Source: Pseudomonadota bacterium | GTDB taxonomy: Bacteria; Pseudomonadota; Alphaproteobacteria; UBA2136; JAPKEQ01 | Reading direction: 5' to 3' | Length of the DNA: 64,000 nucleotides | Assembly: GCA_036141575.1 (NCBI GenBank) | Contig: JAYZXF010000001.1 | Span: 124,001-188,000, forward strand | Part shown: positions 1-64,000 of the stretch, piece after piece | Position numbering within the stretch: the stretch's first letter is position 1 | Layout: each line of letters begins with the position of its first letter | Program-made: the position numbers and the translations under genes | Notes under the pieces: model-generated | Seen by the model: the letters and a program-made list of their open reading frames with translations, nothing else | What the model was told of the DNA's origin: nothing | Databases searched by the model: none

Positions 1-1
1 A

Positions 2-646
2 GTGCAGGAAGCAGATGCTGCTCTGTTTGTGCTAGATGCTAAAAAAGGGTTCGGTGAAAAAGAAACGATGGTTCTTGAAGGGCTTCGTGAAAGCCGTAAA
101 CCAATCTTTCTTGCACTCAACAAGGTTGACACTCTCAATAAAGATAAACTTCTGCCGCTTATGCAGCGTGCAGGTGAATTTGGGTTCTTTAAACAGATTT
201 TTGCAATTTCAGCAGAGAAAGGCGACGGTACGAATGATGTATTAGATGCTCTTGAAAAGGAAATGCCTGAAAGTCCATTCCTGTTTGACCCTGATGATAT
301 TACAGATATTCCAATGCGTATGATGGCAGCAGAAATTACGCGTGAAAAAGCTTATATGCTTCTTGGGCAAGAGCTTCCATATGCGATGGCAGTCGAAACA
401 GTCAACTATGAAGTGCGTGATAATGGGTCCATCCGTATTGATCAAATGATTTACGTAAAGCGTGATAGTCAAAAGCAAATTGTTGTGGGTAAGGGCGGTG
501 AAGTTCTTAAGAAAATCGGATCTCGTTCTCGTCGCGCACTTATGGAAATGATGGAAACAGATGTTCATCTGTTCCTACGTGTGAAAGTGAAATCTGAATG
601 GAGTGAGAATACCCTGATGCTTCGCATGACAGGCTTCGACCTTTAG
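2..646 (+). CDS. era: GTPase Era, C-terminal part (5' end outside window)
   Basis: Era is an essential GTPase that binds 16S rRNA and helps mature the 30S subunit. The visible 214 residues start inside the G domain. The G4 motif NKVD is near residue 40 and a G5-type SAEKG near 71, followed by the linker and a C-terminal KH domain with the RNA-binding stretch IVVGKGGEVLKKIG near residue 161. The usual length is about 300 residues, so the P-loop and switch regions lie before base 1; the GTG at base 2 is not a real start. A strong terminator follows 15 bases after the stop. Identification is firm because the KH half and its order after the G domain are diagnostic. Confidence 0.95.
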   Translation: MQEADAALFVLDAKKGFGEKETMVLEGLRESRKPIFLALNKVDTLNKDKLLPLMQRAGEFGFFKQIFAISAEKGDGTNDVLDALEKEMPESPFLFDPDDITDIPMRMMAAEITREKAYMLLGQELPYAMAVETVNYEVRDNGSIRIDQMIYVKRDSQKQIVVGKGGEVLKKIGSRSRRALMEMMETDVHLFLRVKVKSEWSENTLMLRMTGFDL

Positions 647-660
647 GTCATAAATACAAT

Positions 661-688
661 AAAAAAGCTCCCGTTTGGGAGCTTTTTT
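661..688. terminator. Bidirectional rho-independent terminator
   Basis: A 12-bp perfect stem (AAAAAAGCTCCC with its complement) around a GTTT loop has A and T runs on both sides. It lies between the convergent era and the minus-strand gene ending at 700, and can serve both. Confidence 0.92.
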
Positions 689-699
689 ATTAGATATAT

Positions 700-1371
700 T
701 TAGCGATAATCATCAAGTCCCCAGTCAAGACCATAATCATCTTGGTGTTGTGCCATTTCAGTTTCTTCTTGTTTGCGTGCAAGTTCTGCTAAATTGCATG
801 GCTCAACATTACTTAGTTCCATTTCTCCGTTTTTAACAGCCTTAATCGTAGACATGAGTTTACCAACTTCTTCTAGAGCTGCATCTTTATCATCAATATA
901 GCGTGCTTGATCTGTTGCTACTTCTCTTAGTGCGTCTGGTGTAATAGCATGACTATGGAATTGGGCTTCAAATTCACCAAACTCAGAACGTTCAATAGCG
1001 ACAGAGCCATCTTCAAAGATATATGCATCATAACTTGTAACACCGTCGTACCTGCTTTGGTTTTCAGGCATCTGAGCCACCTTAACCATTGGGCCATATT
1101 CAGTTTGAATAATATTTGAACTTTTTGATTCTTGTGCATTGTCTAAAATTTCACCAAGCGTTTCACCTTTTTCAATGGCATGGCGCAGGCTCATACCGCT
1201 CCATTGTTCCAATCGTTCATCGGTTGAACCGTTTACAGCTTGGAATGCTTTAGAGTTTTCATCAACACCATTCATATCATTCTCATCATTGCGAATACGG
1301 CAGAAGTCAGCGTTATCACCGTTTGGGGCACTACCAGATTTATAACCGTTTAAAACATCTTGTGTCAGCAT
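700..1371 (-). CDS. Hypothetical acidic protein, 223 aa
   Basis: I do not recognise a family. The product is soluble and acidic, with no signal peptide or membrane segment. It contains a beta-like central stretch (YDAYIFEDGSVAIERSEF) that reads like a small sensor or immunity fold, and an acidic C-terminus ending GLDWGLDDYR. The ATG at 1371 is preceded by a good Shine-Dalgarno GGGAGGA. That ribosome site forms the 3' arm of the terminator-like hairpin behind typA, so expression could depend on whether the hairpin forms. The gene lies 66 bases downstream of typA on the same strand. Codon use resembles its neighbours, so it is probably native. Confidence 0.7.
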   Translation of the reverse strand: MLTQDVLNGYKSGSAPNGDNADFCRIRNDENDMNGVDENSKAFQAVNGSTDERLEQWSGMSLRHAIEKGETLGEILDNAQESKSSNIIQTEYGPMVKVAQMPENQSRYDGVTSYDAYIFEDGSVAIERSEFGEFEAQFHSHAITPDALREVATDQARYIDDKDAALEEVGKLMSTIKAVKNGEMELSNVEPCNLAELARKQEETEMAQHQDDYGLDWGLDDYR

Positions 1372-1375
1372 AAAA

Positions 1376-1421
1376 AAATCCTCCCTAATACTGAGTCATA
1401 ACTCATATATGGGGAGGATTT
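1376..1421 (-). terminator. Terminator-like hairpin overlapping the RBS of the downstream gene
   Basis: On the minus strand, AAATCCTCCC (1421-1412) pairs perfectly with GGGAGGATTT (1385-1376), followed by a T run to 1372 and then the ATG at 1371. A second small stem (TGAGT/ACTCA) sits inside the loop. The 3' arm is itself the Shine-Dalgarno sequence of the gene at 700-1371. It may terminate typA transcripts, hide the RBS, or both. Confidence 0.75.
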
Positions 1422-1437
1422 AATAGGTTTTCAACCC

Positions 1438-3264
1438 TTAGCTTGCCATTTGGCGAGAGAGCTTTTTACGTGTGTGGCTATCAAGGCCTTTTTTACGTAG
1501 GCGAATGTGGTTTGGTGTTACTTCCACAAGCTCATCTTCTTGAATGTACGTTAGGGCGTACTCAAGCGTAATAGCGCGAGGAGGTGTTAGCGTTACCGCT
1601 TCATCCTTACCGCTTGCACGTACGTTAGAAAGCTTCTTACCCTTAATTGGGTTCACTTCAAGGTCTTCCACACGGCTGTTTTCACCAATGATGCTACCGT
1701 CGTAAACAGGGTCACCTGGGTTTACAAACATAATACCGCGAGCTTCTAGGTTGAAGAGTGCGAACGCCACAGCGTCACCTTTCTCCATACTTACAAGAGC
1801 ACCGTTACGGCGTGTGCTGGCAACAGAGCGCACAGGACCGTAGTGCTTGAATTGGCGCGTGAGGATACCTGTACCACGTGTGTCTGTTAGGAATTCACTA
1901 CGGTAACCGATCATACCACGGCTAGGGCCTTCAAAGATAAGGCGTTGCTTACCTTGGTGGTCAGCAATCATATCAGTCAGTTCAGCTTTACGCAGACCCA
2001 TTTTTTCCATGACTGCACCTGCGTGCTCGGCATCTACATCAATAATAATTTCTTCAAACGGCTCAAGCTTTTCGCCATTCTCACCTTCAGTCATAATCAC
2101 TTCAGGGCGAGAGATTGAAAGTTCAAAACCTTCACGGCGCATTGTTTCGATAAGGACACCAAGGTGCAGCTCACCACGACCCATAACACGGAATGTTTCA
2201 GGTGTAGCGCCTTGCTCAACAATAAGACCAACGTTAATTTCAGCTTCACGCGTTAGGCGGTCACCAATTTCACGAGATGTAAGCTTCTTACCGTCATCAC
2301 CAGAAAGTGGAGAGTCGTTAATACCAAATGTCATCGCAATTGTTGGTGGGTCAATCGCAATCGCTTCTAGCGGTTCTTTCATTTCAGGCGTACAAAGTGT
2401 GTAAGATACGTATGCTTCTTCAAGGCCAGCAATGGCAACGATGTCACCTGCTTGCGCTTCTTCAATTTCTACTTTTTTCAGGCCATTGAAACCGTAAAGT
2501 TTCGTGATACGACCTTTTTCAATTTCTTTACCGTCACGGTCTAGAGCTTTAAGAGGCATACCTTTTTTGAACGTACCACTGTGGATACGGCCTGTTACGA
2601 TACGACCAACAAAGCTATCGCGCTCAACGATTGTACCCAGCATTGCTGCTGGTGCGTTTTCATCACCTTTTGGTGCTTCTACATGCTTAAGCACAAGGTC
2701 TAGAAGAGGGAAGCAGTTGTCTGTCTTTTTCTCAGGATCTTCACTCACCCAACCATCACGGCCAACAGCGTAAAGGATAGGGAAATCGAGCTGCTCTTCA
2801 GTTGCACCCATGCTATCAAAGAGATCAAAGGCTTCGTTTACAACTTCATCAATACGAGAGTCACCACGGTCAATCTTGTTAATTACAAGAATTGGCTTTA
2901 GGCCAAGCGCAAGGGCTTTACCAAGTACAAACTTCGTTTGTGGCATTGGGCCTTCAGCAGCGTCTACAAGAAGAACAACACCATCAACCATACCAAGAAC
3001 ACGTTCTACTTCACCACCAAAGTCTGCGTGACCTGGAGTATCTACAACGTTAATCTTGTGACCTTCGTACTGAATCGCCGTTGTTTTCGCAAGAATCGTA
3101 ATACCACGTTCTTTTTCAATGTCACCTGTATCCATAGCACGTTCGCTCACGTTTTCGTGCGCTGAGAATGTACCTGTTTGTGAAAGTAGGGCGTCTACCA
3201 GGGTTGTTTTCCCGTGGTCTACGTGGGCAATAATTGCAATATTACGAATGTTTTCCGTGCTCAT
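1438..3264 (-). CDS. typA: Translational GTPase TypA/BipA
   Basis: A ribosome-associated GTPase of the EF-G family, needed for ribosome assembly and growth at low temperature or under stress. It has 608 residues, the usual length. The G domain shows the P-loop AHVDHGKTT (13-21), the switch II motif DTPGHADFGGEV (from 75) and NKID (129-132). These are followed by EF-G-like domains II, III and V and the BipA-specific C-terminal domain, which ends with RLRKKGLDSHTRKK. The ATG at 3264 has a modest upstream purine-rich RBS. The photolyase gene lies upstream on the same strand, 160 bases away. A hairpin that overlaps the next gene's RBS follows the stop. Confidence 0.97.
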   Translation of the reverse strand: MSTENIRNIAIIAHVDHGKTTLVDALLSQTGTFSAHENVSERAMDTGDIEKERGITILAKTTAIQYEGHKINVVDTPGHADFGGEVERVLGMVDGVVLLVDAAEGPMPQTKFVLGKALALGLKPILVINKIDRGDSRIDEVVNEAFDLFDSMGATEEQLDFPILYAVGRDGWVSEDPEKKTDNCFPLLDLVLKHVEAPKGDENAPAAMLGTIVERDSFVGRIVTGRIHSGTFKKGMPLKALDRDGKEIEKGRITKLYGFNGLKKVEIEEAQAGDIVAIAGLEEAYVSYTLCTPEMKEPLEAIAIDPPTIAMTFGINDSPLSGDDGKKLTSREIGDRLTREAEINVGLIVEQGATPETFRVMGRGELHLGVLIETMRREGFELSISRPEVIMTEGENGEKLEPFEEIIIDVDAEHAGAVMEKMGLRKAELTDMIADHQGKQRLIFEGPSRGMIGYRSEFLTDTRGTGILTRQFKHYGPVRSVASTRRNGALVSMEKGDAVAFALFNLEARGIMFVNPGDPVYDGSIIGENSRVEDLEVNPIKGKKLSNVRASGKDEAVTLTPPRAITLEYALTYIQEDELVEVTPNHIRLRKKGLDSHTRKKLSRQMAS

Positions 3265-3424
3265 GAATCTATCTCTTTGATTAAGTTCTTAGACCTTGTA
3301 AGCGATTTGCACAAAAAAAGCTACTTTTTAAATGGGGTATTCTTTCCTTTTTAGCGCAACTTAAGTAGCTGAACTACTCAGCGTTTTCTAAAAAGAAAAA
3401 ACTCCTCCCATTCATTGCGGAAGA

Positions 3425-4837
3425 TTATTTTTTAATAGATTGATATGCACTTAGGGCCAGCTCTCTCGCTTTAAAATGCTCAACAAGCGGCTCTGGGTAA
3501 TCTTCACCAATTTTTACACCGCTTGTCAGCTGTTCCATCTGCGTCATTTCCCAAGGTTTGAAGAGAAGTTTTTTAGGGACTTCTTTAAGCTCTGGAACCC
3601 ATCTTTTAGTATAAGTGCCTTCAGGGTCAAACTTCTCCCCTTGAGTGATGGGGTTGAAAATGCGGAAGTAAGGAGAGGCATCTGCACCGCAGCCGCTGAC
3701 CCATTGCCAGCTAGCGCTGTTATTCCCAATGTCTGCGTCTAGGAGTGTATCCCAAAACCAGTCTTCTCCATGGTGCCAGTGGTAGCGCAGGTGTTTAACC
3801 AAGAAAGAGGCTACAATCATGCGTACACGGTTATGCATATAGCCTGTATGCCAAAGCTCACGCATGCCAGCATCTACAATTGGGTAGCCTGTCTTGCCTG
3901 TTTGCCATTTTTTCAATGTTTCTTCATCTACCTGTGCCCAAGGGAAGTGATTAAATTCTTCTCTGAGAGGTATGCGGGGGAGGTCCTTCAAGTGATAAAG
4001 CAGGTGGTATGAAAACTCACGCCAAGCAACCTCGCTTTGAAAGTGCAGAACATCATTATCGTGCCCGTGAGCCGTTCTAAACTTTTCTGTTTCCTCAAAA
4101 ATTTGCCTTGGTGAGATCTCACCAAAGCGTAGGTGTGGGCTGAGGCGAGAAACATTGTCTTGTGAAGGGATGTTTCGGCCATCTTTGTAGCCTTTGATGC
4201 CGTTTTCCATAAAATGCATAAAGCGTTTCCATGCACCAGTTTCACCCGGTGTCCACTCCTTGAAACCTGTAGCCCAGTTGGGCGTGGTTGGCAGAAGATC
4301 TAAGTCTGCAATAGAAAGTGACTCAATAGAAGCCGTATATGGCTTCAGCGTTTTTGGTGCTGCGAGAGGCGTCTCATAAGGCATGCTTTGCACCATTTTC
4401 CAATAAGGTGTGAAAACTTTGTAAAATCCACCTGTTTTATTTTGAACTTGCCATGGTTCATTTAAAAGGTTGCCATTAAAGCTGGTTACTTTTGGCAGGA
4501 TGTCTTTTAAGGCTTTATCATTTGCACGCTGCTCTTCACTATATCTACGGTTCCAGAAAATGTCTGAGATATGGTGTTGTTCACAAAACCTTGGAAGAAG
4601 CTCTTCGCTATTTCCGCGTAGAATTGTCAGGGGAAGGTTGTATTTAGACTTAAGCTCTTCTTGAAGCGCTGTCAGGCTGTGGTGGAGCCACCATTTAGCA
4701 GCGCCTTGAATGTTCCAGTTAAAATGGTCTTCTAAAATGTAAAGAGCAACAACATTTTTGCCTGACTCTGAAGCCGCGTTAAGCGCAGGGTTGTCAGCTA
4801 TACGAAGATCATCACGAAACCAAACAAGAGCAGTCAT
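3425..4837 (-). CDS. phrB: Deoxyribodipyrimidine photolyase (class I CPD photolyase)
   Basis: A light-driven repair enzyme that splits cyclobutane pyrimidine dimers using reduced FAD. It has 470 residues, the normal size. The N-terminal alpha/beta photolyase domain begins TALVWFRDDLRIADNPAL. The C-terminal FAD-binding domain carries the family stretches MHNRVRMIVASFLVKHL and GNNSASWQWVSGCGADASP. The Trp residues of the electron-transfer region are present in the motif WQW. The ATG at 4837 is preceded by AAGGA. The start lies 94 bases from the divergent antiporter gene, so the two share a short promoter region. Cryptochrome-like relatives exist, but the motif set fits a repair enzyme. Confidence 0.95.
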   Translation of the reverse strand: MTALVWFRDDLRIADNPALNAASESGKNVVALYILEDHFNWNIQGAAKWWLHHSLTALQEELKSKYNLPLTILRGNSEELLPRFCEQHHISDIFWNRRYSEEQRANDKALKDILPKVTSFNGNLLNEPWQVQNKTGGFYKVFTPYWKMVQSMPYETPLAAPKTLKPYTASIESLSIADLDLLPTTPNWATGFKEWTPGETGAWKRFMHFMENGIKGYKDGRNIPSQDNVSRLSPHLRFGEISPRQIFEETEKFRTAHGHDNDVLHFQSEVAWREFSYHLLYHLKDLPRIPLREEFNHFPWAQVDEETLKKWQTGKTGYPIVDAGMRELWHTGYMHNRVRMIVASFLVKHLRYHWHHGEDWFWDTLLDADIGNNSASWQWVSGCGADASPYFRIFNPITQGEKFDPEGTYTKRWVPELKEVPKKLLFKPWEMTQMEQLTSGVKIGEDYPEPLVEHFKARELALSAYQSIKK

Positions 4838-4897
4838 TTTTTATCCTTAATTTATTGGTTCAAAACTAGCACGGTTTTTGTACCCTTTTCAATAGGT

Positions 4898-4925
4898 TTG
4901 ATATTCTTTATCACTTCGGTACAAT
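4898..4925 (+). promoter_or_regulatory. Promoter of the antiporter gene, probably giving a leaderless mRNA
   Basis: TTGATA (4898-4903) and TACAAT (4920-4925) are separated by 16 bases. The -10 box ends six bases before the ATG at 4932, so transcription should begin at or next to the start codon. Confidence 0.65.
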
Positions 4926-4931
4926 GGGGGG

Positions 4932-6656
4932 ATGAAAGAATCATTACTCCTCAACGTACTTTTAGAAGCAGGGCTGTTTTTAGCGTTGGCTGCACTTATT
5001 ATTCCACTGCTTAAACGTTTTAAAGTGCCGTCCGTACTGGGGTATTTGATTGCAGGCGTGGTGTTCGGCCCTTATGGCGTTGGAGCTCTTGCTGAGTATT
5101 CGCCTTTCTTCTCTCATTTTGCTCTGACTGAGACTGCTCATGTAAAAATGCTCGCAGAGCTTGGTATTATTATGCTGTTATTTGTGATTGGGCTGGAACT
5201 TACACCGCAACGTTTGTGGCAAATGCGTAATCTGGTTTTTGGACTTGGGAGTGCACAAGTTTTAACGAGCGCATTTGTGATTGGGGGAATTGCCTTCCTT
5301 TGGGGGAACAGTGCTCAGCTTTCTATTCTTCTTGGTCTTGGGCTTTCTCTCTCATCTACGGCCATTATTATTCAATGGATTCATGAGAAGAAGATGTTTG
5401 CTGCGCCCGCTGGGCGTGCGAGTTTTAGTATTTTGCTTTTACAAGATTTAGCCGTGATTCCAATTTTATTCCTTCTGACTATTTTTGCTGCTGAGCCAGG
5501 CGAAAACATGTTTTTATTCACAACTAAATCTCTTGCTATTATGGCGCTGACAGCGACGGCAATGTACGTGATTGGTCAACGTATCTTGAGGCCCGTCTTT
5601 GCCTTTGCAAACCAGTATGGCGGGCATGAAGTGTTTATGGCGCTGAGTTTACTGACTGTTGTGGTAAGTGCATCTGTTGCTGGTTTTGCAGGGATGTCTA
5701 TGGCATTGGGTGCTTTTATTGCAGGCTTACTTCTGGCTGATACAGAGTACCGTCATGAAATTACGGCGATGGTTGTACCGTTCAAAGGGATGCTTCTCGG
5801 GATTTTCTTCTTATCTTTTGGTATGAGCATTAACCTTGATTTTATCGCGGAAAAACCAGTTTGGCTTGGGCTCTCTGTTGTTGGCCTTATGATGATTAAG
5901 GCTGCAATCATTTACCCACTTTGCAGAATGTGGAAGCAGAGTAAGGCTGTTGCTGCTGAATCTGCAATTATGCTCTCTCAAGCTGGTGAGTTTGGCCTTC
6001 TTGTTATTGGTTCTGCGCTGGCGCTTGGTCTTGTAGCAGAAAATGTTGGACAGTTCATGCTGATTACAGTTGGTCTCACAATGTTTGTGACGCCACTTAT
6101 TACGGTGCTTTCTCGCAAAGTTGGAGCATGGGTAGAGGTCAGAGAAGTTGAAGAAGAAAATATCTTTGTCCCAGAAGAAGTGAAAAAAGGCCATATCGTC
6201 ATTTTTGGCTTTGGACGTATGGGTCAAACTGTCGCTGAAATCCTGTGCAGAGAGGGGATGAAGGTTGTTGGTTTTGATAATGATGCTGCAAAAATACATA
6301 AACTGAAATCAACCAGCTACCCTGTGTACTTTGCGGACTCTAGTAAGAAAACGACGGTTATGGCTGCTGAGTTAGAACATGCATTGTGTGCAGTGATTAC
6401 GTTAGATGAACCTGTTGCAACCAAAAAGCTTGCTAAAAATATTCGTAAGCTTCATCCGAACTTACCGATTTATGCTCGTGCAGAGGATGAGAGCGAGGAA
6501 GCCATTCTAGAAAAAATCCCATACGTAGATGCAGTTCCTGAGCATTTGGCTGTGAGCCAAGGCCTTGCTGAAAAAGTACTTGAAGAGGCTGGCTATGACG
6601 CGGATGAAGCTCATAGTATGGCGATGCTTTCTCAAACAAAACAGAATGTAAAATAA
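4932..6656 (+). CDS. Kef-type monovalent cation:proton antiporter with RCK/TrkA-N domain
   Basis: An inner-membrane CPA2-family antiporter, likely exporting K+ in exchange for H+. It has 574 residues. About a dozen hydrophobic segments fill residues 1-390, including the KefB/C-type stretch GLELTPQRLWQMRN and the helix LGLSLSSTAIIIQ. A cytosolic TrkA-N (RCK) domain follows from about residue 418 with the nucleotide motif GFGRMG (VIFGFGRMGQTVAE), typical of ligand-gated K+ efflux systems. No ancillary KefF/KefG oxidoreductase gene is adjacent. The gene is monocistronic: it is divergent from phrB and followed by a strong terminator. Assignment to KefB, KefC or YbaL cannot be settled by eye. Confidence 0.93.
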   Translation: MKESLLLNVLLEAGLFLALAALIIPLLKRFKVPSVLGYLIAGVVFGPYGVGALAEYSPFFSHFALTETAHVKMLAELGIIMLLFVIGLELTPQRLWQMRNLVFGLGSAQVLTSAFVIGGIAFLWGNSAQLSILLGLGLSLSSTAIIIQWIHEKKMFAAPAGRASFSILLLQDLAVIPILFLLTIFAAEPGENMFLFTTKSLAIMALTATAMYVIGQRILRPVFAFANQYGGHEVFMALSLLTVVVSASVAGFAGMSMALGAFIAGLLLADTEYRHEITAMVVPFKGMLLGIFFLSFGMSINLDFIAEKPVWLGLSVVGLMMIKAAIIYPLCRMWKQSKAVAAESAIMLSQAGEFGLLVIGSALALGLVAENVGQFMLITVGLTMFVTPLITVLSRKVGAWVEVREVEEENIFVPEEVKKGHIVIFGFGRMGQTVAEILCREGMKVVGFDNDAAKIHKLKSTSYPVYFADSSKKTTVMAAELEHALCAVITLDEPVATKKLAKNIRKLHPNLPIYARAEDESEEAILEKIPYVDAVPEHLAVSQGLAEKVLEEAGYDADEAHSMAMLSQTKQNVK

Positions 6657-6687
6657 GCTAAGGCCCCTACAATACAGGGGCCTTAGC
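6657..6687. terminator. Bidirectional terminator after the antiporter gene
   Basis: A 12-bp perfect stem, GCTAAGGCCCCT with AGGGGCCTTAGC, has a 7-base loop and is followed by a T-rich tail. It sits between convergent genes. Confidence 0.88.
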
Positions 6688-6697
6688 TTTTATTCGA

Positions 6698-7081
6698 TTA
6701 GGCGGTAAAGCCCATGGCGCGCAGTTCTGCGTCGCTCAGCTCTTCGACAACCAGGCTGTCAGGATCACCGAAAACCGTGAGTTCTGCCTCTTCTGCCTGG
6801 CGGATGATGACCTGGTTCGAGGGAGCAGGGTCGGCGCTTCCCGTGTATTGGGTCAGCACTTCATCAAATGTATCGCTGTCTGCGGGGCCATAACGGCGAA
6901 TGCCGCCAACCTCGCTGCAACAGACATTTCCGCTCATCGGGTGCATTTGGAACACCAGTTTGTATTTCCGTTCCCGACCATTGAAAGCCGGAATTTTGTG
7001 TTGCGTCAGGTAGGTGCCTTCCACAACAAAGCCTGCAATTTTTCCTTCGGTCAGAGCGGTCATTGCATTTGCAATGGTCAT
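6698..7081 (-). CDS. Hypothetical protein, 127 aa
   Basis: No recognised family. The chosen start is ATG at 7081 (MTIANAMTALTEGK) because AAGGAG lies 8 bases upstream; an in-frame start 90 bases earlier lacks such a site. The protein is soluble, with a predicted beta-rich first half containing a Cys-Cys pair (GNVCCSEVGG) and an acidic C-terminus (VVEELSDAELRAMGF). By eye its base composition is more GC-rich than its neighbours, which suggests a different origin. It is a single gene between the antiporter terminator and the VirB11-like gene. Confidence 0.7.
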   Translation of the reverse strand: MTIANAMTALTEGKIAGFVVEGTYLTQHKIPAFNGRERKYKLVFQMHPMSGNVCCSEVGGIRRYGPADSDTFDEVLTQYTGSADPAPSNQVIIRQAEEAELTVFGDPDSLVVEELSDAELRAMGFTA

Positions 7082-7207
7082 GGTGAGTCTCCTTAAGACA
7101 TAAGGGGAAAAAATTCCCAGAAAAGAAACAGAACGAGAGTTTCCCTTTGCAGGGTAAGTCTTACTCTGCATGGGTTCAGTAGTTAAATTATGGTGATGGT
7201 TTAGGGC

Positions 7208-7232
7208 AAAAACAAGCCCCCAAGTTGGGGGC
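7208..7232 (-). terminator. Terminator of the VirB11-like gene
   Basis: GCCCCC pairs with GGGGGC around a 5-base loop (7216-7232). On the minus strand it is followed by TTGTTTTT. It lies just past the stop at 7238. Confidence 0.85.
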
Positions 7233-7237
7233 TATGT

Positions 7238-8455
7238 TTAATCTTGTTTACTTTTGAGTGTTGGGTCATCCACTTCAAGCTTGTGGAAGTAGGCACTAAT
7301 GCGTGCACCTTCACGTTTGAGCTGAACAACGCCATAAATATCTGCAATCAGCTGACGACGCAGGACACCTAGTGCACTTTCAGCTGTATCACCATTTAGA
7401 AGGACACGGTTAATAACGGCATCAAGCGCTGTTGCTGGGTTGTTGGCGTGAATGGTTGCCATTGACCCTTCGTGACCCGTGTTGATGGCACTACAGAAGG
7501 TGAAAGCGTTCTCTTTACGAATCTCACCAAGAATAATACGGTCAGGACGCAGACGCAGTGTGGCGTTCAAGAGGTCTTTAATATCTTGGTTACCAACACC
7601 CGTATCGTTGTTACTGAAAATCATCGGACACCAGTTTGGCTGTGTAATGCGCAGCTCGGGTACGTCCTCTAGCGTCACAAGACGGTCTTCTTCTTGTACG
7701 TAAGGGAGGACGGCATTCATAAAGGAGGTTTTACCCGTACCTGTACCGCCAGAGATAAGAATTGTTTTGTGGCCTGTAATGGCTTCAATTACTTTTTCTT
7801 TATCCTCAGGTGTCATGTGGAAGTCATCAATGGTAAATGTCTCTTTACGCTGAATACGAATTGACATGATGAAACCTGTAATGGTGTTGAATCCACCGAC
7901 AATCTGTACACGGTGTCCGCCTTCAAACTTACAAGAGAGAATTGGCTTACCTGGGTGGTAAAGCTGACCTGTGCGGTTGGCGAGAACGCGGGCCATGTCT
8001 TCAAGAACATCAAGCGTAAGAGCTGGATCGTCGTGGTAAATCCATTTACCACGCGCATCTTCCATAATCACTTGGCCAGGCTTATTAATAATAAGCTCTT
8101 TGAAGTTTTCAATGTCATCGCGTTCCATGTATTTAAGAATGGGTAGGAGGTAGCGACGTGCCATAGGATCATCGCTGTAAAGACCTGTTGGCGCAGCAGG
8201 TTTAACCTCTGACGCGCGCTTCTGGTCTAGGAATTCTTTAAGTTTATCATCGTCACTTGCAACAGGCTCGCTTGGTGCAGCTGTAGGCGCTTGCGGTGCA
8301 GGTGCACTTGGCGCTGCAGATGGAGGAGGGGATGTTGGTATAGATGTACGTTCAGGTGCCTCTGTTTGTGGCGCCTGAGGAGCTTGATCTTGCTCGTTAC
8401 TGTCTCCAATTGGAGGAAGTGGTTTGTTTGTGATACCGCCGAAGCCGTCGTCCAT
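7238..8455 (-). CDS. VirB11/CpaF-family secretion-type ATPase (orphan)
   Basis: A hexameric traffic ATPase related to those that power type IV secretion and Tad pili. It has 405 residues. Residues 1-90 are a low-complexity Pro/Ala/Gln-rich extension. The N-terminal domain follows, then Walker A GGTGTGKT (236-243), the Asp box LEDVPEL, Walker B-like RIILGEIR and the His box GHEGSMATIHAN. All catalytic motifs are intact. No other secretion or pilus genes are in the window, so its machine must be encoded elsewhere, or it works alone. The ATG at 8455 is preceded by AAGGAGACACC. VirB11, CpaF and TrbB cannot be separated by eye. Confidence 0.88.
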   Translation of the reverse strand: MDDGFGGITNKPLPPIGDSNEQDQAPQAPQTEAPERTSIPTSPPPSAAPSAPAPQAPTAAPSEPVASDDDKLKEFLDQKRASEVKPAAPTGLYSDDPMARRYLLPILKYMERDDIENFKELIINKPGQVIMEDARGKWIYHDDPALTLDVLEDMARVLANRTGQLYHPGKPILSCKFEGGHRVQIVGGFNTITGFIMSIRIQRKETFTIDDFHMTPEDKEKVIEAITGHKTILISGGTGTGKTSFMNAVLPYVQEEDRLVTLEDVPELRITQPNWCPMIFSNNDTGVGNQDIKDLLNATLRLRPDRIILGEIRKENAFTFCSAINTGHEGSMATIHANNPATALDAVINRVLLNGDTAESALGVLRRQLIADIYGVVQLKREGARISAYFHKLEVDDPTLKSKQD

Positions 8456-8618
8456 GGTGTCTCCTTAATCCCTGTTACCCTAGATTTATTATGCATTCTA
8501 GCATGAGCGGAATCTGACAATTAAAAAAAGCCGACGAATTTTTAAAAATTGAGTGATTCGGTGTTTCCTCTGTGGCACAATAACGTCTCAAAACAATAAC
8601 AAGTAAGGAGTGGGATTT

Positions 8619-10220
8619 ATGCCTATTCTTGGACGTCAAACTGGTGAAACTCTACCAGAAACTCTCGTGAAAACACGTACTGTTTACACAAATCTTACAG
8701 CAGGTGAGCTCACAGAACATGCCCTTAAAGCAGGCACAGCTAAACTCTCTAAAAATGGGGCTTTGGTTGTTGAAACTGGTGAGCACACAGGCCGAAGTGC
8801 TAACGATAAGTTTATTGTGAAAGACAGCACAACAGAAGGCACGATTGACTGGGGGAAAGTGAACCAGCCAATGACGACTGAGCAAGCCGAAACGCTCTTT
8901 ACAGATGTTATGGCTTCTTATGAAGGTCAAGATTTATACGTACAAGATTCTTACGCAGGCGCTGATGCAGACTATGGCATTGGGGTACGCACAGTCAGCC
9001 CATCTTCATGGCATACACTCTTTGCACAAAATATGTTTATTGGTCTGCAAAATGCAGAATACGAAGACTTTTCATCAGACTTTACGATTTACCATGCACC
9101 AGAATTTACAGCGACACCTGAAAAGCATGGCACGAACTCAGGCACGTTTATTGTGATTGATTTCACAAATAAGCGCGTGATGATTGGTGGTACAAGCTAC
9201 GCAGGTGAAATAAAGAAATCTATCTTTACAGTCCTTAACTACGTACTGCCAGAGCAGGGTGTATTCCCAATGCACTGTAGTGCTAACGTGGACGATATGG
9301 GCAATGCAGCGGTATTCTTTGGTCTGTCTGGTACAGGTAAAACAACGCTTTCAGCTGATAGTTCTCGCACACTTGTAGGGGATGACGAGCATGGCTGGAG
9401 TACGCGCGGCCTCTTTAACTTTGAAGGCGGTTGCTACGCGAAAACAATTCGCCTAAGTGCAAATGCTGAACCTGAAATTTACGCCACAACACAGCGTTTT
9501 GGAACAATTCTAGAAAACGTGGTTATGGACGATGTCACACGTGAGCTGGATCTTGATGATGCGTCTCTCACTGAGAACACGCGTGCGTCATACCCGCTTG
9601 AGTTTATTCCAAACGCAAGTGCAACAGGTACGGGCCCAACACCTAAGGATATCGTGATGCTGACAGCTGACGCCTTTGGTGTATTGCCTCCAATTAGCCG
9701 CCTAGATACAAAGCAGGCGCTTTATCACTTCCTTTCTGGTTATACAGCTAAAATTGCTGGTACGGAGAAGGGGCTTGGTGATGAACCAGTCGCAGCCTTT
9801 TCTGCATGCTTTGGCGCACCATTTATGCCATGCCATCCAGTAGAATACGCAAAGCTAATGGCTGAAAAACTCGAAGAAACAGGCGCGCGCTGCTGGCTTG
9901 TAAACACTGGCTGGACAGGTGGTGCTTACGGTACGGGTGAGCGTATGCCAATTGCTTATACACGTGCTATGCTCAGAGCTGCTCTCAACGGTGAGCTTGA
10001 AACAGCATGCTACACAACGCATCCTGTATTTGGCCTTTCTATGCCAACAACATGTCCAGGTGTGCCTAACAATGTGCTTAACCCAATGAGTACTTGGAAG
10101 GATAAGACAGCCTACATGGAACAAGCAAAAATGCTTCAAGACATGTTTGAAGAAAACTTTGAGCAATTTGAGGCGAAGTTCCAAGAGCTTATGCTGACAC
10201 CGCTTGTAAGAGCTGCGTAA
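8619..10220 (+). CDS. pckA: Phosphoenolpyruvate carboxykinase (ATP)
   Basis: Converts oxaloacetate and ATP to phosphoenolpyruvate, CO2 and ADP, the first step of gluconeogenesis from TCA intermediates. It has 533 residues, the normal length. The PEPCK signatures are present: HTGRSANDKFIV near the N-terminus, HCSANVD, the kinase-1a loop GLSGTGKTTLSAD, and GDDEHGWS with FNFEGGCYAK. The chosen start is ATG at 8619 (MPILGRQTGETLPE) because TAAGGAG lies 8 bases upstream; a GTG nine bases earlier overlaps that RBS. It is divergent from the VirB11-like gene and is a single-gene unit. Confidence 0.97.
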   Translation: MPILGRQTGETLPETLVKTRTVYTNLTAGELTEHALKAGTAKLSKNGALVVETGEHTGRSANDKFIVKDSTTEGTIDWGKVNQPMTTEQAETLFTDVMASYEGQDLYVQDSYAGADADYGIGVRTVSPSSWHTLFAQNMFIGLQNAEYEDFSSDFTIYHAPEFTATPEKHGTNSGTFIVIDFTNKRVMIGGTSYAGEIKKSIFTVLNYVLPEQGVFPMHCSANVDDMGNAAVFFGLSGTGKTTLSADSSRTLVGDDEHGWSTRGLFNFEGGCYAKTIRLSANAEPEIYATTQRFGTILENVVMDDVTRELDLDDASLTENTRASYPLEFIPNASATGTGPTPKDIVMLTADAFGVLPPISRLDTKQALYHFLSGYTAKIAGTEKGLGDEPVAAFSACFGAPFMPCHPVEYAKLMAEKLEETGARCWLVNTGWTGGAYGTGERMPIAYTRAMLRAALNGELETACYTTHPVFGLSMPTTCPGVPNNVLNPMSTWKDKTAYMEQAKMLQDMFEENFEQFEAKFQELMLTPLVRAA

Positions 10221-10269
10221 AAGCACTATACTTGTATACGGTAAAAACTGAATATGAGGGTGAAAGACT

Positions 10270-10392
10270 ATGACTCTTTCTATATCGAACATATCTGCGA
10301 TTCTGCTGCTTGCAGTGGCTGGATTTATTGTATTTAGCTGTGCAGATGACTTTGAACGACATACAAAGAAAAGTGTTCAAACTACCCTCTAA
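10270..10392 (+). CDS. Possible small single-span membrane protein, 40 aa
   Basis: A 41-codon frame (start MTLSISNISAILLLAVAGF) has one hydrophobic helix of about 18 residues ending in Cys, then a charged tail (DDFERHTKKS). A weak GAGGG lies upstream. It starts 49 bases after pckA with no terminator between, so it could be co-transcribed. The helix-plus-basic-tail layout is typical of real small membrane proteins, but the support is composition only. Confidence 0.35.
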   Translation: MTLSISNISAILLLAVAGFIVFSCADDFERHTKKSVQTTL

Positions 10393-10520
10393 TAGCACAA
10401 ATTTGCTTAATTTTTAAGCATGCGTAGGCGGGTTTGCAGATTTTTTGCGATTTCTCTATGAATAGCAATTGACAACTGCGACGGAGGTGGTTAAATTGCA
10501 CCTCGTTGATGACCACACGT

Positions 10521-10606
10521 GGTGAGATGGCCGAGTGGTTAAAGGCAGCAGACTGTAAATCTGCCCGCGTAAGCGTACGTAGGTTCGAATCCTACTCTCA
10601 CCACCA
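10521..10606 (+). tRNA. tRNA-Tyr (anticodon GTA)
   Basis: A class II tRNA. The acceptor GGTGAGA pairs with TCTCACC, the anticodon GTA is at 10555-10557, the long variable arm is CCGCGTAAGCGTACG, and the T-loop is GGTTCGAATCC. CCA is encoded in the gene. A terminator follows at 10618. Confidence 0.95.
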
Positions 10607-10617
10607 CTTCAAATGTA

Positions 10618-10642
10618 AATTCGCCCTCTGGGCGATTTTTTT
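10618..10642 (+). terminator. Terminator of tRNA-Tyr
   Basis: TCGCCC and GGGCGA pair around a 3-base loop (10621-10635), followed by seven T. Confidence 0.85.
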
Positions 10643-10669
10643 ATTTGAAGAGTTTGGTGCAGTTGATGA

Positions 10670-10748
10670 GAGCCTACAAAAGTGGCGAAGCCACGGGTAG
10701 GTTTGAAAGCGAAGCGCTCCTCCGACTGAAAGAAGGAGAATCCTGCTC
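10670..10748. other. Densely self-complementary non-coding stretch
   Basis: Right after the tRNA terminator several complementary segments nest: GAGC (10670) with GCTC (10745), CCTAC with GTAGG, GTGGC-GAA-GCCAC, AGCG-AAG-CGCT and CTCCT with AGGAG. No reading frame covers it. It may be a structured RNA or a worn repeat; I see no proof of either. Confidence 0.3.
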
Positions 10749-10806
10749 AGGTCATATTTTTTCACTTATAATGCTTTAGTTTTATTTAAATGTGTGGATA
10801 AAGTTC

Positions 10807-11340
10807 ATGTCTAAGAAAGGAAATTTTCTACAAGATCCTTATTTTGAAAGGTTGAGAGATTTTTTGAAAGAATCAAATAACGAAAGTGATAGAGGCAAAG
10901 CACTAGTTGTAGCCTCGTTAATTGAAGAAATGTTGGAAGAAATACTAACAAATTTTATGCTTGATAATAAAGCTGTGAAAAAGCTCTTTAATGTTCCTAA
11001 TGCACCATTATCAAACCTTTCTTCAAAAACTTTATTATGCAGAGCTCTTGGTTTGATTAATGAGGCTGAATTTAGAGAAATTGAGATAATTAGAAAGATT
11101 AGAAATAGTTTTGCACATAATGTTTTATGTTCCTTTAAAGATGAACGAATTGCAGATATATCGAAATCGTTAATGGCAGGAATGTCTTATGTTGATGCGT
11201 TAGAAAAGGGGCATAAATCAAGAATTGATGAGCCAAGAAGTAGATTTTCCGCTGCATCAACTTCTTTAGTTTTTGGTTTATATAATAGATCTACATATGT
11301 ATTTAGAATAAAAATTGCAGAAAGCAAATTCCCAATCTAA
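10807..11340 (+). CDS. MtlR/HEPN-like protein, 177 aa
   Basis: Resembles the MtlR (mannitol operon repressor) family, a helical fold of the HEPN type. Features are a long helix with VVASLIEEMLEEILTNFML, a short loop with LSNLSSKTLLCRALGLI, and the motif RKIRNSFAHN, which matches the HEPN-type RxxxxH signature. Family members are found singly in many genomes and often lie in mobile regions. The gene is strikingly AT-rich against its surroundings and sits next to a tRNA, both signs of acquisition. The ATG at 10807 is preferred; a GTG 15 bases upstream is possible and neither has a clear RBS. The RNase-like RxxxxH reading is inference. Confidence 0.55.
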   Translation: MSKKGNFLQDPYFERLRDFLKESNNESDRGKALVVASLIEEMLEEILTNFMLDNKAVKKLFNVPNAPLSNLSSKTLLCRALGLINEAEFREIEIIRKIRNSFAHNVLCSFKDERIADISKSLMAGMSYVDALEKGHKSRIDEPRSRFSAASTSLVFGLYNRSTYVFRIKIAESKFPI

Positions 11341-11382
11341 TGCCCCCACCCATAAATAAATATGGGATAAGGGAGGATCCTT

Positions 11383-12129
11383 TTGGGCTTTATTAACAAC
11401 ATGATGAAGAAACTAGGCTACGTGCCACAATCTGACTTGAATGAAAGTCAGGCACAGGCGCGCGCTTTGGAGTCTGATTTAAGTGCGGCCCGTGCAGAAT
11501 CTTATGATCTTCATAACCGTATGACAAGTATGCAAAGAGAGCTTGATTTGAGCCGTCGTGATGATCTGACAGGGCTTGGCAATAAAAAGCGTCTCGACGA
11601 TGCGTACCAAAAGCTTTATGTGGATGACCATCTAGAAGGTCATGCACTTGTTATGATTGATGCCAATAACTTGAAAAAGGTAAACGATACCCTTGAATAC
11701 GATGGCGGGAACACGTATTTACGCCATATTGCCCATTCTATATCAGAAACATTCCCAGACCATGTGGTGATGGCGCGTCACGGTGGGGATGAATATTCAA
11801 TTATTATTAAAGCGACAGAAGAAGAGGCGCAGGCGTTGGCTGATCAGTTTGAGGCCCATGTGCAAGAGAACCTGTGTTTCCATATGGAAGATGACACGCT
11901 TTATGCGATTGAGGGCAGTGCGGCCTCAGGCGTAACAGCTCTGCATAATGGAATGAAGCTTGGCGGCAATGGTGGCGCTATTGAAGCAGCCACACAAGAA
12001 ATGCAGCCCCATAAAGATGCTATGAAAGCTGCCTTAAAAGAAAGCGGGCATGAAGTAGGTATGGTACGTGAAGCCACTGGCCCTGAGCAAGAGCAGTTTC
12101 ATGCGCGCGAGCAAGAACTGTTTATTTAG
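11383..12129 (+). CDS. GGDEF-domain protein (probable diguanylate cyclase), soluble
   Basis: A GGDEF domain synthesises cyclic di-GMP from two GTP. The 248 residues begin with a coiled-coil-like segment (about 15-57), followed by the GGDEF domain opening SRRDDLTGLGNKKRL. The signature is GGDEY (134-138), a tolerated variant. The inhibitory I-site RxxD is absent (Pro and Val at the two positions), so no product inhibition is expected through that site. A 50-residue tail follows. The TTG start at 11383 is chosen because GGGAGG lies 6 bases upstream. A second GGDEF gene follows 250 bases later on the same strand. Confidence 0.85.
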   Translation: MGFINNMMKKLGYVPQSDLNESQAQARALESDLSAARAESYDLHNRMTSMQRELDLSRRDDLTGLGNKKRLDDAYQKLYVDDHLEGHALVMIDANNLKKVNDTLEYDGGNTYLRHIAHSISETFPDHVVMARHGGDEYSIIIKATEEEAQALADQFEAHVQENLCFHMEDDTLYAIEGSAASGVTALHNGMKLGGNGGAIEAATQEMQPHKDAMKAALKESGHEVGMVREATGPEQEQFHAREQELFI

Positions 12130-12177
12130 GGGTAGAAATCTTAATTTTTAGCTCTTACACTTTAACGGTATTTAAGC

Positions 12178-12378
12178 TTGGCACATAGAAAGTTAAAAAT
12201 GGTTCAAAAAGAACGCCGGCAATCGCCACCTCAAAAGCGTAAGCATAATGAACGTCGTGCAGATATGCGTATTATCACATCGGCATCTCAGTCTGATATT
12301 TATCTTTGGGCGGTGTCGCTTGTCTTTATGGCCATGATTCTTGTGACAGTTACTTTGCTGGCGGTGTTGAAAGGGTAG
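12178..12378 (+). CDS. Small single-span membrane protein, basic N-terminus
   Basis: An unrecognised 66-residue product, or 59 residues if the ATG at 12199 is used instead of the TTG at 12178. The first 40 residues are strongly basic (ERRQSPPQKRKHNERR). A single membrane helix follows (LWAVSLVFMAMILVTVTLLAVL), so the N-terminus is probably cytoplasmic. It ends two bases before the start of the EamA-like/GGDEF gene, suggesting an operon and translational coupling. It could be a small partner of that membrane protein. Confidence 0.6.
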   Translation: MAHRKLKMVQKERRQSPPQKRKHNERRADMRIITSASQSDIYLWAVSLVFMAMILVTVTLLAVLKG

Positions 12379-12380
12379 GC

Positions 12381-14078
12381 ATGTTGTATCTTGGTATTTT
12401 TCAGGCTCTTGGCCTCACTGTTCTGATTTCATTTTTTAATGTGTTTTTACGTATGGCTGTGCAGGAGTGGCATGTGGAGCCTGTACCTTTCACATGTTAT
12501 TGCTTACTTATGGCAGCGTTTGTTCTCACGCTTGCAGCGGGCCCAGGTAAGCTTGTAAAGGAAACGCTTAAATCTAAAATTACTTGGATTTATAGCTTTA
12601 TTTTGGTGAGTACATATATTGTCGATACTTACGTGATGTTTTATATCAGTGCAACTGAGGCAAGTTTTTTTAGCCGGTTAAGTATTCCCATTGCCCTTCT
12701 TATTGCTTGGGTCTTTTTCCAGCGTAAAGTAAAGCCTTCAGACTTATTGGGTGTTTCTGTCATTATGCTGGGTGTTGTTTGGCTGATTTTCTTGCAGCCA
12801 CAAGAGATGCTGCTGGCGATCTTGTTTGTTGTTGGGCTTTCTGCATTTTTCCAAACCCTACAGTTTGTACTGGCTGAAAGCCATAAACAGGCCAGTGAAG
12901 CAGTGCAAGCAGGGACAATGAGAGATGAGTGGCGTGTGACAGGCCTTGTTACATTTGTGACGAGTGCGGTATTTTTATTTTTAGCGCTTATTTTAAGCTG
13001 GACTGGCGGGCATATTGGTGTGCTCCCTGAAAAGTTTATTGTGCCTATAGAGCGCTTTGCGGATAAAAATACAGTATTTGCTGCCTTGTTTTATGGGGCG
13101 CTTATTTTGCCGTTTATTCGTTACTTTAAATGGTCAGCAAGCCAGAACCTTAAGGCTGAAAATTTACTTCTCTTCATGGCGTTCATTCCAATGGTGACAT
13201 ATGCGTTTGAGAAAGCCCTTGTTATGCTCTCTCTTATGCCGTCAGGGCATATGACGTTTTCAGATGGGAGAGGCGGTCAGCTTTTGGCGATTGCCGTTCT
13301 TATGACGCTTGGGGCAGGTCTTACTACGTTTCTGCGTATGAGGCGTATGATTAGAGAGTCTGGAGAAGGTGGCGGGCTCATTGCTCTTAAGGCAGCGCTT
13401 CTCAGGGGGCGTTCTCTTGCAATTCACCACAGTGAGTCAGCAGAAGATGACTATGAAATTGTTATGAATACATTAGAATTTGCAAAAGGGCATAAGGCAA
13501 AAGCCGCCCAACTTCTAGATATTCCAGAGAGCACGCTTGCAGTGATTAAAGAAGGTAGAGGAACTCTTGCGCTTATTGAATCTGAAAGTAAGAAAGTTGC
13601 GAGGTGCTATCGAAGCCGTGTAGCTAGCCGTGATGCTTTAACGGGGTTACTCAACCGTTCTTCTTTTGCTGCGCAAGTTAGAGAGCTGTTGGAATCTGGA
13701 CAGGTTTTGACTCTTCTTTATATTGATTTGGATAAGTTTAAGCCAATTAACGATACATATGGCCATGAGGTTGGGGATGAGGTTCTTGCGATTGCAGCTG
13801 AGCGTATGAAAGGCATTCTGCCTTCAGGATCCCTTATTGCGCGTATGGGCGGGGATGAGTTTTGTATTGGTATTTTGAATGATAAGAGTCAGGCTATTGC
13901 AAACGCTTTGAAAAAAGCGATCTCTGAGAAGATTTCTATAGAAGGAGTTGATGAGCTTATTCATATAGGAGCATCCATTGGTACGGCAATGGCACCAGAA
14001 GATGGTGTGGTTTATGAAGATCTTATTTCTAAAGCGGATAAGGGGATGTACGGCGTGAAGCATTCACGAGATACATAA
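12381..14078 (+). CDS. EamA-like membrane protein with Fis-like HTH segment and GGDEF domain
   Basis: A 565-residue membrane protein. Residues 1-325 hold about ten hydrophobic helices with the look of the EamA drug/metabolite family (SRLSIPIALLIAWVFFQRK then LLGVSVIMLGVVWLIF). A cytosolic stretch at about 357-392 reads like a Fis-type helix-turn-helix (MNTLEFAKGHKAKAAQLL then IPESTL). A full GGDEF domain follows (DALTGLLNRSSF; GGDEF at 490-494) with no I-site (Pro and Ser in place of Arg and Asp). The ATG at 12381 is chosen because it abuts the preceding gene. It likely couples sensing of a membrane ligand to cyclic di-GMP production; the HTH call is inference. Confidence 0.82.
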   Translation: MLYLGIFQALGLTVLISFFNVFLRMAVQEWHVEPVPFTCYCLLMAAFVLTLAAGPGKLVKETLKSKITWIYSFILVSTYIVDTYVMFYISATEASFFSRLSIPIALLIAWVFFQRKVKPSDLLGVSVIMLGVVWLIFLQPQEMLLAILFVVGLSAFFQTLQFVLAESHKQASEAVQAGTMRDEWRVTGLVTFVTSAVFLFLALILSWTGGHIGVLPEKFIVPIERFADKNTVFAALFYGALILPFIRYFKWSASQNLKAENLLLFMAFIPMVTYAFEKALVMLSLMPSGHMTFSDGRGGQLLAIAVLMTLGAGLTTFLRMRRMIRESGEGGGLIALKAALLRGRSLAIHHSESAEDDYEIVMNTLEFAKGHKAKAAQLLDIPESTLAVIKEGRGTLALIESESKKVARCYRSRVASRDALTGLLNRSSFAAQVRELLESGQVLTLLYIDLDKFKPINDTYGHEVGDEVLAIAAERMKGILPSGSLIARMGGDEFCIGILNDKSQAIANALKKAISEKISIEGVDELIHIGASIGTAMAPEDGVVYEDLISKADKGMYGVKHSRDT

Positions 14079-14656
14079 GCTAAAATAAATGGTGGAGAAT
14101 TCAACTCCGAGCAACGGAGTATCTTCTTTTGTTCCATCGTTACTAAATCTATACACTCCATTCATCATCGAGCGAAATTCTCTCATAAGTCCGAATAGAA
14201 AAAGACGGTCTACTAAATGAATCTCAGAATCTGCAATCGCCATCGAGCGAAACGGTCTCTGTAAGTCCGCTGAAAAAGACGGTCTAGTTAATGAATTTCA
14301 TCTCTGCATTCAAATCCTTGCGATAAAGTCTCACACATCCGAAATTCCCTGTTTAATAATGTAAATACAGGGAAAATTATTAAACCCTAAATAGAGTCTC
14401 TAAATAAAAAGCACTGCTACCAACGCTTTTCATGAATCTGACCCCAAAAATAACAGGGAATTATCAGGGAAATATTTTTAACAGACGCTGATAAATCAAG
14501 CGCTGAGATACCGTGATTATCAAATGTACTATTATTTTTTTGAACTGCGTAATACGCTACTCATAAAAAAGTTAATGCCGTTTGATAGGTGCCATATAAA
14601 GCCCTAAGAACCATCTGTCGCTTTTCTTATTTGCGTCATACTGCAATCATTTTTTA
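14079..14656. other. Non-coding boundary region with degenerate repeats
   Basis: No credible gene in 578 bases. It holds TGGTGGAGA at 14090 (also the 3' edge of the tmRNA at 27052), two copies of an imperfect repeat of about 60 bases, and several TTCCCTG/CAGGGAA words, including an 8-bp inverted pair at 14345-14352 and 14367-14374. It marks the left edge of the accessory block. Confidence 0.6.
14166..14303. repeat. Imperfect tandem repeat, period about 75 bp
   Basis: Two copies begin CATCGAGCGAAA/T at 14166 and 14241. They share AAGTCCG, then GAAAAAGACGGTCTA, then TTAATGAAT or CTAAATGAAT. A more degraded third copy can be seen near 14318 (GCGATAAAGTCTC, then CATCCGAAAT). Confidence 0.7.
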
Positions 14657-17650
14657 TTATTTAATATGCCCCATAACGTCTTCAACGCTAGTAGCTTTAA
14701 TGTATTCTGCTGGGTTTTCGGTAGCTGCAATTTCATCAAAGTGCTTCTCACCACAACGGATTTTTGCACCTTCTTGGTGACGTAAGTCATCCCACCAATT
14801 GCTACCTTTTGTCTCCACAACGAAATACAGCTTCTCGTGTCCATCATCTTCAATTAAAACCGCCCAGTCGGGATTGTAGGAACCCAATGGCGTTGGCACT
14901 TTGAACCATGCAGGTAGTTTGGCATAAACCTTAACTGCTTCATTAGTCTCCAAATCTTCGGCAAACTTCTTCTCTACTCCAGCAGAGTCATAAACTATAT
15001 GTTCATAAACAGATTTCTCGGCTTTAACTGTATCTTTCAGATATCCTTTAAGCTCCTCCTGCTCAAAAAGCTCCTGAGCATAGAACTCTTTATCTCCAAT
15101 TTTGTGATATTTAATACCGTCGACTAGGGCTAACCGCTTAGTACGGTTAATAGCTTCTGATGCCATATCTATGAACTGCTGAGGGTTGCGAGCAAAATCT
15201 TGTATTCTGCGGCTAGCTGTAAGTATTTTAACAATACTATGACGAGTTAACTGCGTTTTATCCTGCAGATCCGTAATAATATCTGGTAATTCGATATCGT
15301 TTTCATGAATTGTTGTAAATCCGGATACAGATGTTTCATCTGCTCTAACACCACCTTTACCAATTTCAATGCCAGCTTTCCTAAATTGAGCTCTTGTTTT
15401 GGTAATAGGAGGACACTTTTCTATAGCTTCAGCAGCATCTGCAATAAGCTTCTCATTGTTAAAGTCCACTCGATAGGTGGTCTTATACTTAATACGATCC
15501 CATAGCTGTTTGAAATCATCACCTAAGAATTTTTCTTTGTTCAGGTGGATTGTTTCTCTCTCATTAGCGTTTTTAATATCCAATTTACCAGCAAGCTTCT
15601 TAAGGATATCTTCTACTGCATCTTTTTGATCTTTAAATTCTTCTGGTAGTTCAAAGTCCCCAGATTTCAATGCTTCACGAAGAGTGTCTTGAACCTTACC
15701 CTTATTATTAACAAAGCCTTGAGTATTTAAGAACTTCCAGATTTTTTCAGATGTATCAACACCAAGAGGAGAAAGTGAACCGTCTTCTTTTTGCACTTGA
15801 ATAGCTGCGAACTGATGTCTTTCAACAATGCCAAAGCGGATGCCAGTGTCAGCTTCAATCTCTTTTTGAAGATTTTCTGCGAACTGTTCATAACCTTCAG
15901 AAGCAATAACCGTTAGGGTATTAATATCGTTTCCACGCAAACGCAAACCTTCTTGGTTCACACATAAACGCAAGCCACGACCGATTGTTTGACGACGCTC
16001 ACGTTCAGTGCCTATTTCACGCAGTGAGCATATTTGGAACACATTCGGATTATCCCAACCTTCCTTCAGGGCTGAGTGAGAGAAGATGAACTTCAGCTTG
16101 GTATCAAAGCTCAGCAGTTTCTCTTTATCCTTCATAATCAGGTTATAAGCACGCTCTGCATTATCGCGGTTTGATTGATTGTTTTCAGCTGTGTCCGTCC
16201 AGCGCTTTTTCTTATCAATAGAAAAATACCCGTCATGCACTTCTGAAGCATCAATATTCAAATCAACCTTTTCAAATAACGTTTGGTAGGCTGGGCTTTT
16301 AGCCAACTTGCGATATTCTTCTTCAAATATTTTAGCATATTTACCTTCAATCTCATTGCCGTCTTCATCGTAGCTACGGTAATGTTCAACGCTATCAATA
16401 AAGAATAGGCTTAAAACTTTGATGGGCTGTTTATTGCGAGCAAAGTGCATTTCTTTATCAAGATGTTCCTTGATAGTACGGCGGATCATTAAGCGTTTAA
16501 GCTCATCAGGATTTACACCGCCAAGAGCATCGCCGGGGTAAAGAGTTGTATCTGCGCCCGGTGCTTTGACTTCAATAGATTCATTATCTTTACCGCAGGT
16601 GATTGTACCAATCTGTATATTTTCATAGATAGCGCGGTTGGTTATTTGTTCTAAATCGTCACCGTCTTCAACGGTCAGAATTTCAGGTTTGATGTTCTTA
16701 CCACGTTGAACATGTAACTCAACTTTTGCAGTAATAGATCCACGAACGTTTTTAGCTTCAATAAGCTTAACGAAAGGCTTGTTATAACCTCCATCAACTT
16801 CCAATGATGCAACTTCGATCTGCTTCACTAGACCACGCTCATAAGCGTCTACAGCGTCAAGGCGGTAAACCATATGGTATTTATCTGCATGAGTGGCAGA
16901 GTAACGCAATGTGCAAAGTGGGTTCATGGCTTCAAGGGCTTTTTTACCTTGGCCTTTCATACCCCCATCAACTGACTGGGGCTCATCCACAATAATAATT
17001 GGGTTGGTTGCCTTAATCAGGTCAATAGGCTTTTCACCGCCGGTGTTTTCGTTTTCCTTATAAAGGTTATTCACATCTTGTTTGTTAATGGCACCAACGG
17101 TTGTCACCATAATTTGGATATTTGCACTGGTGGCAAAGTTACGAACCTTACCGGGCTTGCTAGAGTCATATTGGAAAAACTCATACCCTTTGGCATTGGG
17201 GTATAAAGCTTCAAAATGCTCACGGGTAATTTCTAGCGTTTTATTTGTACCTTCCTTAATAGCAACAGAAGGCACCACAATAACAAACTTGGTGAAGCCA
17301 TAATTTTTATGCAATTCAAAAATGGTGCGAAGGTAAACGTAGGTTTTACCTGTACCTGTTTCCATTTCAACGGTGAAGTCACCACTGGTTAGGTTTTCAG
17401 AAGGGCGGAGACCGTTTTTAATTTGAATATTACGTAAGTTTTCAGCCAGCTCATCATCAATCAGCTGTAGGCGGTTACCAAAGCCAAGTTCGTTTTCATG
17501 GCTAGAATACTGATAACCAACTTCACCAGTATCTTTTTCCGCCACAACCGTAAATTCTGAGCGAGAGATCTCTTGCCCTTTAAACAAACCAACAACAGAT
17601 TCTATCGCTGCTTGTTGATAATCTAGGTTATCTTCAAAATGTAATTTCAT
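14657..17650 (-). CDS. Type III restriction enzyme Res subunit (helicase-nuclease)
   Basis: ATP-dependent DNA translocase and endonuclease that cuts unmodified DNA together with Mod. It has 997 residues. The SF2 helicase core shows Walker A METGTGKT (96-103), the DExx motif VDEPQ, motif III YSATH and motif VI QTIGRGLRL. The C-terminus carries a PD-(D/E)xK nuclease: NPDWAVL, then VVETKG about 18 residues later, then WW-DDLRHQEGAKI. Every catalytic motif is intact. It lies 15 bases after mod in the same operon, as the last gene of five. By family, Res cuts about 25-27 bases from one of two inversely oriented sites. Confidence 0.92.
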   Translation of the reverse strand: MKLHFEDNLDYQQAAIESVVGLFKGQEISRSEFTVVAEKDTGEVGYQYSSHENELGFGNRLQLIDDELAENLRNIQIKNGLRPSENLTSGDFTVEMETGTGKTYVYLRTIFELHKNYGFTKFVIVVPSVAIKEGTNKTLEITREHFEALYPNAKGYEFFQYDSSKPGKVRNFATSANIQIMVTTVGAINKQDVNNLYKENENTGGEKPIDLIKATNPIIIVDEPQSVDGGMKGQGKKALEAMNPLCTLRYSATHADKYHMVYRLDAVDAYERGLVKQIEVASLEVDGGYNKPFVKLIEAKNVRGSITAKVELHVQRGKNIKPEILTVEDGDDLEQITNRAIYENIQIGTITCGKDNESIEVKAPGADTTLYPGDALGGVNPDELKRLMIRRTIKEHLDKEMHFARNKQPIKVLSLFFIDSVEHYRSYDEDGNEIEGKYAKIFEEEYRKLAKSPAYQTLFEKVDLNIDASEVHDGYFSIDKKKRWTDTAENNQSNRDNAERAYNLIMKDKEKLLSFDTKLKFIFSHSALKEGWDNPNVFQICSLREIGTERERRQTIGRGLRLCVNQEGLRLRGNDINTLTVIASEGYEQFAENLQKEIEADTGIRFGIVERHQFAAIQVQKEDGSLSPLGVDTSEKIWKFLNTQGFVNNKGKVQDTLREALKSGDFELPEEFKDQKDAVEDILKKLAGKLDIKNANERETIHLNKEKFLGDDFKQLWDRIKYKTTYRVDFNNEKLIADAAEAIEKCPPITKTRAQFRKAGIEIGKGGVRADETSVSGFTTIHENDIELPDIITDLQDKTQLTRHSIVKILTASRRIQDFARNPQQFIDMASEAINRTKRLALVDGIKYHKIGDKEFYAQELFEQEELKGYLKDTVKAEKSVYEHIVYDSAGVEKKFAEDLETNEAVKVYAKLPAWFKVPTPLGSYNPDWAVLIEDDGHEKLYFVVETKGSNWWDDLRHQEGAKIRCGEKHFDEIAATENPAEYIKATSVEDVMGHIK

Positions 17651-17665
17651 TTTTAAAGCACCTCC

Positions 17666-19645
17666 TTACAAGCTGCGTACATGGTCAATGCCATTTTGGG
17701 AAAGGATGGCGGCCATGTTGGTTTTGGCCACATCATCACGGAAGGCAGAGTCTTTAAAGAACACGTGAGTTTCTAGCACTTTAACGCCCAGTGTTTCTTT
17801 CAGCTCTTTTTGCCAAGCCACAACGCCTGCAGCAAGTTCTTCCACTTGGTCATTTGTAATCAAATCATCTAAGCAGGTAATGATTTTACCATAACCAATG
17901 CTGTAAACATTCTTGCCCGCAATCTCTCTACTTTCAATCGGGGTGGTTAGGTCTACACCACGTTTAAGCAGCAGTTCGTAAAGAACATCCTGCTCCGTAC
18001 GTCCTTCAACAAGGTGTTCTTGGTGTTCTAGCAGGCTTGTTTCCAAGTCCTTACGGTCTGGGTTCCACGCTTTAATGTTAGAGCTGGCCAGTTTGAAAAC
18101 CTTAAAACCTAAATCGCCATCATAATCAGGATTTTCATCCTTGATTTTCTTTGCCGCGCGGCGGATGCGATCTTTGGATAAGTCAGAAATTGTTTTATAT
18201 CCGGCTTTAAAAGCTTCTGTTTTTTCATCTGTAAGCTCAGGCAACTGAACTGAAATATGCCTACGGCTTTCTTTGTTTTCTGAGTTCAACTGCATTACTG
18301 CATGTGCGGTTGTTCCTGATCCTGCGAAAAAATCCATTATAATATCACTGGAATTACTTCCAATAACTAATAAATCCGAAATAAATGGTACTGGCTTAGG
18401 GCCATCAAACAGCTTTTTACCTAACAAATCTTTTAACTTAGTAGTTGCAGTGCTAGTGCTATAATCTGACTTGTAAAAAACTGATTTAGGCTTTTTCGTT
18501 GGTAAGTCACCGAGTTGAGGACGTTGTTTGCGATAGAACTGCCAACCATTTGAAGTATGCTTCAAAATTAAGTTGTGCTTGCTATCATTAAAAGTATTTT
18601 TACTCCAATACCAACTCAGCTCTTCTCCTGATGGGTTTAATGGCAATATCTCCACATCAGTATCTACTAAAGGTCTATTATCTTCAGTAATGTAAAACTC
18701 TTTAGTTTGCTCGTTGAGGAAAATTGGATACCACAAGTTAGGGCGTTTTTCTCTTGGAGCATTTACGCCCGTAGCACGAAGGTTGTCGGCCTCTTTATAT
18801 AAGCCATACTCATCTTCAAGCCAGTTTTTAGCTATTTCTTCTTCATCAACAGAAAAGTGGTTTAACGTACAGTCATCTTTTGACTTAAGACATACAATCA
18901 CATATTCATGAGTTTCTGCGAATCCATAAGCATCTTGGTTACCTTTTAAATTCATGATTACAGGGAAGTTTCCAAGTACATTTTCCTCACCAAAAATTTC
19001 GGTACATATTTCTTGCAAATTAATTACTTCATTTTCATCAATGGAGATAAATATTACACCGTCTTGGCGTAACAAGCTCTTTGCCAGCTTCAATCGCGGG
19101 TACATCATATTCAGCCAATTGGTGTGCTTTCGCCCTCCAGTTTCTGTGTTTGATGTAAATTTCAGACCTTCATCATCTTTTTGACCGGTGTATTTCAAAT
19201 ACGTATCTAGATTATCTTGGAATTTATCTGGATAAACAAACTCTTTCCCTGTGTTATAAGGCGGGTCGATATAAATCATCTTCACCTTGTTTGCGTAGCT
19301 TTTTTGCAGAAGCTTCAACACTTCAAGATTATCACCTTCAATAAACAAGTTTTGGGTTGTATCCCAATCCACGCTTTCTTCGGGGCAAGGCAGAAGCGTA
19401 CCAAGGGATGGTGTTAGGGCAATTTGACGGGCTTGTTTTTTACCATGCCAGTTCAGGCCGTATTTTTCTTCACCTTCATCTAGTACTTTCAGGTCTCCCA
19501 GAAGCTGACGCAGCGTATCAAAATTCACACCGTTCTCGGTAAATGCATCCGGGAACAGCTCTTTTAGCTGTTCTACATTCTCCTGCACGATATCGGCAGA
19601 TGCACCGTCTTGTAATTCTACTTTTTTCATAGCTACTTCTGTCAT
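17666..19645 (-). CDS. Type III DNA methyltransferase Mod (N6-adenine, beta class)
   Basis: Methylates adenine in a short asymmetric site and gives the R-M complex its specificity. It has 659 residues. The beta-class motif order is seen: motif IV DPPY (127-130) first, a long target-recognition region (about residues 220-410), then the SAM motif MDFFAGSGTTAHAV. The C-terminal part fits type III Mod rather than orphan methyltransferases. The ATG at 19645 has GAAGGG upstream; an ATG 15 bases later is an alternative. The gene sits between the DUF4391 gene (17 bases upstream) and res (15 bases downstream). The recognition site cannot be read from the sequence. Confidence 0.93.
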   Translation of the reverse strand: MTEVAMKKVELQDGASADIVQENVEQLKELFPDAFTENGVNFDTLRQLLGDLKVLDEGEEKYGLNWHGKKQARQIALTPSLGTLLPCPEESVDWDTTQNLFIEGDNLEVLKLLQKSYANKVKMIYIDPPYNTGKEFVYPDKFQDNLDTYLKYTGQKDDEGLKFTSNTETGGRKHTNWLNMMYPRLKLAKSLLRQDGVIFISIDENEVINLQEICTEIFGEENVLGNFPVIMNLKGNQDAYGFAETHEYVIVCLKSKDDCTLNHFSVDEEEIAKNWLEDEYGLYKEADNLRATGVNAPREKRPNLWYPIFLNEQTKEFYITEDNRPLVDTDVEILPLNPSGEELSWYWSKNTFNDSKHNLILKHTSNGWQFYRKQRPQLGDLPTKKPKSVFYKSDYSTSTATTKLKDLLGKKLFDGPKPVPFISDLLVIGSNSSDIIMDFFAGSGTTAHAVMQLNSENKESRRHISVQLPELTDEKTEAFKAGYKTISDLSKDRIRRAAKKIKDENPDYDGDLGFKVFKLASSNIKAWNPDRKDLETSLLEHQEHLVEGRTEQDVLYELLLKRGVDLTTPIESREIAGKNVYSIGYGKIITCLDDLITNDQVEELAAGVVAWQKELKETLGVKVLETHVFFKDSAFRDDVAKTNMAAILSQNGIDHVRSL

Positions 19646-19662
19646 TGTTATTTGCCCTTCTT

Positions 19663-20415
19663 CTATAACTCTTGTTTAAGACCGTTTATTTGGTCTGCAA
19701 TTTTTTTAATATGGGTGGTTAGGTCTACCTGTCTGCCCATCTGCTTTTCTTTTTTAAGCTTATTTTGAAGTTCTGACTTTTCTTGTTCCAACTTCTCAAG
19801 CTCTCGTAATTTTTCTATACGGCTTTGCGCGTCGCTGCCTTTGGTTACATTGTAGCTGCCTGTTTGCTCTGCAGCGTTTAAGGAAATTACTAAATTCTTT
19901 ACATCTGTATAGAAGGCGTAGAAGTTCACGAAAGACAAGTTTTTTAAGCTTAAACCTGCCATAAACTGCTGCTGCACTTTATTTGGTTTGCTTGGGTTAA
20001 ACCACTCGGTTAGCCAGCCTTCTTCTACCACCCATTTGGTTTTATCTGCTTGGTTAATACGTTTATCAGCCACACTTAATGCAATATCATCACCATGGGT
20101 AAATATGATTATAATTGGATATGGAATAGCCTTATGCACAAAAGATGAAATACGCTTCATTCGGGTGGCATTGGTGAGGTCTATTTGCAATATGGCAACT
20201 TCGTCATACTCACGTTCAGCATCCTTGAAAGGTTCTATATTTACGGTGCTTGGCTTTAGGGTGTATAGCCAGCGGATTTTATCAATATCGTCCTTTAAGG
20301 CTTTTTTATCGGTAATATCAAGGTCAGCATTCTCTTGAAAAAGCTTTTTAAACAGAGTTTTGTTTAGGTAGCATTTTTCTGGTATGCCTAAGACATTTAA
20401 AAACGTCTGAACCAT
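19663..20415 (-). CDS. DUF4391-type protein
   Basis: A 250-residue protein resembling the DUF4391 family, whose members are typically found between an SNF2-type helicase gene and type III mod/res genes. It begins with a short helical part and a strand-rich central domain (PIPYPIIIIFTHGDDIALSV, then WVVEEGWLTEWF). It ends in a coiled coil from about residue 200 (LEKLEQEKSELQNKLKKEK). Biochemical function is unknown to me. Its start overlaps the helicase stop (TAATG), so translation is coupled. The conserved position argues for a structural or loading role in the complex; this is inference. Confidence 0.72.
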   Translation of the reverse strand: MVQTFLNVLGIPEKCYLNKTLFKKLFQENADLDITDKKALKDDIDKIRWLYTLKPSTVNIEPFKDAEREYDEVAILQIDLTNATRMKRISSFVHKAIPYPIIIIFTHGDDIALSVADKRINQADKTKWVVEEGWLTEWFNPSKPNKVQQQFMAGLSLKNLSFVNFYAFYTDVKNLVISLNAAEQTGSYNVTKGSDAQSRIEKLRELEKLEQEKSELQNKLKKEKQMGRQVDLTTHIKKIADQINGLKQEL

Positions 20416-23400
20416 TATTCAGCCTCCCGTATAATTAGGTAGCTGATAACTTCGAAATCTTCCAATGCAGAGAAGTGATCCTGCGTTAAAGAGGTGCCAC
20501 CACGGCTGAACAGGCTTTCCACGCCTTTTTCTTCAGTTTTACCAACAACGGACTGAATAGCAGCTTCTAGCATAAACTGATATGTACCCATATCTTTGCC
20601 GTCACGGGTGGCTTTGTTAAGACTATCGATAGCTTTAACATCTAGCTCTTTATTGAGTGAGCATAGTTTTTTGAAAATATCGAGGCTCTTTTTACCCTGC
20701 AGGTGGTTGAAAACAACATCACCATTTTCAGCAACATAAACAATGTAATACGGTGCTAGGGCGTAGTTAGCATCAAACTCAACTTTGCCGTGGATGTCTT
20801 TCAGGCAGAAGATTGTGCCAGCAACAAACTCTTTGTTTGGATTTTGAACCGCTGCATAAAATCCGGTTGGTGATTTTTCTAGTTGTTCAAGGTTTTCTTT
20901 CATATAGCTTGATAAATCCATACGGAAGTCGTTTAAAGTCATATCGGTAATAGATACGCTACCATCCATGTCTTCAAGGTCTAGAACGGACTCCTGCAGT
21001 TGCTTCATTTGTTTGCGGCGGTAGTCTAAATCGTTCATCTGCTTATCTTTGTCATACTCGATGACGTTTTCTTCGCCGGTAGCAGAAATATCAAGCAGAA
21101 CCATGCGTCCACTTACACGGGCTTCAAGGTTGATATACTCATCCAGCTCCATATTTGGCCAGAAGTTAGCCAGCTGAATAGATTTATTTGTTGAACCAAG
21201 ACGGTCAACGCGACCAAATCTCTGAATAATACGAACTGGGTTCCAGTGGATATCGTAGTTAATAAGCATATCGCAGTCCTGCAGGTTTTGGCCTTCAGAA
21301 ATACAGTCTGTTGCGATTAGAATATCAATTTCAGTTGTGGATTCAGGGGCGATTTTCTCACGTTCTTTTGAGACCGGTGAAAAGTGCGTTAGAACGTTGT
21401 TCAGATCCTTGTTAAGTCCTTTAATAGTGCATTGGTTTGTACCGCTACCAGTAACCAAAGCTGAGTGCAACCCAAGCTCAGATAGCGCCCACTTAGAAAT
21501 GTTTTCGTAGATATATTCAGCAGTATCTGAGAATGCGGTAAAAATAATAGCCTTCTTATTGCCATCATTTATTGGGGAACTAGCTTTTTGCTGAAGAACT
21601 TCTTTTAATTTAAGAAGCTTAGCATCTCTTGCAGGGTTTACGTTATTCGCATCATCAAGGAGTTTCTTAAGCAGGGCTCGGTCTTCTTCAAGGTCTTGCT
21701 TCAAGCGCACAAGGTCCATATCCTGCACCAAAACCTTTACTTTATTACCAATAAGGTAATCTTCCAAGGCTGGATCATCTGTTTGGATATCTTCAATATT
21801 TAGTTCTTCAATTTCCGAACTCTCATGCGCTTCAATTTGATTTAACAAACCATCAATTTTTCCATGTACTTTATCAATAGTTTGAGCGAAAGAGTTGATT
21901 GAGCTTTCCATACGTTTAAGGAGATTAATACGCATTAAGTGAATCAAGCTACGTTCACGGTCAACCTGTTTAAATACAGAGCCGCCTTTCACTTCTTGGT
22001 CATACTTACGGTTATATTCTTCCTTTTTATCCATACGGACATATTCAAGAGGGGCATATGCCGCCAGATTCAATTTTTTAATAGCCATATTGATATCTTT
22101 TAATGGAGGGAACTGCCCGCTGGTATCAATATCAGCTTTAATATTCATTGGTTTTAAGCGTTCAGGAAACTTACCAACTTCTGAAGTGTCGTAATATTTC
22201 TCAATATGCTTACGTGACCTTGCAATTGTCATAAGGTCTAGAAGTTTAAAGTAATCAAAGTTCACACTTTCTAAAAGAGCTTCGGTTTTTCGCTGTCCTT
22301 CAGGCAATTTAAGCCATTTATTGAACTTTTCTTGCGCTCTTTTCAGTGTATTTTCAATGCTGTTAATACCAAACTCAGATAGAACAGTGTCACGACCTTC
22401 AGTTATGAATGCAACTTGGTTTTTAAGGTCGTTCATTCGGCTGTTAACTGGGGTGGCCGATAGCATTAAGACCTTTGTTTTTACGCCAGATCGAATAACT
22501 TGATCCATTAACTTCTGGTAACGAGTTTCACCGCCAGCCTTCGTTCCACTGTTACGGAAGTTATGAGATTCATCAATAACCAAAAGGTCATAATTAGCCC
22601 AGTTAAGTGTTTCTAGGTTTATTTCACCAGACTTACCAGTGCTTCTGCTGAGGTCAGTGTGGTTAAGTACATCATAGTTAAAACGGTCAGCAGCAAGTAA
22701 GTTGCGCTTATCGTTTATTGTGTAAACAGTCCAGTTTTCACGTAGCTTTTTAGGGCAAAGAACAAGGATACGGTCGTTACGAAGCTCGTAATACTTAATA
22801 ACAGCTAGAGCTTCAAAAGTTTTACCCAAACCAACACTGTCAGCGATGATGCATCCATTGTATTTCTCTAGCTTGTCAATGGCACCCATAACCCCATCAC
22901 GCTGGAACTTATAAAGTTTGTTCCAAACCAAAGTATCCTTAAAACCAGTCTTAGAGCGGATAATGCTGTCTTCGTCTATATCCTCCAAGTATTCTTTGAA
23001 AATATTATAAAGTGTTATGAAATAAATTAAGCTTCCCGGCTTCTCTGATGCTAGGTACTGCAGGTGCTTATCTAGCTCAGCCTTGATATCTTGAACCGCT
23101 TTGGGGGCATTCCAGATTGTATCAAACCAAGATAGAAGTTGCTTTGTATCTTCTGGATTACTAATACCAGTGTTCATCTCAAAGCCGGACGATTTAACTA
23201 CACCAAGACCAGAAGCGGTAAAGCTAGAGCTTCCTTGTATCGCAAATGATGATTGGCCATTATCAATATGAAAAATGTTTTGCCCTATAGGCGCATGACT
23301 AACTTTAACTTGAATATTTTTTGACAACCAAGAAGCACAATCCTTAGCTACACGGGATTGATTAAGTACGTTTTTAAGACGGATTTCATTCTCAGTACCG

Positions 23401-23597
23401 GCTAAAGCAACGAGAGAATTATCATCCCAACGAGAAAGAAGGAGCCTTAAACTATCAATATTACTCAGCTCCTTCTTCAAAGCAGAAAACCCATAAATCG
23501 AAAACAAACCAGAAAGAATAGAAAGCTTAGCTGAAGAATCTATATGACTCTTCAGTTCAGTAATAACATTTCCGTGGTTTTTGTTATCTAAAAGCAT
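20415..23597 (-). CDS. SNF2-type helicase with N-terminal PLD-like domain
   Basis: A 1060-residue Swi2/Snf2-type DNA translocase. Residues 1-180 look like a phospholipase D-type nuclease fold (SSFAIQGSSSFTASGLG), but the expected HxK catalytic pair is not evident, so it may be a non-cutting binding domain. The motor follows: Walker A SVGLGKT, VIDESHNFRN, LSATPVNSRMNDL, and the C-terminal lobe with FTAFSD, ATDCISEGQNLQ and QRFGRVDRLGS. It is the largest gene of the cassette, starting two bases after the HTH gene stop and overlapping the DUF4391 start. It probably moves on DNA in the same defence complex. Confidence 0.88.
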   Translation of the reverse strand: MLLDNKNHGNVITELKSHIDSSAKLSILSGLFSIYGFSALKKELSNIDSLRLLLSRWDDNSLVALAGTENEIRLKNVLNQSRVAKDCASWLSKNIQVKVSHAPIGQNIFHIDNGQSSFAIQGSSSFTASGLGVVKSSGFEMNTGISNPEDTKQLLSWFDTIWNAPKAVQDIKAELDKHLQYLASEKPGSLIYFITLYNIFKEYLEDIDEDSIIRSKTGFKDTLVWNKLYKFQRDGVMGAIDKLEKYNGCIIADSVGLGKTFEALAVIKYYELRNDRILVLCPKKLRENWTVYTINDKRNLLAADRFNYDVLNHTDLSRSTGKSGEINLETLNWANYDLLVIDESHNFRNSGTKAGGETRYQKLMDQVIRSGVKTKVLMLSATPVNSRMNDLKNQVAFITEGRDTVLSEFGINSIENTLKRAQEKFNKWLKLPEGQRKTEALLESVNFDYFKLLDLMTIARSRKHIEKYYDTSEVGKFPERLKPMNIKADIDTSGQFPPLKDINMAIKKLNLAAYAPLEYVRMDKKEEYNRKYDQEVKGGSVFKQVDRERSLIHLMRINLLKRMESSINSFAQTIDKVHGKIDGLLNQIEAHESSEIEELNIEDIQTDDPALEDYLIGNKVKVLVQDMDLVRLKQDLEEDRALLKKLLDDANNVNPARDAKLLKLKEVLQQKASSPINDGNKKAIIFTAFSDTAEYIYENISKWALSELGLHSALVTGSGTNQCTIKGLNKDLNNVLTHFSPVSKEREKIAPESTTEIDILIATDCISEGQNLQDCDMLINYDIHWNPVRIIQRFGRVDRLGSTNKSIQLANFWPNMELDEYINLEARVSGRMVLLDISATGEENVIEYDKDKQMNDLDYRRKQMKQLQESVLDLEDMDGSVSITDMTLNDFRMDLSSYMKENLEQLEKSPTGFYAAVQNPNKEFVAGTIFCLKDIHGKVEFDANYALAPYYIVYVAENGDVVFNHLQGKKSLDIFKKLCSLNKELDVKAIDSLNKATRDGKDMGTYQFMLEAAIQSVVGKTEEKGVESLFSRGGTSLTQDHFSALEDFEVISYLIIREAE

Positions 23598-23599
23598 GA

Positions 23600-23788
23600 C
23601 TATCTTTGTTTCCTAGCGCTTTGCTCTTGTTCTTTTATCCAGCGATCTATTTCGCTTTTACGAAATCGCCATGAGCCTCCAACCTTAAAGGCTGGGAGCT
23701 TACCTTCGGATGTGAGGCGATAGGCTGTTTTTTCGTTTAATTTGAGGTATTCTGAAACCTCTTTCATTGTCATTATGTCGTTATCCAT
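23600..23788 (-). CDS. Excisionase/AlpA-type MerR-like HTH protein
   Basis: 62 residues forming a single winged-helix of the excisionase family: MTMKEVSEYLKLNEKTAYRL (recognition region), then KLPAFKVGGSWRFRKSEIDRW. Such proteins act as small DNA-binding regulators or as recombination directionality factors. It is the first gene of the defence operon, two bases ahead of the helicase gene, so a regulator of the operon is the likely role. No integrase gene is nearby, which weakens an excision role. Confidence 0.85.
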   Translation of the reverse strand: MDNDIMTMKEVSEYLKLNEKTAYRLTSEGKLPAFKVGGSWRFRKSEIDRWIKEQEQSARKQR

Positions 23789-24026
23789 TGGATCTCACAT
23801 CAGTTTGTAAAAGTATATGACTGAGAAAATAGTGGAAATTTAAGGAATGTTCAAGTAATCTCTTTTACTATATTGAACATTAAGGGCTTTCTAGGATAAA
23901 AACATGTACGGGCTAATATAATGGAAATAGAGCTATCCTCAGGGGATCTGAATATTGACGCTCTCTGGGGGGCTACATATAAAGAGATCAAAAATACTTC
24001 TGCATAATATTTTGAAATATAAAAAT

Positions 24027-24052
24027 AAAAACCGGCAGCGCCGGTTTTTCTA
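24027..24052. terminator. Bidirectional terminator
   Basis: AAAAACCGGC and GCCGGTTTTT pair around a short AGC-type loop, with A and T runs on both sides. It insulates the defence operon promoter from the RiPP cluster. Confidence 0.82.
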
Positions 24053-24093
24053 AAATTCACGTTTATCAAATGGTGGAAATCGACCTTGAATTT

Positions 24094-24167
24094 ACGAAAC
24101 TTTTGTTGAGTGAAATCTGTAGCTTAAATAAGTTGTTAAATCAACTTTACTATGAATAAAGTTTCGT
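24094..24167. promoter_or_regulatory. Two nested inverted repeats (possible operator)
   Basis: A perfect 10-bp pair, ACGAAACTTT (24094-24103) and AAAGTTTCGT (24158-24167), encloses a second palindrome AAGTTG-N6-CAACTT (24130-24147). It lies about 40 bases upstream of the precursor -35 box, a plausible activator or looping site. Confidence 0.45.
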
Positions 24168-24205
24168 TTTAGTTAGGTGAAGGAATGGTGGGGTACAATC
24201 ATTGA

Positions 24206-24234
24206 TTGACAATTCTATCCAGGGCATGTATACG
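24206..24234 (+). promoter_or_regulatory. Promoter of the RiPP precursor gene
   Basis: A consensus -35 TTGACA (24206-24211), a 17-base spacer and -10 TATACG (24229-24234). Predicted start near 24241 gives a leader of about 130 bases. Confidence 0.7.
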
Positions 24235-24372
24235 TTTGTCGATTTTAAATCAAGGGGTTTCCCTTGTACCGTTTTAACTGGTGTCTTGTGTACGAGTAAG
24301 CCTATTTCATATGCAGTGAAGTAGGTAATTTAGTAAGGTGTAATAACCTTTTTTGCCAAAGGAGATATAAAT

Positions 24373-24543
24373 ATGGCAAATGAAGCGTCCCAAAAGACTT
24401 TCGAAGTGGATCAAAACCTGCTGCAGGCAACTCCTGCTACTGTGCAGTATGGTCCCGACGAAGCACCTGATGCAACTTTCGAAGTGGATCAAAGCCTGCT
24501 GCAGGCAACCCCTGCAACTGTGCAGTATGGTCCCGACGAATAA
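24373..24543 (+). CDS. RiPP-like precursor peptide with two tandem core repeats, 56 aa
   Basis: A 56-residue peptide: an 8-residue start (MANEASQK), repeat 1 at residues 9-30, the linker APDA, and repeat 2 at 35-56, ending the protein. Each 22-residue repeat begins TFEVDQ, then N or S, then LLQATPATVQYGPDE. The DNA copies (24397-24462 and 24475-24540) differ at only 3 of 66 bases, one of them changing Asn to Ser. There is no Cys; candidate modified residues are Thr, Ser, Gln, Asp and Tyr. AAAGGAGA lies 9 bases before the ATG, and a strong promoter and a downstream terminator-like hairpin suggest high expression. Genes for a HExxH protein and a YcaO protein follow. A conventional long leader is missing, so recognition may lie inside each repeat. 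That this is a RiPP precursor is inference from context. Confidence 0.8.
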   Translation: MANEASQKTFEVDQNLLQATPATVQYGPDEAPDATFEVDQSLLQATPATVQYGPDE

Positions 24544-24573
24544 GCTTCAGGCTTATTCTTGATAGATACAGGT

Positions 24574-24603
24574 GGGGGGCATTTATATATGCCCTCCTTT
24601 TTT
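24574..24603 (+). terminator. Attenuator/terminator between precursor and enzyme genes
   Basis: GGGGGGCAT (24574-24582) pairs with ATGCCCTCC (24589-24597), nine pairs including one G-T, loop of six, followed by six T. Partial read-through would keep the precursor in excess over its enzymes. Confidence 0.8.
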
Positions 24604-24631
24604 GTACATACTCTTAGATATGGAGAATCTC

Positions 24632-25600
24632 ATGATATCTACTCTTGCGACCCCTGTGATTAAAGGCGCATCTTCTTTGAAGGTACGTACTTTGTATAAT
24701 GAAAAAATGTTGGAAAGCTTGGAGAAGCTATTGCTTTCCATTTCAAATGCTGGCATTGATGTCTCTGTAGTTCAGGGATATGTGTCTACTTTGCTACCAA
24801 AGGATTCAATTCCTTCTGATGTTTTTGCTCTTTATCACGCTCTGTTGAGTGCTGTAAAAAGTCAAAATAGGCAGTCTGTTGAACGGTGTTTAATGCAATT
24901 TAGGATTCCAACTCTTGAATTGGCAGGACCAAAATTGATTTTTGGCAGTATTGGTGAATGTCAACGTCATGAAGATGTTGTTCCAGAACTCCCGAACCAT
25001 GAAAAGAAAACCCCTTTGCTCCCAGTGAGTAGGGAGATTGTTCAAAGTTGTTCGGGAGATGCTCAAAAAGCTCTTGCTATTCTTAAACAGTACCACCCTG
25101 AAATGGCTGCTGAAATATTAACCCTCTTGTCGGGGCTCTACTTCTTTGATGATGTTGGGACAGAAGAGCAAATGATTGGTGGTTCTGATGTGCGAGTCTA
25201 TGGAGATATTTTTCTTCGGAGACATAAGGGGGAGATTGATCCTCTTGTTTACTATTGTGAACACATCGTTCATGAAACATCTCACTTGTATCTGCACGCT
25301 CTAATGGCGATGGACCCTTTGGTCCTGAATTCTCCTGATGAACATTACCCCGCGCCAATTCGCTCAGACCTGCGTCCTATGTATGGCGTGTTCCATGCAA
25401 CTTTTGTGCTTAGCAGAATGTGCCAAGTATTTAAAGTGCTTTCTGATCAGTTGTCGGATGAAAATGTGTGTGATGCTCACCAATGTTTTGTGAGACAGTT
25501 TGAGCATGGGTTGAGTACTGTTAATCAGTATGCAGAGCTTACTACACTTGGTCAACATCTTATCATGCAGTATCCAGAAGTTTTGATGAAGGTACGCTAA
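24632..25600 (+). CDS. HExxH-motif putative peptide beta-hydroxylase (aKG-HExxH type)
   Basis: 322 residues from the ATG at 24632, chosen because GGAG lies 6 bases upstream; an ATG 12 bases earlier is possible. The C-terminal half carries HIVHETSHLYLHAL, with HETSH at residues 214-218. It is followed by YPAPIRSDLRPMYGVFHATF, in which H255 could be a third metal ligand. This spacing and the P-x-R-x-D-x-RP stretch match the family annotated as HEXXH-motif peptide-modification proteins, now described as 2-oxoglutarate-dependent peptide beta-hydroxylases rather than proteases. The N-terminal half is helical and unassigned. It sits between the precursor gene and ycaO, so the repeat peptide is the probable substrate. 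A metalloprotease role is the alternative. Confidence 0.78.
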   Translation: MISTLATPVIKGASSLKVRTLYNEKMLESLEKLLLSISNAGIDVSVVQGYVSTLLPKDSIPSDVFALYHALLSAVKSQNRQSVERCLMQFRIPTLELAGPKLIFGSIGECQRHEDVVPELPNHEKKTPLLPVSREIVQSCSGDAQKALAILKQYHPEMAAEILTLLSGLYFFDDVGTEEQMIGGSDVRVYGDIFLRRHKGEIDPLVYYCEHIVHETSHLYLHALMAMDPLVLNSPDEHYPAPIRSDLRPMYGVFHATFVLSRMCQVFKVLSDQLSDENVCDAHQCFVRQFEHGLSTVNQYAELTTLGQHLIMQYPEVLMKVR

Positions 25601-25602
25601 GT

Positions 25603-26562
25603 ATGCCTCTTCCAATTAAAACATTCGTTAGGGCATCTAGGGCTCCTTACGGATATTATATCGCGAAATCAGCCATTGGCCTTAGGTTGGCTGATGGTAA
25701 GCCAATCCACTTGTTTGGCTTTGCGTTTGGGCGTGAGGAAGCTGAAGTTGCTCAGAGGTCTGTATATGAGCTGAAAGAACGCTTTTATGCTTGCTATGAT
25801 GTTTGGAAAGGGGCGTCTGATAAGGGGGAAGTCTTGGATATGCATCATTGGTTGACTCATGAAAAAACAGGGGAGTGCCCTGCACATAACTTGTTATTTC
25901 ACCACGTTACTGCTGGGTCTTCTCCTCTTTTAGATTCTAATGGTATGGCTTGGTACTCAAATTTGAAAGGTGCGTTAAATCATGCAATAATGGAATCTTT
26001 TGAGAGGCACATGTTGAGTCTGGTCTGGTATTATGGGGCTCCTTTATACCTAATTTCTTCGGAGAAGCTTGACGGCGAATACAAAGTTTGTACTTACAGC
26101 ACTCTAAATGAAATTCCTTTCGCCCTCACTGTTGTTGAGCAAGAGGTGGAAGGGATATGGCTTTGTGGCTCTAGTGTTGCACATTGCATGGATGTATCCA
26201 TTGAGAAGTCTAAAAGGGAAGCTTTTATGCTACTCGATGGAATTCTTTTTGGGGAAGATGGTAAATTGAACCCTTCTCACTCTGGTAAGAGGCTTGCATC
26301 ATTAAGTCAAGAAAAGGTGTCCATGTTCAGGTCTTTGCATTTTTCTAAGCTTATTGTGGGAAGGAGGTATTCTTCCCAGAAAAGCTCAGATTTTATGCGA
26401 TGGTTTGATTGTACTGGCATTGATGCTTATAAGCTCAGGTATTGTGCTTTGAAAAATGATGCTGAAGGCGCATTGGTGCGGGTTATTCATCCCAACCTTT
26501 TAAACCCGAAATCTTTGCGGGGAATATGTGGAGATGAAATACCTGATGACCCATTTTGCTAA
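25603..26562 (+). CDS. YcaO-domain protein (ATP-dependent peptide cyclodehydratase-like)
   Basis: YcaO enzymes phosphorylate peptide backbone amides to form azolines, thioamides or amidines. The 319 residues show the family pattern: SNGMAWYSNLKGALNHAIME (112-131), continuing into ESFER with E131 and E134, then CGSSVAHCMD and the second helix SKREAFMLL with E206. The C-terminus ends IPDDPFC rather than the PxPxP tail of azoline-forming YcaOs. No E1-like or ThiF-like partner and no TfuA gene is adjacent, so it is a stand-alone type. The ATG lies two bases after the HExxH gene stop; GAAGG upstream sits inside that gene, giving coupling. Reaction type cannot be told from sequence. Confidence 0.82.
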   Translation: MPLPIKTFVRASRAPYGYYIAKSAIGLRLADGKPIHLFGFAFGREEAEVAQRSVYELKERFYACYDVWKGASDKGEVLDMHHWLTHEKTGECPAHNLLFHHVTAGSSPLLDSNGMAWYSNLKGALNHAIMESFERHMLSLVWYYGAPLYLISSEKLDGEYKVCTYSTLNEIPFALTVVEQEVEGIWLCGSSVAHCMDVSIEKSKREAFMLLDGILFGEDGKLNPSHSGKRLASLSQEKVSMFRSLHFSKLIVGRRYSSQKSSDFMRWFDCTGIDAYKLRYCALKNDAEGALVRVIHPNLLNPKSLRGICGDEIPDDPFC

Positions 26563-26567
26563 TCGAA

Positions 26568-26598
26568 AAAAGCCCTGCGCAGTATGCGTGGGGCTTTT
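26568..26598. terminator. Terminator of the RiPP cluster
   Basis: AAAAGCCC (26568-26575) pairs with GGGCTTTT (26591-26598) with further partial pairing inside. It lies between convergent ycaO and the gene ending at 26602. Confidence 0.82.
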
Positions 26599-26601
26599 AC
26601 T

Positions 26602-26925
26602 TTAATCGGTGGTTACATCTAGCAACAGCTGAGTCTCGATATGTTTATTCCATGTGTTTTTTTTGAATTTTTTGTGGTAAATGTCGATGTTTAGGCTGGA
26701 TGTTTGGGTTGTTTGAATTGCATGATGTATGTTTTCTGCTCTAACATAGTAAATAAGATAATCTTTATCTTCAATAGCTGTTAGGAATGCACTTTCAACT
26801 TTAATACCTTCCTGTTTTAAAGTTTCAAGAACTTCATCTTTTCGCTCATTTAGAGTTTTGCTCCATTCTTTTACGGCATGACGTGAGTTTGGTTTTAACT
26901 CAATGATTGCACATTTTATATCCAT
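26602..26925 (-). CDS. DUF6176-like protein, 107 aa
   Basis: A small soluble protein with a ferredoxin-like alpha/beta pattern: CAIIELKPNSRHAVKEWSKT, then LNERKDEVLETLKQEGIKVE, then a strand with SAFLTAIEDKDYLIYYVRAE. This matches what I recall of DUF6176 (a dimeric-barrel type protein), with function unknown. Unusually AT-rich, like the accessory genes around it. It is convergent with the RiPP genes and is not in their operon. There is no clear RBS before the ATG at 26925. A role in the RiPP pathway cannot be excluded but nothing in the sequence supports it. Confidence 0.6.
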   Translation of the reverse strand: MDIKCAIIELKPNSRHAVKEWSKTLNERKDEVLETLKQEGIKVESAFLTAIEDKDYLIYYVRAENIHHAIQTTQTSSLNIDIYHKKFKKNTWNKHIETQLLLDVTTD

Positions 26926-27051
26926 CAGACTTTTTTGACCCTTTGTTGTAAAATATATCTTCTATAGCTTATCATTATTTTACATGTCCGAAACCATTAT
27001 AAACATTGTTTTTTAGGGCCTTTTTCTTATTTTACTAGACTTGGTTACGAG

Positions 27052-27408
27052 TGGTGGAGACGGCGGGAGTCGAACCCGCGTCCGAAAAAAGTCTACGTGA
27101 GGCTCTCCATGTTCAGTCTTGCTTAAAATTTAAAAATCACACTGGCGCAAAACAACCGATGCAAAGTCGATCCTACTAAAAAATTCGGCTAGGCAGGTAG
27201 GCGCTACTTTTACCTATTCCGTCGAAATGACCGCAGTTTGAACCCAGACGGAAAAGAGCCCAAGTGCGGAAGCTGCGTTAATTAGGCAGCTAGAGCGTAG
27301 TCGTAAGAATTGCCGACTATATACAATTAAACGTTTTTTAAGGCGGGTCGCTCGCCCCTCCACATGCTCCTCTGCGCTTTCCATTCCCGTCGAAACCATG
27401 TCGTCCCC
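27052..27408 (-). ncRNA. ssrA: tmRNA, one-piece (non-permuted)
   Basis: Rescues stalled ribosomes by trans-translation. The minus strand opens GGGGACGACATGGTTTCGAC (27408 down) and closes with the T-arm CGGGTTCGACTCCCG and CGTCTCCACCA (27052). The ends pair as a 7-bp acceptor with one G-T, and CCA is encoded. The tag frame resumes after TATAGTC with GGC and reads GNSYDYALAA then TAA, ending in the canonical YALAA degradation signal (27313-27281). Total length is 357 bases. The order 5' acceptor, tag, 3' acceptor is that of one-piece tmRNA, unlike the permuted two-piece form usual in Alphaproteobacteria. Confidence 0.93.
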
Positions 27409-27434
27409 ACTTGATTAGAGCCACAGATAAAATT

Positions 27435-27463
27435 GTTGTAATCCTTTTTTGCACGTTCGTCAA
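27435..27463 (-). promoter_or_regulatory. Promoter of tmRNA
   Basis: On the minus strand TTGACG (27463-27458), 17 bases, TACAAC (27440-27435). The predicted start is about 20 bases before the mature 5' end, consistent with a leader removed by processing. Confidence 0.65.
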
Positions 27464-27580
27464 TTTATTGCTATGATGTCAGCTGTAAATTGGTACCTTT
27501 GCCTAAAAGTGTAGTGATACGGGGTAGGGAGTATTTCCTAAAGTTTTGAAAAATTAAGTTTGTAATAAAAATAAGTTTAG

Positions 27581-28381
27581 ATGGCACAAAATCTACAGCA
27601 AATTTACGAGCAGAATGAATCAGCGAAACGCCGTTTAAGGCACCGTTTGGATTCTGAGAAAAAGGGGATGGCACAGATTAAATCTGCCGTCGTTCTTTTA
27701 ATGTGCGTTGGTGTGATGTTCTTTGTACTGACTTCTGGTTTTAAGGCGCAGACCATTATGTTTGTAACAGTTGGTATGCTTGTGCTGGTTCTTGTGCTTA
27801 TTCTTGGTGATGTTGTTTGGCGCCTGTTGCGAAACGCTGTTGTATATGATGACCGCGCTGAGCATATGATTTCTCAAGACCAAGGCTCCCCTGATGGTGA
27901 AGATGCAAACTACGATGTTGTGGTTGAGAACTGGACATGGAAATTTATGGACGGCTTTGCCATTGTTGTGGGTAAACTTCGTAACTACAGCGATAAAGAC
28001 ATGCCTTACCTGATGGCAAATGTCCGTTTTATTGATGGGGAGAAGAAAAAGCTCAGTGATACAAGTGTTCTGATTAATAAGATTCGTCTTGCGCCCAATG
28101 AAGAAGCAACATTCCAAATTATTGCGCCGAAGGTTGAAGGCATGGATCAGGCTATGCTTTATTTTACGCTTTTTGAAAATGATCAGTTTATTAAATCTAA
28201 GTCTCATAAAACAGCTGCTGACGTACTGCAAAAGCGTAAGGCTGCACAGGATGAAGCAAATAAAAGGGCTCAGGCTGAAGTGGATGCAATCCGTAAATCT
28301 AAAGGCCTAAGACCAATGGATCCTCCGAAGTTTGAGCAAAAAGAACCTAAGAAAAAAGTCAATCCATTCATGAATAAATAA
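27581..28381 (+). CDS. Membrane protein with FxLYD-like extracytoplasmic domain
   Basis: 266 residues. A basic N-terminal 30 residues is followed by two membrane helices (about 33-53 and 58-80). An Ig-like FxLYD-type domain comes next (about 115-205: GKLRNYSDKDMPYLMANVRF, then IRLAPNEEATFQII), and then a long charged helical tail rich in Lys and Gln ending PKKKVNPFMNK. With two helices, both termini fall on the same side, probably the cytoplasm, which is unusual for an FxLYD domain. The start follows 172 bases after the tmRNA 5' end. No operon partner; a terminator overlaps the stop. Function unknown. Confidence 0.7.
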   Translation: MAQNLQQIYEQNESAKRRLRHRLDSEKKGMAQIKSAVVLLMCVGVMFFVLTSGFKAQTIMFVTVGMLVLVLVLILGDVVWRLLRNAVVYDDRAEHMISQDQGSPDGEDANYDVVVENWTWKFMDGFAIVVGKLRNYSDKDMPYLMANVRFIDGEKKKLSDTSVLINKIRLAPNEEATFQIIAPKVEGMDQAMLYFTLFENDQFIKSKSHKTAADVLQKRKAAQDEANKRAQAEVDAIRKSKGLRPMDPPKFEQKEPKKKVNPFMNK

Positions 28382-28403
28382 ACCAGTTTGGCACTGGTTT
28401 TGC
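28381..28403 (+). terminator. Weak terminator
   Basis: AACCAG pairs with CTGGTT (28381-28386 and 28394-28399) followed by a short T run. It begins on the last base of the preceding stop codon. Confidence 0.6.
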
Positions 28404-28475
28404 TTGATATACCTTGTGTTTAGTGGGCAAGGCTCGTTTGTGCGTATGTAATATGCAACGAAGGAGAGATGCTGA

Positions 28476-28988
28476 ATGTGGTCAAGCACTGAACGAAATA
28501 CTGGTATTAGCTTTTTAAAAAATGACCAACCGTCACTGGCTTATGAAGATGTGGTGACGATTGTTTTACACCGTATTAAATATTCTAGTGATTCCAAAAT
28601 GCAGAGGCTGGTACACCTTTTAACCACGTATGATGTTCATCATATTTCCCCTCGTAAAATGCAGGTTTTGTGTCAGGGCCTAAGGTGGCTGAACCTTATT
28701 TCTGATTATGATTATTTTTATCTATCATTCCAGCCAGATATGCACCCTAAGTTTAATGAAACAATAGGGAAGTATTATGGACGTACAGCGCGTCCAGATG
28801 AACCGCAAGACATGGTGGCCCTTTGGGAGGAGCGTGTCATTAGTCTTGGTACAGGTGAAAATATGATGCGTGAAAGAACAGAGCGTATGCTTAAGATTTT
28901 ACTGCATTATGATGTGCTTCATTATGCGGTAACGGCTTCTGAAAATTCAGATAGTCATAGCTCGCAGAGTGATCCTTTGCTATCATAA
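28476..28988 (+). CDS. Hypothetical protein, 170 aa
   Basis: No recognised family. A soluble, mainly helical protein. Notable stretches are VVTIVLHRIKYSSDSKMQRL, then HLLTTYDVHHISPRKMQVLC near the middle, and an ending rich in Ser and Asp that is probably disordered. The repeated YDVHH/YDVLHY phrases may reflect an internal duplication of a short helix pair (residues about 50 and 147). The ATG at 28476 has AAGGAGAG upstream. It stands alone between a terminator and thyA, 118 bases before the latter. Confidence 0.7.
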   Translation: MWSSTERNTGISFLKNDQPSLAYEDVVTIVLHRIKYSSDSKMQRLVHLLTTYDVHHISPRKMQVLCQGLRWLNLISDYDYFYLSFQPDMHPKFNETIGKYYGRTARPDEPQDMVALWEERVISLGTGENMMRERTERMLKILLHYDVLHYAVTASENSDSHSSQSDPLLS

Positions 28989-29089
28989 TAGAGTAAGCGC
29001 AGAAAACTGCAGTATGTAAGTTCGGGGGACTCGTTCTTGCGTAAAGTGCTTCAGATCAGATGTGTTTACATTCTATAAATAATAAAAAG

Positions 29090-29106
29090 AATGGGGAGAC
29101 TCCATT
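29090..29106 (+). promoter_or_regulatory. Hairpin enclosing the thyA Shine-Dalgarno
   Basis: AATGGGG (29090-29096) pairs with CTCCATT (29100-29106) around AGA, seven pairs including one G-T, ending right before the ATG. The RBS GGGGAG is inside the stem, so thyA translation may be controlled by opening this hairpin. Confidence 0.6.
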
Positions 29107-29901
29107 ATGAAGCAATATCATGACCTATTAGAAAAAATCAAAACAGAAGGAACACTTAAGGAAGATCGCACTGGTACGGGCACATATAGCTTGTTTGGTC
29201 ACCAAATGCGCTTTGACTTGAATGAAGGGTTCCCTCTGCTCACAACAAAAAAAGTTCATTTTAAATCTATCGCTCACGAGCTGCTTTGGTTCCTAAAAGG
29301 GGACACAAACATCAAGTATCTCAAAGATAATGGTGTGAAAATTTGGGACGAATGGGCGGACGAAAACGGCGACCTTGGTCCTGTGTATGGTTCACAGTGG
29401 CGTAACTGGCCGACACCAAACGGCACGCACGTAGACCAAATTACAAACCTAATTGATCAAATTAAAAATAACCCGGATTCACGTCGCCTGATTGTATCGG
29501 CTTGGAACGTGGCAGAAGTCGATAACATGGCGCTGCCTCCATGCCACTGCTTGTTCCAGTTTTACGTGGCGGATGGCAAGCTGAGCTGCCAGCTTTACCA
29601 ACGTAGTGCTGATGTGTTCCTTGGTGTGCCATTTAACATCGCATCATATGCACTACTGACGCATATGATTGCACAAGTGTGTGACCTAGAAGTGGGTGAC
29701 TTTGTCCATACCTTTGGTGATGTGCATATCTACAAAAATCATGTTGAACAGGTGAACACGCAGCTTCTGCGTAAAGAGTTTCCACTTCCTAAGTTGAAGT
29801 TGAACAAAGACGTGAAGAATCTGTTTGATTTCACTTACGATGATATCGTTGTTGAAAACTACGAGTCACATGGCCGTATTGCTGCGCCAGTGGCTGTGTA
29901 A
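29107..29901 (+). CDS. thyA: Thymidylate synthase
   Basis: Converts dUMP and methylene-tetrahydrofolate to dTMP and dihydrofolate. It has 264 residues, the same length as the E. coli enzyme. The catalytic Cys146 is in [12 protein letters not shown], the arginine pair DSRRLIV (phosphate binding) is intact, and the folate/dUMP signature [16 protein letters not shown] is complete. folA follows five bases later, the classic pairing in which DHFR recycles the dihydrofolate made here. The RBS sits in a hairpin, which is worth noting because thymidylate synthases of other organisms bind their own mRNA. Confidence 0.98.
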
Positions 29902-29906
29902 TTCCA

Positions 29907-30407
29907 ATGGATATTACACTCATTGCAGCGGTTGCAAAGAACCGCGGAATCAGTAAAGACGAGAAGCTCCTCTGGCACTTGCCAGGGGATCTTCCGCGTT
30001 TTAAAAAGCTCACATCTGGTAAACCGTATATTGTTGGTCGTAAAACGTTTGAAACTCACGGAGCACTCCCGGGGCGTTTGATGATGGTGCTGACACGTGA
30101 TACGTCTTATCAGGCAAAAGGCTCTGTGGTTGTTTCTTCTCTAGAGGAGGCTTTAGAGGCTTGTAAAAATGCAGGGCACTCTGAAGTGATGATTGGTGGA
30201 GGAGGGGAAATTTATAAAATGGCTCTTCCGCATGCCACAAAGCTTCTATTGACAGAAGTGGATGATGCGCCTGAGGCGGATACATTCTTCCCTGAAGTTG
30301 ATTTTTCACTTTGGCAAATGTTAGATGAAGAATGCATTCCTGCAGGAGAAACCCACCCAGCCTTTAAGTATGTGAACTACAAACGCAAGATTGCGCAAGC
30401 CGCATAA
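29907..30407 (+). CDS. folA: Dihydrofolate reductase
   Basis: Reduces dihydrofolate to tetrahydrofolate with NADPH; the target of trimethoprim. It has 166 residues. The N-terminal stretch ITLIAAVAKNRGIS, the Met20-loop-type LLWHLPGDLPRFKKLT, the NADPH stretch YIVGRKTFETHGALPGR and MIGGGGEIYKMAL are present in the usual order. The acidic active-site residue is the D of PGDL. It is five bases after thyA, hence one transcription unit, ended by a strong terminator. The gene has no visible resistance-type alterations that I can call with confidence. Confidence 0.97.
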   Translation: MDITLIAAVAKNRGISKDEKLLWHLPGDLPRFKKLTSGKPYIVGRKTFETHGALPGRLMMVLTRDTSYQAKGSVVVSSLEEALEACKNAGHSEVMIGGGGEIYKMALPHATKLLLTEVDDAPEADTFFPEVDFSLWQMLDEECIPAGETHPAFKYVNYKRKIAQAA

Positions 30408-30408
30408 G

Positions 30409-30439
30409 AAAAAGCTCCCCAAAGAGGGGAGCTTTTTTT
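30409..30439. terminator. Bidirectional terminator after folA
   Basis: AGCTCCCC and GGGGAGCT pair around AAAGA, with A and T runs outside. It lies between convergent folA and the gene ending at 30444. Confidence 0.92.
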
Positions 30440-30443
30440 CGAT

Positions 30444-30740
30444 TCATCCAATGAAAAGCAAAGCAATTGCAATAAACACAAACGGTGCTGTAAACATAAA
30501 GATCATGCGCGCGGAGACGTGAATGATATAAAATGTTTCCGCTTTACTCTTTGGACGTTCTTCGAGTTCGTGGGGGCTAGGTTCGCCACCAGCGAAGAGG
30601 TCTGCATCCATATGGAAATCTTTGTAGCCATCATCTAGCTTTTTTCTGTTTTTAGGGAGGAGGCCCCGAATCCAGATGGCTAGGGCTGTAAAGCTGACGG
30701 CACAAGAAATCGCAAGCAGAACCCAAGGAAAAAGGTCCAT
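30444..30740 (-). CDS. Small membrane protein, 98 aa, two spans
   Basis: Two hydrophobic helices (about 5-27 and 73-96) flank a charged 45-residue middle with the phrase DADLFAGGEPSPHELEERP. The loop or tail side would be cytoplasmic if positive residues (RGLLPKNRKK) stay inside. AAAGGA precedes the ATG at 30740 at a good distance. No family recognised. Monocistronic; it shares its upstream region with the divergent saccharopine-dehydrogenase-like gene. Confidence 0.68.
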   Translation of the reverse strand: MDLFPWVLLAISCAVSFTALAIWIRGLLPKNRKKLDDGYKDFHMDADLFAGGEPSPHELEERPKSKAETFYIIHVSARMIFMFTAPFVFIAIALLFIG

Positions 30741-30859
30741 GGTTGTGATCCTTTAAAAGGGAGGGAAAAGATATTTATAACTTCTTTGTATCCTGATATT
30801 GCGCCCAAGTCTAGTTAAGGTTATAAATGTGGCACAATTAAATAAGGAGAAGCTCGCAC

Positions 30860-31957
30860 ATGAGTCAGAAAATTAAATCGACGTTGGTTCTTGGTCTAGG
30901 TAAAGTTGGTAATCTTGTGGGGACGCTTCTTCATAATAGCGGTTTTGAAGTGACAGGTATGGACGCTGTCAGCCGTGATCTTTCTTTTAACACTATCGTT
31001 GGTGATGTAACAAACAAAGCTGATTTGACAAAGCTTGTTGGTGACTTTGATGCGGTGGTTTCTTGCCTGCCTTACAACTTTAATATTGAAGTCGCTAAAG
31101 TATGTGCAGAACTTAACACACACTACTTTGACCTTACTGAAGATGTGCCAACAACAAACGCCATTATTGAAATGAGCAAAGGCGCAAACTGCTTGATGGC
31201 TCCACAGTGTGGTCTAGCACCGGGCTTTATTGGTATTGTCGGTTCTAGCCTTGCCAAAACATTTGATAGCTTGCGCTCAATTGAGTTGCGCGTTGGCGCA
31301 CTACCACAGCACCCTCGTGGTAAAATGGGTTACGCGTTTAACTGGTCAGCAGAAGGTGTTGTAAACGAATACCTGAACGATTGTGAAGTGATCCATAATG
31401 GTGAGCGCAAAATGGTGCCTCCAATGGAAGGCCTAGAAACAATTCTTATTGATGGTTTGAAGCTTGAAGCGTTCACAACATCAGGTGGCCTTGGCACAAT
31501 GTGCGAAACATACGCTGGTAAAGTTGATACGCTGAACTACAAAACAATGCGCTACCCAGGGCATTGCCACCTGATGCGTTTCTTCTTTGAAGAGCTGCAC
31601 ATGAAGGATCGTCGCGAGGAAGCAGGGGATATTCTTGTCCATGCAAAACCTCCAGTAAACGAAGACTTTGTACTTGTGCACGCAGCTGTAGAAGGCGAAA
31701 AACACGGCAAGCTAACACGTGAAGAGTTTGTGCGTTGCTACGAGCCAGAGCGTATTGGTGACAGCATGTACCGTGCAATTAGCTGGACAACAGCAGCAAG
31801 CCTATGTGCTGTGATTGAAATGGTAAGTAACGGTAGCCTGCCTGATCAAGGTTTCCTTAAGCAGGAAGATATTCCTCTAGATGCATTCTTTGAAACAAAG
31901 AACGGTGCTTACTACGCTTCTTACGAAGAAGAGAAAGTTATGTCGTACGCGGCGTAG
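30860..31957 (+). CDS. Saccharopine dehydrogenase-family protein
   Basis: 365 residues. An N-terminal Rossmann fold starts LVLGLGKVGNLVGTLLHNSG. The catalytic-domain stretches AVVSCLPYNFNIEVAKVCAE, then THYFDLTEDV, then APQCGLAPGF and FTTSGGLGTMCETYAGKVD are typical of the saccharopine/lysine-6-dehydrogenase superfamily. The likely reaction is NAD(P)-dependent and on the lysine side: saccharopine to aminoadipate semialdehyde plus glutamate, or lysine 6-dehydrogenation. An ALDH7-type aminoadipate semialdehyde dehydrogenase gene lies in the same window (51775), which supports lysine breakdown; the two are 20 kb apart. AAGGAGAAGC precedes the ATG. Confidence 0.85.
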   Translation: MSQKIKSTLVLGLGKVGNLVGTLLHNSGFEVTGMDAVSRDLSFNTIVGDVTNKADLTKLVGDFDAVVSCLPYNFNIEVAKVCAELNTHYFDLTEDVPTTNAIIEMSKGANCLMAPQCGLAPGFIGIVGSSLAKTFDSLRSIELRVGALPQHPRGKMGYAFNWSAEGVVNEYLNDCEVIHNGERKMVPPMEGLETILIDGLKLEAFTTSGGLGTMCETYAGKVDTLNYKTMRYPGHCHLMRFFFEELHMKDRREEAGDILVHAKPPVNEDFVLVHAAVEGEKHGKLTREEFVRCYEPERIGDSMYRAISWTTAASLCAVIEMVSNGSLPDQGFLKQEDIPLDAFFETKNGAYYASYEEEKVMSYAA

Positions 31958-31970
31958 AGCTTGACCTCTT

Positions 31971-31998
31971 AAAAAGCCTCCCCATTGGGAGGCTTTTT
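31971..31998 (+). terminator. Terminator
   Basis: AAAAAGCCTCCC and GGGAGGCTTTTT pair perfectly (12 bp) around CATT. Confidence 0.92.
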
Positions 31999-32065
31999 AT
32001 ATGCATAAAAAATAGGCCAAATGTAGTCCTGTTTAGCTTGCACTTTATTGCTTAAAGGCGTAAAA

Positions 32066-32213
32066 ATAAAACTGTTAACTTATGCGCTGCATGGTTCTGC
32101 AAATTAGTTTTTGCTCCGCTTCCGCTACTCAGGTACTTTAAGTACATTGTGTTGCGGTTCTCTCAAAAACATAATTTTCGAATGCCATGCAACACGCAAT
32201 TAAACAGTTTTAT
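32066..32213. repeat. Foldback element with long imperfect inverted repeats, 148 bp
   Basis: The left arm from 32066 (ATAAAACTGTT, then GCGCTGCATGG, then TTAGTTTTTGCTC) is complementary over about 55 bases, with small gaps, to the right arm ending at 32213 (CAAAAACATAA, then GCCATGCAACACGC, then AACAGTTTTAT). The centre has GTACTTTAAGTAC. It is non-coding and directly upstream of mrp. Confidence 0.7.
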
Positions 32214-32237
32214 AGTAAGAAAAAGAATTGAAATCTT

Positions 32238-33053
32238 ATGAAAATTGACGGCGTAAAATATATTATTGCAGTCGCTTCTGGTAAGGGTGGCGTTGGTAAG
32301 TCAACAACAGCTATGAACCTTGCCGTCGCACTTAACCTCCAAGGTCACAGCGTTGGTATTTTAGATGCGGATGTTTATGGTCCGTCTCAGCCTCGTATGT
32401 TGGGTGTAAAAGATCAAAAACCTGTGAGTGATGGTGAGAATATTGAACCTGTGTTGAACCATGGCGTTAAGGTGATGTCTATGGGGTTCCTTGTTGAGGA
32501 AGACGAGCCAATGGTATGGCGTGGCCCTATGGTGCAATCTGCTCTTGTGCAGATGCTTCGTCAAGTGAATTGGGCACCTCTGGATGTGCTGATTTTAGAT
32601 ATGCCTCCGGGGACAGGTGACATTCAACTCTCTATTGCCCAGCAAGCTTCTGTTGATGGTGCTGTAATTGTTTCTACGCCTCAAGATATTGCTTTAATTG
32701 ATGCGGTTAAGGGTTTGAATATGCTTAATAAGGTTGACATTCCTGTGATGGGGATTGTTGAGAATATGAGTGTGTTCTGCTGCCCGAATTGCGACCATGA
32801 AAGCCATATCTTTAGTAAAGATGGTGCGAAGAAAACTGCTGATAAGCTGGGTGTGCCCCTGCTGACGGAAGTGCCACTTGAACCAAAACTTCGTGAGCTG
32901 ACTGATGAAGGTAAGCCCGTTAATATTTATGCGCCTGATAGTGCAAGCGCAAAAGCATATACTGAACTTGCTGAGAAGGTATGGTCATACTTGAATGCGT
33001 CAGAAGAGGGCGCAAGTGGACCTGTGAAAATCGTATTTGAAGAGGCTGGATAA
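32238..33053 (+). CDS. mrp: Mrp/NBP35-family Fe-S cluster carrier ATPase, short form
   Basis: A P-loop ATPase that carries and delivers iron-sulfur clusters. It has 271 residues. The deviant Walker A is ASGKGGVGKSTT near residue 14, the family stretch DADVYGPSQPRMLG is present, and the cluster-binding pair is CPNC (in SVFCCPNCDHES). The N-terminal MIP18/DUF59 domain seen in most bacterial Mrp proteins (about 360 residues) is missing, and no in-frame upstream extension is apparent. The gene is bracketed by a 148-bp foldback and a 281-bp inverted-repeat element. The start at 32238 lies 25 bases after the foldback; the RBS is weak. Confidence 0.92.
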   Translation: MKIDGVKYIIAVASGKGGVGKSTTAMNLAVALNLQGHSVGILDADVYGPSQPRMLGVKDQKPVSDGENIEPVLNHGVKVMSMGFLVEEDEPMVWRGPMVQSALVQMLRQVNWAPLDVLILDMPPGTGDIQLSIAQQASVDGAVIVSTPQDIALIDAVKGLNMLNKVDIPVMGIVENMSVFCCPNCDHESHIFSKDGAKKTADKLGVPLLTEVPLEPKLRELTDEGKPVNIYAPDSASAKAYTELAEKVWSYLNASEEGASGPVKIVFEEAG

Positions 33054-33086
33054 TCTTGACCCGTCCTGTAGGTCGGTCATAATATA

Positions 33087-33367
33087 TGGGCTAACTTCAT
33101 AGTTATTTGATGTTAGCGCAGGACGTTTAAATTGATGAGAATTTGAATTTTGAAGAGGGAATATATTATAGTTATATGACCAATGAAAAATTTAAAAGGT
33201 CGCAATTTAAATAGCCTGCCCAGAGGGTGGCGTTTCAAATGTTACCCAAATAGGTTTCCTTAAGCTTTTGTGGGAATGCCACGAAAATTTGCGGAAACAC
33301 TATTTGATCACTTCGTTTTAAAATTTGCCACAGCCACGCTGCGTCAAATAACTATGAAGTTAGCCCA
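33087..33367. mobile_element. MITE-like element with perfect 24-bp terminal inverted repeats, 281 bp
   Basis: The ends at 33087-33110 and 33344-33367 are exact inverted copies: TGGGCTAACTTC continuing into ATAGTTATTTGA on the left, and its complement on the right. The interior has no reading frame of note and no transposase. No clear target-site duplication is visible (left flank ATATA, right flank ACCTC). It separates mrp from hflK and takes up most of a 352-base gap. It could be a non-autonomous transposon or a structured RNA locus. Confidence 0.72.
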
Positions 33368-33405
33368 ACCTCTTAAACATTTAAGAAAAAGAACAAGGAA
33401 ATAAT

Positions 33406-34569
33406 ATGTCTATTTTAAGTTCCATTATGATGAGTAAACGTGGAAACCCGTGGGGTGATTCACCTAAAGGTGGCGGTAAGCGTCCTTCTGGTGGCGGTGG
33501 GTACCGTCCGGGCGGCCCTGATATTGATGATGTTTTGCGTGAAGCTCAAAACCGTATGAAGCACATGATGGGCGGGCGTGGCGGCTCTGGTGGTGAAGGC
33601 GGCGGTAAGGTGCTTGGCCTTGTTCTTGCCGGTCTTACATTTGTATGGCTTGCCAGCGGTATTTACATTGTACAGCCTGATGAGAACGGTGTTGTTCTAC
33701 GTTTTGGTGAATACGTGAAAACGGTAACTGAGCCAGGCCCTAACTACCACCTTCCATACCCAATTGAAACTGTGATTAAGCCTAAAGTAACAACGGAAAA
33801 CATTGTTGAAGTTGGCTTTAGAGGTAGTCGTAATGTGGGTGCTGTTTTTGGTCAGCAGATGCGTCAGAGACTTCGTGATGATCAGATTGTTGATATTAAG
33901 CAAGAGTCACTCATGCTGACAGGTGATGAGAACATCGTTGACCTAGATTTTACTGTACGTTGGCGTATTGGTATCCCTGAAAACTACCTATTTAAAGTGT
34001 CTAACCCAAACAGTGCACTTAAGAACATTGCAGAGAGTGCGATGCGTGAAGTGATTGGTAAGCACCCGATTGATGATGCGCTTACTGAAAACCGTGCAAT
34101 GATTCAGGAAGAAGTTCGTTCTCTGATTCAGAGTGTGGCGGACGAATATGAAATGGGTGTGGTGATTTCTGGTGTTGAACTTCAACAGGTTAACCCACCT
34201 GCGCCAGTTATTGATGCCTTCCGTGATGTACAGGCTGCCCGTGCCGATAAAGAGCGCGCGCAGAACGAAGCCATTGGTTACGCCAATGACATTCTTCCAC
34301 GTGCACGTGGTGAAGCTGCTCAAATTTTACAAGAAGCAGAAGCTTACAAGAGTGCTCGTGTTTCTGAGGCAGAGGGTGCCGCGGCACGCTTTAGCGCTCA
34401 GTTGAAAGAGTACCGTGGTGCAAAAGAAGTAACGAAAGAGCGCCTATACCTTGAAACAATGCAAGAGGTTATGGCGAATACGCAAAAAGTTGTGATTACA
34501 GAAGGTGCGGGCGGTAACGTTCTACCATACCTACCTCTGGATCGCATGAAAGAAGGAGGGCGCCGCTAA
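33406..34569 (+). CDS. hflK: FtsH protease modulator HflK
   Basis: A membrane SPFH/band-7 protein that assembles with HflC around the FtsH protease. It has 387 residues. The N-terminal 60 residues are Gly-rich and disordered (PKGGGKRPSGGGG), and one membrane helix lies at about 68-88. The SPFH domain follows (NGVVLRFGEYVKTVTEPGPN), then a long helical tail with Ala-rich heptads (ARGEAAQILQEAEAYKSARV). AAGGAA precedes the ATG at 33406. The stop overlaps the hflC start (TAATG), so the two are translationally coupled. hflKC followed by a DegP-type protease is a common alphaproteobacterial arrangement. Confidence 0.96.
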   Translation: MSILSSIMMSKRGNPWGDSPKGGGKRPSGGGGYRPGGPDIDDVLREAQNRMKHMMGGRGGSGGEGGGKVLGLVLAGLTFVWLASGIYIVQPDENGVVLRFGEYVKTVTEPGPNYHLPYPIETVIKPKVTTENIVEVGFRGSRNVGAVFGQQMRQRLRDDQIVDIKQESLMLTGDENIVDLDFTVRWRIGIPENYLFKVSNPNSALKNIAESAMREVIGKHPIDDALTENRAMIQEEVRSLIQSVADEYEMGVVISGVELQQVNPPAPVIDAFRDVQAARADKERAQNEAIGYANDILPRARGEAAQILQEAEAYKSARVSEAEGAAARFSAQLKEYRGAKEVTKERLYLETMQEVMANTQKVVITEGAGGNVLPYLPLDRMKEGGRR

Positions 34570-35423
34570 TGAAACCTATCCATACTATTGGCCTGATTGG
34601 TCTAGCGATTGCTGTCATTATTGGTATGAATTCGCTGTTTATTGTTAAAGAAACAAACCAAGCAATGGTGTTGACTCTTGGTAAGGTTGATCGCCTTATT
34701 AGTGAGCCAGGCCTTAAGTTTAAAGTACCTTTCATTCAAAACATTGTGATGTTTGATAAGCGTATTCTTGAAACAGATGCGACACCAACTGAGTACGTAA
34801 CAAAAGATAAGAAACGTCTTCTGGTTGATAGCTTTACACGCTGGCAAATTGTAAACGCACGTAAGTTCTACGAATCTGTGCGTAACGAAAACCTAGCCCT
34901 TGAGCGTATTAACATTATTGTTAACTCTGCGATGCGCTCTTACCTTGGTCGTGAAGATCTTGTTGAGATTGTATCAGGTGACCGTGCGAAGATGATGCAA
35001 AGCATTCTTGAAAATGCACGCGTACAGGCTGAGCCTCTTGGTGTTGAAATTGTTGATGTGCGTATTAAGCGCTCTGACCTTCCTGAAGAGAACTCTCGTG
35101 CGATTTATCAACGTATGCGCGCTGAGCGTGAGAAGGAATCTAAAGAGATTCGCGCGCAGGGTGAAGAGGAAGCACAGAAGATCCGTGCAGATGCGGATAA
35201 GCAACGTACAATTCTCCTTGCAGAAGCAAACCGTGATAGTGAAAAATTACGTGGTGAAGGAGATGCGCTCTCTATTAAAATCACAGGGACTGCGTTTAAC
35301 AAGGATCCTGAATTTTACAGCTTTATGCGTTCTCTTGATGCCTACCGTGCAGGCCTAAAGGGTGAGAACACATATATGGTGCTTGATAGCGATATGAGCT
35401 TTTTCAAGCAATTTAGTAAGTAG
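34569..35423 (+). CDS. hflC: FtsH protease modulator HflC
   Basis: Partner of HflK in the membrane SPFH assembly controlling FtsH. It has 284 residues. One N-terminal helix (residues 5-25, IGLIGLAIAVIIGMNSLFIV) anchors the SPFH domain (NQAMVLTLGKVDRLISEPGL). A charged coiled helix follows (REKESKEIRAQGEEEAQKIR), and the conserved ending has PEFYSFMRSLDAYRAG. It begins on the last base of the hflK stop codon. The next gene, a periplasmic DegP-type protease, starts 40 bases later and could be in the same transcript. Confidence 0.96.
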   Translation: MKPIHTIGLIGLAIAVIIGMNSLFIVKETNQAMVLTLGKVDRLISEPGLKFKVPFIQNIVMFDKRILETDATPTEYVTKDKKRLLVDSFTRWQIVNARKFYESVRNENLALERINIIVNSAMRSYLGREDLVEIVSGDRAKMMQSILENARVQAEPLGVEIVDVRIKRSDLPEENSRAIYQRMRAEREKESKEIRAQGEEEAQKIRADADKQRTILLAEANRDSEKLRGEGDALSIKITGTAFNKDPEFYSFMRSLDAYRAGLKGENTYMVLDSDMSFFKQFSK

Positions 35424-35462
35424 TGAATTAGTAAATATAGATAAAAGAGGAGTCATAATCCC

Positions 35463-36869
35463 ATGATGAAGCAAGCTATACTTGCCCTTTCTATTGTACT
35501 TGTAAGCTCAACTGCGCATGCTATGCCAAAGAGTTTTGCACCACTGATTGAAAAGTACCAAAATACAGTTGTAAACATTTCAACAAAAACAGCGCCTAAG
35601 CCTGTTGAGGCAAAGAGTCTGCCGGAGATTCCACCTGAGCTTAAAGGGACACCTTTTGAACACTTCTTTGGAGGTATGCCGGGTATGCAGCCAAAACAGC
35701 GCCGTCCACAGAGCTCTCTTGGTTCTGGTGTGATTGTTGAAAAGGATGGTCTTATCTTTACGAACTACCATGTTGTTAAAGGTGCTGACGATATTCTGGT
35801 CAAAGTTGATGGATACTCTCGTGAGTTTAAGGCAGAGCTTATTGGTTCTGACCCTAAAAACGATATTGCGCTCCTGAAAGTTGATACACAGGGTGAGGAC
35901 CTTCCTGTTGCACCACTTGGAAACAGTGACGCAATGCGTGTTGGAGACTGGGTGCTTGCCATTGGTAACCCGTTTGGTCTCGCAAGCAGTGTAACTGCGG
36001 GTATTGTAAGTGCGACTGGTCGTAACATTAACCAAGGCCCTTATGATGACTTTATCCAAACAGATGCAGCTATTAACCCGGGTAACTCAGGTGGCCCACT
36101 GTTTAACAGTGAAGGTGAAGTGATTGGTATTAATACAGCGATTCTTAGCCGTACAGGCGGCTATCAAGGGATTGGTTTTGCTGTGCCGATTAACACGGTT
36201 AAATTAATTTCTGAGCAGATTAAAGAGCATGGTCGCCCAATTCGTGGATGGCTCGGTGTGCAAATTCAAACCGTGACAACTGACCTTGCTGATGCGCTTG
36301 GCTTGGATAATCCAAAAGGTGCACTCATTGCTGAGGTTGTTGAGGGTAGCCCTGCTGAGAAGGGTGGTTTGCAGTCTGGTGATGTGATTCTAAACTTTGA
36401 CGGTGTCAGTGTTGAGAAAATGAACGATCTTCCAAAGCAGGTTGCTGAAACAGCAATTGGTAAAAATGTGAAAGTTCTTGTGCGTCGCGGTGAAAAAGAT
36501 GTGATGCTCAATATTACAATTGAAGAGCTTGACGAGCAAGATGCTCAAGAAGAGAAGACTGAAAAGGCTTCATCTGATGGCCTTCTTGGTATGACGCTGA
36601 AGCCTCTTAACTCTAAACTGAGAGAGCAACTCTCTCTTGAGAAGGATCAAAGAGGTGTTGCTGTTCTTGAAGTTGAGCGCGGTAGCATGGCAGCTCAGTC
36701 TGGTATTCGTCGTGGTGATGTGCTGGTGAAAGTTGCAGGCGATGACGTGAATGCTGTTGCTGATGTGAAAAAGGCGCTAGATGATGCAGATACAACTGCA
36801 CTGGTGCTGGTTCGCAGGGGCGGCAACAACCTGTTCCTTGCGCTTAAAGTGAAGGAAGAGGAAGAGTGA
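35463..36869 (+). CDS. degP: Periplasmic serine protease DegP/DegQ (HtrA family)
   Basis: Protease and chaperone of the envelope. It has 468 residues. The signal peptide is residues 1-20, with cleavage after AHA. The catalytic triad is H103 (TNYHVVKG), D134 (KNDIALL) and S209 (NPGNSGGP). Two PDZ domains follow, at about 265-350 and 380-465 (GDVILNFDGVSV and GDVLVKVAGDDV). All catalytic parts are intact. A good RBS (AAGAGGAG) precedes the start; ATG 35463 and ATG 35466 are both possible. The stop overlaps the miaA start, so the unit hflK-hflC-degP-miaA looks like one operon. DegP and DegQ cannot be told apart by eye. Confidence 0.95.
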   Translation: MMKQAILALSIVLVSSTAHAMPKSFAPLIEKYQNTVVNISTKTAPKPVEAKSLPEIPPELKGTPFEHFFGGMPGMQPKQRRPQSSLGSGVIVEKDGLIFTNYHVVKGADDILVKVDGYSREFKAELIGSDPKNDIALLKVDTQGEDLPVAPLGNSDAMRVGDWVLAIGNPFGLASSVTAGIVSATGRNINQGPYDDFIQTDAAINPGNSGGPLFNSEGEVIGINTAILSRTGGYQGIGFAVPINTVKLISEQIKEHGRPIRGWLGVQIQTVTTDLADALGLDNPKGALIAEVVEGSPAEKGGLQSGDVILNFDGVSVEKMNDLPKQVAETAIGKNVKVLVRRGEKDVMLNITIEELDEQDAQEEKTEKASSDGLLGMTLKPLNSKLREQLSLEKDQRGVAVLEVERGSMAAQSGIRRGDVLVKVAGDDVNAVADVKKALDDADTTALVLVRRGGNNLFLALKVKEEEE

Positions 36870-37822
36870 TCAAAACTCAAACACATAAGGGGGCGAGACG
36901 CCCCCTTATTGTTCTTTTCGGGCCTACGGCTTCTGGTAAAACATCTCTGGGTGTTGATCTCGCTAACCATGTTGGCGGTGAGGTGGTGAATATTGATAGT
37001 CGCCAGCTGTATAAAGAGATGCCAATTATTACAGCGATGCCAACTGCTGAAGAGCAAGCAGGCGCGCCGCATCACCTTTATGAAGTGCTTGAAGTGAGTG
37101 AAAAATGTGATGCTTTAAAATATGCAGAGATGGCAAAAAAGACCTGTGAGGAAATTTGGGGCCGCGGAAAGGTTCCAATTCTTCTGGGTGGTACTGGTTT
37201 TTATATTCAGTCTTTACTTGAGGGGCTTTCGCCGATTCCTGAGATTGATGAAGGTTTGATTGAGCAGTTGAATGAGCGTGAAACGGAAGCGCTTTACACT
37301 GAGCTTTCAGAAAAAGATGCTGCAGCTGCAAAGCAAATTGATGCGTTAGACCGACAAAAGATTGTACGTGCGCTTTCTGTCTTTTTAGTGACAGGGCAAA
37401 GTATTGTAGAGTGGCAAAAACTGCCAAGGGTAGGGGCACTAGAATGTGCACCTTATTATATTGCTTTAAACCCAGAACGTCAGCGTTTGATTGATCGTAT
37501 TAACTTGCGCTTTGATATTATGGTGGATGATGGTGTTGAGGCCGAGATGCGTGCTCTGTATGACAAAAAATACCCTCTGAACCTACCGGCCATGACCAGT
37601 ATTGGTGCACCTGATTTTTACGATTATTTTGATGGAAAGCTGCCTTGGAATGAGCTTGTGGAAAAGGTCTCCCAGCAAATGCGTCGCTATGCAAAACGTC
37701 AGCGTACATGGCTACGGGGAAAGTACCCGCATGACCTGATGGTCGAGAACCCACAAACAGAAAAGCAGACTGTTTTAGATGGTGCGGACACATTCCTTAA
37801 AGAGCTTTCGGCGAAATCTTAA
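36866..37822 (+). CDS. miaA: tRNA dimethylallyltransferase MiaA
   Basis: Adds the isopentenyl group to A37 of tRNAs reading UNN codons. It has 318 residues. The P-loop LFGPTASGKTSLGVDLA is at about 17-33. It is followed by NIDSRQLYKEMPIITAMPTA, the acceptor stretch PILLGGTGFYIQSLLEGLSP and the C-terminal QMRRYAKRQRTWLRGK that contacts the anticodon loop. The GTG start at 36866 overlaps the degP stop by four bases (GTGA). No other start in a sensible position exists. The following gene, sucA, has its own promoter. Confidence 0.96.
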   Translation: MIKTQTHKGARRPLIVLFGPTASGKTSLGVDLANHVGGEVVNIDSRQLYKEMPIITAMPTAEEQAGAPHHLYEVLEVSEKCDALKYAEMAKKTCEEIWGRGKVPILLGGTGFYIQSLLEGLSPIPEIDEGLIEQLNERETEALYTELSEKDAAAAKQIDALDRQKIVRALSVFLVTGQSIVEWQKLPRVGALECAPYYIALNPERQRLIDRINLRFDIMVDDGVEAEMRALYDKKYPLNLPAMTSIGAPDFYDYFDGKLPWNELVEKVSQQMRRYAKRQRTWLRGKYPHDLMVENPQTEKQTVLDGADTFLKELSAKS

Positions 37823-37840
37823 ATTTCATGCCCCTTAAAC

Positions 37841-37869
37841 TTGTTTAACGTCGCGGCGCCTGTTAGAAT
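37841..37869 (+). promoter_or_regulatory. Promoter of the suc operon
   Basis: TTGTTT (37841-37846), a 17-base spacer and TAGAAT (37864-37869), about 42 bases before the sucA start. Confidence 0.5.
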
Positions 37870-37910
37870 AAGCGCTGTCTAGACAATAACAAAAAATAAA
37901 GGCATGCGCT

Positions 37911-40637
37911 GTGGATCGTTTCAGCACTATGTATGCGTCCAACTCGGACTATGTAGAAACTCTTTTCGAGCAATTTCAACAAGACCCTAACTCTGTTTCT
38001 CACGAATGGCGTACTTTCTTTGAAAGTGTAAAAACTGGCCAAGATATCGTGACTAAGAAGATGCCAAGTGCATCTAGCAATGTTGAGGGTTCTCTTCAAA
38101 ATCGCGTCTCTCGTATGATTAACGCGTACCGTAATCACGGTCATAAATATGCACATTTGGATCCTCTATCTGAGCAGCCAGAACTTGGCGCAGACTTGAG
38201 TCTTGCAGCATTCAACCTGACTGACGCTGACCTGAACCAAACAGTAGACAGTGATGGTCTACTGCCATCTGGTACAGGTAAACTAAGTGAAGTGGTTGAC
38301 GCTCTTAAAACAACTTACTGTAACCGTATTGGTGTTCAGTATGCACTGACATCTGAGCGTGAAGAGCGCAAGTGGCTTGCAGAGCGTATGGAAAAAACGC
38401 ACAACCTGCCAAGTTACTCTAAAGACCAAAAGCGCCGTATGTTTAAGGGGCTTGTTGTAGCGAGTCAGTTTGAAAAATTCCTTCACACAAAATTTGTGGG
38501 TATGAAGCGCTTCTCTGTTGAAGGTGGTGAAGCTCTTATTCCAATGCTGGATACTATGCTTGATGTTGCTGGTGACTCTGGCGTATCTGAAGTGATTATG
38601 GGTATGGCTCACCGTGGCCGCCTGAACGTTCTTGCAAACATTCTTGATAAACCTCTTGGTGAAATCATGGCTGCCTTTAATGAGAAGCTTGTGATGGAAG
38701 ACGATTTTGCTATGGGTGACGTGAAGTACCACATGGGTAAATCATATGATGTGACAACACGTAGCGGACATGACATTCACATTTCACTTCATAACAACCC
38801 GTCACACCTAGAGCAGGTCAACCCTGTTGTGTGCGGAAGTGCGCGTGCCAAACAAGATAAAATTGGTGCAGAAGGCTTTAAGCGCGTTATGCCAGTAACG
38901 ATCCATGGTGATAGCGCATTTGCAGGCCAAGGTATTGTAGCTGAAACACTGAACCTTGCGAACCTAGAAGGGTTCACAAACGGTGGTACAGTTCACATTA
39001 TCATTAACAACCAAATTGGTTTTACTGCGAGCAAGCATGAAACATTTAGTGGTCAATATTGCACAGACGTAGCACGTATGCTGCAAGTGCCAATCTTCCA
39101 CGTAAATGGTGATGATGTTGAAGCTTGTAACTTTGTAATGGAGCTTGCAACAGCTTACCGCAACACATTTGGTAAAGATGTATTTGTAGATCTTGTTTGT
39201 TACCGTAAGTTTGGTCACAACGAGGGTGACGATCCAATGTTCACAAACCCTGTGATGTACAACAAGGTGAAGACTCATAAGTCTCCATATGAAATTTACC
39301 GTGCGAAACTTCTAGAAACAGGCGCAATCGAAGAAGGCGACCTGAAGATAATTGAGCAGGACTACAAGTCTCAGCTTGATACTGCTTACGCTGACGCGAA
39401 CAAGAAGGGCGCAACTGTTAAGCCTGAAATGTTTGGTGGTGATGTTTGGCAGAAGTTCCAAAGTAAAGTTTCTAAAGAGCCAAAGACATCTATTAGTGCA
39501 GCAACAACAAAAGCAATTGCTAAAACTTACACAGCTCTTCCAAAAGGGTTCAAAGTGAATAGTAAAATTGGCAAGTTGCTTGATCGTCGTGAGCAAATGA
39601 TGCTTGGTAAGGAAAACCTAGATTGGGGTACAGCTGAAGTTGCAGCTTATGGTTCACTTTTGAACGAAGGCTACAATGTTCGTATTACAGGTCAGGATGT
39701 GCGCCGCGGTACCTTTACACACCGCCATGCTTACATCTTTGATCAAGAGACAGGCGAGCCTCATATCTCTATGGGTGCAATGAGCAAAGATGGCTCTAAA
39801 TTTGATGCCATTAACAGTGCGCTCAGTGAGCTTGCTGTTATGGGCTTTGAGTTTGGTTACTCTCTTGCAGATCCAAAAACACTGACAATTTGGGAAGCAC
39901 AGTTTGGTGATTTCGCAAACGGTGCGCAAATGATGATTGACCAGTTTGTGAGTTCAAGTGAAACAAAATGGCGCCGTTACAGTGGTTTGGTTATCATGCT
40001 TCCACATGGTTTTGAAGGCCAAGGTCCTGAGCACTCAAGTGGTCGCCTCGAGCGTTTCCTACAGTTGAGCGCACAGAACAACTGGAGCGTATGTAACCTT
40101 TCTACACCGTCACAGATCTTCCACGTGCTGCGTCGTCAGATGCACCGCACAGTGCGTAAGCCTCTTGTGATCATGACACCAAAGAGCCTGCTGCGTAACC
40201 CGCAAGCTGTCTCTCCAGTGAGTGAACTGACAAAAGGTGAGTTTCAGCGTGTGATTGGTGATGAAACTGTTAAAGCAAAAGATGTGAAGCGTCTTGTACT
40301 TTGTACGGGTAAGCTTTACTACGATCTTGCTGCTGAGCGTGAAAAGTTGAAGCGTAAAGATGTGGCGATTGTTCGTGTTGAAGAGCTTTACCCATTTGCT
40401 GATAAAGAAATTAAAGAACAGCTGAAAGCATACAAGAATGCTGATGTTGTATGGGCACAAGAAGAGCCGAAGAACCAAGGTTCTTGGTGGTACATGCTTG
40501 AGCACCTTGCACCACTCACTGGTGGTAAGCTAGGCTACGCAGGCCGTGAAGCCTCTGCAAGTCCTGCTGTAGGTTCTAGCAAAGTGCATGCTATGCAACA
40601 GCAAGCCATTCTTGATGAAGTATTTAAAAATAATTAA
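37911..40637 (+). CDS. sucA: 2-oxoglutarate dehydrogenase E1 component
   Basis: Thiamine-diphosphate enzyme that decarboxylates 2-oxoglutarate and passes the succinyl group to the E2 lipoyl arm. It has 908 residues. The E1 N-terminal segment (YVETLFEQFQQDPNSVSHEW) is present, with the HRGRLNVLAN stretch, the ThDP/Mg motif region (GDSAFAGQGIVAETLNLANL to INNQIGFT) and the second-half motif LPHGFEGQGPEHSSGRLERF. The GTG start at 37911 is chosen because it restores the conserved N-terminus (MDRFSTMYASNSDYVE); an ATG 18 bases later is possible. sucB follows 15 bases after the stop. Confidence 0.97.
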   Translation: MDRFSTMYASNSDYVETLFEQFQQDPNSVSHEWRTFFESVKTGQDIVTKKMPSASSNVEGSLQNRVSRMINAYRNHGHKYAHLDPLSEQPELGADLSLAAFNLTDADLNQTVDSDGLLPSGTGKLSEVVDALKTTYCNRIGVQYALTSEREERKWLAERMEKTHNLPSYSKDQKRRMFKGLVVASQFEKFLHTKFVGMKRFSVEGGEALIPMLDTMLDVAGDSGVSEVIMGMAHRGRLNVLANILDKPLGEIMAAFNEKLVMEDDFAMGDVKYHMGKSYDVTTRSGHDIHISLHNNPSHLEQVNPVVCGSARAKQDKIGAEGFKRVMPVTIHGDSAFAGQGIVAETLNLANLEGFTNGGTVHIIINNQIGFTASKHETFSGQYCTDVARMLQVPIFHVNGDDVEACNFVMELATAYRNTFGKDVFVDLVCYRKFGHNEGDDPMFTNPVMYNKVKTHKSPYEIYRAKLLETGAIEEGDLKIIEQDYKSQLDTAYADANKKGATVKPEMFGGDVWQKFQSKVSKEPKTSISAATTKAIAKTYTALPKGFKVNSKIGKLLDRREQMMLGKENLDWGTAEVAAYGSLLNEGYNVRITGQDVRRGTFTHRHAYIFDQETGEPHISMGAMSKDGSKFDAINSALSELAVMGFEFGYSLADPKTLTIWEAQFGDFANGAQMMIDQFVSSSETKWRRYSGLVIMLPHGFEGQGPEHSSGRLERFLQLSAQNNWSVCNLSTPSQIFHVLRRQMHRTVRKPLVIMTPKSLLRNPQAVSPVSELTKGEFQRVIGDETVKAKDVKRLVLCTGKLYYDLAAEREKLKRKDVAIVRVEELYPFADKEIKEQLKAYKNADVVWAQEEPKNQGSWWYMLEHLAPLTGGKLGYAGREASASPAVGSSKVHAMQQQAILDEVFKNN

Positions 40638-40652
40638 TAAGGAACGATTCCA

Positions 40653-41876
40653 ATGACTGTAAAAATTGAAGCCCCAACTATGGGCGAGAGCATCAGCGAA
40701 GCAACCGTTGCCAAATGGCTGAAAGCTGAAGGTGAGTTTGTTGAACAGGATGAGCTGATTGCTGAGCTTGAAACTGATAAAGTAAACCTAGAGGTAAACG
40801 CACCTCAAGCAGGTAAGCTTATGAAGATCATGACAGGTGAGGGCGATACGGTTTCTCCTGGTGATAGCATGGGTGAAATTGATGAAAGCGCTACTGGCGG
40901 TGCTGCACCAGCCGCCGCTGAAGCTGCTCCTGCTGAAACTGCGTCGGCACCCAAAGCTGCTGCTCCAGCAACTGAAGCAGTGTCTCTTCCAGATGATCTT
41001 TCTCCAGCTGTGCGTCGTCTTGTAGAAGAAAACAGCCTGAATGCATCTGATATTCCAGGTACTGGTAAAGGTGGTCGTATTACAAAGGAAGATGTACTGA
41101 TCTTTATGAAAACTGGCGTGAAAAAATCTGCGCCGGCTGCATCTACGCCAGCACCAACTGCAAAACAAAACACTGCTGAGCGAGAAGAGCGTGTGAAGAT
41201 GACAAAGCTGCGTCAAACGATTGCAGGTCGCCTGAAAACATCTCAAAACACGGCAGCAATGCTGACAACTTACAACGAAGTTGACCTTTCTAAGGTGATG
41301 GAACTTCGTAAGTCATACCAAGACCAGTTTGTGAAGAAGAACGATATTAAGCTTGGCTTTATGAGCTTCTTTACAAAGGCAACAATTGATGCCCTTAAAG
41401 CTTGGCCAGCACTTAACGCCGAAATTGATGGCGATGAGATTGTTTACAAGAACTACTACAACATGGGTATTGCAGTAAGTACTGAGCGTGGTCTTGTTGT
41501 TCCAGTTATTCGTGATGCTGACCAAATGAGCTTTGCTGATATTGAGAAATCAATCGCAAACTTTGGTGCGAAAGCGCGTGACGGTAAGCTGATGCCTGAC
41601 GATATGGCTGGCGGTACATTCACAATTACAAACGGTGGTGTATTTGGTTCTATGATGAGCATGCCAATCCTAAATTACCCACAGGTTGGTATTCTAGGTA
41701 TGCACTCAATCCAAGAGCGTCCAGTTGTTGTGAACGGTCAGATTGAAATTCGTCCAATGATGTACCTTGCGATGACATATGATCACCGTATTGTTGATGG
41801 CCGTGAAGCAGTAAGCTTTGTGAAGCACATTAAAGAAGTACTTGAAGATCCTAGCCGTCTTCTTATTGGAGTGTAA
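40653..41876 (+). CDS. sucB: Dihydrolipoyllysine succinyltransferase E2
   Basis: Core of the 2-oxoglutarate dehydrogenase complex, transferring succinyl from lipoyl-lysine to CoA. It has 407 residues. The lipoyl domain is at 1-78 with the lipoylated Lys43 ([11 protein letters not shown]). An Ala/Pro linker follows, then an E1/E3-binding domain ([20 protein letters not shown]) at about 110-150, a second linker, and the catalytic domain with [14 protein letters not shown] near the C-terminus. AAGGAACG precedes the ATG. It lies directly between sucA and a MAPEG gene in the operon. Confidence 0.97.
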
Positions 41877-41879
41877 TAG

Positions 41880-42266
41880 ATGAACCTAGAGATTACGTCT
41901 CTAACTGCGGGCCTTCTTGCTCTTCTCTATTTGGTGCTTTCAATCCTTGTGATTAAGTTCCGTATGAAAGAGCAAGAAACGCTCGATGTGCCTGATGGCT
42001 TGATTCGCAGAACTGTGCGTGCGCATGGTAACTTTGCTGAGTATGTGCCGATTGTTGTTATTTTGATGGCTCTTGTAGAGCTTCAGAGTGAACTTGCTGA
42101 GCATTGGTTGACCAGTATTGCTGGCGTATTCATTCTTGGCCGCGTAGCGCATGCTTATAGTATTGTGGTGTTTGAAGAGCGCTACAAAACAATGCGCTTT
42201 AGACAAGTAGCGATGATGGCAACGTTTATCCCTATGGCGATACTTGCACTACTTTTGATTTTTTAA
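41880..42266 (+). CDS. MAPEG-family membrane protein
   Basis: 128 residues with four membrane helices. The family signature region RTVRAHGNFAEYVPIVVILM is clear. MAPEG proteins include microsomal glutathione transferases and eicosanoid enzymes; bacterial members are uncharacterised for the most part. The gene begins three bases after the sucB stop and ends 25 bases before lpd. This placement between E2 and E3 genes recurs in alphaproteobacteria as I recall. That conserved position suggests a link to the oxidative stress or thiol status of the complex, which is inference. Confidence 0.9.
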   Translation: MNLEITSLTAGLLALLYLVLSILVIKFRMKEQETLDVPDGLIRRTVRAHGNFAEYVPIVVILMALVELQSELAEHWLTSIAGVFILGRVAHAYSIVVFEERYKTMRFRQVAMMATFIPMAILALLLIF

Positions 42267-42291
42267 GTTTTATAAATAATAGGAAAAAAAG

Positions 42292-43677
42292 ATGAAACAA
42301 TACGATCTTGTTGTGATTGGTTCGGGCCCTGCTGGTTATGTAGCGGCAATCCGTGCTGGACAGCTTGGCTTTAAAACAGCAATTATTGAAAAAGATAAAA
42401 CGCTTGGTGGAACATGCCTAAACGTTGGCTGTATTCCTTCTAAAGCTCTACTTAACTCATCTGAAAAATACCATGAAGCAAAGCATGATCTTGCAGGCCA
42501 TGGTATTAGCACATCTGGCGTAAAGATGGATGTGAAGAAAATGATTGCACGTAAGGATGAAGTGGTCACAAAACTTACTGGTGGTGTTGCTTTCCTTATG
42601 AAGAAAAACAAAGTTGATGTGATTAACGGCTTTGGTTCACTTGAAGGTGACGGTGTGGTTGCTGTAGACGGTAAACCTGCTGTAAAAGCTGAGCACATCA
42701 TTATTGCTGCGGGCTCTACACCAATTGAGCTACCGTTTGCAAAGTATGACCATAAAGTTGTGATTGATAGTACTGACGCACTTTCACTTGATAAAGTACC
42801 GGGTAAAATGGTTGTGATCGGTGCGGGTGTGATTGGTCTTGAAATGGGTTCTGTATGGAGCCGCCTTGGCTCTGAAGTGACGCTTGTTGATATCGCAGAG
42901 CGTCCAGTTGCTGTGATGGATCACGACCTTGGTAAAGAAGCTGAGAAACTATTTAAGAAGCAAGGCCTCAACTTTAAGATGGGTGCAAAAGTTGCCAGCG
43001 TTGATGTAAAAGGCGCGAAAGCAAAAGTGAAGATTGAAGTTGGCGGTAAGGAAGAAGTTCTAGACGCTGACAAAGTACTTGTGGCTGTTGGTCGCCGTGC
43101 CTTTACTGAAAGTCTAACACTGGATAAAGCAGGCGTTGCTTACGATGAGCGTGGTGTGATTGAAACGGGTCACCACGGCCAAACAAATGTTAAAGGTGTT
43201 TACGCGATTGGTGACTGTGTGAAAGGCCCAATGCTTGCCCACAAGGGTGAAGAAGAAGGTGTGGAATGTGTAGAGCGCATTGCTGGTATTGCTGGCCATG
43301 TGAACTACGATTGTATCCCTTGGGTTGTTTACACTGAGCCTGAAATTGCTGGTGTTGGTAAAACTGAAGAGGAAGCCAAAGAAGGCGGACGTGCTGTTAA
43401 GGTTGGTAAGTTTGCTTTCCGCGCAAACGGTCGTGCCCTTGCGGTAGATGCTGAAGACGGCTTTGTGAAGATTATTGCAGACAAAGAAACGGATAAGGTT
43501 CTTGGTGTGCATATTATCGGTAAAAATGCCTCTGAAATGATTGCTGAAGCAGCTGTTGCTATGGAATTTAGCGCTTCTGCTGAAGATATTGCGCGTAGTG
43601 TGCATGCTCACCCAACAATGAGTGAAGCGACAAAAGAAGCAGCTCTTGCTGTGGATGGTCGCGCACTACATAGCTAA
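42292..43677 (+). CDS. lpd: Dihydrolipoyl dehydrogenase E3
   Basis: FAD enzyme that reoxidises lipoyl groups with NAD+ for the 2-oxoglutarate dehydrogenase complex and for the glycine cleavage system. It has 461 residues. The N-terminal dinucleotide fold is VVIGSGPAGYVAAIRA. The redox-active disulfide is C42/C47 (GGTCLNVGCIPSKALL), the second nucleotide fold is VVIGAGVIGLEMGSV, and the C-terminal catalytic pair is in HAHPTMSEATKEA. All active-site residues are intact. AGGAAA precedes the ATG. The gene for an rRNA methyltransferase-like protein starts 14 bases after the stop. Confidence 0.97.
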   Translation: MKQYDLVVIGSGPAGYVAAIRAGQLGFKTAIIEKDKTLGGTCLNVGCIPSKALLNSSEKYHEAKHDLAGHGISTSGVKMDVKKMIARKDEVVTKLTGGVAFLMKKNKVDVINGFGSLEGDGVVAVDGKPAVKAEHIIIAAGSTPIELPFAKYDHKVVIDSTDALSLDKVPGKMVVIGAGVIGLEMGSVWSRLGSEVTLVDIAERPVAVMDHDLGKEAEKLFKKQGLNFKMGAKVASVDVKGAKAKVKIEVGGKEEVLDADKVLVAVGRRAFTESLTLDKAGVAYDERGVIETGHHGQTNVKGVYAIGDCVKGPMLAHKGEEEGVECVERIAGIAGHVNYDCIPWVVYTEPEIAGVGKTEEEAKEGGRAVKVGKFAFRANGRALAVDAEDGFVKIIADKETDKVLGVHIIGKNASEMIAEAAVAMEFSASAEDIARSVHAHPTMSEATKEAALAVDGRALHS

Positions 43678-43690
43678 GAGGTCATACTTC

Positions 43691-44350
43691 TTGGTTGAGA
43701 TCATTGAAAGTAAGAAAAGTCGTCAGGAGATTTCTTCTGACGACTTTCTGGCTTTATGCCAAACGTATCCGAAAGTCCATATTGATTTTGGGACAGGAGA
43801 CGGCATGTTTGCGCTGCGACGTGCACGTAAGGTTGAGGATGAACTTGTTATTGGCCTTGATGCCGATAGGGACAGCCTTGTAACTGGTGCGACAAAAGCT
43901 GCAAAGAAACCTGCAAAGGGTGGGGCAGCAAATGTGCGTTATGTCTGTGCTAATGCTATTGAGCTCCCTGATGATTTTGCCCAGCCAGTTGCAGATACAT
44001 TTAGCATCAACTTCCCGTGGGGGAGTCTGTTGGATGTCACTGTTCTTGCGGATGAGGCGTTTCTTACTGGCATTAAAAAGTGTCTCAAAGAGAATGCCAT
44101 TGGTGATATTTACGTCAACCTTTTTGCGCTGCAAGATAGTGAGACGCTTCGTACAAACCACCTCCCAGAAATTACAGCTGAGACATTAGAAAGCCATGTA
44201 AAACCACTTTGGGAAAAGGCTGGCTTTAAATGGTTAGAGCACCAGTTCTTTGCCTCAGGTGAAAAGGTAGATGTGGCAAGCACATGGGCCTCACGCCTGA
44301 CGAAGGGCAGTGGTCGTGCTACTGTTTACTGGAAGGTTGAGGTGCTGTAA
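43691..44350 (+). CDS. KamB/NpmA-like 16S rRNA (adenine-1408-N1) methyltransferase homologue
   Basis: 219 residues from the TTG at 43691, chosen because AAGAGGT lies 8 bases upstream; earlier in-frame starts overlap lpd. A class I SAM fold with motif I HIDFGTGDGMFALRRAR (30-46), the acidic VIGLDAD, and the family-specific KKPAKGGAANVRYV and INFPWGSLL. W110 in the latter and W199 (STWASRL) stand where the KamB/NpmA enzymes have the two Trp residues that clamp the flipped A1408. In that family m1A1408 confers high-level resistance to several aminoglycosides. The stop overlaps the rsmI start (TAATG). TrmB was considered but lacks the NFPWGSLL motif. Activity is unproven. Confidence 0.8.
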   Translation: MVEIIESKKSRQEISSDDFLALCQTYPKVHIDFGTGDGMFALRRARKVEDELVIGLDADRDSLVTGATKAAKKPAKGGAANVRYVCANAIELPDDFAQPVADTFSINFPWGSLLDVTVLADEAFLTGIKKCLKENAIGDIYVNLFALQDSETLRTNHLPEITAETLESHVKPLWEKAGFKWLEHQFFASGEKVDVASTWASRLTKGSGRATVYWKVEVL

Positions 44351-45177
44351 TGCTTTGGCTTGTTGGTGTTCCAATTGGTCGTGATGGGGATATGACACCT
44401 CATGCGGTTGAGATTTTGAAATCTGTTGATGTGATTGCTGCTGAAGATACCCGTAAAGCACTCCGTGTGCTGGGTAACCACAGCATTAAACCAGAGAAGC
44501 TTCTGTCTCATGGGGCGCACAACGAGCACTCATCTGTAAAAGGTATTGTGAATTTACTGACCTCAGGTCAAAGCGTCGCTTATGTGAGCGATGCAGGCAT
44601 GCCTTGTATTAGTGACCCTGGGTTTATGTTGGTCAGAGCTGCTCGTGAAGCTGGTATTGATGTGAAAGCGTCAGGCGGTACATCGGCGCTAACAATGGGG
44701 GTTGCTCTTTCAGGTCTTCCGTCTGATCGTTTTACCTTCCTTGGCTTTTTACCTCGCCAAAACAAAGCGAGAGAAGCACTACTTGAGAGCGTGAAGAACT
44801 TGCCGTTTAGTCAGGTGATTTATGAAGCACCGCACCGCATCCTTGAAACGCTTGCAGATGTAGAGCGTTTGCTGGGCAACCGAAACTGCTTTGTTGGTCG
44901 TGAGCTTACTAAAACATATGAAGAGCACCTGACAGGCACATTGAGTGAAGTTCGTGCCTCTCTTGAAGATAGAAAAGATGTGCTTGGTGAGTTTGTTGTG
45001 GTGATTGACGCTGCCGCTGAAGGGAGCCACTTACTTACAAGTGAGGGACTTGAAAGTGAAATTTTGAACCTTCTAGGTGAGGGGTATAAAGTGAAGAAAA
45101 TTCGCGATATGTTGAAAGAAAAAACACCACTCAGTGGGGCGGAACTTTACAAAAAGATTGAGGAATTAAAATCGTGA
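44350..45177 (+). CDS. rsmI: 16S rRNA (cytidine-1402-2'-O)-methyltransferase RsmI
   Basis: Methylates the ribose of C1402 in the ribosomal decoding centre. It has 275 residues, the usual size. The tetrapyrrole-methylase-type fold shows LVGVPIGRDGDMTPHAVEIL, then VIAAEDTRKALRVL, VAYVSDAGMPCISDPGFMLV, and ASGGTSALTMGVALSGLPSD. The N-terminal start overlaps the stop of the KamB/NpmA-like gene, so both products, which would act a few bases apart in helix 44, are made together. It is the last gene of the suc-lpd run, ended by a good terminator. Confidence 0.95.
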   Translation: MLWLVGVPIGRDGDMTPHAVEILKSVDVIAAEDTRKALRVLGNHSIKPEKLLSHGAHNEHSSVKGIVNLLTSGQSVAYVSDAGMPCISDPGFMLVRAAREAGIDVKASGGTSALTMGVALSGLPSDRFTFLGFLPRQNKAREALLESVKNLPFSQVIYEAPHRILETLADVERLLGNRNCFVGRELTKTYEEHLTGTLSEVRASLEDRKDVLGEFVVVIDAAAEGSHLLTSEGLESEILNLLGEGYKVKKIRDMLKEKTPLSGAELYKKIEELKS

Positions 45178-45221
45178 CTCTCATAACACAGAGGGTCATC
45201 TCCAAACAGGTATAAACCTTT

Positions 45222-45248
45222 AAGGCGCTAGAATTGGCGCCTTTTTTT
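45222..45248 (+). terminator. Terminator after rsmI
   Basis: AAGGCGC (45222-45228) pairs with GCGCCTT (45237-45243), followed by T. Confidence 0.88.
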
Positions 45249-45266
45249 AGGTAAGTTCTTAGTTAG

Positions 45267-45362
45267 AGGCATGATGCTCATGCCTGCACAAAATGTGATT
45301 TTGCTTAGCATTCACACATGGTTATGGCAATACGTGCCATAACACAGCTATTAAGTAGCTGT
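45267..45362 (+). other. Cluster of perfect hairpins upstream of two small genes
   Basis: AGGCATGA-TGC-TCATGCCT (45267-45285), then GTTATGGCA-ATACG-TGCCATAAC (45321-45343), then with no gap ACAGCTA-TTAAG-TAGCTGT (45344-45362). None has a T tail, so these are not ordinary terminators. They could form a structured leader for the small gene at 45386, a small RNA, or protein-binding palindromes. Confidence 0.55.
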
Positions 45363-45385
45363 AATAAAAATAAGAACAAAAAAAC

Positions 45386-45547
45386 ATGCAAGATAAGATC
45401 CTTGAGTTAATGGCTGTAGAAGAGCCAAGTTCTGAACCTTCTGAAACAGAAGGTGAGGTTGCTATGGATGATTGGCCAGATATTGTTTGGGACTATCTTG
45501 TGGTTAGCGAAACGGAGCTAGAAGAAAAATATGCGCAAGCCTCGTAA
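45386..45547 (+). CDS. Small acidic protein, 53 aa
   Basis: A 54-codon frame (start MQDKILELMAVEEPSSEPSE) with net strong negative charge and three Trp/Tyr-containing helical turns (DDWPDIVWDYLVVSE). No RBS of note; an A-rich stretch precedes the ATG. Its end overlaps the start of the next small gene by 17 bases, a typical coupled pair. Composition and position make it more likely real than chance. No family recognised. Confidence 0.5.
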   Translation: MQDKILELMAVEEPSSEPSETEGEVAMDDWPDIVWDYLVVSETELEEKYAQAS

Positions 45548-45764
45548 AATGACGTCATCTGAAAAAGCACATATGAGCGATCTTATCGAGCGTATGGCGA
45601 CGTCTATGCATAAGCGTTTTCCTCAGAGCGAAGAGTCTATTCGCCCGTCTCAGCTTCGTGCACAGCATCAAATTGAAACATCTGTAAACGGTTATGATGC
45701 AGATAACGTTGTTCAGCTTCCTAAGGCTTTCCACCAGTTCTTTGAAGTAGAAAAAGTTGGCTAA
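45531..45764 (+). CDS. Small basic protein, 77 aa
   Basis: A 77-residue product, or 71 if the ATG at 45549 is used. It is basic in its first half (MRKPRKMTSSEKAHMSDLIE) with a helical pattern, then VNGYDADNVVQLPKAFHQFF. It follows an acidic 53-residue protein with overlapping frames, so the two could form an acidic/basic pair; a toxin-antitoxin-like reading is possible but no known family is visible. It ends before a strong bidirectional terminator. Confidence 0.55.
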   Translation: MRKPRKMTSSEKAHMSDLIERMATSMHKRFPQSEESIRPSQLRAQHQIETSVNGYDADNVVQLPKAFHQFFEVEKVG

Positions 45765-45870
45765 CTCTTCTACTAGCCTTTGCTGAAATCCTTTTTTCAT
45801 ATCTGTACCCATTTTAAAATAAGAGCTTGAACTAAATAAATTTCTGCCAACCTTTTTTGAGATGAACTGA

Positions 45871-45896
45871 AAAAAGAGGCCTGCTGGCCTCTTTTT
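45871..45896. terminator. Bidirectional terminator
   Basis: AAAAAGAGGCC and GGCCTCTTTTT pair perfectly (11 bp) around TGCT, between convergent small genes and gcvPB. Confidence 0.93.
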
Positions 45897-45908
45897 ATTT
45901 TTAGGTAC

Positions 45909-47354
45909 TTATTTTTCTTCAACAAGAACCGGTTTACGTGCAGCCCTTGTTTCATCCAAGCGTTTACGGAAGGTTGTTTGTGGCTGAGCGTGGAATGCGT
46001 CAGCATCGCCTTCGCGGGCACGTTTTGCTATTGTCTTCATCGCTTCAATAAAGCCATCAAGTGTCTCGCGTGATTCTGTTTCTGTTGGTTCAATCAGCAT
46101 TGCGCCGTCTACTACAAGCGGGAAGTAAACCGTCATAGGGTGGAAGCCTGCATCGAGAAGGGCTTTGGCGATATCCATTGTTGTGACACCGTTTTCCTTC
46201 TGCTTTTTATGCGTGAGCAGGCACTCGTGCATGCATGGGCCAGGGTATGGCACATGGAAGTCATCCTTCAGGTTATGCAGAATGTAGTTGGCATTCAAGA
46301 CAGCATCTTCAGCCACTTTTTGTAGGCCATCAGCACCGTGGCTCATCATGTAAGCAAGGGCACGGATCATCATGCCAAATTGACCATGGAAGCCTTTGAT
46401 ACGACCAATTGTTGTCTCGTTCTCTTTAATGAGAGTGAATGTTCCGTCTTCCTTCTTCTCTACGTATGGAATAGGGAGGTAAGGCACAAGCTCTTCAGTC
46501 ACCATAACAGGGCCACTACCTGGGCCACCGCCACCATGTGGTGTTGAGAATGTTTTGTGTAGGTTAATTTGCATAACATCTACGCCGATATCGCCCGGCT
46601 TGACTTTACCAACAATGGCATTGAAGTTTGCACCATCACAGTAGAAGTAAGCGCCAATGCTATGGAGTGTATCAGCGATAACTTTTACATTCGGCTCAAA
46701 CAGGCCACATGTGCTTGGGTTGGTCAGCATGAAGGCTGCAATATCTTCACCATGTGTTTCAATGGCGCTGTTGAATGCGTCCATATCCACCATACCATCA
46801 TCACCAGTTTTAATGGTGACGATCGTGTATTTGCACGTGGCAGCTGTTGCTGGGTTTGTTCCATGAGCACTATCAGGCACAAGAACAACTTTACGCGGGT
46901 TGCCTTTTGCTTCATGTGCTTTGCGAATCATCATCATACCTGTGAGTTCGCCGTGAGCACCTGCAGCAGGGTCCAGTGTTACGCCTGGAAGGCCCGAAAG
47001 CTTTTTCAGCCAATCTGTGAGCTGGTAAATAAGCTCAAGCGCGCCTTGTGAATGCTCTTCGCTTTGAAGAGGGTGCAGGTTTGCAAACCCTTCGAGGCGA
47101 GCAAGTTTTTCATTGAGCCTTGGGTTGTGCTTCATTGTGCATGAACCTAGCGGGTAAAAGTTCCCATCAATGCTGTAGTTTTGATGAGAAAGGCGTGTGT
47201 AGTGGCGCACCACTTGTGGTTCGCTCACTTCTGGTAGGCCAATTTCACTGCGGGCATTAAGACCTGTACGGTTACGCACTTCAGGTGTTGGCAGATCTAC
47301 GCCATAACGACCTTTTACACTTTGATGGATCAGGAGTTCAGTTTCAAACGGCAT
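45909..47354 (-). CDS. gcvPB: Glycine dehydrogenase (decarboxylating) subunit 2
   Basis: PLP half of the split P-protein that decarboxylates glycine and loads the aminomethyl group on GcvH. It has 481 residues from the ATG at 47354, chosen because GGAGGG lies 7 bases upstream; an upstream ATG lacks this. The PLP lysine is in LHKTFSTPHGGGGPGSGP. The glycine-rich substrate region SCTMKHNPRLNEK and the cofactor-contact stretch SAHGTNPATAA are present. The start overlaps the gcvPA end by 11 bases, as expected for an alpha2beta2 partner made in equal amounts. It is the last gene of gcvT-H-PA-PB. Confidence 0.96.
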   Translation of the reverse strand: MPFETELLIHQSVKGRYGVDLPTPEVRNRTGLNARSEIGLPEVSEPQVVRHYTRLSHQNYSIDGNFYPLGSCTMKHNPRLNEKLARLEGFANLHPLQSEEHSQGALELIYQLTDWLKKLSGLPGVTLDPAAGAHGELTGMMMIRKAHEAKGNPRKVVLVPDSAHGTNPATAATCKYTIVTIKTGDDGMVDMDAFNSAIETHGEDIAAFMLTNPSTCGLFEPNVKVIADTLHSIGAYFYCDGANFNAIVGKVKPGDIGVDVMQINLHKTFSTPHGGGGPGSGPVMVTEELVPYLPIPYVEKKEDGTFTLIKENETTIGRIKGFHGQFGMMIRALAYMMSHGADGLQKVAEDAVLNANYILHNLKDDFHVPYPGPCMHECLLTHKKQKENGVTTMDIAKALLDAGFHPMTVYFPLVVDGAMLIEPTETESRETLDGFIEAMKTIAKRAREGDADAFHAQPQTTFRKRLDETRAARKPVLVEEK

Positions 47355-48669
47355 GAGAAAGCCCTCCATTTGTGCTGTGTTCACTTAAGATGGTTTCAAT
47401 CGCTGCTTTGAGTTTTGCAATATCTTCATCTGTTGTGAGCTCTGTGGCACAGAACACCATGCTATGCAAAGTTTTACCAACTGGAATACCACCGATAATA
47501 CTGTGTTTAGAGAGTTCGTCTTTCAAAAGCTCTGTAGAGATTGGGAAAGAGGCAGTTACTTCATTAAAGAAGCTTTCCGTTTTCAGTGTAACACCATCAA
47601 TGCTTTCTAAGGCATCTGCAAGTTTACAAGCCTGTGTATGGTTAAGCTGAGCCAGTGTTTTAAAGCCTGTTTCACCAAGAAGGCTAAGGTGAATGCTGAA
47701 TGCTAGCGCGCAAAGGCCTTGGTTTGTGCAAATGTTAGATGTCGCTTTATCACGGCGAATATGTTGCTCACGTGTGTTAAGTGTAAGAACAAAACCTTCT
47801 TTACCATCAGCATCTACTGTTTTACCGCAAAGTCTGCCCGGCATTTGACGCATGTACTGTTTTTTACATGCAAAGAAGCCAAGGTGAGGGCCACCATAGC
47901 TCATTGGAACGCCAATACTTTGTGCTTCACCTGCAACGATATCTGCAACTTCCGGAGCGGGAAGGAGGCCAAGTGATACAATCTCAGTGACAGCCACAAC
48001 AAGTTTAGCGCCAACGGCGTCACACTTCTCACGGAGCTCTTTAAGGTCAAAGACAAGGCCGTAGTAGTTTGGTGACTGGATGATGACACAAGCTGTATTT
48101 TCATCAGGTTCAGTGCCAAGCTCTACAGTGCCATTGCTATGTGTTGAGTAACTCTTGAGGACATCAATGTAATCAGGGTGTACGCATGGGTACACGATTA
48201 CATTGCTACGCTTTGTGAGGCGTTTGGCCATAAGGGCTGCTTCAGTAACCGCTGTTGCGCCGTCATACATAGAGGCGTTGGCGATATCCATGCCTGTTAG
48301 GCGTGCGATGTAGTTTTGGAACTCGTAAACATACGTCAATGTACCTTGAGAAACCTCTGGCTGGTACGGTGTGTATGTTGTGAGAAACTCACCGCGCTGA
48401 ATCAGGTGGTCAACACTTGCAGGGATATGGTGATGGTAGCACCCGCCGCCAAGGAAAGATGGCAACTTTGATGTCGGTGTGTTCTTTTCTGCAAGGGCTT
48501 TAATATGCGATTCAACCTGCATTTCCCCCATGTGGGATGGCAGCGAGGAAAGTGGCTCTGACATAAGAGTTTCACTTGGAACATGTGTATATAGTTCATC
48601 AATATGCTTTGCGCCAATCGCGTTCAGCATGTCCTTTCTGCTTTCATCTGTATGGGGTAGGTATCTCAC
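47344..48669 (-). CDS. gcvPA: Glycine dehydrogenase (decarboxylating) subunit 1
   Basis: The other half of the split P-protein. It has 441 residues. The typical N-terminus RYLPHTDESRKDMLNAIG, the glycine-rich SFLGGGCYHHHIPASVDHL, TYVYEFQNYIARLTGMDIAN, and GGPHLGFFACKKQYMRQMPG are all present. The two-gene form of GcvP is the rule in many bacteria but not in enterics, where it is a single fused protein. It lies 38 bases after gcvH and overlaps gcvPB. The ATG at 48669 follows AAAGGGAC. Confidence 0.96.
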   Translation of the reverse strand: MRYLPHTDESRKDMLNAIGAKHIDELYTHVPSETLMSEPLSSLPSHMGEMQVESHIKALAEKNTPTSKLPSFLGGGCYHHHIPASVDHLIQRGEFLTTYTPYQPEVSQGTLTYVYEFQNYIARLTGMDIANASMYDGATAVTEAALMAKRLTKRSNVIVYPCVHPDYIDVLKSYSTHSNGTVELGTEPDENTACVIIQSPNYYGLVFDLKELREKCDAVGAKLVVAVTEIVSLGLLPAPEVADIVAGEAQSIGVPMSYGGPHLGFFACKKQYMRQMPGRLCGKTVDADGKEGFVLTLNTREQHIRRDKATSNICTNQGLCALAFSIHLSLLGETGFKTLAQLNHTQACKLADALESIDGVTLKTESFFNEVTASFPISTELLKDELSKHSIIGGIPVGKTLHSMVFCATELTTDEDIAKLKAAIETILSEHSTNGGLSHAV

Positions 48670-48707
48670 GTACGGTGTCCCTTTATTATTGTGGTTTTAA
48701 GTTGGGC

Positions 48708-49094
48708 CTATTGGATACCTTCAACGTATGCTGTGTAAGCATCTGCGTCTAGGGTATCTTCAAGCTCTTCAGCGTCGCTCATTTCAATTTTAACGAACCA
48801 AGCATCGCCAAATGGGTTTGAGTTCACCATGTCTGGTGCATCAGCAAGCTCTGTGTTGACTTCAACAACTTTACCGCTGATTGGTGTGTAAACTTCTGAG
48901 GCTGCTTTCACAGATTCAACAACAGCGAAGTGATCGCCTTTAGAAACTTCAGCGCCATCTTCTGGTAGTTCTACAAACACAACATCGCCAAGAGAGCTTT
49001 GTGCGAAATCTGTAATACCAATTGTGACTGTGTTGCCTTCAATTTCCAGCCATTCATGTTCAGCTGTGTATTTCAAATGAGATGGAATATCCAT
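48708..49094 (-). CDS. gcvH: Glycine cleavage system H protein
   Basis: Lipoyl carrier that shuttles the aminomethyl group among the P, T and L proteins. It has 128 residues, standard length. The lipoylated residue is K63 in VVESVKAASEVYTP. The N-terminal stretch HLKYTAEHEWLE and the turn DFAQSSLGDVVFVELPEDG are typical. It lies 44 bases after gcvT in the operon and 38 bases before gcvPA. Lpd (42292) is the probable fourth component, shared with the 2-oxoglutarate dehydrogenase. Confidence 0.97.
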   Translation of the reverse strand: MDIPSHLKYTAEHEWLEIEGNTVTIGITDFAQSSLGDVVFVELPEDGAEVSKGDHFAVVESVKAASEVYTPISGKVVEVNTELADAPDMVNSNPFGDAWFVKIEMSDAEELEDTLDADAYTAYVEGIQ

Positions 49095-49138
49095 TTGTGT
49101 GCTCCTATGTTTATGTAAATTTTGTTTAAAATTAAAAC

Positions 49139-50221
49139 TTATTTTAGGTGGTTTAGGCTTGAAACTTTTGCCTTTAGTTTGCGGCCACGTACATCAATTT
49201 CTACAGGTGTGTTCATGGCGCTGTGGGACGTGGATACGTAGCCCATGGCAATGGCACGCTCAAGTGTTGGAGAAAATCCACCGCTTGTGACTTTGCCAAT
49301 TTCTTCACCGTCTTCTGAGAAGATGGCAGCGCCTTCACGAGCGATACCTTTATCAACAAGCGTAAGGCCAACGCGCTTTTTCTTCAGGCCTTGGTTCATT
49401 TGGCCTTCAATCATCTCGCAACCCATGTAGCCGTCATGTGCTTTATCAACAATCCAGCCGAGAGAGGCTTCAAGTGGCGTTGTTTTATCATCCATGTCAT
49501 GGCCGTAAAGTGGGAAGCCAACTTCCAAACGGAGACTGTCTCTTGCGCCAAGGCCAATTGGTTTAACATGAGGTTCTGCCATCAGGTCTTCCCAAAGGGC
49601 AGGGATCATGTTATTGGCAATGCTAATTTCAAAGCCATCTTCACCTGTGTAGCCTGTACGAGTGATGCGGCAAGGGTGTCCTTCAAAGGCGGCGTCAACG
49701 TAGCTCATCTTCTTTAGAACAGAAAATTCAACTTCATCAAAAATAAGATGCATCACTTCTTCTGCTTTGGGGCCTTGAACAGCAATGAGGCCGTATTCTG
49801 CCATATCCTCTAAAGTGACATCTGCAGGCAGGTTTTCCCAGAGCCATGCACGGTCTTTATCAAGTGTTGCCCCGTTTACAACAAGGTAAAAGGCATCCTC
49901 TGCAAGTTTGGTGACAATCAGGTCATCAATAATTCCGCCTTCGGGTGTACATAGAACCGTGTAACGACACTTATGAACAGGGAGGTGGCTAAAGTTATAT
50001 GGGGTAAGTTTACTGATCTCTTCACAAGCGCGTTTACCTTTCAGAAGGAACTGCCCCATGTGAGACACATCAAATACACCACAAGACGCGCGTGTATGTA
50101 GGTGCTCTGCTTTAATGCCCTCATATTGAATTGGCATGTCATAGCCAGCAAAGCTCACCATTTTGGCGCCAAGTTGAACGTGATGATCGTAAAGTGGTGT
50201 TTTTAAATTTTTCTTATCCAT
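49139..50221 (-). CDS. gcvT: Glycine cleavage system T protein (aminomethyltransferase)
   Basis: Transfers the methylene group from GcvH-bound aminomethyl-lipoyl to tetrahydrofolate, releasing ammonia. It has 360 residues from the ATG at 50221. The sequence shows YDHHVQLGAKMVSFAGYDMP at the N-terminus, the CGVFDVSHMGQ motif, and RTGYTGEDGFEI. No Shine-Dalgarno precedes this start; instead a -10 box ends seven bases upstream, so a leaderless mRNA is predicted. Upstream in-frame starts would lie inside the promoter. First gene of gcvT-H-PA-PB. No glycine riboswitch is present upstream. Confidence 0.96.
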   Translation of the reverse strand: MDKKNLKTPLYDHHVQLGAKMVSFAGYDMPIQYEGIKAEHLHTRASCGVFDVSHMGQFLLKGKRACEEISKLTPYNFSHLPVHKCRYTVLCTPEGGIIDDLIVTKLAEDAFYLVVNGATLDKDRAWLWENLPADVTLEDMAEYGLIAVQGPKAEEVMHLIFDEVEFSVLKKMSYVDAAFEGHPCRITRTGYTGEDGFEISIANNMIPALWEDLMAEPHVKPIGLGARDSLRLEVGFPLYGHDMDDKTTPLEASLGWIVDKAHDGYMGCEMIEGQMNQGLKKKRVGLTLVDKGIAREGAAIFSEDGEEIGKVTSGGFSPTLERAIAMGYVSTSHSAMNTPVEIDVRGRKLKAKVSSLNHLK

Positions 50222-50228
50222 AGGGCAT

Positions 50229-50257
50229 ATCATGCCCCGAAATTGACATCTCTGCAA
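50229..50257 (-). promoter_or_regulatory. gcv operon promoter, leaderless type
   Basis: On the minus strand TTGCAG (50257-50252), 17 bases, CATGAT (50234-50229), then seven bases to the gcvT ATG. The -10 box is within the small palindrome GGGCATGATATGCCC. Confidence 0.65.
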
Positions 50258-50344
50258 CGCTTCTTCTTTAAAAAGAATAAAGATGAAGAAAATGTCTTAA
50301 GGTAAGTATGGTTTTTCCTTGTGTGAGGCGCCATAATAGAGGGT

Positions 50345-50806
50345 ATGACATACACATTGGTATCAGCAGACGAAAACCTTCCGGTAGGCGAAAGACGCCT
50401 ACGGGTTTTCCTTGGAGGAAACTGTCGAGGACGCGATTGGCGCCTTGATTTTTACCGCCGTTTTTCATCAGAAGAAATTATCTTTATTACGCCAAAGCGC
50501 GATAGCTTTGCTGATCCTGATATGGACCCTGTAAGCCATGCCAACCAAGTCGGGTGGGAGCGTCAGGCGATTGACCGTGCTGATGTATGCCTATTCTGGC
50601 TGGGTGAAGGCCTTGCAAACCAAGCCTCTCGTGTAGAGATTGGTTACGCACTTGGTAAAGGATGTACAACATTGATTGGTGCGTCTGATGGATTCCTTGG
50701 TCTTGAGCACCTGAGTGCCTTTAGCGGTATGGTGCTTTCAACAAGTGTAGAAGGTCTCATGGCGAGACTGACAAGCCTTGTTGAAGAACACAAACTGAAA
50801 GCGTAG
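50345..50806 (+). CDS. Nucleoside 2-deoxyribosyltransferase-like protein
   Basis: 153 residues of the deoxyribosyltransferase-like fold. It opens with the strand RVFLGGNCRGRDWRLDFYRR, then IIFITPKRDSFADPD, the AIDRADVCLFWL strand, and SRVEIGYALGKG with a Glu in the position of the catalytic nucleophile. The family moves deoxyribose between bases or hydrolyses nucleotides; the substrate here is unknown. The ATG is preceded by CATAAT ending seven bases upstream and has no clear RBS, so it is probably leaderless. It is divergent from gcvT and is followed 7 bases later by a small membrane-protein gene. A second member of the fold is encoded at 56740. Confidence 0.78.
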   Translation: MTYTLVSADENLPVGERRLRVFLGGNCRGRDWRLDFYRRFSSEEIIFITPKRDSFADPDMDPVSHANQVGWERQAIDRADVCLFWLGEGLANQASRVEIGYALGKGCTTLIGASDGFLGLEHLSAFSGMVLSTSVEGLMARLTSLVEEHKLKA

Positions 50807-50813
50807 TTTTCCT

Positions 50814-51212
50814 ATGCGCCTTTATATGCAGGCTTGCTTTTTATACGGAACAGGAGCAATTTCTAGCGCTTTAACTGTTTTTGTTTTCTGGATTCTTGGT
50901 AAAATTCTCTCTGGTTGGGGATTTCTTCTGAGAGATCTTGAAATTGATAACTTTTATGGCCCAATGTTCTGGGGCGGGATTTGTGGCTTAGGCCTAATGC
51001 TGCCACCTAAGTATGGCCGTACGGTTCAGTTTATTCTGTGCGCAACATTTGCAGCACTTCTACATATTTTTATGATTCACAACTGGCTAAATATGCGCTT
51101 CTTCACGCTCTTTAACAGTACAGCACTCCTTCAAAAAACTGAGCTGTGCCTGATTCTCACATATATTGTGGTTTGGGGCGGAATGTTTGCTCTTATTTCA
51201 CGCAAGGGCTAA
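50814..51212 (+). CDS. Four-span membrane protein, 132 aa
   Basis: Unrecognised integral membrane protein with four hydrophobic helices (about 8-30, 50-62, 72-92 and 108-127) and few charges. It starts seven bases after the deoxyribosyltransferase-like gene and is probably in its operon. The end overlaps the 3' end of the convergent lipoprotein gene by 20 bases. No motif suggests a substrate. Confidence 0.68.
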   Translation: MRLYMQACFLYGTGAISSALTVFVFWILGKILSGWGFLLRDLEIDNFYGPMFWGGICGLGLMLPPKYGRTVQFILCATFAALLHIFMIHNWLNMRFFTLFNSTALLQKTELCLILTYIVVWGGMFALISRKG

Positions 51213-51678
51213 CGCTCAGGTCTGTGAGCGCGTCAGCAAGTTGGTGCGTGGCAAAGTACGCTTGTTTTTTCTGTGACCCTTCACCTGCGGGACGATATGT
51301 AATCACGAGAAAACCGTCTTGTTTGTTAAGTCTTGAAACAAGAGCAGGGTGGAAAGGTACATCAAAGCTAAAGACACCGTTGGCGCCTTCTACAGCAGGC
51401 ACATATTTGGGTTGAGCGGTATGTCGCACAAGAGGAATACCTTCAAGTGGTACATCTGATTTAATACGTACACGGTATGTTTCAGCACTGAGGCGTGCAT
51501 CTGAAGTTAAAGAGATATCTGCACGTCTTGATGAGATCATGCAATCTGAGACATTCCAAATGCCATAATGCTTTTTCACGATAACAGGCTTTTCATCTGC
51601 GTACTTAGGAACGCAGGCTGAAATTGACGCTCCAATAAGAGCAATTGCACATGTTTTAGTCAGAATGTTTTTTTTCAT
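51193..51678 (-). CDS. Putative lipoprotein, 161 aa
   Basis: The start at 51678 (MKKNILTKTCAIALIGA) is chosen because AAGGAG lies 6 bases upstream; it gives a proper lipoprotein signal with lipobox ISAC and mature start Cys22. The mature part is beta-rich, with no recognised family (ISLTSDARLSAETYRVRIKS, then GVFSFDVPFHPALVSRL). It is divergent from the aldehyde dehydrogenase gene, 96 bases away, and convergent with a membrane protein gene it overlaps by 20 bases. Expected in the outer or inner membrane facing the periplasm. Confidence 0.72.
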   Translation of the reverse strand: MKKNILTKTCAIALIGASISACVPKYADEKPVIVKKHYGIWNVSDCMISSRRADISLTSDARLSAETYRVRIKSDVPLEGIPLVRHTAQPKYVPAVEGANGVFSFDVPFHPALVSRLNKQDGFLVITYRPAGEGSQKKQAYFATHQLADALTDLSVSPCVK

Positions 51679-51774
51679 GATTTCTCCTTGTGGGGGCACA
51701 TACCTTGTGGCAGCATGCTACTGTCTAAAGGCGACTTAGGCAAGTTTACAAAAAAGAATAAGGAGAGAGACCGG

Positions 51775-53322
51775 ATGGGTAACACTGCATCTATTATTGA
51801 ACGATCTGAAGTAGAAGAGATTTTTTCTGAATTGGGCCTAACGGGAGTTCTCTCTGGTGCGCTTGGCAAAGAGTGGAATAAGCACCCTGCTGGCGCTAAA
51901 CTTACATCTGTTAACCCTTCTACGGGAACTGGTATTGGCGAAGTTCTTTGCGCCACTGAAGATGATTACGAAAATATTGTACGTGATGCTGAAACAGCAT
52001 TTGAAACATGGCGCATGACGCCAGCACCTGTGCGTGGTGATGTGATTCGCCAGCTTGGTGAAGCGCTACGCGAGCACAAAGATGCGCTTGGTAAGCTGAT
52101 TTCTCTAGAAATGGGTAAAATTTACTCTGAAGGTCTGGGTGAAGTACAAGAAGCCATTGATATTTGCGACTTCGCTGTTGGCCTTTCTCGTCAAATGTAC
52201 GGCCTGACAATGCACTCTGAGCGCCCTGAGCACCGTATGTACGAGCAATGGCACCCACTTGGTGTTGTTGGTATTATTACAGCGTTTAACTTCCCATGTG
52301 CTGTATGGGCTTGGAACGCTGCGATTGCTGCTGTGTGTGGTAACACAATGGTTTGGAAACCTTCTGAAAAAACACCTCTTATTTCTATTGCAATGATGAA
52401 GATTGCACACCGCGTATTTAGCGAAGCTGGTCACCCGGGTGTTATGGGTATGATGATCGGTAACGACAGCAAACTTGGTGAAAAGATGGCTGCTGACTCG
52501 CGCTTCCCACTTGTAAGTGCAACAGGTTCAACACGTATGGGCCGTAGTGTTGGTAAAGTGGTTGCTGAGCGCTTTGGTAAGTCTATCCTTGAGCTTGGTG
52601 GTAACAACGCTCTGATTGTTATGGAAGATGCAGACATGGAAATGGCGATGCGTGCCATTGCCTTTGGTGCTGTTGGTACAGCTGGTCAGCGTTGCACAAC
52701 CACACGCCGCGTACTTGTACATGAGTCTGTTGAAAATGAGCTGGTTGAGAAGCTTGTAAAAGTTTATAGCAGCATCAGCATTGGTGACCCTCTAGATAGC
52801 AAAACGCTTATGGGCCCACTGATTGACCGTGTCTCTGTAGATCATATGCAAAATGCTCTTGAGAAGATTAAAGAGCAGGGTGGTAAAGTGATCTGTGGTG
52901 GTGAGGTTGTTGAAGGTAAAGGATTCTTCGTGAAGCCTGCTATCGTACTTTGCCAAAAGCCAATCCCAATGATGAAAGAAGAAGTGTTTGCACCAATTCT
53001 TTACATCACACCAATTAAAGATGTGAAAGAAGCGATTAAGATCCAAAACGATGTGCCACAAGGGCTCTCAAGTGCGATCTTTACAAACAGCATGCGCACA
53101 GCTGAGAACTTCCTGTCTCACAGAGGTTCTGACTGTGGTATCGCAAACGTAAACATTGGGACATCTGGTGCTGAAATTGGTGGTGCCTTTGGTGGTGAAA
53201 AAGAAACTGGTGGTGGCCGTGAGTCAGGCTCTGATGCTTGGAAAGCATACATGCGTCGCCAGACATGCACATTGAACTGGGGGACAGAACTTCCTCTGGC
53301 TCAAGGTGTAGAGTTCATCTAA
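51775..53322 (+). CDS. ALDH7-type aldehyde dehydrogenase (aminoadipate semialdehyde dehydrogenase)
   Basis: NAD-dependent oxidation of an aldehyde, by family most likely L-2-aminoadipate-6-semialdehyde to 2-aminoadipate. It has 515 residues from the ATG at 51775 (AAGGAGAGAG upstream). Motifs include the N-terminal PSTGTGIGEV, cofactor stretch GIITAFNFPCAVWAWNAA, catalytic Glu in LELGGNNALIV and catalytic Cys in AGQRCTTTRRV. The Asn of AFNFP is present. The ending EKETGGGRESGSDAWKAYMR is typical of family 7. It may work with the saccharopine-dehydrogenase-like enzyme (30860) in lysine breakdown. Confidence 0.88.
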   Translation: MGNTASIIERSEVEEIFSELGLTGVLSGALGKEWNKHPAGAKLTSVNPSTGTGIGEVLCATEDDYENIVRDAETAFETWRMTPAPVRGDVIRQLGEALREHKDALGKLISLEMGKIYSEGLGEVQEAIDICDFAVGLSRQMYGLTMHSERPEHRMYEQWHPLGVVGIITAFNFPCAVWAWNAAIAAVCGNTMVWKPSEKTPLISIAMMKIAHRVFSEAGHPGVMGMMIGNDSKLGEKMAADSRFPLVSATGSTRMGRSVGKVVAERFGKSILELGGNNALIVMEDADMEMAMRAIAFGAVGTAGQRCTTTRRVLVHESVENELVEKLVKVYSSISIGDPLDSKTLMGPLIDRVSVDHMQNALEKIKEQGGKVICGGEVVEGKGFFVKPAIVLCQKPIPMMKEEVFAPILYITPIKDVKEAIKIQNDVPQGLSSAIFTNSMRTAENFLSHRGSDCGIANVNIGTSGAEIGGAFGGEKETGGGRESGSDAWKAYMRRQTCTLNWGTELPLAQGVEFI

Positions 53323-53335
53323 ACCTAAACATCTT

Positions 53336-53364
53336 AAAAGCGCTGGTATTTCCGGCGCTTTTTT
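53336..53364 (+). terminator. Terminator
   Basis: AAAAGCGC pairs with GCGCTTTT around a 11-base loop, followed by T. Confidence 0.8.
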
Positions 53365-53445
53365 GTTTTAGGGCTTGAAAGTGTATGAGAGAGACCTATA
53401 TCAGCTATAACGTCTATCTGTGTTTCTTTTGTAGAGGAGGTTGAT

Positions 53446-53961
53446 ATGACCTATGCAATTGTGCAGGGAGATCTGCACCTGAATCCCGGCTCAGAACAAA
53501 GTACAAAAGCCTTTATTGCAGCTGTAAGCCATGCAGGGCTTCTGTACCAGTACTGCGCCTCTTGGGGCAACGTGGCAAAAACAGTTCGTACCATTAGTGA
53601 TCTGATGGAACAAGTTTCCGAATCACATATGATGAGCCATCAGTACTTTGAAATGGTGGTTCAAGGAAAGTACGGTCAATGTTTTATTGAGCGTCTTGCT
53701 GAAGTGATTGATCAGAAACTTTTGGACTGTGAACGGCAGCTTGCCAAAACAGAGTTTTGCGAAGAGGCTGAAGCCCTGTTTATTGGAATGGATGCCGAAT
53801 ACTTACACAAGATCATGGTTGCTGCAGAGGAGATGGCTATTGCTCATCGCTTGGCCTGTTTTGCAGAAGACTGTTTGGAAGAAATGACAAGCTTGCCGTC
53901 TCGAGCTTACGCGCCTATGAAAAAGCCTTTGAAATTTGGCAAACCTCGTCAATACCAGTAA
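53446..53961 (+). CDS. Hypothetical protein, 171 aa
   Basis: No recognised family. A soluble, mostly helical protein with several Cys and many His/Met (SESHMMSHQYFEMV, then LLDCERQLAKTEFCEEAEAL), and a basic Pro-rich end (MKKPLKFGKPRQYQ). The strong RBS GAGGAGG precedes the ATG at 53446. It stands alone between two terminators. The conserved-looking start TYAIVQGDLHLNPGS may be an edge strand of an N-terminal domain. Function cannot be inferred. Confidence 0.72.
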   Translation: MTYAIVQGDLHLNPGSEQSTKAFIAAVSHAGLLYQYCASWGNVAKTVRTISDLMEQVSESHMMSHQYFEMVVQGKYGQCFIERLAEVIDQKLLDCERQLAKTEFCEEAEALFIGMDAEYLHKIMVAAEEMAIAHRLACFAEDCLEEMTSLPSRAYAPMKKPLKFGKPRQYQ

Positions 53962-53971
53962 AACGAATGCG

Positions 53972-54000
53972 AAAAGCCGTCCTTTATGGGCGGCTTTTTT
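53972..54000 (+). terminator. Terminator
   Basis: AGCCGTCC pairs with GGGCGGCT (one G-T) around a 5-base loop, then T6. Confidence 0.85.
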
Positions 54001-54028
54001 GCACAAACCCATAAAAAGTTGTCATAAT
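53999..54028 (+). promoter_or_regulatory. Promoter of cobS
   Basis: TTGCAC (53999-54004), 18 bases, CATAAT (54023-54028). Transcript start expected about 22 bases before the cobS ATG, which has its own RBS GAGAGG. Confidence 0.55.
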
Positions 54029-54057
54029 ACATGCCCGAGCTATAAGAGAGGATATAT

Positions 54058-54999
54058 ATGAGCCAAGCACTCACTATGAAAAGTGTTGATACCAAAAAGC
54101 TTTTTGGATTTGATGTTGATTTTGACGTACAAGGTTTTGTGGAACGTGATGAGTTTGTTCCAGAGATTCAAGATGACTACTATTTTGATCCTGCAACCAC
54201 AAAAGTTATTCTTGCAGGCCTTGCGCATAACTTGCGTGTCCTTATCCAGGGGTATCATGGTACAGGTAAATCGACTCATATTGAGCAGGTGGCAGCACGC
54301 CTGAACTGGCCATGTTACCGCCTCAACTTGGATGGTCATCTCTCTCGTTTAGATCTCATTGGTCGTGACGCAATTGTGCTTGAAGAAGGAAAGCAAGTGA
54401 CAGCCTTTAAAGAGGGGATTCTTCCTTGGGCGACACAGCGTCCGATGCTGCTTGTTTTGGACGAATATGATGCAGGACGTCCAGAGGTGATGTTTATCAT
54501 TCAGAGGCTCCTTGAAGAGAACGGAGCGCTAGCTATGCCAGACCAAAATAAGGTGCTTCATCCACATGCTGGATTCCGTTTGATGGGAACTTCTAATACG
54601 GTAGGTCTTGGAGACGGTACAGGGCTGTACCATGGGACGCATACGCTTAACCAAGCGCAGATGGATAGATGGTCAATTGTAAGTCATCTCAACTATTTAG
54701 GTGAAGAAATTGAAGTGAAAATTGTAGTTTCACATGTGCCGCGTTTCCATAACCAAACAGACCTGATTTCACGTATGGTTCAGGTAGCAGGGCTTACAAG
54801 AACTGGTTTTTCAGCCGGTGATATTTCAACTGTTATGTCTCCGCGTACAGTGATCTCGTGGGCGAAGAATGCAGACATTCTTGGAGACGTATATGAAGCT
54901 TATAAGCTAAGTTTTATGAACCGTGCTGACGTAGAAGATTTAGCAACGCTAGATGAGTATTATGCACGTGTGCTTGGAGAGATTCAGCTCCTTGACTAA
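54058..54999 (+). CDS. cobS: CobS-type AAA+ ATPase (cobaltochelatase subunit or MoxR-like)
   Basis: AAA+ motor that, with CobT and CobN, inserts cobalt into hydrogenobyrinate in aerobic B12 synthesis. It has 313 residues. Walker A is GYHGTGKST, with the family insert LNLDGHLSRLDLIGRDAIVL, Walker B LLVLDEYDAGRPEVMF, and the sensor MGTSNTVGLGDGTGLYHGTH. The N-terminal stretch FDVDFDVQGFVERDEFVPEI is typical of CobS. Its end overlaps cobT. No cobN or other B12 gene is in the window, and CobST-like pairs often stand apart from cob clusters, so a MoxR-type chaperone role is possible. Confidence 0.92.
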   Translation: MSQALTMKSVDTKKLFGFDVDFDVQGFVERDEFVPEIQDDYYFDPATTKVILAGLAHNLRVLIQGYHGTGKSTHIEQVAARLNWPCYRLNLDGHLSRLDLIGRDAIVLEEGKQVTAFKEGILPWATQRPMLLVLDEYDAGRPEVMFIIQRLLEENGALAMPDQNKVLHPHAGFRLMGTSNTVGLGDGTGLYHGTHTLNQAQMDRWSIVSHLNYLGEEIEVKIVVSHVPRFHNQTDLISRMVQVAGLTRTGFSAGDISTVMSPRTVISWAKNADILGDVYEAYKLSFMNRADVEDLATLDEYYARVLGEIQLLD

Positions 55000-56743
55000 G
55001 CATACGGACAAAGAAGCTTTTCGTCGTGCGTTGCAGCACACCACGCGGGCGCTTTCTGGCCGCGCAGATTTAACAGTTTCTTTTGGAGATAAAAGTCGTG
55101 TAGAGGCAGATGAAATTACGCTGCCAGAACTTCCTGAAAAGCTCAGCAACAAACGTGCTGATATGTATCGTGCACAGGCAGATCGTCTTGCGTTTCTGCA
55201 CCGTTATGTAGGGGACGGTGGTACAAAATCTTTTCTATGGTGGCTGGGGCATACGCATGAAACACCTGCCAGAGTAATTTCGATTCTTGAAACAGCCCGT
55301 ACAGAGCATATGGGCAGACAGGAGTTTCAGGGCACAAAAGATTATCTAAAAACCATGGCGAGAGAAGAGGTGGCCTATTATAGCGGCCAGTACGCAGATG
55401 GTTTATTTACAAAGGCTTTTGCCTTGTCTCTCTCGCTTAGGCAGGCGATGGGGGAAAAGCTTCTCCCTACGCAGAAGTCCTTCCTTGCTGATAGTGAGCA
55501 CCTCTTTGATAAGGATATTAAGAAGTGGCTCAAAAAAGCGCCTGAACTTTTAGCTGATCCAGAAAAACGCCAGCTGGCATATGCCCAGCTTTTAGAGCTT
55601 CTTAATATTCATATGGAGGAGCCCTCTAGCACTGATGATGGCACGAAAGATACCTCAGACATGATGCAAATGCCTTCTGATAAGGAGGAGGCACGTAGCG
55701 GTGAAGAGGAAATGGATGAGTCTAAGGGAGAAGATACCGCTTCTCTGACAGATAGTGTAGATTCTAAAAAACAGGATGAGCCTGAAGCAGTTTCAGGGCG
55801 ACCTCAGCTTACAGGCGAAAATGTTGAGCGCTACAGTGTATTTACCAAACGCTATGACAAGGTTCTTGCGATTGAGGCTTTAGTAACTAAAGGCGAAATG
55901 GAGCTTATGTTAGAGCGCTACCATGCGATTTTAGATAATCATAAGCACTTAGTGCGTCGTTTGACTAATCAGCTTAAAAAGCACCTCTTAGCACCAGCTA
56001 AAATTGGTTGGGATTTTGATAAAGATCATGGTTATCTTGATGGACGTAAGCTTTCTAGCTTTATTGCTGGGGGGAGCGAGCATATGTTTCAGCGTCCACA
56101 TATGGAGCCACATACCAATACATCAGTGACTTTATTGGTTGATAACTCAGGGTCTATGCGTGGACGTCCTATTGAGATGGCGGCCATTTCAGCAGATATT
56201 ATTGCGACAACTCTGGAGCAGTGCGGTGTGAAGGTTGAAGTGCTTGGTTATACCACACAGGGCTGGAAAGGCGGGCAAAGTCGCCTCGATTGGGTATCTG
56301 ATGGAAAACCTGATAACCCTGGCCGTTTAAATGATATTTTGCATGTGGTGTATAAAAAAGCCGATATGCCTGTGCGCCGCCATAGTGCAAGGTTTGCTGG
56401 CATGCTGGCCCATGATATTTTAAAAGAAAATATTGATGGCGAAGCTCTGCTTTGGGCGGCATCACGCCTTATGAAGCGCCCAGAAGAACGTAAAATTCTC
56501 ATGGTGATTTCAGATGGAGCACCTGTGGATTACGCAACGGACCGTCATAATGGAACTGGATATTTGGATCGCCATTTAAATGAGGTGATTCATAGTATTG
56601 AGCATGGTGGACTTATTGAGCTTTGTGCGATTGGTATTGGCCACGATGTCGGCCGATACTATTCTAATGCAGTGATGATTTCTGACCCGGAATCTCTTGG
56701 GGAGACGCTTGTAGACCAAGTGGTGGAGCTATTTAAAAAATGA
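54953..56743 (+). CDS. cobT: CobT-type VWA protein (cobaltochelatase subunit)
   Basis: VWA-domain partner of CobS. Up to 596 residues; the ATG at 54953 overlaps cobS by 47 bases, and a TTG at 54992 overlapping the cobS stop is an alternative. The N-terminal helical part (ALQHTTRALSGRADLTVSFG) is typical. A very acidic linker covers about residues 225-285 (Ser/Asp/Glu-rich). The C-terminal VWA domain has the MIDAS motif DNSGSMRG and SDGAPVDYAT. It is followed by, and overlaps by four bases, a deoxyribosyltransferase-like gene. Confidence 0.92.
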   Translation: MSIMHVCLERFSSLTKHTDKEAFRRALQHTTRALSGRADLTVSFGDKSRVEADEITLPELPEKLSNKRADMYRAQADRLAFLHRYVGDGGTKSFLWWLGHTHETPARVISILETARTEHMGRQEFQGTKDYLKTMAREEVAYYSGQYADGLFTKAFALSLSLRQAMGEKLLPTQKSFLADSEHLFDKDIKKWLKKAPELLADPEKRQLAYAQLLELLNIHMEEPSSTDDGTKDTSDMMQMPSDKEEARSGEEEMDESKGEDTASLTDSVDSKKQDEPEAVSGRPQLTGENVERYSVFTKRYDKVLAIEALVTKGEMELMLERYHAILDNHKHLVRRLTNQLKKHLLAPAKIGWDFDKDHGYLDGRKLSSFIAGGSEHMFQRPHMEPHTNTSVTLLVDNSGSMRGRPIEMAAISADIIATTLEQCGVKVEVLGYTTQGWKGGQSRLDWVSDGKPDNPGRLNDILHVVYKKADMPVRRHSARFAGMLAHDILKENIDGEALLWAASRLMKRPEERKILMVISDGAPVDYATDRHNGTGYLDRHLNEVIHSIEHGGLIELCAIGIGHDVGRYYSNAVMISDPESLGETLVDQVVELFKK

Positions 56744-57192
56744 ATAAATGTATTGGACTATTTGGTAGTTGTGGGGCAAGTCGGTGGCGCGAGCCATTTG
56801 TAAAGGTATATAAGGAAAAAAACGTTTCTTTTTATAACCCCTACAAAGAAGAGTGGAAGCCTGAGTATGTAACAGAAGAAGCGGAGCATCTGGCTTCTGA
56901 TGCCATTATTTTATTCCCAATTACAAGAGAGAGCTATGCACTAGGTTCTCTTGCAGAAATTGGATTTGCTCTTTTAAATCTTCAAAAGAATCCTCAGAAA
57001 CATCTTATTATTTTTATTGATGATAAATTGAGCGATGCCCTTTTAGAAAATGAAACTCTTGCTGGAGAATCTCTAAGAACAAGAGCTCTTGTGAAAGCAC
57101 ACCTTAAGCAGCAAATGTATTTGGAGTGTTTGCATCTTGTGGATTCATTAGAAGATATGCTTAGCCTAAGTTTAAAACTTTATAATACATAA
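56740..57192 (+). CDS. Nucleoside 2-deoxyribosyltransferase-like protein (in cobST operon)
   Basis: 150 residues. A Rossmann-like deoxyribosyltransferase fold: IGLFGSCGASRWREPFVKVY, then DAIILFPITRESYALGSLAE with the Glu of SLAEIGFALL in the nucleophile position, and LIIFIDDKL. It starts inside the cobT stop (ATGA), so it is translationally coupled with cobT. Another member of the fold is at 50345, with low similarity. A base-ribose exchange reaction could serve the lower ligand of cobamides, but this is speculation from context. A terminator follows. Confidence 0.72.
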   Translation: MNKCIGLFGSCGASRWREPFVKVYKEKNVSFYNPYKEEWKPEYVTEEAEHLASDAIILFPITRESYALGSLAEIGFALLNLQKNPQKHLIIFIDDKLSDALLENETLAGESLRTRALVKAHLKQQMYLECLHLVDSLEDMLSLSLKLYNT

Positions 57193-57195
57193 CAA

Positions 57196-57220
57196 CAAAA
57201 CCCTCTCTTGAGGGCTTTGT
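57196..57220. terminator. Terminator between convergent genes
   Basis: CCCTC pairs with GAGGG (57201-57205 and 57210-57214) with flanking A and T runs; serves the cobST unit and possibly rpoH. Confidence 0.65.
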
Positions 57221-57251
57221 TTGGTAATAAAAGAAAGCGAGAGCTTAAGCG

Positions 57252-58118
57252 CTATGCCACGGCTAGCTGCTCATGCATGTGCTTTTGAACCTTTTGGAAT
57301 GCACGTTGCTCAAGCTGGCGGACACGCTCACGCGAGATACCGAACTTTCCGCTCAGGTCTTCGAGTGTTGGTGTCACTTCAGACTCTGTGAGGCGACGAG
57401 AGATAAAGATCTCTTTCTCACGCTCATCTAGCACTTCCATCGCACCAAGGAGCATCTTACGGCGTCTCATAGATTCTTCACGGTCACCAAAAACTTCCTC
57501 TGCATTTGGACGCTTTTCTTCAAGCCAGTCGACCCATTCGCTACCGCTATCATCGTTTACAGTACCGTTCAGGCTTTGGTCATTGGCCATCATGCGTTGG
57601 TCCATTGCCACAACTTCATTCTCTTTTACGCCAAGTTCGTTTGCAATGAAGCTCACCATATCTTCTGATAGGTTTTCTGCTGTCGCTTCTTGCAGTCGGT
57701 TACGAAGCTTACGTACGTTAAAGAACAGTTTCTTTTGTGCTGCTGTGGTACCAATTTTTACAAGCGACCAGTTTTGGAGTACGTACTCCTGAATCGCTGC
57801 GCGAATCCACCACATTGCGTATGTAGAAAGTCTGAAACCTTTATCTGGATCAAAGCGAGCGACTGCTTGCATAAGTCCAATGTTTCCTTCTTGAATAACT
57901 TCTGTAATTGGAAGTCCATACCCTTTAAAGCCAATTGCAACTTTTACAACCAGACGAAGGTGTGCGTTGATAAGGCGTTCTGCCGATGCTCGGCTGCCTT
58001 CATCACGCCATTTTCTGGCAAGTGCTTGCTCTTCTTCAAATTCGAGAGTACCAAAATCTTGAATAGATTTTAGGTAATCTTGGAGTACACTTCTGCTGTC
58101 TTCAAAATTTACGGCCAT
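57252..58118 (-). CDS. rpoH: RNA polymerase heat-shock sigma factor RpoH (sigma-32)
   Basis: Directs RNA polymerase to heat-shock promoters. It has 288 residues, the standard size. Region 2 shows RLINAHLRLVVKVAIGFKGY, then GLPITEVIQEGNIGLMQAV, with the -10 recognition helix FRLSTYAMWWIRAAIQEYVL. The RpoH box AAQKKLFFNVRKLR is present. Region 4 ends FGISRERVRQLEQRAFQKV with the HTH. GGGGGG precedes the ATG at 58118 by about 10 bases. The upstream region has TTGTCA, 18 bases, CTATAA as a possible promoter. The distant alphaproteobacterial type of RpoH fits best. Confidence 0.97.
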   Translation of the reverse strand: MAVNFEDSRSVLQDYLKSIQDFGTLEFEEEQALARKWRDEGSRASAERLINAHLRLVVKVAIGFKGYGLPITEVIQEGNIGLMQAVARFDPDKGFRLSTYAMWWIRAAIQEYVLQNWSLVKIGTTAAQKKLFFNVRKLRNRLQEATAENLSEDMVSFIANELGVKENEVVAMDQRMMANDQSLNGTVNDDSGSEWVDWLEEKRPNAEEVFGDREESMRRRKMLLGAMEVLDEREKEIFISRRLTESEVTPTLEDLSGKFGISRERVRQLEQRAFQKVQKHMHEQLAVA

Positions 58119-58256
58119 CGGTTTATTTTCCCCCCGGTTTCCCTATTTAATCACCCTGCGCTTGTTTGTTGTGATTATTTTTATTCTGCGCCTTAAAAAC
58201 TTATAGGGGGTCCAAAAAAGAAAATGACAAAAAATCTGACAAAAAACCTTGAATTC

Positions 58257-59231
58257 TTAAAAATCAAAGGGTTGCACTATTAATAATGCGTCTAATAAAG
58301 CTGAATAGTCCTCAGGGACTGGACTTTTTACAATTATTTTTTCCTGGCTGACAGGATGCGTTACGCCTAAATAGGCTGCATGAAGCATTTGATGGTCGAG
58401 GGACTTGACAAGATTTTTGACCTCTTCATGAGTACCTTTCAGGCTTTTAGCGCTACCATACACGGGATCCCCAACAATAGGGTGGCCAATATGGTGTGCA
58501 TGTACGCGAATTTGGTGGGTTCTACCAGTATGGAGCTTAAATTTAAGCAGTGAGAATACGCCACACTCTGAAGTAGCAAGCTTGGTATAAGTACTAATGG
58601 CATTTTTACCGCCACGCTCTACCACGGCCATTTTTTTACGGTTTGTTGGGTGGCGGCCAATGAGCGTCTCGACTGTATCTGTTTTCTTTGTGACGTTGCC
58701 GTAGCATAGAGCTAGGTAATAGCGCTCAGTGGTTCTGTCAGCAAATTGTTTGCTAATGGTTTTATGAGCAATATCACTTTTAGCAATAACAAGCGTTCCG
58801 CTTGTGCCTTTATCAAGCCTGTGAACGATACCAGGACGTTCTACACCGCCAATGCCAGAAAGGTTAGTACAATGATGGAGAAGGGCGTTTACAAGGGTTC
58901 CGGATGGTTCTGAATCTGATGGGTGAACACTAATGCCTGCAGGTTTATTGAGCATCAGCATGTGTTCATCTTCATAGAGAATTTCTAGGGGAATATCTTC
59001 AGCAACAACATCTAAGGGCTTCGCTTCAGGAATAATAAGAATAAGCTTACCTTCTTCTTTAATCTTACTGGAAGGTTGGGTGAGGGCTGTACCATTAAAA
59101 GTAACTTGGCCATCTTTAATGAGTTTTTGCAGAAAACTACGGCTCATATCTGGGTGGGCTTCAGACAGAATTTTATCAAGCCTCTTACCAAGTAGGGCGC
59201 CTTCAACAGATATTGTGTGCTCATTTTTCAT
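58257..59231 (-). CDS. rluD: 23S rRNA pseudouridine synthase RluD-type
   Basis: Isomerises uridines in helix 69 of 23S rRNA. It has 324 residues from the ATG at 59231. An N-terminal S4 domain (GKRLDKILSEAHPDMSRSFL) and the RluA-family catalytic core with the Asp of GIVHRLDKGTSGTLVIAK are present. The ending RTHQIRVHAHHIGHPIVGDP is the family C-terminal motif. Earlier in-frame starts would lie within the promoter. No RBS; the -10 box ends 7 bases upstream, so it is likely leaderless. RluC/RluA relatives share the core; RluD is best by S4 domain and length. Confidence 0.92.
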   Translation of the reverse strand: MKNEHTISVEGALLGKRLDKILSEAHPDMSRSFLQKLIKDGQVTFNGTALTQPSSKIKEEGKLILIIPEAKPLDVVAEDIPLEILYEDEHMLMLNKPAGISVHPSDSEPSGTLVNALLHHCTNLSGIGGVERPGIVHRLDKGTSGTLVIAKSDIAHKTISKQFADRTTERYYLALCYGNVTKKTDTVETLIGRHPTNRKKMAVVERGGKNAISTYTKLATSECGVFSLLKFKLHTGRTHQIRVHAHHIGHPIVGDPVYGSAKSLKGTHEEVKNLVKSLDHQMLHAAYLGVTHPVSQEKIIVKSPVPEDYSALLDALLIVQPFDF

Positions 59232-59238
59232 AGGGGCT

Positions 59239-59267
59239 ATCATGCCCTTTTTTAAGGAAAATGTCAT
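59239..59267 (-). promoter_or_regulatory. rluD promoter, leaderless type
   Basis: On the minus strand ATGACA (59267-59262), 17 bases, CATGAT (59244-59239), then seven bases to the ATG. The word GGGCATGATA is the same as at the gcvT promoter. Confidence 0.68.
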
Positions 59268-59336
59268 TTTTTGTTTTTTTTGTAATTTTAGGGGTTGCAC
59301 GTGGGGGGGAAATTATGTATAAAAAGCGCTGTCCAA

Positions 59337-59413
59337 GTCCCCATCGTCTAGTCGGCCTAGGACGCCACCCTTTCACGGTGGAAACAGGGGTTCGAATCCC
59401 CTTGGGGATGCCA
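59337..59413 (+). tRNA. tRNA-Glu (anticodon TTC)
   Basis: The acceptor GTCCCCA pairs with TGGGGAT (one G-T). The anticodon TTC is at 59372-59374 in the stem CCACC/GGTGG, the T-loop is GGTTCGAATCC, and CCA is encoded. A terminator follows at 59457. Confidence 0.95.
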
Positions 59414-59456
59414 TTTTATGAAAATGGAAACGTTTTTATAGAATAGCACGATTCGT

Positions 59457-59483
59457 AAAAAGCAGCCTGCGGGCTGCTTTTTT
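59457..59483 (+). terminator. Terminator of tRNA-Glu
   Basis: AGCAGCC pairs with GGCTGCT around TGCG, followed by a T run. Confidence 0.88.
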
Positions 59484-59674
59484 TATTGTGTCTCATTATG
59501 TGTCATGTTTTTCGGCTGTTTATGATTTTAGATATTTCTTTATTTTAACAATAGCTTAGTTTTAGAGAGCCTTACGTGTCAGGAGAAAAGATAAGGAGTA
59601 TATTTTTTTGATTTTTTTTTCAAATGGTGCACCATAAAAGTACAGGTTAAAGAAAAATAGGTGTAAGGATAGTT

Positions 59675-60508
59675 ATGAGGCTGTTGCTTTTAACGATGTG
59701 TTTTGCTGTATTGTGCTTAACGGCTCAAGCTGATGTTCGTCTTACCTTTGGGGTTTATGCCTCTGATAAGCCTTTAACAATGGTCAAAAAGTTTCGCCAT
59801 ACCCTCTCAGAAATTGAGAGGCATATGGAAGTGACACTTAATGAGCCTGTAAAAATTAAAATCCATGTTGCGAGAACTTATGAACAAGGAATTAGTGACC
59901 TTGTTGAAGGACACGTTGATTTTGCACGTTTTGGACCTGTAAGTTATGTAGAAGCAAAGAGCTTAAACCCTAAAATCGGGATTCTGGCCCTGGAAAGCAT
60001 AAAAGGTGAGAAAACTTTTTATGGAATTCTTGCGACTCACATGAATAGCACCATTAATTCTGTGGATGACCTGAAAGGCAAAAAAGTTGCTTTTGGGAAT
60101 AAGGGGTCAACCATTGGGCGTTATTTGGCTCAGCAATATCTGGCCGAGAATAAGATTTATGCTTATGATTTAGAGAATTTTGACTATTTAGATCGTCATG
60201 ATGCGGTTGGTGAAGCTGTTGGTATTGGAACATTTGATGCAGGTTTTTTGAAGGAGGGCACTTTCAAGAAACAAATTGAAAGTGGTGTAGCCCTGCGAGA
60301 GGTTGCACGCTTCCCAAATGTAACGAAGCCTTGGCTTTATGCGGGAGGCATGTCGCCACATGTAGCAAGGGCACTTCGTTTAGCGCTTCTTGAAATGGAT
60401 AATCCTAAAATTGTGGCAGATGGATCATTTATTGAAGGGAGTGATGATGATTTCAGTGAAATCAGAAAATCTATTCAAGGAAATAGGGTGTTTTTTAAGG
60501 GAGAGTAG
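59675..60508 (+). CDS. PhnD-like periplasmic substrate-binding protein
   Basis: 277 residues with a signal peptide (1-19, cleaved after AQA). The sequence is of the phosphate/phosphonate-binding (PhnD, PF12974-type) fold: LTFGVYASDKPLTMVKKFRH, then VDFARFGPVSYVEAKSLNPK, and KGKKVAFGNKGSTIGRYLA, where the GST loop would hold the ligand. No ABC permease or ATPase gene is adjacent. Instead a hybrid histidine kinase gene starts 9 bases later, so the protein more likely serves as the periplasmic sensor subunit of that kinase. The ATG follows GTGTAAGGATAGTT. Confidence 0.85.
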   Translation: MRLLLLTMCFAVLCLTAQADVRLTFGVYASDKPLTMVKKFRHTLSEIERHMEVTLNEPVKIKIHVARTYEQGISDLVEGHVDFARFGPVSYVEAKSLNPKIGILALESIKGEKTFYGILATHMNSTINSVDDLKGKKVAFGNKGSTIGRYLAQQYLAENKIYAYDLENFDYLDRHDAVGEAVGIGTFDAGFLKEGTFKKQIESGVALREVARFPNVTKPWLYAGGMSPHVARALRLALLEMDNPKIVADGSFIEGSDDDFSEIRKSIQGNRVFFKGE

Positions 60509-60517
60509 GGTTAAGTC

Positions 60518-62404
60518 ATGTTAAATCATCACTCGATGCGTAAAAAAACGTCTCTGTGGTTTCAGTTGATTCTCGTTGTTTGTACTGTTTCTGTACTTTC
60601 AATTTTTGTGTCGGCACGCCTCATTCAAACGTTTGAAAAAGAGTATCTCTTAAAGGAGATGGAAAAGAATATTGAAACACGCTTTGAGCTTTTAGCTTTT
60701 AGTGCTTCTGATGCATTAATTACAGAAGATATTTCTTTGTTGCGCACAATTACAGAACAAGTGGTTGAGAATGACCCCAATGTTATTGAAATTAAAATTA
60801 CCAATGAAGAAGGTCAGCTTCTATTAAATGTGGAAGGGAAGAAGAGGGATATTAACTCTGAAATGCGCTCTTTTGCTTATCCTGCACGTTTTGAAGGGGA
60901 GCTTTTTGGTACTTTTTATATTTCCATTGATACTGCAGCACTTTATGCCTCTGTTGCAAGGCATAGCTTGTTTTTGACGGGGATTACAGTGGTCTTAATT
61001 TTGCTATTATCACTTTTATTTGCAGTATTTATCTTTTTTGCATTGATTAAGCCAATTCGCAGAATTAATGCATATTTAAAGAATATTTCCCAAGATGGGG
61101 AACAAAGGCTTAAGCTTTCTGGGTTTATCTCAGATGAATTACATAAACTAGGTCACTCTGCAGAAGTGCTACATGGTTACTTCATTCGAGAGAAAAAATA
61201 TCTGAAAAAACTAAAAGAAGCGAAGCAGAAAGCAGAAGAAGCAAACCTTGCTAAGTCAGAGTTTCTTGCAAATATGAGTCATGAGCTTCGTACGCCTATG
61301 AACACGATTATGGGCATGTGTGAAATGTTAATGAGCTCTAATTTGGATGACAGTCAGCAGAAAAATGCAAAACATGTCTACAGTTCAAGTGAAAGCTTAC
61401 TCTCTATTTTGAATGATATTTTAGACCTTTCTAAGATTGAAGCGAATGAAGTGAATGTGGAAATGGCGCCTGTGAATATACGTACACTGGTAGAGGATGT
61501 ATTGCATGGATATTCAGTTAGCCCTGATAGGAATGACATTGAAATGATGTTTGACTGTGAGGAGAGTGTACCTGAACTGATTCAAAGTGACTCACGACGC
61601 ATTCAGCAAATCTTAAGAAACCTACTTGGGAATGCGCTGAAATTTACTGAAAAGGGCGTTGTTAAAATTTTGGTGAGAACGGAAGAAAGAAACAGATCTC
61701 CATTTATTTGCTTTGAGGTGCAGGATACTGGAATTGGTATTCCAGAAGATAAGAAGACAGAGATTTTTGAGAAGTTCTCTCAGGTAGATGCTTCTGTAAC
61801 CAGACGCTTTGGTGGTACGGGGCTTGGTCTTGCGATTACACAGCAACTTGTTCATCTTCTTAAAGGGGATATCGAGGTGGAAAGTACGCTTGGAGAAGGA
61901 TCTGCTTTTACGGTTTGTTTGCCGCTTATTGCTGCACATGAGAATGATTTGAAAAACCTTGCGGAAATGGACCAGAAGAAGGGTGTTGAGAGCATTGTAA
62001 TCCCTAAGGGTGTCAAAGCTCTTGTTGTAGATGATCAAGAGCTAAACTGCCATATTCTTACAAAAATGCTGGGGCATCTTGGGGTAGAGGATTGTGATAT
62101 GGCGTATGATGGCCATGAGGCTCTGGAGAAGATTCAAGATAAAGATTATGACATTGTCTTTATGGATTGTCAGATGCCAAACCTAGACGGTTATGAAGCC
62201 ACCAGGCAGATTCGTGAAAAAGAAGAGGGCGGCGCCTTCCGGCTTCCAATTGTAGCCGTAACAGCGAATGCTATGCTTGGAGATGAGGAAAAGTGCCTGA
62301 GAGCTGGTATGGACGGCTATTTAAGTAAGCCTATTCGTAAAGAATCTGTAGAACAGGCTCTTAAAGAAAGCATGATGAAAGCCTCAGAAGAAGAGGAATC
62401 TTAA
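60518..62404 (+). CDS. Hybrid sensor histidine kinase with receiver domain
   Basis: 628 residues. Two membrane helices (about 16-34 and 155-185) flank a periplasmic domain of about 120 residues. A HAMP-like linker and a coiled coil precede the HisKA domain with the phospho-accepting H255 ([18 protein letters not shown]). The HATPase part has the N box [13 protein letters not shown] and G boxes [11 protein letters not shown] and [11 protein letters not shown]. The C-terminal receiver has the phosphorylated D550 ([14 protein letters not shown]). It is coupled with a PhnD-like binding protein 9 bases upstream. The stop overlaps the end of the convergent gene by four bases. The cognate regulator is not in the window. 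Confidence 0.92.
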
Positions 62405-63957
62405 AGGTTCACTTTATCAAGAGCGAAGAGCTCATTCATATGTGTACTGACATAGAGCCTTGAGCCATCTGGCGTATGTGCTGCGGCATTGGTAATGGCA
62501 TCAGGCAGGTGTGTGATGGCATGGAACTCTAAGCTTTCTGGGTGCATATGGTGAAGTTTACCTGAGGCGTCTCCGTACACCACGTAGCCATCAATGAGAC
62601 GAGGGGATGAGAAAACGCGTGCATTATGATTATGTTTCAAAATAACCTCAAAAGTATCCAGATCAATCACATGCATGTGTTTATCACCTGAGCCCACAAA
62701 CAGTTTACCATGAGTGAGAAGAGGGGTGCTGTAGCAAATATCATCAGTTTGAATGGCGGCAAGCCTTTCGCCTGTTTTGCTATTGAGAATATAGATGTTG
62801 CCATCAAATGAAGTTGCAGCAACGATCTGACGGTCAATATCAATGGCTGGTGGGTACTTTATTGAACGCTCTGTCTGGTGTTGCCAAACAAGGGAGCCGT
62901 TTCTAGCATTGTAGGCCGAAACATCATGGTTGGCGTTTCCAAAAATAACGGTGTCATGGACAGAGTCATATACGGCAGAGCCATGTTGGTATTTCTTTTG
63001 TGGTGTTTCCCACAGTCTGTTGCCGTTATCAAGGTTAAAGGCGGCATTGCTACCTTTCGCACGGCTACGCTCATATTCTAGTCCAAGATAAAGAGCGTTA
63101 TATTTCGGCACAATAAGAGGAGATGAGCCGATCCATTCACAGGCTGGGTTATGCCAGATTTGCTGTCCTGTTTTTGCATCGAGACAATACACATTCCCGT
63201 TGTACGCGCCAAAGTATAGTTTGCCATTATGAATGGCAGGAGAAGACCATATGCCTTTATGTTTTGCGCTATTTTTTGTATCAAACGCCCAAATGCGCTC
63301 ACCAGTTTCACCATTGATTGCATGCATAAGGCCATCATCCGTACCCATGTAAACTGTGCCTTCATGATAGAGCGGCGTTGATTTGGGAACAATATGGAAT
63401 GGGAACGCGCCTTTTTGATAAAAGCGCCAGTTGATGCCGTATCCGCGTTTCATGCCTGGCTGTTTTTTAGGGTGAGGCAGATTAAAATCTTGTGCTGTGA
63501 AAAGGCTGTGAAGCTGAATGTTATGGTCGCTTTGCCAGTTTTGACCTGCTATGTTTTCAAAATTTATGACGGTAAAAACATCTGTAAAGGTGATATTTTC
63601 TTGGAGGAGGGCAAGTCTACATTTTTCAAGGCTCGTGCCGCTGTTAATCAAGTCATCAACCAGAACCGTTCTGACGCCTTGTTTCAAATCACCTTCAATA
63701 CGTTTACCAAGTCCCGTAGTTTTGCGTTGTTTACGAATGATGAATCCAGAAACATTCTTGCCGCGTTTATGCCCATCCATAACAAGGGCGGTGATAAGAG
63801 GAATAGCTGCAACCTCCATACCACCGACCTGTACAGGCTCATTATCACTGTAATGGGCCCAGAAGGCCTCTGTAACTACATTTAGCCACTCAGGTGAAAG
63901 AAAGAGAGGACGTAGGTCTATCAGCCAGTTTAAACCTTCTCCTGTTGAAGAGGTCAT
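62401..63957 (-). CDS. Phosphoribosyltransferase/PQQ-repeat propeller fusion (start may lie beyond window)
   Basis: 518 or more residues. Residues 1-150 form a type I phosphoribosyltransferase domain like orotate phosphoribosyltransferase: [17 protein letters not shown], then the PRPP loop [16 protein letters not shown] (96-110). From about 175 a PQQ-type beta-propeller runs to the end, with repeats such as [17 protein letters not shown], then [17 protein letters not shown] and [17 protein letters not shown]. The two domains are joined without frameshift. The frame stays open from 63957 to the window edge (HDAKDKP before the Met), so the start may lie outside. This fusion is unusual; I do not know its function. 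No signal peptide is visible. Confidence 0.8.
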
Positions 63958-64000
63958 AGGTTTATCTTTTGCATCATGGACGCATTGAGTTTGAATGTAG

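Follow-up and report, generated by a model that had tools for sequence, protein, structure and literature searches.

A small, probably mobile RiPP-like gene cluster that pairs an aKG-HExxH family enzyme with a stand-alone YcaO protein

Results

A short peptide gene precedes an HExxH gene and a YcaO gene

The window, a 64,000-nucleotide stretch of an alphaproteobacterial contig (JAYZXF010000001.1, positions 124,001 to 188,000, forward strand), carries what is probably a small, horizontally mobile RiPP cluster, in which an HExxH enzyme would act on the Gln region of a short precursor peptide and a YcaO enzyme on the adjacent backbone amide. Both enzyme families are known, and the pairing of the two is what appears new, in a compact system of three or four genes whose substrate motif is clear. 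We found no report of an HExxH-YcaO pathway in the open literature, a search that did not cover most subscription journals. The first-pass annotation of this DNA had proposed a RiPP-like cluster of precursor, aKG-HExxH and YcaO genes and had set conserved synteny with divergent precursors as its test; such synteny was found in other genomes and supports the proposal.

The precursor peptide gene (24373..24543, + strand) encodes 56 amino acids comprising two 26-residue units. Its strong ribosome-binding site was confirmed: the Shine-Dalgarno sequence AAAGGAG (24358..24364, +) ends 8 nt 5' of the ATG, and comparable purine-rich sites lie upstream of the precursor genes of relatives. The promoter of its own that had been ascribed to this gene found no backing, as the promoter scan gave fewer promoter-like sites than shuffled sequences did (4 versus 7.3); inspection by eye does show a TTGACA-17-TATACG match around position 24208.

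Direct-repeat search resolved the frame into copy 1, TFEVDQNLLQATPATVQYGPDE (24397..24462, +), and copy 2, TFEVDQSLLQATPATVQYGPDE (24475..24540, +). The repeat is 66 nt long with 95% identity, and the start-to-start distance of 78 nt corresponds to 26 codons, in frame. The same unit occurs once in the precursors of a genome of the same order (G006) and of a Chlamydiae metagenome-assembled genome (MAG) and twice in the window, so the window precursor would represent a duplicated cassette. The precursor had earlier been described as leader-poor with two cores; the two repeats stand, but a duplicated cassette is the better reading than two cores, because the unit FE[VL]..LL..P.TVQ(x)Y is retained in full where it occurs as a single copy. 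The two units are near-identical and, judged from this comparison, one unit is the whole conserved element rather than a pair of bare cores. Each unit appears to join a recognition-like segment, FEVDQ-LLQATPA (FE[VL]DxxLLxATPA), directly to a putative target, TVQYGPDE, i.e. TVQ(x)Y. The window precursor contains no ARMD cleavage motif.

A terminator-like hairpin 3' of the precursor gene, already pointed out in the first-pass annotation, was recovered by the hairpin scan in the interval before the HExxH gene (24574..24597, +). Hairpins stood at the same place in all five loci folded, with fold z-scores of -2.1 in the window, -4.1 in G006, -3.0 in the Chlamydiae locus L007, -6.2 in L043 (a Chlamydiota HExxH locus without a YcaO gene) and -1.6 in Variovorax. 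Such an element could allow the precursor mRNA to exceed the enzyme mRNA.

The two enzymes belong to the aKG-HExxH and YcaO families

The first enzyme gene (24632..25600, +) encodes a 322-aa protein of the aKG-HExxH peptide beta-hydroxylase family, as had been proposed, scoring 89.6 bits against NCBIfam TIGR04267 (cut-off 40) and matching the solved structure of ChlH (8s5f) with E=1e-10. Residues H214, E215 and H218 were invariant across 11 relatives. Searches for HExxH relatives found none in viral contigs and none in phages, and the plasmid HExxH proteins that were found lie in other gene contexts.

The coupled YcaO gene (25603..26562, +) starts 2 nt after the HExxH stop and encodes a stand-alone protein of 319 aa with the C-terminus IPDDPFC. 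Its assignment was upheld by a score of 31.3 bits against Pfam PF02624 (gathering cut-off 25.7); relatives scored 44 and 48 bits. Support from sequence for the window YcaO is thus of moderate strength. Residues E56, E59, E131, E134, R135 and E206 align with the Glu-bearing ATP/Mg motifs of canonical YcaO proteins, columns (E56/E59, E131/E134/R135 and E206) that bind ATP. The score against TIGR03604 was 21.3 bits, far under the cut-off of 219.25. When the YcaO profile was compared with solved structures, the best match was the methanogen YcaO MJ1094 (E=5e-4), and McbD followed with E=0.006; MJ1094 is a McrA thioamidation enzyme, which fits the description of TIGR03266. The C-terminal PDDPFC of the window protein corresponds to PPLDPFC in Chlamydiae. 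The AlphaFold model of the YcaO protein (pLDDT 41.5) was too poor to use. No plasmid match and no relatives in viral contigs were found for it.

The gene order is conserved with divergent precursors

Relatives were sought with a two-row profile as well as with the window HExxH protein, which by itself gave no match on genome contigs. Five genomes were found that carry the pair without an E1-like gene: the window genome, G006, the Chlamydiae MAG and two Variovorax genomes. A pair lacking a precursor-like frame was not encountered, a short frame lying just upstream in 5/5 loci. G006, which matches public contig JAPPOO010000020 of an alphaproteobacterial MAG, encodes HExxH and YcaO proteins 35% and 40% identical to those of the window and a 41-aa upstream ORF with the unit MSQSQTTQAATQNSVKPAVFELDSDMLKATPATVQGYSKPQ. 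The Chlamydiae MAG (L007, contig JABDEI010000025) has the same pair and a 43-aa upstream ORF with the unit MDQSITEVEEFEVEQEVSQQVTFEVIENDLLILNKPTVQLYGN. The short ORFs of these three loci have FE[VL]...[LM]L...P.TVQ in common, with 0-1 residue between P and T and a Tyr at most 2 residues after the Gln of TVQ. The window precursor matches those of G006 and of Chlamydiae better than almost any shuffle does (p 0.0005 and p 0.002), the Chlamydiae match being modest. When the unit pattern was run over every locus retrieved at that stage, in six frames, it matched at these three precursor genes only, and a closely related precursor is known from three loci only. The comparison supports the view that the short gene encodes the cognate substrate of the two enzymes beside it.

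In the two Variovorax genomes the HExxH-YcaO pair is more distant and comes with a Gly-Gly precursor (MNQSENVRFEPVSNLPSASDVVAKDLASRRISFMLPEELEMIGGGVVLQFAYDFPEGYA in L010). Genes for HlyD and a C39-peptidase ABC exporter follow the L010 cluster, so export is provided there, and together with the Gly-Gly leader junction they look like the genetics of a secreted RiPP. The earlier statement that no E1-like, TfuA, protease or transporter gene lies nearby held for the window, where none of these was found among the profiled neighbouring ORFs; in Variovorax, exporter genes are present. Given no exporter nearby in the window, the product would be released by a system encoded elsewhere or would act inside the cell. 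That the short gene is unrelated (e.g. regulatory) and that the enzymes modify a cellular protein is the most improbable of the readings weighed here. Protein-modifying stand-alone YcaO enzymes do exist, one thioamidating ribosomal protein uL16 (PMC13063428), and the profiled neighbours in the window include no exporter, but the short-gene motif is kept in synteny across phyla and Variovorax pairs its Gly-Gly precursor with a C39 exporter.

Two of the copies are damaged. In G006 (L004:11358-12465), the YcaO gene is truncated, its C-terminal part missing, and the DUF6176 gene described below is broken, while the precursor and HExxH genes are intact; by these lesions the G006 cluster is a decaying copy, and the system would be dispensable there. 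In Variovorax paradoxus MEDvA23 (L011:6929-7892), the YcaO gene is split over two frames and is intact in its sister L010.

Most other HExxH genes encountered had no YcaO gene alongside. In the HExxH tree, which was poorly resolved, the YcaO-linked enzymes did not form one clade (3 changes), which leaves room for more than one origin of the pairing. Several YcaO-less HExxH genes stand behind strongly repetitive precursors (L023:4693-4986; L027:4623-4916; L031:940-1113; L036:889-1104; on the reverse strand, L026, about 6627-6863 of the locus, and L062), with repeats of the PAGILDTTGATPQTGK, LKEGKPxGP and KVGGK/KMGGKGG types; HExxH genes with multi-repeat precursors are apparently an unexplored family. 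Two Bacteroidota HExxH genes (L008:2895-4940, L012:4397-6411) are preceded by genes for a protein of 306-310 aa, whose type is unknown, and for a short precursor with RSMET[FY]EGE[YV] at its end. On Xenorhabdus plasmids (L057:5833-8162, L058:5572-6943), an overlapping 402-nt gene follows the HExxH gene; it is annotated as a carboxymuconolactone decarboxylase in L057, where an MFS transporter gene also follows.

DUF6176 is a candidate fourth gene

Convergent with the YcaO gene lies a gene for a 107-aa DUF6176 protein (26602..26925, - strand; PF19673, E=2e-26, 92.4 bits versus a gathering cut-off of 27), which had been overlooked and which, from the gene neighbourhoods, appears to belong to the locus as its fourth gene. 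DUF6176 adjoins the HExxH-YcaO pair in 5/5 E1-less loci: it lies just upstream on the other strand in the Chlamydiae MAG (E=9e-25), directly after YcaO in both Variovorax genomes (E=2e-7 and 1e-9), and as the broken copy in G006. In a class-wide sample, 4/372 alphaproteobacterial genomes encoded it, the window genome and G006 being two of them. It also occurs without the pair, in G007, an Acinetobacter plasmid and a Deinococcus plasmid, and is thus linked to HExxH-YcaO but not exclusive to it. The Acinetobacter plasmid gene (L082:4001-4321) encodes a protein 48% identical to that of the window and sits amid toxin-antitoxin genes; our guess is an orphan immunity-like gene. The AlphaFold model of the window protein was of moderate quality (pLDDT 62.7) and gave no significant structural match, and its strand/helix order suggests a ferredoxin-like fold. 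We found no paper on DUF6176 in the open literature. The HExxH-YcaO locus gives this family a functional context; at a guess, the protein would be an accessory or self-protection factor.

The neighbourhoods point to horizontal transfer

The window cluster is flanked on one side by a type III restriction-modification/HKD-Snf2 operon that includes an excisionase-like HTH gene and on the other by the tmRNA gene ssrA (27052-27408), which the first-pass annotation had overlooked. The region at 14657-23788, beside the RiPP cluster, holds type III restriction-modification genes, DUF4391, an HKD+Snf2 helicase gene and a MAD1-like HTH/excisionase gene, and we read it as a defence island close to ssrA. 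A search for an att-like repeat of the ssrA 3' end was negative. The G006 cluster begins about 200 bp past a tRNA-Ala gene and adjoins primase-like and AlpA-like genes (both recognised by eye), and the Chlamydiae cluster has DnaB, integrase and ParA-type genes (ParA by eye) as its neighbours. The neighbours of the Chlamydiae copy (L047:261-6813), of DnaB, integrase and ParA type, resemble by eye a chlamydial plasmid gene set. Such neighbours and the patchy distribution point to horizontal transfer of the cluster. In base composition the cluster does not stand out as foreign, its G+C content being 42.3% against 43.2% for the window, except for DUF6176 (33%).

A Gln-containing element is the likely site of modification

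Every precursor at an HExxH+YcaO locus is free of Cys and has [VILM]Q.{0,2}Y close to its C-terminus, spaced as QFAY in the Variovorax precursors; this motif was chosen after the precursors had been inspected, and a joint probability computed for it overstates the case. Thiazoline formation was rejected, no precursor containing Cys. Members of the aKG-HExxH family hydroxylate Asp, His, Phe, Gln or Pro (PMC12636437, PMC13060819), Gln being the target of PflC and PosC (PMC12636437) and Pro that of PesO (PMC13060819). The Fe/aKG HExxH enzyme of the window would beta-hydroxylate a residue of the TVQ-Y element, most likely Gln, because Gln is found in every precursor, a site assigned from conservation only. 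The YcaO enzyme, having no E1-like partner, could activate a backbone amide of the same element in an ATP-dependent manner, with an oxazoline from the installed hydroxyl, a methyloxazoline from Thr, a thioamide or an amidine as candidate products. No RRE was identified.

One possibility, which we advance tentatively, is a relay, in which the HExxH enzyme beta-hydroxylates Gln or a neighbour and the YcaO enzyme cyclodehydrates the new hydroxyl onto the preceding carbonyl, giving an oxazoline that bears a side chain. The two genes stand 2 nt apart in the window, and several HExxH+YcaO precursors have tails without Cys, Ser or Thr, namely those of Variovorax L010 (GVVLQFAYDFPEGYA), L014 (LPMFRVLLQNEYQG) and L015 (LPDFGVLLQMEYAD). 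L014:574-7027 (Chitinimonas), L015:5321-8922 (Taibaiella) and L016:5359-8783 combine an HExxH gene with genes for an E1-like protein and a SagD-type YcaO, the pair that canonically makes azolines; their precursors end in LPxFxVL[LM]QxEY, and two of these tails (L014, L015) nonetheless lack Ser, Thr and Cys, so the nucleophile must come from somewhere, which suggests that the HExxH enzyme may supply the hydroxyl for ring closure. Chemical precedent exists in the phenyloxazole of YM-216391, which derives from Phe (PMC7231064). However, the Thr conserved in the three closest loci, the window precursor included, could serve directly, and tails free of Ser, Thr and Cys fit other YcaO outcomes too. 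It is likewise a tentative suggestion that the relay operates both in the E1-free DUF6176 clade and in E1-containing HExxH clusters, which would make heterocycle donors of residues beyond Cys, Ser and Thr, in this case Gln. If true, the net change would be -2 Da per site. The system allows a test of whether the nucleophile in YcaO ring closure can come from a hydroxylase, and may reveal a new route by which peptides are made ready for cyclisation.

Since the Thr of TVQ in the window could equally be a methyloxazoline donor, methyloxazoline and thioamide or amidine formation are near-equal rivals. Two independent marks, hydroxylation of the precursor by HExxH and a backbone thioamide or amidine made by YcaO, are possible to the same doubtful degree as the relay. 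They agree with MJ1094 as the best solved relative of the YcaO profile, with the missing E1-like partner and with the L010 core, free of Ser, Thr and Cys; the azole former McbD also matches that profile, though, and no TfuA or other sulfur-delivery gene was found among the profiled neighbours. We consider it rather unlikely that YcaO conventionally converts Thr to methyloxazoline while HExxH carries out an unrelated tailoring step or serves as a leader protease. The precursors of the window, G006, Chlamydiae and Variovorax L011 all keep the Thr of TVQ, and the family member PflC hydrolyses its substrate when the leader is missing (PMC12636437), which would suit a leader protease. The L010 core has no Thr, however, no E1-like partner is present, TIGR03604 is missed by the wide margin given above, and the HExxH protein falls in an oxygenase family, not a peptidase family.

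Oxidative backbone cleavage, in which HExxH would, in the manner of PflC and PosC, cut behind the Gln region and leave an amide-ended peptide, we regard as improbable. It is known for HExxH enzymes in protease-less clusters (PMC12636437) and would also account for the missing protease here, but the precursor has no ARMD motif and the role of YcaO would be left unexplained.

Comparison with known systems

The window HExxH protein resembles ChlH, BpmH, PflC, PosC and PesO (TIGR04267) in its HExxH motif and P-x-R-x-D-x-R-P block, but the described members partner radical SAM, MNIO or Asn-synthetase-like enzymes, and none a YcaO. The L014-L016 loci, like the window, join HExxH and YcaO behind a precursor that lacks Cys and has [VL][LM]?Q(x)Y at its end, and differ from it in their E1-like gene, SagD-type YcaO and precursor motif, LPxFxVLLQxEY. 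Azoline-forming SagD/McbD systems share the YcaO Glu motifs and, through McbD, the profile match; in contrast to them, the window has no E1-like partner or dehydrogenase nearby and a precursor without Cys, and its YcaO tail reads PDDPFC instead of PxPxP, with TIGR03604 far from reached. Closer in layout are the stand-alone YcaO RiPPs bottromycin and streptamidine, where a discrete YcaO protein likewise stands beside a short precursor gene. Streptamidine has a hidden E1/RRE-like partner, AmiB (PMC8442711), whereas the adjacent partners of the window YcaO are the HExxH oxygenase and DUF6176, and these two, not TfuA, flank it, unlike in the YcaO-TfuA thioamidated RiPPs.

Follow-up and report, generated by a model that had tools for sequence, protein, structure and literature searches.

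The peptide cluster of the window, i.e. of the whole 64,000-nucleotide stretch analysed here, is a compact operon on one strand in which the gene of a 56-residue precursor peptide is followed by that of a predicted αKG-HExxH-type peptide hydroxylase and that of a YcaO-domain protein. The cluster and its surroundings comprise the following features:

14657-23788, minus strand: defence island, directly left of the peptide cluster (profile matches, PADLOC)
24358..24364, plus strand: ribosome-binding site AAAGGAG, 8 bases 5' of the start codon (read from the sequence)
24373..24543, plus strand: precursor peptide, 56 aa, with ATG at 24373 and stop at 24541-24543; homologous frame in genome G006 (L008/L012)
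24373..24396, plus strand: N-terminal extension MANEASQK, 8 residues
24397..24462, plus strand: unit 1, TFEVDQNLLQATPATVQYGPDE (self-match; family motif)
24463..24474, plus strand: linker APDA
24475..24540, plus strand: unit 2, TFEVDQSLLQATPATVQYGPDE (self-match; family motif)
24574..24597, plus strand: terminator-like hairpin of 9 pairs with a T tail, between the precursor and the first enzyme gene (folding z -3.2 for 24541-24606)
24632..25600, plus strand: predicted αKG-HExxH-type peptide hydroxylase, 322 aa (TIGR04267; an in-frame ATG is also present at 24620)
25603..26562, plus strand: small divergent YcaO-domain protein, 319 aa (PF02624), the sole YcaO in the genome
26602..26925, minus strand: DUF6176 protein, convergent to the YcaO gene (PF19673, 92.4 bits)
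27052-27408, minus strand: tmRNA gene, beyond the DUF6176 gene (one-piece Rfam model RF00023, 157.8 bits)

The full translation of the precursor frame is MANEASQKTFEVDQNLLQATPATVQYGPDEAPDATFEVDQSLLQATPATVQYGPDE, which reads as MANEASQK-TFEVDQNLLQATPATVQYGPDE-APDA-TFEVDQSLLQATPATVQYGPDE. The first-pass annotation had described two almost identical 22-residue repeats differing by one Asn/Ser change and by 3 of 66 bases, with MANEASQK ahead of them and APDA between. Self-matching of the DNA confirms the repeats, and the sequence and frame of the flanking parts are exactly as described. The two units, of 22 residues each, are identical at 63 of 66 bases, the differences being AAC/AGC, which accounts for the Asn/Ser change, and the silent pairs ACT/ACC and GCT/GCA. 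At offsets of 60-300 the best 66-base self-match has these 63 identities as against 35-38 in every one of ten sequences generated from the window by a first-order Markov model, and the repeat is thus not due to chance; no second site with a self-match of at least 55 over 66 bases was found elsewhere in the window at offsets of 30-999. The precursor peptide occurs once in its own genome. Its units contain no Cys, three Thr each and a single Ser in unit 2 (none in unit 1), and with eight residues before unit 1 there is no long leader. That the frame is coding is supported by the consensus ribosome-binding site and by the homologous frame in G006.

The product of 24632-25600 is predicted, from its sequence and from a structural model, to be an αKG-HExxH peptide β-hydroxylase with the ChlH fold. 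In a profile search it scores 89.6 bits against TIGR04267 (cut-off 40, E 2.3e-25), and its sequence profile matches ChlH (8s5f) with an E of 8.8e-19. The AlphaFold2 model (pLDDT 88.3) matches the ChlH crystal structure in Foldseek (E 2e-13, TM 0.75) and, by VIA-align, over the whole length (Z 26.1, rmsd 3.3, 303 residues); the runner-up is 22ob (Z 22.4), and later rows are at or below 7.2. Residues H214, E215, H218, R248 and H255 are invariant in all nine aligned proteins, and for R248 and H255 we infer a functional role.

The YcaO protein is more divergent. It scores 31.3 bits against PF02624 (cut-off 25.7), the best stretch being residues 84-152 only, and its AlphaFold2 model (pLDDT 46.9) is too low in confidence to be trusted, even if the best Foldseek rows for it are YcaO structures (E 0.0016, TM about 0.3). 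Seven positions of E. coli YcaO, E75, E78, N187, E191, E199, E202 and R203, are presumably its ATP/Mg site. The residues aligned to E75, E78, E199, E202 and R203 are kept in the window protein, as E56, E59, E131, E134 and R135, and in that of G006. At the places of N187 and E191, each of the three YcaO relatives has a different residue. Because of these two replacements the reaction may be unusual, with an ATP chemistry that is lost or altered. Two known product classes were compared with the cluster. One is a linear azol(in)e peptide of the SagD type: the protein has no SagD-level match (TIGR03604, 21.3 bits, far below the cut-off of 219.25), and the units are not rich in Cys, Ser or Thr. The other is a YcaO-TfuA thioamidated RiPP, for which the variable repeat number would fit, but the TfuA partner is absent from the genome (PF07812, no match in the window's own genome, with Methanosarcina acetivorans as a positive control).

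Counting the window's own genome, the HExxH protein is present in 4 of 192 related genomes and the YcaO protein in 2. At the level of the class the figures are 11 and 3 of 385 genomes, the third YcaO (G389) being a weak local match (E 3.6e-4), and the HExxH protein was found in 5 of 96 relatives of genome G183. Among six genomes of other HExxH loci, YcaO is found in one, G404, which carries locus L013; it is also the only one of its own 188 relatives to have it. A genome of the same genus, G001 (85% complete), has neither gene. The closest relative is G006, an alphaproteobacterial MAG of the same order (contig also known as JAPPOO010000020.1), which has the identical three-gene order, precursor, HExxH, YcaO, with protein identities to the window of 36% for HExxH and 43% for YcaO. 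There are signs of decay in G006, where YcaO is shorter (291 aa) and DUF6176 is a truncated remnant at the corresponding place. The precursor of G006 has 41 residues and one unit, preceded by a 19-residue extension before the Phe which is unlike MANEASQK. Its unit FELDSDMLKATPATVQ is identical to the window's FEVDQNLLQATPATVQ at 11 of 16 positions, ATPATVQ included (score 60; none of 2000 shuffles as high). Conservation of the frame, which the first-pass reading had required, is borne out by this homologous frame.

Three further HExxH loci carry comparable units, so that the number of units per precursor is one in G006, two in the window, at least three in L011/G398, where the frame runs to a contig edge, and four in G183; the variation in repeat number which had been anticipated for a modular precursor does exist. 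The remaining locus, L013, lies on a Legionellales contig and has HExxH and YcaO genes; its single unit is read in an open frame which meets the contig edge with no start codon visible. Direct matches of the window unit to those of G183, L011 and L013 are weak, as 58, 41 and 46 of 2000 shuffles respectively score as high. The G006 unit is matched by 1 of 1000 shuffles against L011, by 3 against L013 and, weakly, by 34 against G183, and the G183 unit is not equalled by any of 1000 shuffles against either L011 or L013. Kinship of these three sets of units with that of the window rests on chaining through G006.

Among 830,764 six-frame positions covering the window and all loci retrieved, the shared motif F[ED][LV]x(3-6)[LVMF]x?[AT]TxAxx[QL] has no match outside the precursors of the window, G006, G183, L011/G398 and L013, which are five HExxH loci, with the reservation that the motif was written after the units had been seen. 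In its DNA form it has two matches in the window, both in the precursor gene, where none is expected. The small ORFs of HExxH loci L017, G401 and G198 lack the motif (against the window unit, their match scores are reached by 1749, 1255 and 1101 of 2000 shuffles). All eleven units have T-x-A, ten have a Gln five positions beyond the Thr, and the F[ED] start is seen in eight, two units of G183 being without it and one unit being cut by the contig end. The first-pass annotation had divided each unit into a constant recognition part, TFEVDQ followed by LLQ, and a variable core, ATPATVQYGPDE. This division is not supported, since ATPATVQ, within the supposed core, is the most conserved stretch and is identical in G006. 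The idea of a recognition head survives in so far as Phe-Glu or Phe-Asp recurs in those eight units, and finds no support in the LLQ part, where Q-N/S-L-L-Q of the window becomes S-D-M-L-K in G006. Free variation is confined to the tail after the Gln (YGPDE vs GYSKPQ) and to the linkers. The residue two before the Gln is Thr in the four units of the three YcaO loci (A-T-V-Q or A-T-L-Q), and Ala, Arg, Ser or, once, Thr in the seven units of G183 and L011/G398. For the latter, a genome search with alignment A4 found no YcaO; in G183 there is none among the matches listed nor among the ORFs of at least 220 aa around the cluster. From these five loci we would predict that the Thr tracks with YcaO.

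In both clusters that were folded a terminator-like hairpin separates the precursor from the enzymes, in G006 at the equivalent place (z -5.0 for L008:7290-7365). The hairpin at 24574-24597 is likely a leaky terminator or attenuator, and RiPP operons commonly have a leaky terminator 3' of the gene for the precursor. As hairpins of this kind also follow attenuator leader peptides directly, the ORF might be a regulatory leader peptide or a non-functional repeat, with the true substrate of the enzymes elsewhere. We regard this as very improbable: the motif is common to precursors of different sizes at four other HExxH loci, it is the amino acid sequence and not the frame alone which is conserved in G006, and no regulatory codon is repeated in a row within the ORF.

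The first-pass annotation took the peptide for a multi-unit precursor, and its position next to the genes of two predicted peptide-modifying enzymes speaks for this. Since the two-unit gene directly precedes these enzymes, the precursor is most likely the source of a small modified peptide in two copies, each unit having its own enzyme-recognition motif. We consider it probable that the 56-residue peptide is a modular RiPP precursor on which its two neighbour enzymes act, and that it consists of two units, each an autonomous substrate, without a long leader. The docking part would lie within each unit, as Phe-Glu-Val/Leu and then a Leu, and the block to be modified, ATPATVQ, directly after it. 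The Phe-Glu head may serve as this docking part, although the case for its being required is weakened by the two of the four G183 units that lack it.

Assignments to single residues are much less sure than the modular precursor itself. Known targets of β-hydroxylation by αKG-HExxH enzymes are Asp, His and Gln, and such enzymes are also capable of backbone cleavage (PMC12636437); one that hydroxylates Pro is known as well (PMC13060819). The HExxH enzyme would accordingly be expected to β-hydroxylate one conserved residue per block, the candidate being the Gln of T-x-A-x-x-Q, because it is the only residue of these four types kept in ten of eleven units. YcaO would modify the ATPATVQ block at the level of the backbone or of a ring, at or beside a Thr; the candidate is the Thr two before the Gln, because it is present in all four units of YcaO loci but in just one of the seven units from loci without YcaO. 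Release of the units would be left to host peptidases or to the HExxH enzyme itself, and any bioactivity of the released peptides is presumed. In-frame tandem duplication would account for the gain and loss of copies, and could raise the yield or generate variants without a leader having to evolve anew.

We saw no exporter or peptidase gene beside the window cluster. This, together with the lack of a double-Gly or other obvious cut site, would fit a different product, namely the whole 56-residue peptide, kept uncut as a small intracellular protein with two equivalent modified sites, where each repeat would bind a metal or a macromolecule. For the HExxH cluster pos, moreover, the full-length precursor was reported in whole-cell lysate (PMC12636437). 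We hold such a product to be unlikely, as the 41-residue peptide of G006 has one unit, so that two sites are not needed, and as linkers and tails are poorly conserved in comparison with the TxAxxQ block.

Still less likely, in our judgement, is a processing role for the HExxH enzyme, which would cut the backbone oxidatively inside the units as PflC/PosC do, to give amide-ended peptides, with YcaO only assisting recognition. PflC/PosC hydroxylate Gln, cleave before Ala and form an amide (PMC12636437), and a Gln-Ala pair is present in the units (LLQ-ATPATVQ); the HExxH gene is moreover found at all five motif loci and YcaO at three. But in place of this Gln-Ala, G006 has Lys-Ala, and G183, L011 and L013 have Asp-Thr; G006 has also retained its YcaO gene, and the substrate of PflC keeps a long leader (PMC12636437).

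A modular precursor modified by both enzymes, the reading which we prefer, has partial counterparts in known systems. The nearest precedent for YcaO action on variable repeats is that of the thiovarsolins (VarA, with the YcaO VarY and the TfuA VarT; PMC6511847), where, as in the window, imperfect repeats of variable number, from none to five per precursor, are combined with the absence of a dedicated protease from the cluster. They differ in having TfuA and the oxidase VarO, whereas the window has no TfuA, an αKG-HExxH enzyme and an unrelated unit sequence. On the side of the hydroxylase, ChlH (8s5f), PflC/PosC, BpmH and the nitrilobacillin enzyme have the TIGR04267 family, the HExxH motif and the ChlH fold in common with the window enzyme. 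The partners in known examples are radical SAM, MNIO or asparagine-synthetase-like enzymes (PMC12636437, PMC13060819), in contrast to YcaO in the window, and the pfl/pos precursor has a long leader (PMC12636437), unlike the short repeat of the window. E. coli offers a further comparison, as its YcaO needs neither an RRE nor TfuA to thioamidate uL16 beside an Arg hydroxylated by RoxA, so that neighbouring residues are modified (PMC13063428); in principle, a leader is therefore not required. The uL16 system differs from the window in its folded protein substrate, in RoxA as the hydroxylase and in the absence of a RiPP cluster (PMC13063428).

Multi-core RiPP precursors such as those of microviridins and cyanobactins carry several cores, the modification of which is guided by a separate leader; the window precursor has only its eight residues before unit 1. 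Both enzyme families and repeated cores are already known; what we did not find described in the open-licence literature is an αKG-HExxH enzyme paired with a divergent YcaO that stands alone, on a tandem unit with almost no leader. Tentatively, and with more doubt than confidence, the cluster might represent a class of RiPPs whose short repeats are complete leaderless substrates by themselves, where a YcaO with an altered ATP site and an αKG-HExxH oxygenase share the seven-residue T-x-A-x-x-Q block and where tandem duplication adds or removes units. The reaction of YcaO could then be one that yields neither an azoline nor an amidine nor a thioamide. The interest of the locus lies in the pairing of two enzyme families on a very short, leader-poor substrate built from repeats, and in the natural test that it provides of what a YcaO does when TfuA and, so far as could be seen, an RRE partner too are missing. 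If the units are autonomous, docking and reaction could be dissected on a synthetic peptide of 16-22 residues, and repeat number would be a simple handle for engineering.

A scan of genome contigs with the HExxH protein alone returned no relative (none of 20 stretches), while alignment A1 gave eight loci from 37 stretches. Viral contigs yielded no relative with A1 (65 stretches) or A4 (25 stretches) and no match to the degenerate DNA form of the unit, and phage records searched for relatives gave no match. On plasmids there were four partial HExxH matches and no match to YcaO, and the unit motif is absent from the three of these loci that were retrieved. Two of the plasmid HExxH genes, in Pantoea agglomerans (L021, 5617-7728) and Photobacterium (L023, 4234-6522), adjoin a transporter gene, annotated as MFS in L021 and recognised in L023 as an ORF which resembles a membrane transporter; possibly this is the exporter which the window cluster lacks. 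A separate observation concerns the αKG-HExxH loci of G198 and G401 (L030, 1073-1366, and L037, 1185-1367), which are preceded by small ORFs rich in Gly-Lys repeats (AKVGK, KVGGKVGTK). These ORFs are similar to each other (score 57, none of 1000 shuffles as high) and unlike the window unit.

The flanks of the cluster are not the same in the two closest loci, being the defence island and the tmRNA gene in the window and a tRNA-Ala gene and AlpA-like and Toprim genes in G006. The defence island contains a type III restriction enzyme and methyltransferase, a DUF4391 protein, an HKD/Snf2 helicase (PADLOC C3a139) and a MAD1/excisionase-like HTH protein. Integration of a mobile element was considered and is not demonstrated, because there is no att-like repeat of the tRNA-Ala end of at least 12 bases in L008, nor one of the tmRNA end of at least 11 bases in the window. 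The gene right of the tmRNA has no match in seven relatives, and therefore no empty site can be demonstrated. The DUF6176 gene is possibly an immunity or accessory gene, or else a passenger, its link to the cluster being uncertain. The Rfam scan of 23500-27500 found the tmRNA and no other RNA family. In G001 no tmRNA match exceeds the gathering score; the one-piece model is above cut-off in the window and likewise in two genomes of its order, G003 and G006. As the tmRNA of most Alphaproteobacteria is of the two-piece form, the order to which the window genome belongs may be an exception.
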